Part shown: piece after piece, positions 1 through 16,344 of the stretch
How the letters are laid out: each line of letters opens with the position of its first letter
Position numbering within the stretch: position 1 is the stretch's first letter
Source of the DNA: Verrucomicrobiota bacterium
GTDB lineage: Bacteria; Verrucomicrobiota; Verrucomicrobiia; Verrucomicrobiales; DEV007
Length of the DNA stretch: 16,344 bases
Assembly: GCA_027618625.1 (NCBI GenBank)
Contig: JAQCER010000007.1
Span: 1 to 16,344, forward strand
Direction of reading: 5' to 3'
Notes under the pieces: model-generated
What the model saw: only the letters and a program-made list of their open reading frames with translations
Database searches by the model: none
Told to the model about the DNA's origin: nothing
Translations under genes and position numbers: made by a program

Positions 1-1388
1 TTGCGGACACGTTTCTGATCCTCTGCGCTGCGGGACTCACCGCCTGTGCGACCGTCGGCCCTGATCACGAAGTCCCTGACACAGAGATTCCTGAGCAGTT
101 CAAAAACGGCTCAGCCACGATCAATGCGCCCGAACGCGGTCAGTGGTGGAAGGCGTTCAAGGATTCGACATTGAATGATTTGTTAGGCCAGCTCGATGAT
201 GCCAGCCCGAACCAGGCGGCTGCACTGGCGCGACTTGACCAGGCGCGCGCTGAGTTGAAGGCAGCAAAGGCTGGCGGCTGGCCATCGATCCGCGGCACTG
301 GCGATGCCCGGCAGCAACTGGAGTCTGAGAATACCGGCTTCCGCATCAGCGAAAATGCCTACGAACGCTACGAGCTGGCACTCAATCTCGACTATGAAAT
401 CGATCTCTGGGGCCGCGTCCGGCGTCAGGTGGAAGCAGCCAGTGCTCGCGAAGGAGCCGCAGAAGCCACCTACGAAGATACCATGCTCTCGCTGCGTGCA
501 GAACTGGCGCGCCACTATTTCTCACTGCGCTCGCTGGATGATGAAATCGATATCCTACAGCGTGCTGTGAAACTTCGTGAAGAAGGGGTCAGCCTCGTGA
601 CTGCTCGGGCCGATGCTGGCCAGATCAGCGATGACGATGTTGCCCGCGCCACAGCCGAACTTGAGGCAACGCGTGGTGACTTGACGGCGTTGCAGAGGGA
701 CAGGGATCAATTTGAAAATGCCATCGCCGCCCTTATCGGCAAATCCCCTTCTACGTTCAAGCTTGAAGCAACATCCAAACTCGGCACGGTGCCAGAGATT
801 CCCGTCGGACTGCCATCAGAATTGCTCGCCCGCCGTGCTGATGTGGCCGAAAAAGAACGCCTGCTCGCCGCTGCATCCGCCGAAGTCGGAGTGGCAATGG
901 CTGATTTCCTGCCGCGCATCACACTGACGGGCAGCGGCGGTCTGTCGAGTCTGCGCGCGTCCGATCTCTTCAATCCATCAAGCAAGACGTGGGACATTGG
1001 CCCCGAAATCGCTGTCCCTGTATTCCGCAAAGGTCTCGCAAAATCGCGCCAGGACAAAGCCCAGGCCACATTTGAAGAAGCGCGCGCCACCTATCGGCAA
1101 ACCGTCCTGAACGCCTTCCGCGACACCGAAAACGGCATCAACGCCAACCGGTCGATCGCCCAGGAATTCGCCCAACGCGAGCGCGCAACCGAGGCAGCCG
1201 CCCGCGCATCTGAGCTTTCCACGACCCGCTATGAAAGCGGCCTCATCAGCTACCTCGAAGTCCTCGACTCCCTGCGCACCCACCTCGCCAATCAACGCCT
1301 CGAAACACAGACCCGCGGCGACCATTTCCAAGCGGCTGTCGCTCTAGTGCAGGCGCTGGGCGGCGGCTGGAAGGATGGGAAACTCTAA
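1..1388 (+). CDS. NodT-family efflux outer-membrane lipoprotein, 5' end cut off
   Basis: Outer-membrane channel (TolC-like factor) of a tripartite RND-type efflux pump. The frame is open from the window edge (first full codon at 3), so the start lies outside; 461 residues are visible, close to full family length. The visible start is the end of a lipoprotein signal: a hydrophobic stretch followed by the lipobox LTAC, with Cys at 45-47, then ATVGPDHEVP, typical of NodT/OprM proteins. Two OEP repeats follow (roughly residues 55-245 and 265-455), and the C-terminus VQALGGGW is a family hallmark. Such genes normally follow a membrane-fusion protein and an RND transporter, which would lie to the left. 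The substrate cannot be read from this gene. Confidence 0.93.
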   Translation, partial: ADTFLILCAAGLTACATVGPDHEVPDTEIPEQFKNGSATINAPERGQWWKAFKDSTLNDLLGQLDDASPNQAAALARLDQARAELKAAKAGGWPSIRGTGDARQQLESENTGFRISENAYERYELALNLDYEIDLWGRVRRQVEAASAREGAAEATYEDTMLSLRAELARHYFSLRSLDDEIDILQRAVKLREEGVSLVTARADAGQISDDDVARATAELEATRGDLTALQRDRDQFENAIAALIGKSPSTFKLEATSKLGTVPEIPVGLPSELLARRADVAEKERLLAAASAEVGVAMADFLPRITLTGSGGLSSLRASDLFNPSSKTWDIGPEIAVPVFRKGLAKSRQDKAQATFEEARATYRQTVLNAFRDTENGINANRSIAQEFAQRERATEAAARASELSTTRYESGLISYLEVLDSLRTHLANQRLETQTRGDHFQAAVALVQALGGGWKDGKL

Positions 1389-1405
1389 GCGAGTCCCTGC
1401 CGTTC

Positions 1406-1436
1406 TCCAAATCTTGGAAATGCTGGAAATGCCAGC
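1406..1436. other. two adjacent small hairpins after the efflux gene
   Basis: TCCAA-ATC-TTGGA (1406-1418) and GCTGG-AAATG-CCAGC (1422-1436) can each fold into a 5-bp stem. They lie 18-48 bases past the efflux stop codon. No T-tract follows on the + strand, so this is at best a weak or factor-dependent terminator or an mRNA 3'-end structure. Confidence 0.3.
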
Positions 1437-1457
1437 GATGAAAAAATTCTCATTGCG

Positions 1458-1486
1458 TTGACTCAATTGCAAGTAGCCTTTAAAAG
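1458..1486 (+). promoter_or_regulatory. candidate sigma70-type promoter of the chaperone cluster
   Basis: TTGACT (1458-1463) and TAAAAG (1481-1486) are separated by 17 bases, giving a good -35 and a 4-of-6 -10 match, about 40 bases upstream of the TPR gene start. The region is AT-richer than its surroundings. No heat-shock-type (sigma32) box or CIRCE inverted repeat is visible here. Prediction by eye only. Confidence 0.4.
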
Positions 1487-1525
1487 CGTCATTACTATGC
1501 TCCCATGAACGAGTGATTGATTGCA

Positions 1526-4147
1526 ATGTCGAAACGAACGAATCGCCAGAAGAAGCACAAAAAGAAGTCGAAACCTGCAACGCAGCCGACGGAGTTTGAT
1601 CCGGTTGCCGCCGGGGAGAAGGCTCGGCTTGAATTTGCGGAGGGCAACTTCCGGCGTGCTGGGGAAGGGTTTCGCCGGCTGTTGAATACGGATGCAGCGG
1701 TGTTTGGCCCGCTTTATGTGGATGCCACGCTTGGACATGTGGAGGAATTGATCGCTGGGGACCGGCTGTCGCAGGCCGAGAGTATCATCAGCCAGGTGCG
1801 GACGCTCGCTGCCGAGCATTCCTTCGATATCAGCCGCCTGGAGCTGCGGCTCGCAGCGAGCAAGGGGCAGTGGCTGGAGGCCGGAGCATTCGCTGCGAAA
1901 GCCTGGGGCGACGGGGGGAACGCGCAATCACTGGCTCTCGGCACCCGCCAGCTGGTCGCCGACGCACTGGTTCTCGCATTTGCTCCCGTGCCCTGCGCGG
2001 ACTCGTCACTTGCTCACGAGGCAGAGGCCATCATGAATGCGCTGCACGCCGTAGCTGGAAGCAAATGGGAGGCGGTGGACGAATTGTTGCGCCCCATCGG
2101 AACGCAATCGCCATTTGCTCAGTGGAAATTGCTGATCAAGGGAATCGCTGCATTTCATACGCAGGATAGCACCCGGGCGATACGCTTTTTCGAGAAAGTG
2201 GATAAGGGCTGCGTGCCGGGTCGTGCTGCAGGTGCGTGGCTGTCGCTTGCCCAAGATGAGGTGGCGTCTGGAGCGGAAGTGGACGATGCCGGAATCGCAC
2301 TGATGGCCCATTTTGCGGGCCAGCCGGATGCAAGTGCTTACCTGCCGTCAGTGCAGCGGTACTGGAACAGGGCACAGCCTGATCAGGCGTTCAGATTGTT
2401 GCAGCAGAAGCAACCAGCGTTTCCAGCGGTTTCGCACGGGTTGTGGGGCAGGATGACAGATATGTTTCTTGTGCGAGCCCGTCTCTCGGAAAACGCGGAT
2501 GACAGGCTCGGAGAATTTCTGGCGCGCCAGTTGAGAGCAGCGAAATTCCGCAGTGAAGAGGAGCGTGCTGTTATGTATCGATGGGCCGTACTGGCGTGGG
2601 GTGCGGAATGGAATGCAGACTTCTTGGTTCAGGACTGGCTCAACTACTTGGAGGCGTGCGAGTTGGTAATGGGAACCAACGACAAGCTGGCAGCCCGGGT
2701 ACATGCCTCGATTGCCCGTGGTTTGATCCCGGAGGACGGCGCTCCGTCGCCCACAGCAATCCCGCTCATAAGGAAACATGCAAGTGCTAGCATCGCCCGC
2801 AACGAACACGACCTTACCGCCACCTTGGTTTTGCTCGAAGCCTATTCAAAGGCCGGAATGACTCAGGAGCGTGATGAACTACTCACGGAACTTCCCAGTC
2901 GCTTTCCAGGCGAGAAGGAGATCCTGCTGGAGGCAGGGCGGCGCTTCACTGAAAGGGGAAAATTCGGCAAAGCGTTTGAGTTGTTCCATCAGGCGCTGGC
3001 AATCGATCCGCTGGATCGCCGGATTACCGCTGCCCTGGTTGAGGCACTGGGAGAAAAGGCTTACAACCTGTACAAAGATGATCGTCCCGACCGTGGGCTG
3101 GCATGTTTTGAGGAGATGCAGCCTTACCTCCGTGACGACGACAGCGATTTTGAACTGGGCCGGATGATCCAGGGAGCGAAGCGGTGTGTCTTCGAGATGA
3201 TGTGGGTGAAGCAAACCCGGAAAGTGGTCAAAACAATCAACAGTTACTGGGATTCCTATGAACCACATGTCTTCCGCTTTTTCCTGTCGGTCATGGCCGG
3301 GTGTTACTTTCCAAGGGAGCCGGACTTCAAGGATCGCAGAGTTAGCTTTGGCGAAGTTCCGAAAACGAAAGCCGATGCTGGCAATGCATTGTTAATGATT
3401 GGAGGACTCAAGCACTTTCGACTTAAACTGTCGACGACTTGGCTAGACGATCTAGCGGCGGATATGCAGGGCCATCTGGATGAGGCGATCGACAGTCAAG
3501 CAATCACCGTGGAACAGGCCCGGCAGCTGATTCTGGAGCAGGATCGTGTCCCGTTGGATTTATCCGTTCCGGAACTCATCACCCTCGGACGTAAGCTATA
3601 TCCTGACGACCACTTGCTGAGACTTACAGAAATTTGTGAAGATATGCTTGAGCAGGTTGATAGACTGACGCCGGACAGGCTGGATGATCTGCGCCAGGAG
3701 TTGAAGAGTGCCGAGCGGGCTGGCGACCGCACCGCAGTTGACTTTGGCCGCTCTAAGCTATCATGGTTTGAACGCGAACTCAGGAGGCGGCGCTATGGAG
3801 ATGAAGATGAGGATGACGACGACTATGTTGATGGCCTTGAGCGGGCGGCCCAGATTGAGGCGGAGATCGACGGCCTGGAGCGGAAAATTCCCGGCCTGCG
3901 CGCGATGCTTGAAGCACTGTCTAAGATGTCGCCCAGCGAACAGGAACAGTTGAGAATCCAGGAGGGCCTGCCCAAGGATACTTTTGCTACGATGGTGATC
4001 TTAGCCACCGGCCTCAGAATGGCCACCCGTATCAGGAATGCGGCGGACGGCAACGAACGCCCGGCACCAGAGCCTCGCTCGATGCCGCGAACGCCCCGCC
4101 CGGAGATCTCGGTTCCAGATCAGCTGAACCTCTTCCCTAACGTTTAA
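1526..4147 (+). CDS. large TPR-type protein, first gene of a dedicated Hsp70 cluster
   Basis: Predicted soluble helical-repeat scaffold of 873 residues; no enzyme domain is recognised. The N-terminus is strongly basic (MSKRTNRQKKHKKKSKP). TPR-like helix pairs run through much of the first 550 residues, clearest near residues 20-60 and 468-510 (GKFGKAFELFHQALAIDP). Near the C-terminus there is an acidic tract of eight Asp/Glu (residues 759-766), a helical segment, and a Pro/Arg-rich tail ending in QLNLFPNV. ATG at 1526 is preferred over an in-frame TTG at 1517 because GAGTGA at 1511-1516 is a plausible ribosome site for the ATG and too close to the TTG. It lies 10 bases upstream of the J-domain gene and probably shares its transcript. 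Its role as client adaptor or scaffold for the Hsp70 is inference from context. Confidence 0.85.
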   Translation: MSKRTNRQKKHKKKSKPATQPTEFDPVAAGEKARLEFAEGNFRRAGEGFRRLLNTDAAVFGPLYVDATLGHVEELIAGDRLSQAESIISQVRTLAAEHSFDISRLELRLAASKGQWLEAGAFAAKAWGDGGNAQSLALGTRQLVADALVLAFAPVPCADSSLAHEAEAIMNALHAVAGSKWEAVDELLRPIGTQSPFAQWKLLIKGIAAFHTQDSTRAIRFFEKVDKGCVPGRAAGAWLSLAQDEVASGAEVDDAGIALMAHFAGQPDASAYLPSVQRYWNRAQPDQAFRLLQQKQPAFPAVSHGLWGRMTDMFLVRARLSENADDRLGEFLARQLRAAKFRSEEERAVMYRWAVLAWGAEWNADFLVQDWLNYLEACELVMGTNDKLAARVHASIARGLIPEDGAPSPTAIPLIRKHASASIARNEHDLTATLVLLEAYSKAGMTQERDELLTELPSRFPGEKEILLEAGRRFTERGKFGKAFELFHQALAIDPLDRRITAALVEALGEKAYNLYKDDRPDRGLACFEEMQPYLRDDDSDFELGRMIQGAKRCVFEMMWVKQTRKVVKTINSYWDSYEPHVFRFFLSVMAGCYFPREPDFKDRRVSFGEVPKTKADAGNALLMIGGLKHFRLKLSTTWLDDLAADMQGHLDEAIDSQAITVEQARQLILEQDRVPLDLSVPELITLGRKLYPDDHLLRLTEICEDMLEQVDRLTPDRLDDLRQELKSAERAGDRTAVDFGRSKLSWFERELRRRRYGDEDEDDDDYVDGLERAAQIEAEIDGLERKIPGLRAMLEALSKMSPSEQEQLRIQEGLPKDTFATMVILATGLRMATRIRNAADGNERPAPEPRSMPRTPRPEISVPDQLNLFPNV

Positions 4148-4157
4148 ACAATTAGCA

Positions 4158-4454
4158 ATGGACCCTTACACTGTTCTTGGAATCTCTACGGATGCCGACG
4201 ATGAAGCCATACGCCAGGCCTATCTGAGGGCGGTTCGTATCCACACGCCCGAGCGTGATCCGAAGCGCTTTCGACTCATTGCTCGCGCCTACGAGTCGAT
4301 CAAGAGTGAAGACGCACGAGTGGCCTGGCTGCTTAAGCCGGAGGAAGTGGAGATGGACGGCCCGGTGCAGCTATTGCGCGCCTACGCGACGGATGCCGCA
4401 CGCCAGCCGCTTGACTTTGATTCCATGAAATCGTTCCTCAGATCCCTGGCTTGA
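4158..4454 (+). CDS. short J-domain protein with a non-HPD motif
   Basis: Predicted Hsp70 co-chaperone of 98 residues, consisting of an N-terminal J domain and a short tail. The opening MDPYTVLGIS, helix II (EAIRQAYLRAVR) and helix III (KRFRLIARAYESI) follow the DnaJ family. The loop between them reads HTPERDP (residues 29-35) instead of YHPDR, so the invariant HPD triad is replaced by TPE when the Pro is aligned. In canonical DnaJ, mutations of this His or Asp abolish stimulation of Hsp70. There is no Gly/Phe region, zinc finger or C-terminal client-binding domain. The gene starts 10 bases after the TPR gene, with no clear Shine-Dalgarno sequence, and touches the GrpE-like gene. It probably serves the Hsp70 encoded two genes downstream. 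Confidence 0.85.
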   Translation: MDPYTVLGISTDADDEAIRQAYLRAVRIHTPERDPKRFRLIARAYESIKSEDARVAWLLKPEEVEMDGPVQLLRAYATDAARQPLDFDSMKSFLRSLA

Positions 4455-4471
4455 CCATCACCGTTTCCTTC

Positions 4472-5248
4472 ATGGAAGACATCACCCCTTTCTCAAATCA
4501 GCCGCAGAATCCCGAACCAGAGTGGAAACACCGGCTCCGGGAACGGTTTGAATCCGTCCTCGCCACGCTTGAGCCTCCGCTGCTCGCCGTCGATGATTTC
4601 GACTTCAATGGCGATGACGAAGATGATGCGGGGGGAGCCGGAAACCATCCGGATCTTTACAGCTTCTTCGAAGAACTTGCCGCCCTGCGCACCGAATTCC
4701 GCAAAGGCAACAGGCGATCTGCGGAAGGCTTCAGCCGGTTTGGTGAAAGCGTCGGCGAACTGCAGCAGGATATTTCCAGGCTCAGGCATCAACTGAAGGA
4801 ACTGGGCGAGGCGAAGGCCTCATGCGACGGACTGTCGCGGAATACAGCACTCGCAATGTTAGACCTGGATGACCGCCTTCAGCGCCTGCGCGAGGCACTC
4901 AGTTCGCCTCCGCGCACAGCCCCTTCCAGTTCCGCCGATGAATGGCCCGAGGAATGGGAAAGCGCCCGTCAGGCTGTGGAAATGCTTGTTGATCATCTCG
5001 CCGCACTGCTCGATAAACTGGGAATGCAGCCGATGGTAACCTTTGCAAAACCGTTCGACCCCACGCTGATGCGGGCAATTGCAAGGGAGTTCCAGCAGGG
5101 CACGCCGCCCGGCGAAGTGATCGCAGAAATCACCCGGGGCTACCTGTTTCAAGGCGAGCCACTGCGCCTGGCGGAAGTGATCGTAAGCGCACCGCGCGAC
5201 AGCACGCTATCACAGGCTGAATATTTAAAACGCTATACCATTACATGA
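4472..5248 (+). CDS. GrpE-like nucleotide-exchange factor
   Basis: Predicted ADP/ATP exchange factor for the adjacent Hsp70; 258 residues from ATG 4472. A TTG at 4451 overlapping the J-gene stop (TTGA) would add seven residues. After an acidic N-terminal segment (Asp/Glu-rich, residues 41-52) comes a long, probably coiled-coil helix (about residues 65-115), then a second helical part. The C-terminal 70 residues match the GrpE beta domain: KLGMQPM, then KPFDPTLMRAI, then TPPGEVIAEITRGYLFQG and PLRLAEVIVS, corresponding to the GV, FDPN, PGTV and GY-NGR-LRPA-V segments of GrpE. The overall length and the divergent N-terminal half differ from housekeeping GrpE (about 200 residues). The stop overlaps the Hsp70 start (ATGA), implying translational coupling. 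Confidence 0.85.
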   Translation: MEDITPFSNQPQNPEPEWKHRLRERFESVLATLEPPLLAVDDFDFNGDDEDDAGGAGNHPDLYSFFEELAALRTEFRKGNRRSAEGFSRFGESVGELQQDISRLRHQLKELGEAKASCDGLSRNTALAMLDLDDRLQRLREALSSPPRTAPSSSADEWPEEWESARQAVEMLVDHLAALLDKLGMQPMVTFAKPFDPTLMRAIAREFQQGTPPGEVIAEITRGYLFQGEPLRLAEVIVSAPRDSTLSQAEYLKRYTIT

Positions 5249-7017
5249 CTACCGCCTCCAACAACGACCTCATCGTAGGGATCGACCTGGGAACCACCAA
5301 TTCCGTCCTCGCAATTGTAAAGGATGGTGTCCCTGAGATTATCAGAATTGAAGGGCACCCTACGATGCCCTCATGTGTCGGCCTCGGGCCTGATGGCGAA
5401 CTCATCGTGGGTCAGCGGGCACTGAATCAGCTGGTCGCATCTCCGGAATCCACCGTGCAGTCCATCAAGCGGGAGATGGGCACTAACCATCTGACCACTC
5501 TGGGGGCCAAAAGCTACAGCCCGGAGGAAATCTCCTCCTTCATTCTGCGTGAACTGAAGAACCATGCGGAAGCCTTCCTTGGACAGCCAGTGCAAAAGGC
5601 GGTGATCACCGTGCCGGCATTCTTCGATGAAGCCCAGCGCCAGGCGACCAAGCAGGCGGCCACTTTGGCGGGACTGGAGGCCGTGCGCATTATCAATGAG
5701 CCGACCGCAGCAGCGCTGGCATACGATGCCGCAAGCCTCACCAATGAAAAATTGCTGGTCTACGATCTGGGGGGCGGAACCTTCGATGTATCAGTCGTCG
5801 TCGTCGAAGACGGTGTGGTCGAAGTCAAAGCCAGCTTCGGCGATACCCGGCTGGGAGGTGACGATTTTGATCAATGCCTGATCGATCACACCGTCGCAGC
5901 ATTTAAGAAAAAGCATGGCATCGATGTGACAACTGACCTTAAAGCCATGCGCCGACTGAAGGTGATTCTTGAGCGCGCCAAATGCACGCTGACCGATGAG
6001 CCCTACGTCAAGGTCGAGGAAGACTACCTGAGCGGAAACAAGCACCTCAAACTTGAAATCTCCCGCAGCGAATACGAGGAGATGATCGATTCCTATTTGC
6101 AAAAGACACTGACCTGTATCCACAAGGCGATGACCGACGCCGGGCTGGTTCCGCATCAACTCGATAAAATCCTCCTCGTTGGCGGTGCTTCCCGCACGCC
6201 CGCCGTCGCCCGCCTCATCGAGACTCAACTCAAGATTGAGCCCCGGTTTGACGTCGATCCTGATCTCGCCGTGGCTCTGGGCGCAGGAATTCAGGCCGCC
6301 ACACTCAGTGGTGCGGAAATCCACTCTATTCTCGTGGACATTACGCCACACACCTTCAGCACCAGTACGATCGACTTTTCCGGCCCTGTCGAACGCAAAA
6401 TATGTGTCCCGCTGATCAAGCGCAATTCGCCGCTGCCGACAGCAAAGTCGGAGGCCTTTTACACGCTCTACCACGGGCAGGAGGAAGTGCGTGTGGATGT
6501 CTATCAGGGCGAACATGTCAACCCTGACGAAAACACGCTGATCGGCGATTTCCTCGTGCGGGATCTAAGCAATGTCCCAGCCGGAAATCCCATTATCCTC
6601 AAGTTCGACCTGGACTTGAACAACATGCTGAAGGTCACAGCCACGGAAAAAATCTCAGGAAAAACCCGGGAGGTGGTGATGGACACACGCGAACACGGAC
6701 GCCACTTCGACCTGAACGAGGCGCGCGACAATATTCGCGGACTCGTAGGCAAAGACATCGATGTGGAATCCGTTGTCGATGATGACGACAATGATGAAGA
6801 TGATTACATCGACACTGAGGACAGCATGCTTGCCACGGCAAAGGACCTGCGAAAACGGTGCGATGTTCTGATCAAGGCTGGGCTCAACGAAGAAGACGCA
6901 TCGCAGATTGAAAAACTTCTCAGACAAAGCACGGAGGCGATCCGTGACCGCAGTTGGGATGCACTCCTTGAGGTCAACGATACCCTGAGTGATGTTCTCT
7001 TCTATCTTGAGGATTGA
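5245..7017 (+). CDS. Hsp70 (DnaK-family) chaperone of a dedicated cluster
   Basis: ATP-dependent cytosolic chaperone, 590 residues. The nucleotide-binding domain is complete: GIDLGTTNS (12-20), catalytic Lys75, NEPTAAALAY with Glu152, DLGGGTFDVS (174-183) and VGGASRTP (312-319). The interdomain linker is ILVDIT (362-367), followed by PHTFS where DnaK has PLSLG. A substrate-binding beta domain follows (about 380-490). The lid is short and carries an acidic insert of Asp/Glu (residues 512-526); the protein ends in FYLED. Alignment from memory suggests it lacks the roughly 24-residue subdomain-IB segment of proteobacterial DnaK, as in Gram-positive DnaK. The start overlaps the GrpE-like stop. 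It is probably a specialised paralogue, since housekeeping dnaK is usually longer (about 640 residues) and not in this context. Clients are unknown. Confidence 0.95.
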   Translation: MTTASNNDLIVGIDLGTTNSVLAIVKDGVPEIIRIEGHPTMPSCVGLGPDGELIVGQRALNQLVASPESTVQSIKREMGTNHLTTLGAKSYSPEEISSFILRELKNHAEAFLGQPVQKAVITVPAFFDEAQRQATKQAATLAGLEAVRIINEPTAAALAYDAASLTNEKLLVYDLGGGTFDVSVVVVEDGVVEVKASFGDTRLGGDDFDQCLIDHTVAAFKKKHGIDVTTDLKAMRRLKVILERAKCTLTDEPYVKVEEDYLSGNKHLKLEISRSEYEEMIDSYLQKTLTCIHKAMTDAGLVPHQLDKILLVGGASRTPAVARLIETQLKIEPRFDVDPDLAVALGAGIQAATLSGAEIHSILVDITPHTFSTSTIDFSGPVERKICVPLIKRNSPLPTAKSEAFYTLYHGQEEVRVDVYQGEHVNPDENTLIGDFLVRDLSNVPAGNPIILKFDLDLNNMLKVTATEKISGKTREVVMDTREHGRHFDLNEARDNIRGLVGKDIDVESVVDDDDNDEDDYIDTEDSMLATAKDLRKRCDVLIKAGLNEEDASQIEKLLRQSTEAIRDRSWDALLEVNDTLSDVLFYLED

Positions 7018-7019
7018 CA

Positions 7020-7337
7020 GTGGACGGAGAAATCGAATGTCCGTCATGCCGCCGCATCAGTCTGGTGACCGATGATCTGGATGCGTGCCCACGATGCGAA
7101 TGCGACCTCGAGCAATTGCTTCAGATCGCCCTGCTTGCACACTCGAAGATCGACCAGGCATTGCGGTGCCTGACCACCGGCAACTGGGAGCAGGCTCTGC
7201 ACGATGCTGAAGAATCGTGGTCGCTTAGACACGATGCCCGGGCCGCACGCATCGCTTTCCTCGCCGCCATCGCGTGTGATGACCTCGCGGAAGCCCGAGA
7301 GTGGGACAACGCGCTGCACCAAATGGTCGAAAAGTAG
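7020..7337 (+). CDS. small zinc-ribbon protein with a TPR-like helical tail
   Basis: Predicted 105-residue accessory protein. The N-terminus has two CxxC pairs, CPSC (7-10) and CPRC (23-26), spaced as a C4 zinc ribbon, with an extra Cys28. The remainder is helical and resembles one or two TPR units (for example LTTGNWEQALHDAEESW and a following RAARIAFLAAIACDDLAEA). GTG at 7020 is chosen because GAGG at 7009-7012 lies seven bases upstream. An alternative TTG at 7014 overlaps the Hsp70 stop but has no room for a ribosome site. It is the last gene of the cluster and is followed by a terminator. A role as adaptor of the Hsp70 machine is inferred only from position. Confidence 0.75.
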   Translation: MDGEIECPSCRRISLVTDDLDACPRCECDLEQLLQIALLAHSKIDQALRCLTTGNWEQALHDAEESWSLRHDARAARIAFLAAIACDDLAEAREWDNALHQMVEK

Positions 7338-7383
7338 AGCACTTCCTGCGCTCTATGGGCTATGGGCGGCTGGGCTTAAGAGT

Positions 7384-7408
7384 GCTCCGGCTTGACAGGA
7401 GCTTTTTT
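7384..7408 (+). terminator. intrinsic terminator of the chaperone cluster
   Basis: GCTCC (7384-7388) pairs with GGAGC (7398-7402) around a nine-base loop, followed directly by six T (7403-7408). It lies 47 bases after the last stop codon of the + strand cluster. The short stem is the only weakness. Confidence 0.65.
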
Positions 7409-7432
7409 CCAGCCTCGAAACATGAGTCCTGC

Positions 7433-7457
7433 AAAAAAGCGCCTGTCGAGCCAGCGC
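7433..7457 (-). terminator. probable terminator of the minus-strand VWA gene
   Basis: On the minus strand GCGC (7457-7454) and GCGC (7442-7439) can pair, with a bulged extension, and are followed by six T (7438-7433). It sits just past the stop of the VWA gene at 7466 and faces the opposite terminator 25 bases away, as expected between convergent operons. Confidence 0.45.
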
Positions 7458-7465
7458 ACTGAATA

Positions 7466-9757
7466 TCAATTTTCTCGCAGCACGATGGCATTGGCGACCA
7501 GCTCGGCAAATTCGATCCGCCGTGGATCGCTTCCCATGCTGGCCTTTGCCATCGCAATCACTTGGTCTCTGCTCAGGCTTCCGCGGAATGGTGACTGGCG
7601 AAGTTGCAATCCGAATGCGGCGACGCTTGCAGCGAAGCGGAAGTCGGAACTCGCCGAAGCGAATGGTTGGGCATTGTCGGTGAAGGGCACCTGGATTAGT
7701 TCGCTCACGGTTCCTCGCGGCGCCTTGTAGCGCAGCTTCACGGTGAAGAGTTCGGGGCTGCCGGTGGTTGATATAGGGCGAGGTTCTGGAGTCACCGGGA
7801 CGGGCACTTGATACTTCAAGTTGTCGACTTCAGGCACCGCGAGACCGGGAGGAATGATCTCGTAGAACGCCGTCACCGTATGGCCAGCCCCGATATCGCC
7901 TGCATCGACGCGATCATCGTTGAATGCCTCGGGGGGAAGCATGCGGTTTGCGTAGCCGACGAGGCGGTAGGCGCCGACGGTGGCTGGATTGAACTCGACC
8001 TGGATCTTCACGTCTTTAGCGATCGTGATCATGGTGCCGGTCAGATCTTCAACAAGCACACGCCTGCCTTCACTGACACTGTCGATGTAGTGATATGTGC
8101 CATTGCCATCGTTGGTGATGGTTTCGAGCATGGCGTCATTCAAATTGTCGGATCCAAACCCTAACACACTGATAAAGACTCCGCGCTTTGCCTCCTGCTG
8201 GACCATGTCCCGCAAGGCGGTAGTTGAGCTCACGCCAATATTGAAGTCACCATCGGTCGCAAGCAGGATTCGATTTACTCCGCCTTCCGAGAAATTCTCC
8301 GATGCCAGACGGTAGGCCAACTTGATGCCAGCCTCCCCGTTGGTGCCACCGGATGACTGCAAGTGATCGACCGCGCCGTGCATCGCAGCCTTGTTCGTCC
8401 CACTTGTTGGAGCAAGGGCCACGCCTTCATGGCCCGCATAAGTGACGATGGTGACCCGGTCATCTTCCCGCAACTCATCGATGAGCAAGTGCAGACTGCG
8501 CTGCACCAACGGCAATTTCCGCTCCTGGTTCATCGATCCTGACACATCTACCAGAAACACGAGATTCAACGCCTGCCGTGTGTCCGCCTGGATTTCGCTA
8601 CCTTTCAGTCCCACACGCACCAGCCGATGCTCCGGCTTCCATGGGCACGCAGCCGATTCCAGATTCACCGAGAACGGCAGTTCATCGCCCGGGGCTGCGT
8701 AATCGTAGTTGAAGTAGTTGATCAGCTCCTCGATGCGCACCGCATCCGGTGGCACCGCCTCGCCCGATTGGATCATGCGCCGCACATTGCTGTAGGAAGC
8801 AGTGTCGACATCGATCGAGAACGTGGACAGCGGATCTTTTGCTGGAGTGCGAAAGGGATTGTCGACCAGAGCCGGGTAGCGGATTTGGCTTCCGGCACTG
8901 GACTTGATGAATGCCGCAGCATCAATGGCTTGCTCATCCTTGTGAGGGGCTTCTAAGAAACGGGAATCAGCGGCGGTTAGTCCGGCAATTTGCCACTCGT
9001 CCGAGGTAGCAGGTGCCGTGGAAACGGCACTTGCAGTTGCTAGCGTCACTTTCGGGGACATCTCACTCGACAAGAGTTCAGATCCTGGCACGTCGGTCGG
9101 CACTATCAAAAGACTCTTATCAGCGTCAGCCTGACCGCTCCATCCCGCGCTCTCGGCGTCGATACGATACGAATCAGCCTTCAAATTGTCTGATAGCTCG
9201 TGAGCTGCACCGGATGCGACGAGTCTGCGCGCTTCATCACCACCCCCTCGAAGAAGTCCCAGCCCAGCGCTCGTAGAGTCTCCCGTAGGCAACATTGTAA
9301 CCGTAACTGATGGTGGAGCCCAAGTTTCTGAGACGGACCTCGTTTCCTCAGCTAGCGCGGTCGAGGCAGAGTTATCCTTGACAGTGGACATCTCGCTGTT
9401 CTCGGAACGCCAATCTGGCGCTGCTTCATACGTTGTCGTAGTTGCGTAATCGTTCTTTGTAAGCCGGAAGTCTAGAAACGACGGAGGCGTTAGCCCGAGC
9501 GGCTCCCATAGTGAGTAGACCGCAGTTCCGGTAATCGCCAGCAGTGCTGCGATCTTTGCCGCGCTCGTCATCCACCAGGAGCGCTTCACTTGCTTCGCCT
9601 CAGTAGCGGCTTGATCGATGGTGTCCAGCTTTCGCTCCAGTTCACCGAGAAAGGCGATGTCATCCCCTGCGCGATAGCGCCCCAGCTCATCCAGCAAGCC
9701 GTCTACGCCTCGCTCCGGCGCGGTTTCTTCATCAGAAAATCGAAATTTCGTGTTCAT
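7466..9757 (-). CDS. membrane VWA-domain protein (vWF_A N-terminal plus DUF3520, YfbK-like) with anti-sigma-like N-terminus
   Basis: 763 residues. ATG at 9757 is chosen because AAGGAGAA lies nine bases upstream and the sigma-factor stop is one base away. Residues 1-62 are a charged cytoplasmic segment, 65-83 one membrane helix, then a long low-complexity linker. The vWF_A N-terminal domain starts near residue 290 (NPFRTPAKDPLSTFSIDVDT). The VWA domain has a complete metal-site motif DVSGSM (404-409) with SGGTNGEAG and ATDGDFN further on. A DUF3520-type C-terminus ends in FAELVANAIVLREN. The metal-binding VWA domain usually mediates protein contacts. Because the gene directly follows an ECF sigma gene, the N-terminal segment may hold the sigma factor at the membrane; that is inference. 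No zinc-binding HxxxCxxC anti-sigma motif is present. Confidence 0.9.
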   Translation of the reverse strand: MNTKFRFSDEETAPERGVDGLLDELGRYRAGDDIAFLGELERKLDTIDQAATEAKQVKRSWWMTSAAKIAALLAITGTAVYSLWEPLGLTPPSFLDFRLTKNDYATTTTYEAAPDWRSENSEMSTVKDNSASTALAEETRSVSETWAPPSVTVTMLPTGDSTSAGLGLLRGGGDEARRLVASGAAHELSDNLKADSYRIDAESAGWSGQADADKSLLIVPTDVPGSELLSSEMSPKVTLATASAVSTAPATSDEWQIAGLTAADSRFLEAPHKDEQAIDAAAFIKSSAGSQIRYPALVDNPFRTPAKDPLSTFSIDVDTASYSNVRRMIQSGEAVPPDAVRIEELINYFNYDYAAPGDELPFSVNLESAACPWKPEHRLVRVGLKGSEIQADTRQALNLVFLVDVSGSMNQERKLPLVQRSLHLLIDELREDDRVTIVTYAGHEGVALAPTSGTNKAAMHGAVDHLQSSGGTNGEAGIKLAYRLASENFSEGGVNRILLATDGDFNIGVSSTTALRDMVQQEAKRGVFISVLGFGSDNLNDAMLETITNDGNGTYHYIDSVSEGRRVLVEDLTGTMITIAKDVKIQVEFNPATVGAYRLVGYANRMLPPEAFNDDRVDAGDIGAGHTVTAFYEIIPPGLAVPEVDNLKYQVPVPVTPEPRPISTTGSPELFTVKLRYKAPRGTVSELIQVPFTDNAQPFASASSDFRFAASVAAFGLQLRQSPFRGSLSRDQVIAMAKASMGSDPRRIEFAELVANAIVLREN

Positions 9758-9758
9758 G

Positions 9759-10356
9759 TTAGAGTTCTCCTTTCTCGAAATGGTTGTCTGTCGCCTTGTT
9801 GGTGAGGCAGTCCTTGAGCAGAGCTCGGGCACGTTGCAGGCGTTTGCGCAAAGAAGCCTCGCTGCTGCCGGTATTCTTTGCGGCGTCGGCGCCGCTTAGA
9901 TCTTTCAAATAGAAGGCATCCACCGCTCCCCGAAGCGTATCAGGCAGTTGCTCCATACAATCCTCCAGTGCCTCAAACACATCTCCCCCTGCCACTCTCG
10001 CGCAGCGCCTCCCACGCCGCGTGTTCCGCCTCCAATCTCTCCAGTTCGCCCTCATCCAGCAACGTCAGCTTCTTCCTCTTCATCCAGTCCCGCCACTTGT
10101 TACGCACGATGCCCCGCATCCAGGCCCCAAAATCCCGCGAGACTTCGAATCTCCCCAGATTCTGATAAGCAGCGACAAAGGCATCCTGTACCAGATCCCT
10201 CGCCAATTCTCGATCAGCAGTCAGCGCAAATCCATAGGCAAGCAATTGCCGGTGGTGTTCGCGCACTTTCCCGCTGAACGCCCGCCGTTCCATAATCGGC
10301 ATCGTATCGGGAACTACTGGGGCCATGGCTTCAATGGTAGATATTTGCGTGTGCAT
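9759..10356 (-). pseudogene. ECF-type RNA polymerase sigma factor, split by an apparent +1 frameshift
   Basis: Two overlapping frames together make one sigma factor. The first (10356 to 9973) carries region 2: ELARDLVQDAFVAAYQNLGRF, then DFGAWMRGIVRNKWRDW. The second (to 9759) carries region 4: EALEDCMEQLPDTLRGAVDA and SSEASLRKRLQRARALLKD. The span of 598 bases is 199 codons plus one, and removing one base from the run of five G (complement of 9985-9989) joins the frames as ESGRGDVFEALED, giving 198 residues, a normal ECF length. The stop is one base before the VWA start, so the two are co-transcribed. A sequencing error, a real inactivating indel or recoding are all possible. The start at 10356 has no clear ribosome site; an ATG at 10326 is an alternative. 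Confidence 0.8.
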
Positions 10357-10391
10357 GTTTGCAATAGTGGTGTTCCACAGCTTCGGGAAAC

Positions 10392-10403
10392 GGTGATGTC
10401 ACC
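10392..10403. promoter_or_regulatory. 12-bp inverted repeat upstream of the sigma gene
   Basis: GGTGATGTCACC is a GGTGA/TCACC inverted repeat with a two-base centre, 36 bases before the sigma-factor start. It could be an operator. No convincing promoter can be placed around it, and nothing else is recognised between 10357 and 10597. Confidence 0.25.
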
Positions 10404-10597
10404 AGATATTGGAATGGCGCGGCGCATTTGTGACAAATTGATGCACTTTTTCATCAGCAGAGTGAAAATCTGGCTTGCGCTGGGACAACACCGCTCTGGA
10501 CATGCAGAGAGAGTGGAATGCGACGGACATTCACCAGCCCTGTGGGGATTGACCATGCATAGGTGCCCGCTCGGGCGCTTACGATTGACCAACCGAG

Positions 10598-10693
10598 GGA
10601 GCCCAACGGGCTCAATCATGCCAGCCCAACGGCAAGCGCAGCGCCGCCCTGGGATCACAAAGGAAATCGGCCCAGCCTGTAGGGCTGATTCAT
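10598..10693 (+). repeat. REP-like intergenic repeat, copy A
   Basis: Contains GGAGCCC-AAC-GGGCT at the outer edge, a central block ending GCCCTGGG, and AGCCTGTAGGGCT at the inner edge. Its reverse complement aligns along its whole length with copy B at 10917-11015, sharing blocks such as CCCAGGGCG, CGCTTGCC and ATGAT. This repeat explains the spurious long reading frames over this region. Confidence 0.65.
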
Positions 10694-10722
10694 AACCCAT
10701 CCGTATCATCGAAAGGATGAGA

Positions 10723-10869
10723 TCAATCCCAAACGTATCGCTCGTCGTATTCAACGCCATACTTCTTCGAGAGCCTACGGAACTCGTCTTCAAACCTTTC
10801 CCTTTTGTGATGCTCAGACTGGTTTACAACATGCAAGATGATGCGGCTTAGTCTTAGTGTTTGGGGCAT
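10723..10869 (-). pseudogene. internally deleted IS200-like (Y1/RAYT) transposase remnant
   Basis: A 48-codon frame from ATG 10869 to TGA 10723. The first 15 residues (MPQTLRLSRIILHVV) resemble the usual transposase N-terminus of the MPQSL...HIVFSTK type. They jump directly to a C-terminus, NQSEHHKRERFEDEFRRL and then KKYGVEYDERYVWD, which is the family's typical ending. About 100 residues that hold the HUH metal-binding motif and the catalytic Tyr are missing, while the frame stays open. It is therefore a deletion derivative rather than an active gene. The family assignment comes from recalled family consensus, not from a search. Confidence 0.7.
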
Positions 10870-10916
10870 ACCCTAGAATCTCTGGTTGCACAGAAATCCC
10901 AAGCCAAAACTAAACG

Positions 10917-11015
10917 ATGATTCAGCCCTTCAGGCTGCGATCTCCGTTTCCTATTCTACCCAGGGCGACGCTTCGCTTGCCCCGGGCTTATTATGATGTG
11001 AGCCCTTTGGGCTAC
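10917..11015 (-). repeat. REP-like intergenic repeat, copy B (inverted relative to copy A)
   Basis: Three stem-loops in a row: CAGCCCTTCAGGCTG, then CCCAGGGC pairing with GCCCCGGG across the centre, then AGCCC-TTT-GGGCT at the outer edge (11001-11013), next to GTAG on the minus strand. It is the inverted partner of copy A across the transposase relic, and begins about 90 bases past the stop of the acyltransferase gene at 11104. Confidence 0.65.
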
Positions 11016-11103
11016 GAGGGTTTCGAAGCCAGAGACGTTTCCCCAATTGAGCCCGTAGCAGATCGCTTCTTCCACATGAAAAACGTCCACCCACTCCGCC
11101 CCA

Positions 11104-12345
11104 TCAGAGCCGGAAGAACAATCCGCGCTGGTTGCACCAACGGGTCGCGGCCCATGCCAGTGCGCATCCGCTGACAGTGAACGCCACCGCATACCAGAGC
11201 GGCGCATCCCTCGGCCCAAACGCGCTCCATGCGTTCATCACCATCATATGAATCACGTAGGCGGCAAACGCGTTCTGTCCCAGATCCGTGAACAGTCCGA
11301 GGCGGAAACTCTTTAAATCGCTGATCACCACAAAAAGTGCCAGCGTCACCAGCGAGAAGCCCGCAGCAAATGTCAGATAAGAGAGACTGCCCGCACGTTG
11401 ACTCATCGTCCACATGTCGACGATCGCATTGCCCTCGGCATCGGTTGGCGCCGGCCAGAACGGAGGCGGTGCAACAGGCCCACCCACTCCGATACAGGAA
11501 ATCGCGTAGCCCGAAAGCATGAGCACCGTGCCCCACAGAAGCAATGGTCGCAGAGACTCACGCGCTCCCTTAAGTCGAAACTCATAGGCAGCTGCACCGG
11601 CAGCCACGCACACTGTCCATGTCAAAAATCCGAGCACTCCCCCATCGATCCCCTTGGATTCGCCGCGATACACCATGTCGTACCAGAATGCGTGCGACAG
11701 TGCCAAGTGCAGCAACCCTGACAAAACAGCAAAAATTACCACCCAGCGCAGGCGAAGGGCAATCACTGGCAGCGCCCAAAGTGAAGTCACCCCGATATGA
11801 GTCAGAGCTTGGAAAGGCTCGCGAAAGAAGGACTCGGTGAAGAATCCTTTGATCCCGAGTTCTTTCAAAGATGCCCAGGTTTTGTATTCGCCATCGAGCG
11901 TATAAAACACGAATCCGAACACGATCAGTCCCAGGCTGCGTCGGACTCCCCGTTGCATCGCTGCCGAGTAACCGCCGCGTTCCACCTGTCTCACCATTAC
12001 CAGCCGCAGCGCCATTCCCACCGCGAACAAAAAGTGCGGCATGATCACATCCGCATAACTGCAATAGGTATTGTGATGCAACAACACATGCGGTGTCGAT
12101 TCCTTGAAGCGTCCGATGAAATTCACCAGAAACATTCCCGCAACCGTGTAACCCCGAAACTGATCGAGCGATACGATTCGGTCGGATGATGATGATGCAC
12201 CGGGACTGGGAATGGGAGCTACGCTTGCTGACACGGCCCGAGCGAAGCGGAAAATCGGGCAAGTAGCAATGACGAATGCTCTTTTGGTTAGCAGCGCAAA
12301 CCAACCCGACTCAGGTTCCGCTGACGCCGAGACGCACGGTCTCAC
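11104..12345 (-). CDS. multi-pass membrane acyltransferase, HGSNAT/DUF5009-like
   Basis: Predicted inner-membrane acetyl/acyltransferase of the heparan-alpha-glucosaminide N-acetyltransferase type (DUF5009/DUF1624, COG4299 group), which transfers an acyl group across the membrane to a sugar. 413 residues with about ten hydrophobic helices. Diagnostic is the first helix, RIVSLDQFRGYTVAGMFLVN (after residue 54), followed by LLHHNTYCSYADVIMPHFLF, matching the family pattern H...(W/Y)...D...P.F.F with the likely catalytic His. The GTG start at 12345 overlaps the phosphoesterase stop (GTGA). The first 53 residues are atypical and contain a Ser run coded by TCA/TCC repeats; an internal GTG at 12234 would remove 37 of them. 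The sugar substrate is unknown. It forms a two-gene unit with the upstream phosphoesterase. Confidence 0.85.
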   Translation of the reverse strand: MRPCVSASAEPESGWFALLTKRAFVIATCPIFRFARAVSASVAPIPSPGASSSSDRIVSLDQFRGYTVAGMFLVNFIGRFKESTPHVLLHHNTYCSYADVIMPHFLFAVGMALRLVMVRQVERGGYSAAMQRGVRRSLGLIVFGFVFYTLDGEYKTWASLKELGIKGFFTESFFREPFQALTHIGVTSLWALPVIALRLRWVVIFAVLSGLLHLALSHAFWYDMVYRGESKGIDGGVLGFLTWTVCVAAGAAAYEFRLKGARESLRPLLLWGTVLMLSGYAISCIGVGGPVAPPPFWPAPTDAEGNAIVDMWTMSQRAGSLSYLTFAAGFSLVTLALFVVISDLKSFRLGLFTDLGQNAFAAYVIHMMVMNAWSAFGPRDAPLWYAVAFTVSGCALAWAATRWCNQRGLFFRL

Positions 12346-13253
12346 TTTTTCGCAAAATCCCGATCTTCCTGCTTCCGAAACCCGGTCAGCCGAACCAAGC
12401 CTTTACTGGAAACCTCCAGCACTCCGTAAGCATTGTTCGCCGCGCCGCTGCCCTCGACCATGGCCGCGAGCGTGCAGTATGGGATGCCATTTATCTTGTT
12501 CAGTTCATTCTCGTGGCTGTGACCTTGAAAAACGGCTCTCACTTTGCCTGCTGCTTCCAGAATCGCCCGCACTACCGGGCTTTGTTTCACGGCATACGAT
12601 TCCGTTGGATCAAGGTCGAGCCGCTGATGGGCAAACACGACCACGGGCAGCTTCGTCTCGGCCAGATCCTTCCTCAGCCAGTCCTGTTCCTGCTGCGGAA
12701 TGTTGGCATCCGTCCAGACGAAATTGTTCCGTCCATACGGTTCCATGTCTTTGTTAAAGCAGGCATCGAGAACGACGAAATGCACACCGCCCACATCAAA
12801 CGAATAGTACGATTCCCGGGCACCGGTGACCGCAAAAAATTCCGGCTTCGTAAGCGTCGCCACACAGTGATTTCCCAGAACGTAGTGAACGGGAACGCCT
12901 GCGCTTTTGATCACCGCATCGATCTCTTTTAAATAGCTGGTCTCCACTTCAACGGTTGGAGCAGCATCGACAATGTCGCCTAACTCCACCACAAAATCGA
13001 CCTTCTGTTCCTCGAAAGCGGCCATGGCCTCGGCAAGCTTGACGCGCGATTCGCGATAGTGCCGGCTTCCCGCTGCTGCTTTGTCGGCAAAGTGCAAATC
13101 GGTGGCGATTCCGATCTTCACCAGCGATTCGCCCGACGCTTTTTCGTCGTCCGCAAACAAGGAACCTGTCATTCCCGAAGCGAGGAGGATGCTGCTGCCA
13201 ACGACAAACTGGCGACGTGTGGCGGTGGGAAGCGTGGAATTGTCATCATGCAT
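12342..13253 (-). CDS. TAT-exported calcineurin-like metallophosphoesterase
   Basis: Predicted periplasmic metal-dependent phosphoesterase, 303 residues. The ATG at 13253 places a TAT signal at the N-terminus: TRRQFVVG (residues 12-19), a hydrophobic core and an Ala-type cleavage region near SLFA (31-34). A longer reading to 13316 would bury the signal. All metal-ligand motifs are present: TDLH (Asp52, His54), LGD (Asp93), LGNH (Asn128, His129), AHQ (His209) and GHSH (His245, His247), so the enzyme should be active. It could act on phosphodiesters or phosphomonoesters; the substrate cannot be told. Its stop codon overlaps the start of the membrane acyltransferase, suggesting a joint role in modifying an envelope or sugar substrate (inference). 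Confidence 0.9.
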   Translation of the reverse strand: MHDDNSTLPTATRRQFVVGSSILLASGMTGSLFADDEKASGESLVKIGIATDLHFADKAAAGSRHYRESRVKLAEAMAAFEEQKVDFVVELGDIVDAAPTVEVETSYLKEIDAVIKSAGVPVHYVLGNHCVATLTKPEFFAVTGARESYYSFDVGGVHFVVLDACFNKDMEPYGRNNFVWTDANIPQQEQDWLRKDLAETKLPVVVFAHQRLDLDPTESYAVKQSPVVRAILEAAGKVRAVFQGHSHENELNKINGIPYCTLAAMVEGSGAANNAYGVLEVSSKGLVRLTGFRKQEDRDFAKK

Positions 13254-13316
13254 TTCCACAGTGTACCGGCACGGTTTCTGCAATGCAACGTTTCGTTTAC
13301 TGCCAGCACGACGCAA

Positions 13317-13368
13317 TTGGGCTGAAGCCCAAACTACTTTCTAGAAAGTGGCTTGAGCTTTAGCTCAA
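13317..13368. repeat. REPIN-like double palindrome
   Basis: A 52-bp imperfect palindrome centred on CTAG. Each 26-bp arm contains its own hairpin: TTGGGC-TGAA-GCCCAA on the left (13317-13332) and TTGAGC-TTTA-GCTCAA on the right (13353-13368). The arms match at 21 of 26 positions and all five differences are transitions. Read on the minus strand, the left arm starts GTAGTTTGGGCTTCAGCCC, a REP with the GTAG head; the right arm has GTGG. It begins three bases after the stop of the cytochrome/WD40 gene and lies upstream of the phosphoesterase start at 13253, so it may also act on the mRNA. Confidence 0.7.
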
Positions 13369-13371
13369 CCT

Positions 13372-16185
13372 TCACTCCAAAACCTCAATCACTACCCGTT
13401 GCGAAATCGCACCTCCCGCAGCACCAGTCTTCAAGTGAAACTCTCGGGGCCCGAGCTCTGCTATTGGCGAAGCCGTGATCTGGAACTCGCGTTCGCTCTG
13501 TCCCTCAAGCATCATCAGACCATTCAGTCCGATGTTGTCGACAAACACTCCGTGGGGGAGGTTGCGACCACTGTCGTCACCACCAAATTCGACGATGCCC
13601 GTGTGAGCGCCACGCTCTACGCGCACCCGGGCGTTGATGGTCTGGGCGCGATGAATCGCCAGCACGGGATTCTCCGCACTATCTTCGCCAAGCACACGCA
13701 CTTTCACTCCCGGCACATCTGCAAGTTGCAGATTACCCAGATCTCCCAGTTCCTTCGTAACCTCAGCACCATCGATCATCGCAGTCGCCGTGACTTTCAC
13801 ATGCTTATCTGCAGTTTCATCCGGATCCGCCGCAACCGTCTCGTCAGCCTGAAGAAGCCCAAACGCCTGTATCTGCCCTGCCTGAACGGTAAGAGGCGTG
13901 GCGCTGAATCCTGTCGGCAAGCCTGTAATGTCGATCCTGACAGGGCCACTAAATCCTTCGATCCTCTCAAGCTTCACCGCGAACTCTGCGCCACCACCTT
14001 TGGGAATCTTTGCATCCTTCCCATCAATGCTCGCAGTGAAATCAGACTTCTGATCCCGCACATGCAGGGCATAGTGGAATCCATCCTCACTTCCAAATCC
14101 GCGCCGATCAGAAATCCGCACAAGGTATTTACCGCTTTCAGGGGTCTCAAAGAGCAGCAGTGAATCACTGCCGAAGCGACGATACGGATCATCGTCGTTC
14201 TCGTAGTTCAAACGCACGATCGGCAAACCATTTGCTGCCGGTTGCGAACCCCGAGGGAGTGCCGCAACGGTGTAGCACGGTTGCCCAAGCGGATGGGCAA
14301 GCGCAGTGGTGGAAAAATACGTCTGGCGATTTCCCGTGCCCGGATAGACTCGAAATCCGGAATCGGGACCGCGCGGATAGTGCCAGAGTTTTACCACTTC
14401 GCCATTGCAATACAGGAATTCATCCAGCTCCATCTCGCGCCAGTTGTGTACGCGAAAGTCATCCGACGTCGACGAGTCCTTACCACGGAAAGTGAGCCAC
14501 GAGTCACGCGTCGCCTGCAGCACGACCTGCTCAACCGGACTGCCGTCGTCGTGCAGGATTTCGATAAATGAGTCGAGTTGGGATTTATCACGGGAGGCAT
14601 TGACTTCGATCGTAAGCTTTTGCCCAGCAACCGCATTGAAAGAGAACAAATCAACGTCGCCCACATTGGCAATTGTGCCCTTGGCCGCTGTCGGCACTTC
14701 GATCGCATTGGCGCCAGGAGGGGAGTCATTGGGTTCCACTTCCACGAAGGATGCTGCCGGCCCTGTTCGCTCGGGAACAATCGCCGCATCGGGCGAAATT
14801 GCTGCCACAGGTGAGGTGAACCTTGAGCCCTCGCCGATCTCTACTTCACTCAACGAGCCATCCATTCGCCCAGCGATGAATCCGCCGTCACTGCCGACGA
14901 GAACACTCACAATGTCTGACTGAGCTTCATACGAGCGCAGTTCCACCAGATCCGGCAGGCTCCAGAGCTTCAGACTGCGATCCTCCGCAGCCGAGACAAG
15001 ATACTTTCCAGACAAGACGATGGCGGTGATCGGTGCGTCATGAGCGAAGGTGGATAGCTCCATCGGATTGAGTTGCGGTTCCTCCAGGGAAACGAATCGC
15101 CACATGTGCAGCCGCTGATCGGCACCAGCCGAGATCACGTGGTTGCCATCCGGCGTGAAAAGAACGGCATTCTGTTCGCCTTGCGGCTGGTTGAGCGTGT
15201 CAAGTCGAACGCCATCGCTGACACGCCAGAGCTTTACTGTCTCGTCTGCGCTCGCAGCCGCTACGACTTTGCCCGATGGATGCCAGGCAAGATCAAAGAT
15301 TGCACCCTTGTGGACGTCGATGGTATTCAGCAATTCGCCATCCTCCATCCGCCAGATTTTAATGACGCGATCATATCCAGCCGTCGCCAGTAGCTGTCCG
15401 TCGGGTGAAATTTCCGCGTCATAGAGGACATCGCGATGCCCGCCAAACTCCCTGATTTTCTCGCCAGACTGGATGTCCCACAAAATAGCAACACCACGAA
15501 GCCCAGTGACACCAGTGGCTACGACGAATTGCGTTCCCTGTGCATTGAAGTGCAGTGCATTCACTTTTCCCGGCATACCATCATACCGACGATAAACCGC
15601 TTTTTTGGCTGTCGAATCAGCAATGGGCTTACCCTCAGCGAATGCTGCGACGTTTTCGCGAATCTCCACCACGTCTCCAGAAGCAACCGCGACCAATCCG
15701 AGTTTCTTTTCGATTTCCCCAGAAAAAACGCCGTAATCACGATCGATGGAAACAGCCGTCACGGGCCGCACGGGATCTGAGGAGGCGGGGGCTCGGGCTG
15801 GCACCACAAGTTCCTGCAAAATCGACCTATCGGTTTCCGGACCGCGGGCACCTTCTGCGATCCAACGTTTCAGCGTCGCGAGTTCCTCGGCCGGAAGCTG
15901 CGGCTCATCCTTGGGGGGCATGTGCGGCTTCGAGCGATGCTCGACAAGGCGAATCAGGAGTGGTTCAACGTCGTCTCCCGACTTGATCGGATCTCCATCT
16001 TCGCCACCCTTCCGAAGTTCAGCGAACGTCTCCAGCGAGAAATCGCCTTCGTAGTCAACGCCATTGTGGCAGCCCGCACAGTAGCTGCGGAAGATTGGGG
16101 CGATTTCTTTGGCATAGTCAACCGGGGCAGCAACAAGCGGTGCCACGGTCAAAATTGCGAACAGTGCAACGTTCAGGATTCTCAT
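13372..16185 (-). CDS. planctomycete-type cytochrome c domain fused to WD40 repeats and a PPC-like C-terminus
   Basis: 937-residue exported protein. ATG at 16185 gives a signal peptide (residues 1-20, ending LVAA); the frame stays open upstream but that part looks non-coding. Residues 25-120 form a PSCyt1-type haem domain with CAGCH (36-40) binding haem c and a likely Met ligand in KPHMPP (Met89). Six or so WD40 repeats follow (about 200-470), with typical ends such as VIKIWRMEDGE and TVKLWRVSDG. Next is a PPC-like beta segment starting FVEVEPNDSPPG (about 480) and ending near YLVRISDRRGFGSEDGFHYA, then a further beta-rich region of Ig-like character. Similar proteins in Planctomycetota and Verrucomicrobiota are encoded beside DUF1549/DUF1553 and DUF1501 genes; the upstream neighbour would lie beyond the window. 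The function of these fusions is not established. Confidence 0.9.
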   Translation of the reverse strand: MRILNVALFAILTVAPLVAAPVDYAKEIAPIFRSYCAGCHNGVDYEGDFSLETFAELRKGGEDGDPIKSGDDVEPLLIRLVEHRSKPHMPPKDEPQLPAEELATLKRWIAEGARGPETDRSILQELVVPARAPASSDPVRPVTAVSIDRDYGVFSGEIEKKLGLVAVASGDVVEIRENVAAFAEGKPIADSTAKKAVYRRYDGMPGKVNALHFNAQGTQFVVATGVTGLRGVAILWDIQSGEKIREFGGHRDVLYDAEISPDGQLLATAGYDRVIKIWRMEDGELLNTIDVHKGAIFDLAWHPSGKVVAAASADETVKLWRVSDGVRLDTLNQPQGEQNAVLFTPDGNHVISAGADQRLHMWRFVSLEEPQLNPMELSTFAHDAPITAIVLSGKYLVSAAEDRSLKLWSLPDLVELRSYEAQSDIVSVLVGSDGGFIAGRMDGSLSEVEIGEGSRFTSPVAAISPDAAIVPERTGPAASFVEVEPNDSPPGANAIEVPTAAKGTIANVGDVDLFSFNAVAGQKLTIEVNASRDKSQLDSFIEILHDDGSPVEQVVLQATRDSWLTFRGKDSSTSDDFRVHNWREMELDEFLYCNGEVVKLWHYPRGPDSGFRVYPGTGNRQTYFSTTALAHPLGQPCYTVAALPRGSQPAANGLPIVRLNYENDDDPYRRFGSDSLLLFETPESGKYLVRISDRRGFGSEDGFHYALHVRDQKSDFTASIDGKDAKIPKGGGAEFAVKLERIEGFSGPVRIDITGLPTGFSATPLTVQAGQIQAFGLLQADETVAADPDETADKHVKVTATAMIDGAEVTKELGDLGNLQLADVPGVKVRVLGEDSAENPVLAIHRAQTINARVRVERGAHTGIVEFGGDDSGRNLPHGVFVDNIGLNGLMMLEGQSEREFQITASPIAELGPREFHLKTGAAGGAISQRVVIEVLE

Positions 16186-16344
16186 GCGGCGATCTGGTTG
16201 AGCTTCGATTTGGGGATGGGTCGGATGGGTGGCCTGACGGGCCTCAAGAGCAGAGCCAAGGCCTTCAGGAATTTCAGGCCTCGGAGCAGTGCAACGAACA
16301 TCACGCAGCCCGTCGGGTCGCAAGAACTCTCCAGTTTCCCGGTT
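16186..16344 (-). other. upstream region of the cytochrome/WD40 gene
   Basis: No gene can be assigned here. The minus strand stays open in the WD40 frame and in a second frame whose TGA overlaps the ATG at 16185, but neither reads like a known protein end. Small repeats are visible, for example two tandem copies of GGATGGGT near 16215-16231 and an inverted repeat around 16261-16280. An upstream operon partner could end here. Confidence 0.3.

Follow-up and report, generated by a model that had tools for sequence, protein, structure and literature searches.

A recurrent five-gene Hsp70 module with a histidine-less J protein and a TPR scaffold that may address the DNA sliding clamp

Introduction

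Three bacterial Hsp70 types, DnaK, HscA and HscC, are named in a review that also describes HscC as working without GrpE, and Hsp70 as acting on the replication complexes of lambda, P1 and mini-F (PMC8215388). Fifteen Hsp70 homologues have been counted in Myxococcus xanthus, whose second Hsp70 is non-essential, of the DnaK type, encoded in a bicistronic operon and able to replace E. coli DnaK (PMC11019930); given these 15 homologues, an extra bacterial Hsp70 is by itself not new. Among J proteins, an H to Q or D to N change in the HPD motif abolishes activity in those tested, HPE is tolerated in DjlB and DjlC and is seemingly the sole tolerated change, and whether altered-HPD J proteins reflect accident or selection is left unclear in the review concerned (PMC13254874).

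Here we analyse a 16,344-nt stretch of Verrucomicrobiota DNA (the window) that carries an Hsp70 gene together with genes for a J-domain-only protein, a GrpE-like factor and two further proteins, one a large TPR scaffold and the other a small zinc-ribbon protein. Among the matches listed by our literature searches, which mostly covered papers outside subscription, no description of this five-gene set was recognised. We infer that the five genes encode an Hsp70 machine of their own, which the TPR scaffold directs to its target; in the window's lineage this is probably the DNA sliding clamp. To this reading we give an even chance.

Results

Five genes that recur as a unit

The module spans positions 1526-7337 as five collinear open reading frames in the ORF list, all on the + strand (Table 1), in agreement with the original prediction, and the GrpE-like gene overlaps the Hsp70 gene (5245-5248). 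The promoter and terminator that had been proposed with it found no support and were dropped as evidence: the promoter scan yielded no promoter upstream of the first gene, where a promoter-like site with 3 mismatches lies at 1458-1486 and the window total of 4 sites is at chance level (4.5 expected), and the hairpin ahead of TTTTTT at 7384-7408 is no more stable than shuffled sequences (z -0.19).

Table 1. Coordinates of the module and its features in the window
Feature	Position	Strand	Start or basis	Product or remark
TPR scaffold gene	1526-4147	+	ATG start; upstream TTG at 1517 in ORF list	873 aa
J-domain-only protein gene	4158-4454	+	ORF, Pfam DnaJ	98 aa
GrpE-like factor gene	4472-5248	+	ATG; TTG 4451 a possible start	258 aa
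Hsp70 gene	5245-7017	+	Pfam HSP70	590 aa, C-terminal ...LFYLED
Zinc-ribbon/TPR-like four-helix protein gene	7014-7337	+	TTG; GTG 7020 a possible start	107 aa
Predicted disordered C-terminal tail of scaffold	4049..4144	+	model residues 841-872 (model begins at second codon)	
QLNLF clamp-like motif	4121-4135	+		residues 866-870 of the 873 aa scaffold
Segment missing at the same site of a same-genus genome	1371..7378	.	blastn of window against G1227:C118 (L281), junctions read	25 bp there

All five genes lie side by side in 69 of the 98 loci examined, a count in which gene order follows in part from the search itself, which required a common strand and set limits on distance, and in which GrpE is present by construction, because loci were recruited through the GrpE-like gene. 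The set nevertheless recurs far beyond chance, as the original prediction had proposed to see from gene neighbourhoods across genomes, and the contrary case that it named, TPR and zinc-ribbon homologues never adjacent to this Hsp70, did not occur. Two second halves of split clusters (L139 and L140) count as incomplete among the 98, and L206, on the same contig as L009, is left out of all counts; the genome draws overlap and include the seed genomes. Of 96 GrpE-recruited loci, 87 have a module Hsp70 adjoining the GrpE-like gene, and the carriers are Verrucomicrobiota, Pseudomonadota, Desulfobulbaceae and their relatives, and one Nostoc plasmid.

The same flanking genes are 25 bp apart in the same-genus genome G1227 and 6008 bp apart in the window (blastn), which argues that the module was gained or lost as one unit. 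Such an empty site would suit a module that is mobile or serves defence, passing horizontally between genomes and protecting its host or plasmid from stress or an invader, as would the patchy occurrence (11/189 genomes of the window's order, 10/369 and 8/297 in two other draws), the plasmid-borne copies in Nostoc and Acaryochloris (counted with the Nostoc GrpE and scaffold as queries, which could miss distant copies) and the placement of the Desulfobulbaceae locus L011 among gammaproteobacterial rows in the tree. We nonetheless regard this explanation as improbable, since one gammaproteobacterial order has the module in 87 of its 251 genomes and the branching of the tree largely agrees with the genome draws, as for a stable trait; moreover, no transposase or integrase was seen at the window's edges when its ORF list was read by eye, and the 17 pattern matches in IMG/VR viral contigs included none confirmed as a relative at the sensitivity of the pattern. 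PADLOC returned no match for four of the five module proteins and only a weak one, in the ATPase part, for the Hsp70 (6.7e-6, PDC-M61B). A defence island was rejected on that single weak match and on the neighbours: in the 123 proteins scanned (from 137 neighbour ORFs found), matches fell on scattered models, with at most 3/123 per listed model. In favour of the five genes as the unit, no listed family occurred in more than 3/123 neighbour proteins.

A separate Hsp70 clade beside the housekeeping chaperones

The window's Hsp70 belongs to the superfamily by its HSP70 domain (Pfam, 6.3e-138, 461.1 bits against a cut-off of 20.6) and by its catalytic residues, with D8, T11, K70, R151, E171, D194, T199 and D201 kept in 29/29 aligned module Hsp70s. 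Module Hsp70s form one clade in the tree (31 rows, support 98), apart from DnaK, HscA and HscC; L060 was left out of this tree, the broken HscC of L146 was not used, and L142 and L149, whose genes are broken, are left out of both the tree and the scaffold counts. Identity with each known type was rejected: the scores on DnaK models fall short of the cut-offs (476.8 against 822.55 bits on TIGR02350, 483.8 against 648 bits on NF001413), as does that on the HscA equivalog model (389.5 against 708.55 bits), the HscA rows forming their own clade, and the four HscC rows likewise stand in a clade of their own (support 100), and unlike HscC the module comes with a dedicated GrpE. The model library scanned gave no HscC model.

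A lobe-I stretch (76-101) is missing in all 29 module Hsp70s. The D211 loop is missing in 29/29 as well, but the same alignment column is empty in 15 of the 25 other aligned Hsp70s, and this loss is not distinctive of the module. By eye, a loop near DnaK 290-295 is 4 residues shorter in the window and of full length in gammaproteobacterial rows. The lid, originally described as short, is not simply so: it ends flush at a C-terminal motif that is kept in 81/83.

The GrpE-like protein scores 59.7 bits on Pfam GrpE (3.6e-16, cut-off 25.8), and its family profile matches the solved GrpE structures 4ani and 1dkg across both the coiled coil and the beta domain that define GrpE. Its length had been remarked on, and at 258 aa it does exceed the 195 aa of the genome's canonical GrpE, mostly through an N-terminal extension. 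Two phage records match the Nostoc GrpE at residues 151-249 only, which is the common GrpE part.

No Pfam family reaches its cut-off on the fifth protein, yet a C-x2-C..C-x2-C ribbon can be read directly from its sequence; the four-Cys pattern occurs in 80/80 relatives, the recruiting profile itself containing it. Its AlphaFold2 model (mean pLDDT 92) has ribbon strands followed by helices 33-106 in a TPR fold. When compared with the two-carboxylate clamp of TPR co-chaperones that bind Hsp70 tails, the TPR fold is present, and invariance is confined to the ribbon, where only the four Cys and one Arg are invariant among 23 aligned sequences.

It is very improbable that the module simply duplicates the housekeeping dnaK-dnaJ-grpE genes. 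It shares their three functions, with recognisable GrpE and J folds, but its Hsp70 stands in a separate clade and misses the DnaK equivalog cut-offs by far, two extra gene families accompany it in the same order in the complete loci, and the canonical set coexists with it. In the window's genome, a second grpE and a dnaJ lie on contig C632, so that the case of a genome with no other dnaK or grpE did not arise; the expected full canonical set was found for these two genes and not for dnaK, in a draft that is 70.8% complete. A DnaK-type Hsp70 (55-72% to E. coli DnaK) is present in 15 of 16 other module-bearing genomes. In a set of ten genomes, eight have a DnaK that shares 73-99% identity with the G217 protein, namely seven of nine that bear the module and G1227, which lacks the module, and none was found in G000 and G1302; G240 and G1230, apparently one genome, are counted in both DnaK sets.

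A J protein without the HPD histidine

The J domain is recognised by Pfam DnaJ (9.2e-9) and is divergent, as had been noted: the window's protein has TPE in place of HPD. Across the module alignment the histidine is absent throughout (0/92), whereas the proline and the acidic residue (D/E) are each kept in 87/92, giving a family motif [PST]-P-[E/D]. The Hsp70 residues that meet the J protein's Pro and Asp, taken from PMC8215388, are also kept (P419 in 29/29, R167 in 28/29, Q378 in 25/29), as is L391 (29/29).

By analogy with the loss of activity in HPD mutants, the module J protein might fail to stimulate its Hsp70. It could then be a type IV decoy that restrains the Hsp70 (as Pam16 does with Pam18) while another cellular J protein drives the cycle, an arrangement compatible with any view of the targeting. 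The complete absence of the histidine, together with the inactivating effect of H to Q elsewhere (PMC13254874), speaks for such a decoy. We consider it unlikely, given that the Pro, the acid and their partner residues on the Hsp70 are retained, that the modules yielded no further J gene and that HPE is tolerated in DjlB and DjlC (PMC13254874). In the module, nature offers the same pairing time and again: a J protein always devoid of the histidine, and an Hsp70 whose remaining contacts are intact. The question of accident or selection behind altered HPD motifs is therefore directly testable here.

Neither the loss of the histidine throughout the family nor the clamp-like scaffold motif had been part of the original prediction.

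A clamp-like motif at the scaffold C-terminus

The scaffold matches Pfam TPR_19 (1.2e-5) and TPR_14 over the cut-off, and its AlphaFold2 model (mean pLDDT 87) is an all-alpha superhelix with helices over residues 25-839, preceded by a basic N-terminal tail. A fold search retrieved nothing more specific than TPR superhelices of a general kind (Ctr9, Naa15, Ski complex; TM 0.13-0.27 among the top ten), and the profiles of two scaffold sets (A3, A4) match over 723 columns (E 1.2e-23). Confidence falls in the C-terminal tail (mean pLDDT 43-55 over the last four blocks), and within this putatively disordered stretch QLNLF matches the sliding-clamp consensus QxxLF, which was published independently (PMC12309361). 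It is this tail, with its predicted disorder and its match to the clamp motif, that is new here.

QxxLF occurs at the C-terminus of 17/84 scaffolds, a count made with the published consensus but after the motif had been noticed, and one that excludes L148 (without a usable scaffold ORF) and L229 (no scaffold-profile match) and includes the L021 scaffold, entered by hand in the correct frame. In the window's phylum the share is 10/12, or 11/14 when P0002 (with the motif) and P0003 (QLDLPF), whose phylum the protein search did not give, are included. The motif is found in 2/365 other ORFs (controls with a minimum length of 150 aa, possibly including some that are not genes), 0/352 other module proteins and 4/4717 interior windows, and 5000 shuffles averaged 0.49 and never exceeded 4, against the 17 observed. 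Elsewhere it is present in 4/41 Gammaproteobacteria rows, 2/5 of the Desulfobulbaceae phylum draw, the single cyanobacterial row lacking it (0/1), and 0/14 of the other Pseudomonadota draw, where 8/14 carry a looser QLx[LIF]-type pattern defined post hoc; a broader clamp-like pattern, written after the sequences had been seen, matches 22/84 scaffolds against 2/365 controls. Five-residue motifs arise easily, and the scaffold rows are related (L052, L208 and L209 being near copies); on the tree, QxxLF requires at least 6 changes.

Four scaffolds (L052, L125, L208, L209) end exactly in QLDLF, a sequence cited as tightening the binding of a Pol III alpha motif to the E. coli clamp, to about 7 nM (PMC12309361). 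Among the matches listed by our searches, none was a clamp-binding protein that combines a TPR superhelix with an Hsp70 operon.

The same dedicated machine could also operate with no connection to DNA, the C-terminal motif serving as a peptide that docks within the machine itself, for instance on the zinc-ribbon/TPR protein or in the substrate pocket of the Hsp70, and the clients cytosolic or membrane proteins. Hydrophobic C-terminal peptides fit the Hsp70 groove, the five genes stay together even though most gammaproteobacterial scaffolds lack QxxLF (15 of them end in ..PF or ..PFF), and no replication gene was a constant neighbour among the 123 neighbour proteins scanned. We rate this alternative as a serious though minority possibility: it leaves the basic tails unexplained, and the motif both fits the published clamp consensus, with the QLDLPF end of P0003 close to the tight-binding hexapeptide QLSLPL (PMC12309361), and sits at a flexible C-terminus, where clamp motifs are often placed (PMC4549789).

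Discussion

The recurrence of the set, the separate Hsp70 clade and the coexistence with ordinary chaperones support the original view of a dedicated chaperone system. In the mechanism that we propose, the five proteins would form a complex running one ATP cycle: the J-domain-only protein would start ATP hydrolysis on its partner Hsp70 using the [PST]-P-[E/D] motif, and the GrpE-like protein would reset the Hsp70 by exchanging ADP. Because the J protein and GrpE have no recognised client-binding domain, the large TPR superhelix is the candidate adaptor for client or location, while the zinc-ribbon/TPR protein would assist as a further adaptor, perhaps by recognising the conserved Hsp70 C-terminus. 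In the window's lineage, to judge from its motif, the scaffold tail has the DnaN sliding clamp as its probable docking partner, and the basic ends of the scaffold may touch DNA; the machine would then remodel client proteins at replication or repair sites, by analogy with DnaK/DnaJ/GrpE on phage and plasmid replication complexes.

More broadly, and more tentatively, DnaK, HscA and HscC may be joined by the module as one more widespread kind of bacterial Hsp70 machine, whose J protein is His-less as a rule without exception and whose scaffold tethers it to the sliding clamp for remodelling protein complexes at replication forks or sites of repair. Where the clamp motif is lacking, the lineage would have retargeted the machine by altering the scaffold tail; we put this somewhat short of an even prospect. 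Should the clamp tether prove real, we know of no earlier Hsp70 machine that carries its own address for the replication clamp.

Compared with DnaK-DnaJ-GrpE, the module has the Hsp70, J and GrpE roles of one ATP cycle, the coiled coil and beta domain of GrpE and the Hsp70 contacts for the J protein's Pro and Asp, but its Hsp70 is a separate clade with neither the lobe-I stretch nor the long C-terminal tail, its J protein is J-domain-only and lacks the HPD histidine, and two TPR proteins are added. Like the module Hsp70, HscC is a specialised Hsp70 (about 550-590 aa) that lacks the lobe-I stretch and carries an insertion in its first SBD loop. The J domain of its E. coli partners DjlB and DjlC is likewise compact and departs from HPD (HPE), and Sel1-repeat genes lie near hscC; however, hscC genes adjoin DUF1266 and Sel1 proteins, HscC is described as GrpE-independent (PMC8215388) whereas the module includes a GrpE, the module J protein is 98 aa without the histidine, and the tree keeps HscC apart. 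MXAN_6671/6672 of M. xanthus, which we take to be SglK and GrpS, is alike in being a second Hsp70 with its own adjacent GrpE beside a separate DnaK. It differs in that the available excerpts mention no J protein, TPR scaffold or zinc/TPR gene with it (PMC11019930). Among the closest known systems is also the eukaryotic Hsp70 EEVD tail with its TPR co-chaperones (CHIP, Hop/Sti1, Sgt2), and the scaffold itself resembles clamp-binding proteins such as PolC, DnaE and IS transposases in its QL[S/D]LF-type motif, which in these proteins is often at a flexible protein end.

Composition and occurrence of the five-gene module

The original prediction of a dedicated chaperone machine, comprising a TPR scaffold, a J protein, a GrpE-like factor, an Hsp70 and a zinc-ribbon/TPR protein, is supported, and the machine, which we consider very probable, is both more widely spread and more unusual than that prediction could see. 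All five open reading frames were found on the same strand where they had been placed, with a 10-base gap followed by ends that overlap or nearly touch, and domain searches confirmed TPR, J, GrpE and Hsp70 domains in four of the window proteins. The fifth fell under every cut-off in these searches; it carries a four-cysteine ribbon, whose cysteines are invariant across 23 aligned relatives, and a predicted four-helix, TPR-like body. The promoter and terminator proposed for the unit did not exceed chance expectation.

One degenerate pattern recovered 13 module loci from 84,980 species genomes, and we surveyed samples of whole genomes using a profile of the GrpE-like protein (alignment A1, then A2). 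A full-length match occurred in 5/240 genomes of the window's phylum, a count set by profile coverage and E <= 8.5e-23. The GrpE-like gene was present in 11/189 genomes of the window's order, 10/369 of the class of a Methylobacter genome, 8/297 of the phylum of a Desulfobulbaceae genome and 16/299 of that of a Magnetococcales genome; the gammaproteobacterial order of the Methylobacter genome (G245) had far more than the other draws (87/251). In 69 of the 98 loci examined, all five genes share a strand and have the neighbours expected (median span, 5677 bp), and the module Hsp70 adjoins the GrpE gene in 87 of the 96 loci holding GrpE. Of the remaining 29 loci, some are truncated at a contig end, some did not pass the ORF rules and others are divided between contigs: two sulfur bacteria have GrpE on one contig and the Hsp70 and zinc/TPR genes on another (L013 with L139, L015 with L140), with the scaffold and J genes beside GrpE in one of them.

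Genomic context and plasmid copies

Among the genomes listed for the order draw, only G1227 belongs to the window's genus; it is without the module, and its contig matches the window on both sides of the site, which spans 25 bp there versus 6008 bp in the window. The module was therefore gained or lost as one block. No obvious transposon ends were seen at either junction when window and G1227 were read, and among selected loci no neighbour family listed exceeds 3/123 flanking proteins. Downstream, a YfbK/vWA gene adjoins two overlapping ORFs in different frames that, by eye, jointly resemble one ECF-type sigma factor, possibly reflecting a draft frameshift.

Locations of the module, its flanks and related features
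Feature	Sequence	Coordinates	Strand	Remark
Five-gene module	window	1526-7337	+	
Upstream flank	window	1-1370		matches G1227 contig C118 (L281) 12352-13721, 82% identity
Downstream flank	window	7379-8961		matches G1227 contig C118 (L281) 13747-15327, 88% identity
YfbK/vWA protein	window	7466-9832		Pfam
Sigma-factor-like ORFs	window	9759-10356	-	two ORFs
Further Hsp70	window's genome, G000:C250 (L059)	446-2212	+	
Cyanobacterial module J protein	L141	6821-7117		

The module also occurs on plasmids. An annotated 40-kb Nostoc plasmid carries TPR, DnaJ-domain, grpE, Hsp70 and TPR genes in the same order, and three plasmids of one Acaryochloris strain (pMB01, L142; pMB02, L149; pMB03, L148) hold partly broken copies; in some of these, the reading frame of the Hsp70, GrpE or scaffold gene is disrupted. 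Queried with the Nostoc GrpE and scaffold, a collection of 72,556 plasmid records yielded 4 that matched.

The scaffold and its clamp-like C-terminus

Scaffolds mainly from the window's phylum matched the gammaproteobacterial set across 723 columns (hhalign E 1.2e-23, probability 99.6), and the cyanobacterial ones matched the rest across 452 (E 7.5e-17, probability 98.8), scores that repeats may inflate in both cases. AlphaFold2 predicted an all-alpha superhelix for residues 25-839 of the window scaffold (mean pLDDT 87), with low pLDDT at both ends, over 20 residues at the N-terminus and 32 at the C-terminus. Its N-terminus has 9 Lys/Arg per 25 residues, and many relatives resemble it; the median over 84 scaffolds as called, some with uncertain starts, is only 4.

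The tail ends in QLNLFPNV. PMC12309361 gives the sliding-clamp (DnaN) consensus as QL[S/D]LF or QxxLF and cites QLDLF as a tight variant, and PMC4549789 describes clamp motifs as often placed at C-termini. QxxLF lies within the last 14 residues of 17/84 scaffolds, compared with 2/365 other ORFs of the same loci, 0/352 other module proteins, 4/4717 interior windows and a mean of 0.49 (maximum 4) in 5000 shuffles. Among tree rows with a scaffold end, it occurs in 10/12 of the window's own phylum, 2/5 of the Desulfobulbaceae phylum draw, 4/41 Gammaproteobacteria, 0/14 of the other Pseudomonadota draw and 0/1 cyanobacteria, requiring at least six changes. Two protein-search relatives end in QLKLFS (P0002) and QLDLPF (P0003). 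In 15 gammaproteobacterial scaffolds (L230-L264), ends such as ..FPF, ..FPFF or ..LPFF replace QxxLF, a possible different docking peptide.

These motifs suggest that the scaffold's address in the window's lineage may be the sliding clamp, a reading to which we give an even chance or slightly less. The mechanism we favour is a separate Hsp70 cycle aimed by the scaffold and, in this lineage, probably targeted to the clamp.

A distinct Hsp70 and its J protein

In a quick tree, 31 module Hsp70s formed one clade (support 98), separate from DnaK, HscA and HscC. All 29 aligned members carry extra residues within the first SBD loop, keep D8, T11, K70, R151, E171, D194, T199, D201 and linker D393, and lack the lobe-I stretch matching DnaK 76-101, which HscC likewise lacks. 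The C-terminus is flush at [LIVM][FYW][FYH]x1-5 in 81/83 (both exceptions are cyanobacterial), most commonly as YYLES (24) or FYLED (16). Canonical DnaK accompanies the module in 15/16 module-bearing genomes, the exception being G241 (2.0 Mb), and is present in 8/10 genomes of a second set, one of the eight being G1227. The expected additional chaperone set in the window's genome was borne out for canonical grpE and dnaJ, found side by side, but not for canonical DnaK, which was not found in this draft. A further Hsp70 of that genome groups with proteins of genomes G217 and G240 beside the HscA clade, not with DnaK.

At the HPD position, the 92 aligned J proteins read PPE (46), PPD (26), SPE (9), PAH (4), SPD (3) or one of four singletons, so that His is conserved in none, Pro in 87 and the acid in 87; cyanobacterial module J proteins, with PAH, have lost the acid too. 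PMC8215388 describes the HPD residues as touching the Hsp70 at the backbone of linker L391 (His), at P419 (Pro) and at R167 and Q378 (Asp); the module Hsp70s keep L391, P419, R167 and Q378 in 29/29, 29/29, 28/29 and 25/29 cases, respectively. The J protein and Hsp70 thus appear to fit each other except for a single missing contact, and they presumably work as a pair. According to PMC13254874, His loss inactivated the J proteins in which it was tested. E. coli DjlB and DjlC carry HPE.
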